Shown piece by piece: positions 1-10,521 of a stretch of DNA of 10,521 bases; within the stretch, counting starts at the first letter, position 1; each line of letters starts with the position of its first letter. The stretch is from NCBI GenBank assembly GCA_009839585.1, contig VXPI01000337.1:1-10521 (forward strand), in the 5' to 3' direction. A program made the translations under genes and the position numbers. The DNA comes from Gammaproteobacteria bacterium. Its GTDB lineage: Bacteria > Pseudomonadota > Gammaproteobacteria > Arenicellales > Poriferihabitantaceae. A model generated the notes under the pieces. That model did no database searches, was not told where the DNA came from, and was given only the letters and a program-made list of their open reading frames with translations.

Positions 1-408
1 TGTCAACACCTTGTGCGGATTCACCACATGCGAGACTGCCGGGTTCGGTTACGCACACTGTTGAAGGTAGTGCATTGGGGGCATGACTGGAAAAGCGTTC
101 AAACTCAAAATCCGACCAGGTCAATGCGGATGAAAATCTGCACAGGGTGTCCCGAGGGTGACCGAATGGATCCTGCAATGCTGAAATAGCGTGGTGAATA
201 ATGTCATCGTTGCGACTTTACGTGCACATATACATGACGGAATGTTCACCCGTCTGCACATCAATTTCAACCAATAGTCAGTACTACAACCGGTTTCCAG
301 ACTCCAGGCAACGAAGAAACAATCACTTGATGGCAAGTTTCGGGAAAAATCAGACGAAAGCTATCAATTTTACCGACAAGCTGTGAAAGCCGGTCTAATG
401 TTTATGGC
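1..408. other. Gene-poor left end with a short receptor-gene fragment
   Basis: I see no convincing gene here. Short open frames occur on both strands, but none has a recognisable domain, a signal peptide or a good ribosome binding site. The one identifiable piece is at 87-137, where 51 bases are identical to an internal stretch of the TonB-dependent receptor gene at 3458-3508 in the same orientation. Bases on either side of the 51 do not match. The first 58 bases contain a 6-bp inverted repeat (TGTGCG at 12-17, CGCACA at 52-57), which is too weak to name. Confidence 0.6.
87..137. repeat. 51-bp direct repeat, copy 1 (fragment of receptor gene)
   Basis: Base-by-base comparison shows 51 identical positions between 87-137 and 3458-3508, both in the same orientation. 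Identity stops abruptly on both sides: the next bases are CTG here against TCA at the other copy. In the receptor this stretch encodes part of a barrel strand around residues 552-568. Here it has no matching flanks, so it is a displaced scrap and not a diverged second gene. Confidence 0.9.
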
Positions 409-1671
409 TCAATCCCGAGTGCCCAGCATAACACCGATGGGGATTGCATAACATTCCACTGTATCAACTCGAAATGGCAGTATTTCCCGTCCATTGTAAA
501 ACAGGATGCCCCGCTCAAAAGCGTTGCCGGAAAACTCGGCCAGGTTCACGAGACCCGTGAAGTCTCCAGCATGAACACTGGCAGAAGCCTTAACCTCAAC
601 ACCGATAATTTTTGAGTTGCTGTGCTCCAGTACGATGTCAACTTCGCGCTTGCGCTTGTCACGAAAGTGATAAATCTCCACCTCTTCCCGAGACCAAGCG
701 GCATGCTTGCAGATTTCCATGTAAATCAGACTCTCCAACAGCCCTCCATGGAACTGGCTATTGATTATTTGTTCCTCGGTGCGTAAGCCGAGGAGGTGGC
801 AGGCAAGACCCGTATCTACATAGTGCAGTTTCGGCATTCGGGTAACTAGACGTTTAGCACGATTCTTGATGTAGGCGGGCGCTCTACGAATAATGAACAT
901 AAGTTCCAGAATTTCGATGTAACTCTTGCTGAGCCTGTCATCCAATTCGAGAACATTAGCGATATTAGAGTATTTGAGCAGGTTTCCACTCAGTCCGGCA
1001 AGGTAGGATGCCAACGCCTTTATCCGAGAGTGATAATCACCCCGCGCTGCGTATAACGAAGCGAAGTCTTTGTAGAGCCTGCCCTCCATATATGATCGAT
1101 ACCAGATTTGTCGGGCTTTCGGACTTTTTCCCTGAACTTCAGGGTAGCCTCCACACAATATCAGGTGTGCAATGTCTTCTCGTGTGGGATGCGCACTGGA
1201 TACTGAAAAAAAGTTTCCCGATAATAAATAATCGATCAAATTCAACGGCTGGTCGTCAATTTCAGTGATCGACAGTGGTAACAATTCCAACTTGGCCATG
1301 TGGCCGGGCAACGCCTCTTGCGTTAGTGCCGATCGAAAAATATCCGCAGATCCCGTCAGTAAAAACCTGCCCTTTTCATTAGATCTCAGTTGATCGGATA
1401 CCTCCTTGATAGCGGGAATCAGGGTAGGGGCATACTGAAACTCGTCGAGTACTACTGGCTTGGATCCCACTGAGCGGATGAAGCCATGTGGATCACTTTC
1501 CACGGATGCAAATGTAGCCTGATCATCCAGAGTGATATACCCCATGCCCAGATCGTCGGCAATTGACCGGGCCAGGGTGGTCTTTCCCGATTGTCTGGGC
1601 CCGGTCACATAGACAATTCGAAATTCCTGGAGCAGTGCGAGAATGGTTGCACGCAGACTTCGCTTGTACAT
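409..1671 (-). CDS. AAA-family ATPase with DUF4143 C-terminal domain
   Basis: A 420-residue protein of the ATP-binding AAA_14/DUF4143 type. The P-loop GPRQSGKTT is at residues 24-32, the Walker B strand VVLDEFQY at 73-80, and a sensor-1-like LLTGSAD at 104-110. A winged-helix-like linker follows. The C-terminus has an EVDIVLE...GVEVKAS pattern (E343, D345, E359, K361) typical of the PD-(D/E)XK-like fold of this family. Length is normal and both ends look intact. The start ATG has only a weak upstream purine stretch (AGAAAG). It stands alone, with no partner gene within 400 bases on either side. Members of this family are widespread, often strain-variable, and mostly of unknown function. Links to defence or toxin systems are speculative here. 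The family call is firm and the biological role is not known. Confidence 0.9.
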   Translation of the reverse strand: MYKRSLRATILALLQEFRIVYVTGPRQSGKTTLARSIADDLGMGYITLDDQATFASVESDPHGFIRSVGSKPVVLDEFQYAPTLIPAIKEVSDQLRSNEKGRFLLTGSADIFRSALTQEALPGHMAKLELLPLSITEIDDQPLNLIDYLLSGNFFSVSSAHPTREDIAHLILCGGYPEVQGKSPKARQIWYRSYMEGRLYKDFASLYAARGDYHSRIKALASYLAGLSGNLLKYSNIANVLELDDRLSKSYIEILELMFIIRRAPAYIKNRAKRLVTRMPKLHYVDTGLACHLLGLRTEEQIINSQFHGGLLESLIYMEICKHAAWSREEVEIYHFRDKRKREVDIVLEHSNSKIIGVEVKASASVHAGDFTGLVNLAEFSGNAFERGILFYNGREILPFRVDTVECYAIPIGVMLGTRD

Positions 1672-2218
1672 GTTCCGACTTTCTATTGTATGTGTATTGC
1701 GGTTGTTATCCCTGAAGGGTCATCGAAGATCAGCACAAATACCGTGACTTACAGTAATTAGTGCGAAATATACCGATAGCTAGCGAGAATTATACACATG
1801 GTTATTGAGAAATTTACGCAAAAAATCGCATTTGCGAGAACCAAAAGACCGGCCTCCAGGATTGGGTTACCGAACGAGGGAATGTCTTGTTGATTCGTTT
1901 TCCCACTGAGTAATTCAGAACAAGGTCAATTGAAATCCGGACGCGTCGTCCACAGTGTGAATGATTCAACGGGGGGTGCCTACAATCCTACCGCTGATCT
2001 GCCGTCAGGTGTTCCTGGACATAGAACTTGGAACCGACAAAGCATAGCCTCCAGATACCGGATGCGACAAGCACATGTGGCAGCCTGAACTTGCAATACT
2101 GGGAAAAGTTTCTTAGTGGCCCTGAAAATGCTGGCCTCTTGCGGTGACGACCAGATCGAATATTGGGTTTCCCGATGATTCTATGTAAGTTAGGGTGGCA
2201 TCATGATTTTGGCAAATC
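1672..2218. other. Intergenic stretch without recognisable gene
   Basis: About 550 bases with many stops in all frames and nothing I recognise. A small inverted repeat is present (CGCAAA at 1817-1822 and TTTGCG at 1831-1836, 8-base loop) without a T-tract. The region separates the divergent upstream side of the ATPase gene from the 3' end of the decayed transposase. It may include IS-flanking debris, but I found no terminal inverted repeats. Confidence 0.5.
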
Positions 2219-3045
2219 TCAAGAGTTGTTGGCTTTTTCGTGCCAGAAGTCATCACACCGTCCGCTGATTGTATATGCTCGAAGTGCTACGATTTTGTTA
2301 GCTCCGACTTTGCTCCAATGCATTCCGCCGCGTTTCGGGCGGGTGCCGGTGATGTTCCTGTGTCCAGTTTCTACAGCAGCACTGGACGCACGCCCCTGAT
2401 CACGGAACGACTGGCAATCCATTCGTTCCCAGTTGCCATCAAAATAACCGATCATTTTCCCTGTCTGCTCATGCCGTGGTAAAAACGCGGTCAGGATATG
2501 TATCAGCGTTTCAACCTTTGCCGGCCTTGATCTCCCTGCATGTACTGCCAGCCGAGTTCCCAGATCTTTTCGAGGTCGTGATAGATGTCGAGAATCTGCA
2601 TGGCACCGGGAAACAGTTCTGAAAAACACGCCCGGATTCACCCGGTGCCATCTCCAGTCTCGACCTGGCGTTTGGTGCCATGGAACCCTCGCCGAAGCGT
2701 CTCGCGCTCCATGCGCTGGCAAAGGGTGCTGGCCCCCTGTCTAGGTCCCTGGTGGATGCGGTTTCGAGGGTTGCGGTGTGGGTCACCGAGCCAATGTTAC
2801 TTCCTGTATGGCCGTGCTCGTTAAACCGTTCTCACAGATAGACCGCAGTCACCCGCATTTCCTGGATTCTGGAAGTGCCGTCGGACTGCCTGTCCTTGAC
2901 CCCTGGTTTCTGGCAGGGATATTCGGCACCCCAGTGTTATCAATGCCCGTATACATGGCATCCACCGGAGGAGATTGCTGCTCGATCTGGCAACGTTCAT
3001 CAGGGATTGGCTGGATTCCTACACCTGTATCTGGACAAGTACATG
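2219..3045 (-). pseudogene. Decayed transposase, ISKra4-like, multiply frameshifted
   Basis: Four minus-strand segments, read in order, reproduce the expected series of blocks of an ISKra4-type transposase but in changing frames. They are: TGIDNTGVPNIP near 2950-2915 (family block xxDGTGVP); SNIGSVTHTATLETASTRD near 2800-2745 (family block GSVTYxAAIExAAxRD); ELFPGAMQILDIYHDLEKIW near 2619-2560, preceded by GDGTG and a TGA where Trp is expected; and KRGGMHWSKVGANKIVALR and SGRCDDFWHEK near 2300-2230, the conserved C-terminus. At least three frameshifts and two in-frame stops separate them. The N-terminal zinc-finger region is missing, because the receptor gene ends at 3088. The coding potential is clearly dead. 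The family name rests on remembered motifs, so transposase remnant is firmer than ISKra4. Confidence 0.72.
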
Positions 3046-3087
3046 ACTCCTCATGAATCCAGTGTAGGAAAGCCAGGATTGCCGGAA

Positions 3088-5160
3088 CTATCTGCCAAAG
3101 ATGCGGCGCACGGCAATCCCGCCGTAGATATTCCGTTCCGGTGCAGGCTCATAGTAGCGCGAACCAAAGGCGTTGATCCGTACATTGCTGTTGTATTCCT
3201 CGTCAAAGAGGTTGTTCACTCCGAAAAACGGAGATATCTCCCAGTTGCCCACGAGTTTTTCAAGGCCAAGGCGCAAATTGCTCACAGTGTAGCTGTCCAC
3301 CTTGGTCTGGTTGGCATTATCGGCATACAGGCTGCCGGCCACATTGGCATCCCAGGTAAAGTAATGGCCGTTCTTGCCAAACCAGGATATTTCGAGATGC
3401 AGCAAGTGTTCCGGAATCCCCGGAATCAGTTTCCCGTCAAACGCGTCACCATTTGCGCTGGAAAAGCGTTCAAACTCAAAATCCGACCAGGTCAATGCGG
3501 ATGAAAATTCAAATCCATGACCCAGCCTTGTGGCATATGCCAATTCAATCCCCTTGCGGCTGGATTCGCCTGCATTTCGATAGAAAGTACGTCCTTGCTG
3601 GCTTTCCAGCTCATAAGGAATTAATTCATTTTTGACATCAATCGAGAACAAGGCGACCTCGTAGCGATGCCGGCCTGAGAGCGACTTGATGCCTACTTCA
3701 TAGTTTGTGGATTCCTGAGCCTCAAGTGACTGGTCGAATCCCCCGCCGTTGGGGTTCGCCAGTTCCGTCGTGGTTGGCGTCTCGAACCCGCTGGAGATAT
3801 TCGAATAGAGGCGAACGTTTTCGGTTAATGCAAAACCCAGGCCCACCATGGGACTGATTTGGTCAAAGGTAATGCTTCCCGAATCATCCCCGTTCGAGGA
3901 CGTGATATAGTGATCCGTGACATCGTACTCCACCTCATCATAACGAAGACCCAGTGTCAATTCGGAACGATCAGTCAGGCTGGTTTCGTTTTGGAGAAAA
4001 ACACCGAGGGACGTTACCTCCTCGTTCTGGTCCAGCACGCGATCGCCGGCGATACCCCCCTCCTGATTCTGGAATCGGAAACGATCATCATCCTGCATAT
4101 CGAAATCGAGACCCACGAGAAGACGGTTGGGCTTGCCGCCAATACTGCTCTCCCAGGTATACTGGGCACCAGCACCCAGAACGCTGCGACCGAATTTCAC
4201 GATACCATTGCCAGACAATGGAAGGCTGGCGTCAAAATCCCGGTTGATGTGGTGGACCCGGGTTTGCAGGGAGTGACCTTCGGCTAGTTGAGTACGCAAC
4301 ATTACGCCCAAGCGGTCCTGTTTCAAGGCTTCCCCGGTATTGAAAAACAGGTTCCGGTCACGAGCCTGCCTTCGATTCGCCTCCACGCTAGCTGCATTGA
4401 TTCCTCCCGGATCATTGGCAACAGGCTGATCGGTATGATGCATGGTCGCAACGATTGTTGTGTCCTCTGACAGGTCGTACTCCAGACGGGTATTGAACTG
4501 ACGGTTTTCTGCTTCGCTATGGTCACGATATCCATCAGTACGGGTATCGGAAACATTGACCAGATAATTCAAGTCTCCCGTCTGGCCGCCAAACTTGAAT
4601 TGATGTTTCTGTAGTCCGTACCCGCCCCCGCTTGACCTTATTTCGGCGAATGGTTCGGGAGGTCCCCGCTCACTCTCCACAATGATGGCACCACCAGAGG
4701 CATTCCCGTACAGCGAGGATGCCGGTCCACGAATCACCGTGATCTGTTCGGCCGAACCGATGTCAATCCCATCGACAGACCCCTGGCCATCTGGCAGGGT
4801 TTCCGGTATGCCGTCGACGATCACCTTGATACCACGAATTCCAAAGGCAGCACGGGCACCGAAACCACGAATGGAGGCACGCAAGTCCTGGGCAAAGTTA
4901 TACCGGTTCATCAAGAACAACCCCGGTACACTGTCAAGAGATTCATCGAGTCCAAGCTGCTCGGTGCCCAGCTGAATATCATCCCGGCCAATGCTGGTGA
5001 CTGCGGACGGAATTTCTGCCAGGTTTTTCTCAACCCGGGTGGCGGTAACATCAATCGGTTCTAGTGTGATGACTTGGGCAGACACACTGGTGCAGACAAA
5101 CGGGAATGCCATTCCAAAGAAAAACAGTTTCTTTGCCATTGGAAACATTGCGTGCCTCAT
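3088..5160 (-). CDS. pqqU: TonB-dependent outer-membrane receptor, PqqU (YncD)-like; likely PQQ importer
   Basis: A 690-residue outer-membrane receptor. A signal peptide ends near SVSAQ (residue 29) and a TonB-box-like EPIDVTATR is at 34-42. The plug has NFAQDLRASIRGFGARAAFG (88-107), VDGIPETLPDGQG (115-127) and IRGPASSLYGNASGG (143-157). The barrel ends with VNNLFDEEY...RYYEPAPERN. Several marks match E. coli YncD/PqqU specifically: DPGG (250-253), DHYITSSNGDDSG (416-428), SGFETPTTTEL (457-467) and the RYYEPxPxRN end. PqqU imports pyrroloquinoline quinone, and a PQQ-type dehydrogenase lies in the same cluster, so PQQ is the favoured substrate. It follows the cytochrome gene by 75 bases. The first ATG has AAGAAGAAAG upstream. 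ATG codons at residues 5 and 8 are alternatives, the former having GAGG 6 bases before it. A siderophore role is less likely but not excluded. Confidence 0.85.
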   Translation of the reverse strand: MRHAMFPMAKKLFFFGMAFPFVCTSVSAQVITLEPIDVTATRVEKNLAEIPSAVTSIGRDDIQLGTEQLGLDESLDSVPGLFLMNRYNFAQDLRASIRGFGARAAFGIRGIKVIVDGIPETLPDGQGSVDGIDIGSAEQITVIRGPASSLYGNASGGAIIVESERGPPEPFAEIRSSGGGYGLQKHQFKFGGQTGDLNYLVNVSDTRTDGYRDHSEAENRQFNTRLEYDLSEDTTIVATMHHTDQPVANDPGGINAASVEANRRQARDRNLFFNTGEALKQDRLGVMLRTQLAEGHSLQTRVHHINRDFDASLPLSGNGIVKFGRSVLGAGAQYTWESSIGGKPNRLLVGLDFDMQDDDRFRFQNQEGGIAGDRVLDQNEEVTSLGVFLQNETSLTDRSELTLGLRYDEVEYDVTDHYITSSNGDDSGSITFDQISPMVGLGFALTENVRLYSNISSGFETPTTTELANPNGGGFDQSLEAQESTNYEVGIKSLSGRHRYEVALFSIDVKNELIPYELESQQGRTFYRNAGESSRKGIELAYATRLGHGFEFSSALTWSDFEFERFSSANGDAFDGKLIPGIPEHLLHLEISWFGKNGHYFTWDANVAGSLYADNANQTKVDSYTVSNLRLGLEKLVGNWEISPFFGVNNLFDEEYNSNVRINAFGSRYYEPAPERNIYGGIAVRRIFGR
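3458..3508. repeat. 51-bp direct repeat, copy 2 (inside the receptor gene)
   Basis: This is the presumed source copy of the repeat at 87-137. It lies inside the intact reading frame of the TonB-dependent receptor on the minus strand and encodes the SALTWSDFEFERF region near residues 552-568. The two copies are about 3.37 kb apart and bracket the AAA ATPase gene, the transposase remnant and the 3' end of the receptor gene. Confidence 0.9.
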
Positions 5161-5235
5161 GCTTTCTTCTTAATTGAATTCTCCCAGACTGACTCTGGCT
5201 AAAAACAGATCATGCCGGAAGGGTAGAACAAATAC

Positions 5236-5652
5236 CTATTGGTCTGGAAGGGTCACCGAAATCTGGATTGAGGCATACCAGGCGGCCAGATTCCGGATAT
5301 CCTGATCACTCAGGGACTGGGCAATAATGGACATCTGGGAGTGTTGCCGTTTGCCGGAGCGATAGGCCTCAAGCTGGATAATCGTGTAGTCCTCTCTCTG
5401 GCCACTAAGGTTGGGAACCATGGCCATCGTAGTCAACCCATCAATACCGTGGCATGTCTGGCAAGCGACTTCTGCCTTTCGTTTTCCAGCCTGTATATCG
5501 TCTGCCGATAACTGGGCAGACCCAAGGCAAGACAGCGCGACACACAGGTATGAAATGCCTATCAGGATCAATCGAATCCTGTTGGGAAAGAAATTCCATA
5601 CGCCAGCCAGAAAATCATTCCGTCCATTGCTCAACCGGTTACTGTCAATCAT
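5236..5652 (-). CDS. Small periplasmic class I cytochrome c
   Basis: A 138-residue monohaem cytochrome c. The haem-attachment site is CQTCH (C64, C67, H68). The sixth ligand is probably M107 in HSQMSIIAQ, followed by the C-terminal helix DIRNLAAWYASI typical of cytochrome c553/c4-like proteins. A hydrophobic export segment (about residues 26-45) precedes LSADD and gives a periplasmic product. The N-region before it is unusually long (about 25 residues), and the annotated ATG has TAAGG only a base or two upstream, so the true start may be further in at a non-ATG codon. It lies between the PQQ-type dehydrogenase and the PqqU-like receptor. The likely role is to accept electrons from the reduced dehydrogenase and pass them to the respiratory chain. 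The partnership is inferred from position. Confidence 0.88.
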   Translation of the reverse strand: MIDSNRLSNGRNDFLAGVWNFFPNRIRLILIGISYLCVALSCLGSAQLSADDIQAGKRKAEVACQTCHGIDGLTTMAMVPNLSGQREDYTIIQLEAYRSGKRQHSQMSIIAQSLSDQDIRNLAAWYASIQISVTLPDQ

Positions 5653-5799
5653 GCCTTACAGGTCAATTACGTCAAAACCCGGAACTTCAGGGCCGAGGTA
5701 CAGCAACCAACAACTCCCAGACATCGCTGATCCCGGTTTCCTGGATCTCGATGCGACAGCATCACAGGATCAAGGACTGGCTAGTAACAAGAGTAAAAG

Positions 5800-5825
5800 G
5801 TGGTGCCGACATCCATCGGCACCAC
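5800..5825 (-). terminator. Hairpin after the dehydrogenase gene, probable (leaky) terminator
   Basis: A perfect 10-bp GC-rich stem (GTGGTGCCGA at 5800-5809 with TCGGCACCAC at 5816-5825) closes a 6-base loop, only 12 bases after the dehydrogenase stop on the minus strand. The strand continues CTTTTAC, so the T-tract is short. It could end most dehydrogenase transcripts while letting some reach the cytochrome and receptor genes, or it could protect the 3' end of a processed mRNA. Confidence 0.6.
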
Positions 5826-5837
5826 TTGGTCTGCAGA

Positions 5838-7124
5838 TTAATTTTCGTAGGAAATGCGGTACACCGCACCAACCTTGTCGTCAGAGACCAGGATGGACCC
5901 ATCCACATATTGCTGCACATCAACCGGGCGGCCGGAATATACTCCATTGGGCTGCAACCACCCTTCGGCAAATGGAACCATTTCCTTCGCATTGCCTTCT
6001 TCATCCAGAAAAGTCACCATGACACGGGCGCCGCGTGGAACCACGGCATTCCAGGAACCGTGCTGTGTGCTGAAAATTGCCCCTTTGTACTTTTCCGGGA
6101 ACATGTCACCCGTATAGAACATCATTCCTAGATCAGCCGCATGGGCAATGGTTTCCACTTGTGGCGGAACATAGCGCGCAAGCTTGTCCGCAGGAATTTC
6201 TTCATTGGCATACTCGTTGGTACGCACTTCACCGCCACCATAGTGGGGGTGGCCATACCACATGCCATCCTCGGAAATCTTGTTGAGTTCTCCGGGAGGG
6301 GTTTCATCACCCATGCCATCAACCTGGTTGTCCGTGAACCACAGGGTGCCATCAGCCGGATTGAAGGCATGACCTACTGAATTTCGGATGCCCGTGGCGA
6401 TGACCTCACGATTGCTTCCATCCCGACCCATGCGAAGCATTCCTCCGATTCCTACCCTGTCATACAGTTCCTGCTTGTCTGGTGGAGACACATTGAACGG
6501 CTGGCCGAGGCTTACATAGAGGTTGTTGTCAGGTCCAATGGCACATACTCTGGCCGTATGATTGTAGGACTCTTCCTCGGGTGGAATCAGGTCACCCTGA
6601 CCCACAATGGGGATTGCAACCGTGTCGGGACTTTCCATGAAAAACTCGGCTGCAGGGAACATCAGGACACGATTGCGTTCAGCCACAAACAGGAAGCCGT
6701 CCGGTGAATAGCAGACTCCATTTGGGATGTCGAACCGGACACTCGGGCTGAATTCCTCAACGGTATCCGCCATATTGTCAAGATCGCGGTCTGTGGCCGC
6801 CCATACCTTGGTCTTGCGTGTGCCAATCCAGACTGTACCCTTGTTTCTCCCAACAGCCATATGCCGAGCATCGGGAGCCAGTGCAAAAAGCTCTATCTTG
6901 AAGCCTTCAGGCAGTGAAATGGTTTCCAGGATTTGCTTGACATTGTCAGCGAAGGCACCGCCTTGGGCAATCACCTCACCCGATTCCGTGCCGGTGGTCT
7001 TGAATGCACCAAGCTTGCTCAGATTGGCATCATCGGATGCAAGGACATTCGCCCCAGTTAACAGCATGCATGATGCAACAGCCATTGAACCCAGACAATT
7101 TGGGATTGATAGTTTTCTGTTCAT
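5838..7124 (-). CDS. Periplasmic PQQ-dependent sugar (L-sorbosone/aldose-type) dehydrogenase
   Basis: A 428-residue beta-propeller quinoprotein of the GSDH/sorbosone dehydrogenase type. A signal peptide ends near residue 30 (NVLAS-DD). Family marks in order are: NGVCYSPDGFLFVAER (135-150); NHTAR (188-192), whose His matches the catalytic base of soluble glucose dehydrogenase; GPDNNLYVSLG; ATGIRNSVGHAFNP (243-256), with the PQQ/calcium-region Arg-Asn; LWFTDNQVDGMGDE (261-274); QHGSWN (354-359); GARVMV (366-370); and GRPVDVQ...DGSILVSDD (398-416). It oxidises an aldose or aldehyde sugar in the periplasm using PQQ and calcium, but the exact substrate cannot be read from sequence. ATG is preceded by TTAGGAAAA at normal spacing. 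It is the first gene of the minus-strand cluster, facing the exb operon divergently. The family is firm, with residue equivalences by analogy. Confidence 0.9.
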   Translation of the reverse strand: MNRKLSIPNCLGSMAVASCMLLTGANVLASDDANLSKLGAFKTTGTESGEVIAQGGAFADNVKQILETISLPEGFKIELFALAPDARHMAVGRNKGTVWIGTRKTKVWAATDRDLDNMADTVEEFSPSVRFDIPNGVCYSPDGFLFVAERNRVLMFPAAEFFMESPDTVAIPIVGQGDLIPPEEESYNHTARVCAIGPDNNLYVSLGQPFNVSPPDKQELYDRVGIGGMLRMGRDGSNREVIATGIRNSVGHAFNPADGTLWFTDNQVDGMGDETPPGELNKISEDGMWYGHPHYGGGEVRTNEYANEEIPADKLARYVPPQVETIAHAADLGMMFYTGDMFPEKYKGAIFSTQHGSWNAVVPRGARVMVTFLDEEGNAKEMVPFAEGWLQPNGVYSGRPVDVQQYVDGSILVSDDKVGAVYRISYEN

Positions 7125-7209
7125 AGTGATATTTTCCTAATCTGAAATTAGTTAAGATAGCCGGATGAAAGGCCAGAAGTTAGAAAGAACAAACCTTTTA
7201 ACCAATCAA

Positions 7210-7215
7210 AGTATA
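7210..7215 (-). promoter_or_regulatory. Candidate -10 element for the dehydrogenase operon
   Basis: On the minus strand the hexamer TATACT lies about 90 bases before the dehydrogenase ATG. No good -35 sits at 17 bases, so either an activator is needed or the true promoter is elsewhere in the spacer. Confidence 0.25.
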
Positions 7216-7304
7216 CACTTGTGTTTTTGACTGTTATGAATATTTGTCGTCAAAGGGACTATTTTCCGTATAGACTTGACTGTAAAAGATTTGCCATGAA
7301 TTCG

Positions 7305-7333
7305 TTGAAATTGCTATTTTTTTTCGGTATTTT
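7305..7333 (+). promoter_or_regulatory. Candidate sigma70 promoter for the exb/tonB operon
   Basis: TTGAAA (7305-7310) and TATTTT (7328-7333) are separated by exactly 17 bases on the plus strand. The predicted start near 7340 would leave a leader of about 145 bases before the ATG at 7485. A palindrome at 7361-7375 falls just downstream of that start, a usual place for a repressor site. Confidence 0.4.
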
Positions 7334-7360
7334 TTCGGACTGGGAAGCGATTATATTCCA

Positions 7361-7375
7361 AATTAACGGTTAATT
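7361..7375. promoter_or_regulatory. 15-bp perfect palindrome, candidate operator
   Basis: AATTAAC and GTTAATT form perfect 7-bp arms around a single central G. The 10-mer ATTCCAAATT also occurs twice in direct orientation 18 bases apart (7355-7364, 7373-7382), overlapping both palindrome arms. It is not a Fur box. The regulator is unknown and not encoded in the window. Confidence 0.4.
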
Positions 7376-7484
7376 CCAAATTGAATTGCTCATGATACAG
7401 TTACGAAAATTATCGGGTTGTTTTTTGCGTTTTTCACTTGCAATCAAGATATTGCCCATTCACTTTCCTAATTCTTGTTCCTTC

Positions 7485-7916
7485 ATGTCAAACTATATTT
7501 TCAAGAAAATTGTGCTTATGGTTGTTCTTCTCGCAGTACTGCTAACCCGTTCAGGATTGACATATGCGGATGGTACAGTGTTGGTAGAGCTCAACAAGCT
7601 GGAATCTTTCGAAACAGGGTGTCACGCTTATCTTGTTTCACACAATCAGACTCCGGAAAACTTCGCCGAGCTAATTCTTGACGTGGCAATCTTTCGCGAG
7701 GACGGCATTATCGAGAAGATTATAGGGGTGTCGCTGGCACCGCTACCGTCGAACAAGACGGGCGTCAAGGTCTTCAATCTGCAATTGTCGTGCAATCAGA
7801 TCGGCCGGTTGCTCATCAATGATGTTACCGAGTGCAGAAATAACCAAAGCATGCTTGACGACTGTCTGGATCTTTTGTCTGCGTCTTCGCGCGCCTCGGC
7901 AGAACTGATCAAGTAG
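7485..7916 (+). CDS. Small secreted four-cysteine protein of the exb/tonB operon
   Basis: With the ATG at 7485 this is a 143-residue precursor with a classic signal peptide (KK near residue 7, hydrophobic core, cleavage after LTYA at 28). An in-frame extension from 7386 is possible but would bury the signal. Neither start has a clear ribosome binding site. The mature part contains four cysteines (C46, C103, C117, C127), enough for two disulfides, and beta-rich segments such as LILDVAIFREDGIIEKIIGV and SNKTGVKVFNL, with LLINDVTEC after C103. I recall similar conserved periplasmic proteins of unknown function beside ExbB in ExbB-ExbD-ExbD-TonB operons of other proteobacteria, but cannot verify this here. 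It has no transmembrane segment after cleavage. A periplasmic accessory role to the TonB motor or receptor is inferred from position only. Confidence 0.8.
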   Translation: MSNYIFKKIVLMVVLLAVLLTRSGLTYADGTVLVELNKLESFETGCHAYLVSHNQTPENFAELILDVAIFREDGIIEKIIGVSLAPLPSNKTGVKVFNLQLSCNQIGRLLINDVTECRNNQSMLDDCLDLLSASSRASAELIK

Positions 7917-7926
7917 ATAAAGCGGT

Positions 7927-8088
7927 ATGGCCTGTCAGTTGCATGAGTCTCCGATTGGCGGAGCAGTCAATATCGGATGCTTTCTGGTGCCGCATTCTAA
8001 AATTCCTGCCGAAAGGCTTCAGTTCCAGAAGAATACAGCCTCCGGGATAGAGCAGGGGTATCTTGCTGACGCCAAGCGAGTGTATTGA
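7927..8088 (+). CDS. Possible small ORF (53 aa) between secreted protein and exbB
   Basis: ATG at 7927 opens a 53-residue frame ending in TGA at 8086-8088, filling nearly the whole 190-base gap before exbB. The product begins MACQLHESPIGG and ends ADAKRVY. It shows no signal peptide, membrane segment or motif I recognise, and only a poor AAAGCGG upstream. It may be chance. It is listed because it occupies an operon gap and starts 11 bases after the previous stop. Confidence 0.22.
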   Translation: MACQLHESPIGGAVNIGCFLVPHSKIPAERLQFQKNTASGIEQGYLADAKRVY

Positions 8089-8106
8089 CAGGTGCAAGAC
8101 TTTTTC

Positions 8107-8781
8107 ATGTCGGAACAGGTTATGAACCTGTTTGTTCTGGGAGGGCCAGTAGCCCTGGTTTTGGTAGTTCTGTCCATTGTGGCATTAACCATTATCTTGG
8201 TCAAAGTCTGGCAATTCAAGACTATGCGGATCGGTCATACCCATCCTGCGCGAGAGGCCCTGGATATTTACCGAAAGGGTCTTGCCAGTGAGTCCCTGGA
8301 AGTCTGCAGCACATCTCCGAATCCAGCGGTTCTGGCAGTGGCGAGAGCCATTCGTGGCCATCTACGATCTCTTCCTGATCAGGCTATCCGTGAGGAAGTC
8401 ACGCGCTATGGCACCGATGCACTAGAGTCTCTGCGTAGCGGGTTCAGAATGCTGGAGATCATCGCCTCGCTGTCGCCCCTGCTAGGTCTGCTCGGTACGG
8501 TGCTTGGGATGATTGATGCATTTCGTGAAATGGAGCAGTCAGGAAATCAGGTCAATCCAGCGTTATTGTCAGGGGGAATCTGGGAGGCATTGCTCACAAC
8601 AGCGCTTGGGCTGGCCGTGGCGATAGTGGTAGTGGTCATGCTTGGCTTTCTGGAGAGAAGAGTAGACCGCCTGTCCCATGAAATGAGCAACATCGTCACA
8701 GGAATTTTTACTATCGATCTTTCTGAAGATTCAGCAGGAGATGATCATGCCGGTTCCATTCCACAGCACAGCAGTTCTTGA
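8107..8781 (+). CDS. exbB: ExbB/TolQ/MotA-type proton channel protein
   Basis: A 224-residue inner-membrane protein, the stator of the TonB energising motor. The first membrane helix is at about 9-36 (LGGPVALVLVVLS...). A cytoplasmic loop follows, then the signature SLSPLLGLLGTVLGMIDAF (121-139) in the second helix and GGIWEALLTTALGLAVAI (156-173) in the third, with the conserved Glu in WEAL. Length and layout are standard for the short ExbB form, without the extra periplasmic N-terminal domain. GTG at 8092 gives a five-residue longer version. ATG at 8122 has GGAACAGG just upstream and is a third option. The gene overlaps the following exbD by 35 bases, so the two are translationally coupled. 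With ExbD and TonB it converts proton motive force into receptor opening. Confidence 0.93.
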   Translation: MSEQVMNLFVLGGPVALVLVVLSIVALTIILVKVWQFKTMRIGHTHPAREALDIYRKGLASESLEVCSTSPNPAVLAVARAIRGHLRSLPDQAIREEVTRYGTDALESLRSGFRMLEIIASLSPLLGLLGTVLGMIDAFREMEQSGNQVNPALLSGGIWEALLTTALGLAVAIVVVVMLGFLERRVDRLSHEMSNIVTGIFTIDLSEDSAGDDHAGSIPQHSSS

Positions 8782-9172
8782 CCGGATCAACAGTAACGGC
8801 AGACCTCGGCGAAATCCAATCAGTCTTACACCCCTGATTGATGTCGTATTCATTCTGCTTATATTCTTCATGTTGGCCTCAAATTATGAAGATTGGCATG
8901 CAATTCCCATTGATGCACCTGTCAAAGCCGAGGCCTCGATTCATTCCGAACCCGATGTGGTGCTTATAGAGATTGGTCCCAACCAGCTGCGCTTGTCGGC
9001 TGAAACCATTTCCCGGGAGGTCTTGATTGCCCGTCTGGAAAATCAATTGCTTGAACATCCCGGTTTGGTCGCCCTGATAAAACCTGTTGATGGCGTACTG
9101 TTGCAGGAAGCAGTCTCCTTGATGGACCTGTTGTCAGAAGCCGGCATAGGGCGAATGTCCCTGATCAGGTAA
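8747..9172 (+). CDS. exbD: ExbD proton-channel subunit, canonical copy
   Basis: A 141-residue protein with a short cytoplasmic N-terminus, one membrane helix at about 28-46 and a periplasmic C-terminal domain. The motif ISLTPLIDVVFILLIFFML carries the essential proton-carrying Asp at residue 32, so this copy should be functional. ATG at 8747 is chosen over the in-frame ATG at 8741 because AGGAG (8736-8740) lies six bases upstream. It overlaps the exbB end by 35 bases. A second, divergent ExbD follows after 18 bases. The periplasmic part ends with the usual small alpha/beta fold (VALIKPVDGVLLQEAVSLMD). Confidence 0.93.
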   Translation: MPVPFHSTAVLDRINSNGRPRRNPISLTPLIDVVFILLIFFMLASNYEDWHAIPIDAPVKAEASIHSEPDVVLIEIGPNQLRLSAETISREVLIARLENQLLEHPGLVALIKPVDGVLLQEAVSLMDLLSEAGIGRMSLIR

Positions 9173-9190
9173 CAAGTTGGAAATTGTTTC

Positions 9191-9592
9191 ATGATACGGT
9201 TTGACAAACCCAGGGCAAAGACAGACGATGAGCGAATCCTCCCACTCGTCAATGTGGTTTTCCTGTTATTGATCTTCGTGATGATTACTGGAGAAGTCAT
9301 TTCTCCCGACCCGTTCCAGACAGAGCCTCCGCATTCAACAAGAGAAGGATGGACAGGAACGCCCGAAACGACGGTTTATGTTGGAGCAGATTACCGGATT
9401 GCTCTTGAAGACATGCCAGTTACTCAAGTCATGCTGGCCAGGCTGTTGCATGAAAAAGAAGAACTGGGGACAGTTCGGCTAAAAGCCGATGGCCGGGTAC
9501 CCGCATCACGAGTTGTTGCAATCATGGAATTACTCGCATCAGCGGGTGCTCGGGAGGTTGATCTTATTACCGTTTCTGCAGTATCCCCATGA
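9191..9592 (+). CDS. exbD: ExbD paralogue with Asp-to-Asn substitution in the proton motif
   Basis: A 133-residue ExbD-family protein with the same layout as its upstream neighbour: a short N-terminus, one membrane helix (about 16-34) and a periplasmic domain ending VRLKADGRVPASRVVAIMEL. The helix reads RILPLVNVVFLLLIFVMI, with Asn21 exactly where the other copy has the essential Asp, so this subunit should not carry protons by the normal route. The rest of the motif (P-L-x-[DN]-V-V-F-x-L-L-I-F) is conserved, arguing against simple decay. The start has TTGGAA nine bases upstream. It overlaps tonB by four bases (ATGA). It may pair with the canonical ExbD as an asymmetric dimer inside the ExbB ring, which is inference. 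Confidence 0.88.
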   Translation: MIRFDKPRAKTDDERILPLVNVVFLLLIFVMITGEVISPDPFQTEPPHSTREGWTGTPETTVYVGADYRIALEDMPVTQVMLARLLHEKEELGTVRLKADGRVPASRVVAIMELLASAGAREVDLITVSAVSP

Positions 9593-10521
9593 GAATCTCC
9601 GGGCGAAACTGGGTCACTGCTTTTGCCCTTGCCGTTTTGGTGCATGCGGGCATTGCTTTTGCGTGGCCGTTTCTGTCGACCGGCCCCAGGACCCGAGCCG
9701 CTGAAGAAGATGCTGTTCATGTGTCACTGGGAAAATGGACGCATGCGCTGACTGTTGATTCCAGAGAGACGTCCGTCGCTCCAGAAGTACCTGTCGTCCG
9801 GACACGGGAAGTCAGCCCCTCCATTTCAACCGAATCCTCCGTCTTGAGTGAAGTGGTCAGGGGTGTCCATGTCCAGCAAGTCAGGGATATAGATGAGGCG
9901 GTGAACGTTCTTCCAAATGAAGACATGCTCTCGGAGAAGGTTGAACCCGGGGCATCAACCGAAGTGGCAAACTCGGCAGATTCCGTGTTCGATGCTGCAA
10001 CAGCAGTCAGGCTGCCCGCAATTGAAGGATTTCTGGTCACGGTGGAACCTGCAGAGTCTGGGCAGGCTAATGCTGAACCGGTAGAATCCGCACGAATCAA
10101 TACCCTGGAGAAAGACATTCCATCGGCGAACAGGGAGCAGGACCCATTATCGGAAGAAGAGAGGCTGCAAAGGGCTGCAGGTGAGTCCTCTCTTGATCAT
10201 TCGGCAAAGCAAGAGGAAAGTGAAAATGGAAGTGTATTGGTCCGGCAAGAGCCCGTTGACCAAAATCTGAGTGCGTTGCCTCAGAGAGAAGTCAATCCGG
10301 TAATCCATGAATATACGGGCTACGCATTGCAGCAGGAATACCTGAAAGTACTGATGTCGCAGATCAGTGCACAAAAGAGGTATCCGAATGCCGCGAGACG
10401 CCGGGGTGCAACGGGAGTGGCAACCGTGCATTTTACCATTCTCGCTGACGGGAGCATGGAATCTCCGAAACTTGCCGAAAGTTCGGGCAACAGGCATCTT
10501 GACAAGGCAGCGCTCGGAATG
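9589..10521 (+). CDS. tonB: TonB energy transducer (3' end beyond window)
   Basis: An open frame of 311 codons runs off the window edge. A single N-terminal membrane anchor (WVTAFALAVLVHAGIAFAWPF, about residues 8-28) begins after a short basic tail, with the usual His in the anchor. A long spacer of about 210 residues follows, then the TonB C-terminal domain: YLKVLMSQISAQKRYPNAARRRG (from about residue 251), GVATVHFTILADGSM, and SSGNRHLDKAAL, matching the family pattern YP..A...G..G.v.v.F.i..dG and SSG...LD.aA. Only the last few residues are missing. The spacer is unusual: acidic, with scattered prolines and not the proline-rich Glu-Pro/Lys-Pro repeats of classical TonB. The ATG overlaps the previous stop (ATGA), indicating translational coupling. 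It should energise the PqqU-like receptor across the divergent promoter region. Confidence 0.92.
   Translation, partial: MRISGRNWVTAFALAVLVHAGIAFAWPFLSTGPRTRAAEEDAVHVSLGKWTHALTVDSRETSVAPEVPVVRTREVSPSISTESSVLSEVVRGVHVQQVRDIDEAVNVLPNEDMLSEKVEPGASTEVANSADSVFDAATAVRLPAIEGFLVTVEPAESGQANAEPVESARINTLEKDIPSANREQDPLSEEERLQRAAGESSLDHSAKQEESENGSVLVRQEPVDQNLSALPQREVNPVIHEYTGYALQQEYLKVLMSQISAQKRYPNAARRRGATGVATVHFTILADGSMESPKLAESSGNRHLDKAALGM

Follow-up and report, generated by a model that had tools for sequence, protein, structure and literature searches.

How does a bacterium in whose genome the PQQ synthesis gene pqqC is not found come by the cofactor, and which enzyme would use it? A preliminary description of the locus studied here had proposed a self-contained module in which a PqqU-like receptor, driven by a private TonB motor, imports PQQ for a quinoprotein dehydrogenase encoded beside it. 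We asked how much of this proposal holds when the genes are compared with known families, structures and related genomes.

Gene content of the locus

The window, which is the whole stretch of 10,521 nucleotides analyzed here, is one entire contig (G000:C291) of a 2.42-Mb genome that is 75.6% complete and divided into 420 contigs. The genes named in the preliminary description were all recovered as open frames. The minus strand carries a TonB-dependent receptor with plug and barrel (positions 3088 to 5160; 690 amino acids), a small c-type cytochrome (5236 to 5652; 138 amino acids) and a PQQ-type propeller (5838 to 7124; 428 amino acids). Across a divergent intergenic region (7125 to 7385), in which promoter-like sites occur on both strands as consensus matches only, the plus strand carries genes for ExbB (8092 to 8781; PF01618, 103.1 bits), two ExbD proteins (8741 to 9172 and 9191 to 9592; PF02472, 69.1 and 57.2 bits) and TonB (9589 to 10521; PF03544, 47.8 bits over model positions 2 to 50 of 79). 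ExbB, ExbD and TonB each exceed their Pfam cut-offs. The claim of a full divergent ExbB-ExbD-ExbD-TonB set thus stands for the presence of the genes, but the TonB protein is truncated, its C-terminus lying beyond the contig end.

The divergent run is headed by a further gene (7386 to 7916, plus strand) absent from the earlier list, which encodes an unnamed small protein with a hydrophobic N-terminus. It had zero matches in Pfam, NCBIfam and PHROGs, and a database search returned seven proteins, the window's own among them; the database copy (P0121) is 33 residues shorter. The gene also precedes exbB in four related genomes (G002, G003, G004 and G006). We considered it as a clue to the motor's client and set it aside, as the seven proteins found gave no pointer.

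The receptor groups with PqqU and retains its signature residues

The receptor scores 439.6 bits against the NCBIfam PqqU model NF041535, with the runner-up family at 182. The score does not reach the curated cut-off of 1200 bits; the model is strict, and a receptor from another genome (G166) also falls below it at 612 bits. Searches against PDB YncD/PqqU structures (6v81 and 9c4o) gave E values near 1e-106, and the K-12 pqqU locus was matched by tblastn at 4.9e-109, with 33% identity to E. coli PqqU. In a tree that took in 31 receptors of 119 loci and five other E. coli receptors, these 31, together with the window's receptor, cluster with E. coli PqqU, away from BtuB, FhuA, FhuE, FepA and CirA, and not with siderophore or cobalamin transporters; the other receptor of this genome also stands apart from the PqqU group.

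Aligned to E. coli PqqU, the window receptor has Q91, F106, E277, R307, R360 and R524 at PQQ-contact sites. The PqqU signature, as given in PMC12124388, requires in E. coli numbering an aromatic side chain at 99 and Arg at 304 and 365; these are present as F106, R307 and R360, and the E. coli contacts Q84 and R536 are also retained. Five of the 11 contacts compared are changed otherwise (Q121S, Q308A, Q310L, N477T and Y481N). Loss of the PQQ-contact residues was therefore partial and spared the signature ones; together, tree, score and key contact residues agree on a PqqU-like receptor. The window receptor thus belongs, together with E. coli PqqU (YncD), to the PqqU family of Munder et al. (2025); it keeps the signature residues and occurs without pqqC. 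The E. coli gene is flanked by mcbR and yncE, whereas that of the window forms an operon-like run with the genes for a PQQ enzyme and a cytochrome.

One contact counts against import and use of PQQ: Glu277 occupies the site of E. coli Lys274, and the K274E change impaired E. coli PqqU, although natural relatives often have Glu. Because Glu277 replaces Lys274, we considered whether the receptor might import a PQQ-metal complex, with calcium or a lanthanide, instead of free PQQ. Of 120 receptors aligned, 97 have Glu here, and modelling in PMC12124388 puts a metal at the Lys274 site. That published basis is modelling in which confidence in the metal is generally low, and two receptors with Lys at the site (L169 and L067) are encoded in the same gene order. 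We regard import of a metal complex as a tentative reading, less likely than not.

The adjacent enzyme has a predicted AA12-type PQQ pocket

The propeller exceeds the Pfam GSDH (PF07995) cut-off, with 45.9 bits against 25. A single-sequence PDB search returned zero matches at E 0.001, and weak ones only at E 10; a 35-sequence profile was needed to reach relatives in the PDB. With this profile, the best solved relatives are AA12 PQQ enzymes. The enzyme's model fits fungal AA12 PQQ enzymes best, and the protein reads as a six-bladed propeller nearest to AA12 structures. The Pfam TrAA12 family (PF22807) gave no match to the window enzyme at E 0.01, and a close relative (P0008) reached 12.5 bits against a cut-off of 30.9. 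The N-terminus appears signal-like by eye.

To the contacts listed for CcPDH in its published description (R273, H363, R430, N431, D451, H539, H560, W563, N564 and R621) correspond R87, H189, R247, N248, D269, H328, H355, W358, N359 and R399 in the alignment, so that the PQQ and calcium side-chain ligands reported there, including His560, are matched. Each mapped contact is kept in 43 to 47 of 47 aligned rows. By sequence, then, the enzyme has an intact, conserved PQQ pocket. The preliminary label of a PQQ-type sugar dehydrogenase fits the conserved pocket, but the "sorbosone-type" assignment was dropped, since profile and structure comparison put the enzyme nearer to AA12 pyranose dehydrogenases.

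Identity to the AA12 pyranose dehydrogenases CcPDH and TrAA12 is about 19%. Those enzymes carry a fused AA8 cytochrome b, whereas the window enzyme is bacterial and consists of one unfused domain, the c-type cytochrome being a protein of its own. It differs from the GSDH enzymes E. coli YliI (Asd) and Acinetobacter sGDH in having an AA12-type His-Gly-Ser-Trp-Asn loop, which in CcPDH occupies the place of sGDH Lys377. The neighboring cytochrome (PF00034, 34.0 bits) has a single haem-binding motif, CxxCH, at residue 64. Its gene adjoins that of the enzyme in 17 of 17 examined loci of the enzyme's close clade, and the cytochrome is likely the enzyme's electron acceptor.

Gene order recurs across lineages

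The order enzyme-cytochrome-PqqU is found in this genome and in G002, G003, G006, G029, G035 and G056, and also at loci L103, L118, L169 and L067, persisting across lineages with receptor identity down to 30%. Across 119 loci, PQQ-enzyme genes occur 21 times at up to 1.5 kb from the receptor and six times at 1.5 to 9 kb, a 13-fold difference per kilobase; in view of this distance profile we rejected a purely chance neighborhood. Outside the relatives sample, the 1.5 kb around the receptor yielded no PQQ-enzyme gene in 94 of 107 loci, which counts against the proposal. The neighborhood survey thus bears out conserved linkage with PQQ enzymes in the genus and its recurrence in other lineages.

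Neighbors may still lack a shared function if the receptor's ligand is not PQQ and the propeller works without this cofactor. Related TonB-dependent receptors of a single family can take up different ligands and, to our knowledge, many PF07995-like propellers have never been assayed; among the linked propellers, one from a different subfamily (L094) is without R87, D269, H328 and H355 in the alignment, several of the residues that bind PQQ in AA12 enzymes. Against this, PQQ residues are conserved in both receptor and enzyme, the gene order is recurrent with enzyme genes enriched near the receptor, and PqqU and the enzyme are present or absent together in the genus, the two genus genomes without PqqU being also without the enzyme. 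We consider unrelated function very unlikely.

As for the source of the cofactor, pqqC, the PQQ synthesis gene looked for, was found in none of seven sampled genus genomes, this 75.6% complete one included, in line with the earlier remark that no PQQ synthesis gene is visible. Because pqqC was not found, the cell would, as far as seen, depend on PQQ from others. PF01011 quinoproteins were likewise found in none of the seven. A point against the proposal is that, at the search thresholds applied, PqqU and pqqC were both missing from six of 19 enzyme-bearing relatives (G028, G032, G037, G038, G054 and G058).

We think it highly probable that the locus is an operon for acquiring and using PQQ, comprising import, enzyme loading and electron transfer, with reliance on external PQQ. 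PqqU, powered by the TonB-ExbB-ExbD proteins encoded across the divergent region, would bring PQQ into the periplasm, possibly with a metal ion. There, PQQ and calcium would load the six-bladed AA12-type dehydrogenase, which would oxidize a sugar-like substrate and pass electrons to the neighboring c-type cytochrome. XoxF3 clusters similarly combine a PQQ enzyme, a cytochrome c and a TonB-dependent receptor, according to the cluster figure legend of PMC10875860, but the enzyme there belongs to the classical quinoproteins, being a lanthanide methanol dehydrogenase.

The TonB cassette may serve more than one receptor

The proposed operon need not own its motor. The cassette may be the cell's general and only TonB motor, serving the PqqU-like and BtuB-like receptors and lying beside the PQQ operon by chance in some species. 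No second TonB set was found in this 75.6% complete genome, where the remaining TonB_C protein found is TolA, within a tolQRA-tolB-pal cluster, and a second, BtuB-like receptor is encoded on contig C300 (TIGR01779, 499.9 bits; cut-off 599.7). Among the five PqqU-bearing genus genomes, the cassette lies next to the PQQ genes in three and is unlinked in G003 and G006; G002, G003 and G006 each show a single strong TonB_C match beside a weak one. On the other side, cassette-type ExbB (about 102 to 106 bits) was found in each of the five genus genomes with PqqU, the matches listed including none from the two without it, and PqqU is the sole receptor found in G004 (80% complete). Moreover, G029, from another family, has a different exbB-exbD-tonB set in a one-strand run of enzyme, cytochrome, PqqU, ExbB, ExbD and TonB. 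TonB genes are concentrated near PqqU (eight within 1.5 kb versus seven at 1.5 to 9 kb; p 0.005), a weaker signal than that of the enzymes and one to which we gave no weight. On balance, a general motor is the more probable account. Of the "private TonB motor", what survives is the linkage in three of five genomes; "self-contained" we abandoned, as the genome yielded no TonB set besides this one, which lies elsewhere in two of the five. Receptor-linked TonB-ExbB-ExbD sets exist, for example in haem and Vibrio systems; motor genes adjoin the receptor here likewise, and the linked receptor is a PqqU.

Six-bladed enzymes as candidate PQQ users in PqqU-bearing bacteria

In a class sample of 369 genomes, 35 with PqqU and 334 without, a six-bladed GSDH gene occurs in 35 of 35 versus 163 of 334, a difference that genome size explains in part. 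All 15 PqqU genomes without PF01011 enzymes carry such a gene, and it lies directly beside PqqU in six of these 15, versus none of the 20 with PF01011. On one Nitrospina contig, a gene of the six-bladed family follows PqqU after 131 bases. According to the 2025 PqqU survey (PMC12124388), a third of PqqU carriers, with Nitrospinota named, lack a recognized PQQ enzyme, for which it suggests an enzyme missed by its search or an antioxidant role. The methods given there comprise PF01011, PF13360, PF13570 and one PQQ dehydrogenase profile from another paper; the six-bladed GSDH family is not among them and therefore may supply PQQ users that the survey missed. At title and abstract level, with subscription papers mostly outside the scope, we found no literature that links an enzyme of the GSDH or AA12 type to PqqU.

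The locus thus suggests where PQQ-using enzymes may lie in importing bacteria without classical ones. With somewhat better than even confidence, we propose that the many PqqU bacteria with neither PQQ synthesis nor classical eight-bladed quinoproteins have their missing PQQ users in the six-bladed GSDH/AA12 quinoproteins, and that the operon of enzyme, cytochrome c and PqqU is a unit for scavenging that recurs because several lineages have assembled or retained it, in G029 joined by its own ExbB-ExbD-TonB in a single run. Named protein pairs are now at hand for a direct test, and a shared cofactor would be tied to a specific oxidation in the periplasm of uncultured bacteria.

A conserved hairpin follows the enzyme gene

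A GC-rich hairpin (5800 to 5825, minus strand) sits 12 bases past the enzyme stop codon, and a hairpin occurs at the same junction in five of five folded genomes (z -3.0 to -6.7). A first reading as a terminator was dropped, the relatives having no consistent U-run; the hairpin may determine how much enzyme is made relative to the products of the downstream genes.

A PqqU-like receptor encoded with a predicted six-bladed PQQ enzyme in a recurrent gene order

The window comprises the entire contig C291 of a 2.42-Mb genome (420 contigs, 75.6% complete). On its minus strand are genes for a six-bladed PF07995 propeller enzyme of the AA12/GSDH type (5838-7124), a one-heme cytochrome c (5236-5652), and a TonB-dependent receptor (3088-5160). 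The plus strand carries a divergent cassette consisting of an unnamed gene (7386-7916) followed by ExbB, two ExbD, and a TonB clipped by the contig end. The unnamed gene is found in 5/5 PqqU-bearing genomes of the genus, and a database search with it returned 7 proteins only, including the window's own. tRNA and Rfam searches of the window gave no match. Downstream of the receptor is an AAA_14/DUF4143 ATPase gene (409-1671); near this side, four loci of the genus (L014-L017) instead carry peptide-type ABC transporter genes, identified by Pfam in one (G002).

By sequence, the receptor is PqqU-like, as the preliminary description proposed. Its top curated family is PqqU at 439.6 bits (next family, 182), a score below the strict PqqU model cut-off of 1200. 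The closest solved structures are those of YncD and PqqU (E about 1e-106; next, 3e-18). We also built a tree of 41 sequences, comprising 31 receptors chosen from 119 loci, E. coli PqqU, and nine outgroups (E. coli BtuB, FhuA, FhuE, FepA, and CirA, the second receptor of the window genome, and three second receptors from other loci). The 32 PqqU sequences separate from all outgroups, with support of 1.00 on the branch to the latter, and the window genome's second receptor pairs with BtuB (support 0.97). Finally, the PQQ contacts reported by Munder et al. (2025, PMC12124388) were transferred by alignment. Q84, R304, R365, and R536 are retained; Y99 is replaced by Phe, which that survey accepts, and K274 by Glu, which it reports for a considerable fraction of models. 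Q121, Q308, Q310, N477, and Y481 are changed, although in the larger alignment Y481 aligns with a gap; replacing Q308, Q310, or Y481 singly with Ala is reported to leave growth similar to wild type (PMC12124388). Across 120 aligned rows (119 loci plus E. coli), the PqqU signature is present in 111 and Glu occupies position 274 in 97; the nine signature-negative rows have a gap at position 99 (four) or another residue at 304 (five).

The association of receptor and enzyme is conserved. Among 60 related genomes, including the window's own, the receptor (E 1e-60) occurs in 12 and the enzyme (E 1e-30) in 19, the enzyme being present in 11/12 receptor genomes versus 8/48 others (Fisher p 2e-6, uncorrected for kinship). 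One-strand enzyme-cytochrome-receptor runs occur in G000 (the window genome), G002, G003, G006, G029, G035, and G056. The G004 genes sit at the edges of contigs, and enzyme and receptor are not adjacent in G024, G042, and G047. Outside this sample, the same order appears among 80 named loci in L103, L118 (Ectothiorhodospiraceae bacterium WFHF3C12), and L169 (a Burkholderiales MAG; 37% enzyme and 36% receptor identity to the window), and, found starting from the enzyme, in L067 of genome G166 (51% and 30%), whose receptor is absent from the E 1e-100 receptor matches. Linked and unlinked enzymes alternate in the enzyme tree, so the pairing has repeatedly arisen or been lost. A cytochrome gene adjoins the enzyme in 17/17 loci examined in which the enzyme shares at least 50% identity and no contig edge separates it from its flank; among the more distant enzymes examined, most lack this neighbor. 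Enzyme homologues in L068, L069, and L072 are longer (about 650-700 amino acids), extending past the propeller into what may be a fused cytochrome domain.

PQQ-enzyme genes are concentrated beside PqqU

We scanned 119 receptor loci (12 from relatives, 34 class-level, and 73 named, i.e., 80 minus 7 duplicate contigs) with custom profiles (gsdh, pqq8, and window-enzyme). PQQ-enzyme genes number 21 within 1.5 kb of the receptor versus 6 at 1.5 to 9 kb, a 13-fold difference per kb (p 4e-10); excluding relatives leaves 13 versus 4 (12.5-fold, p 1e-6). The gsdh and pqq8 profiles derive from adjacent genes and are thus biased toward near matches. The window-enzyme profile, for which both linked and unlinked enzymes were used, yields 11 versus 2 at all loci and 4 versus 2 without relatives (p 0.02). 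Pfam confirmed adjacent PF07995 genes in G098, G237, G380, G321, and G183, and adjacent PF01011 genes in G047, G421, and G097. In a Nitrospina contig (L150), an AA12-like gene clipped by the contig end begins 131 bases 3' of PqqU; none was found within the stretch covered near PqqU in L145 and L147 (Nitrospinaceae) or L097 (Nitrospinota).

PqqU and the scavenging of PQQ have been described before, as has a XoxF3 cluster with a TonB-dependent receptor: a review of TonB-dependent uptake describes E. coli PqqU and its widespread orthologues (PMC11658791), and a XoxF3 cluster figure names the receptor (PMC10875860). Our literature search found no AA12-type enzyme paired with PqqU in print.

Six-bladed enzymes accompany PqqU in genomes lacking classical quinoproteins

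Searches of the genus genomes detected pqqC in 0/7 and, at E 1e-20 or better, PF01011 quinoproteins in 0/7. Among the 60 relatives, pqqC occurs in 4; G021 and G022, of the same family, have the enzyme without PqqU but carry pqqC. PqqU or pqqC is present in 13/19 enzyme-bearing relatives, and six have neither at the thresholds used.

Across 369 genomes of the class, PqqU (E 1e-100 or better) occurs in 35 and PF07995 (E 1e-8 or better) in 198. PF07995 is present in 35/35 PqqU genomes versus 163/334 others (p 9e-11), some of which may hold a more distant PqqU, as G166 does. This excess is partly due to genome size; among genomes of at least 2.0 Mb, PF07995 is found in 33/33 PqqU genomes versus 26/38 receptor-negative ones (p 2e-4), the latter taken from G060-G115, where all sizes were listed.

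Munder et al. report an enzyme in 67% of PqqU carriers, and their enzyme searches list PF01011, PF13360, PF13570, and one profile from another paper (PMC12124388). PF01011 is missing from 24/46 PqqU genomes here (35 of the class and 11 further relatives), a set defined by PF01011 alone that may differ from theirs. A six-bladed enzyme is present in 23 of these 24, the exception being G052, tested with the window enzyme only. In none of the 24 does pqqC reach the family cut-off (a match in G380 falls below it), compared with pqqC in 15/22 PF01011-positive PqqU genomes. GSDH directly adjoins PqqU in 6/15 PF01011-negative versus 0/20 PF01011-positive class genomes (p 0.003). E. coli YliI is an accepted six-bladed PQQ enzyme (PMC13088180), and our structure comparison supports its fold. 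On these sequence comparisons, the core idea of PQQ import and use holds, and it is extended by the conservation of the enzyme site, the recurrence of the operon, and the broader co-occurrence across the class.

The TonB motor appears shared

The preliminary description also assigned the module a private TonB motor, and this part fails as stated. TonB_C matches in the window genome are the window TonB and TolA within a tolQRA-tolB-pal cluster, and the genome has one further receptor, which is BtuB-like. Within the genus, cassette-type ExbB was detected in each of the five genomes with PqqU and, among the matches listed, in neither genome without it; the cassette is next to the enzyme in G000, G002, and G004 and is located elsewhere in G003 and G006. 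Given the single TonB set found, the second receptor, and the unlinked cassettes, the window set appears to be not a private motor but the only one of the cell, retained to serve two cofactor receptors.

A dedicated motor is most plausible in G029, of another family, where L018 (6806-12256) carries a single-strand enzyme-cytochrome-PqqU-ExbB-ExbD-TonB run with gaps of 27, 14, and 66 bases before exbB, exbD, and tonB. Its ExbB frame is short (144 amino acids), and G029 has further TonB_C genes. A TonB gene is immediately convergent to PqqU in L038, L039, L040, and L043 (Pfam in three; custom profile only in L040), from four genomes of three families in which pqqC and PF01011 enzymes are also present. 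In L097 (8041-11854), exbB lies 655 bases 3' of PqqU, followed by exbD at the contig end.

A hairpin follows the enzyme gene

In 5/5 genomes folded (G000, G002, G003, G006, and G029), a GC-rich hairpin of 9-12 bp lies 10-17 bases past the enzyme stop codon: at 5800-5825 (minus strand) in the window and at about 9496-9523 in L015, 9271-9294 in L016, 11787-11814 in L017, and 11159-11181 in L018. Its sequence varies and its position is constant. We infer that it may be an mRNA-stabilizing element favoring the enzyme message over those of the cytochrome and receptor, and so setting the enzyme:receptor ratio. In L067, the enzyme and cytochrome genes overlap as called.
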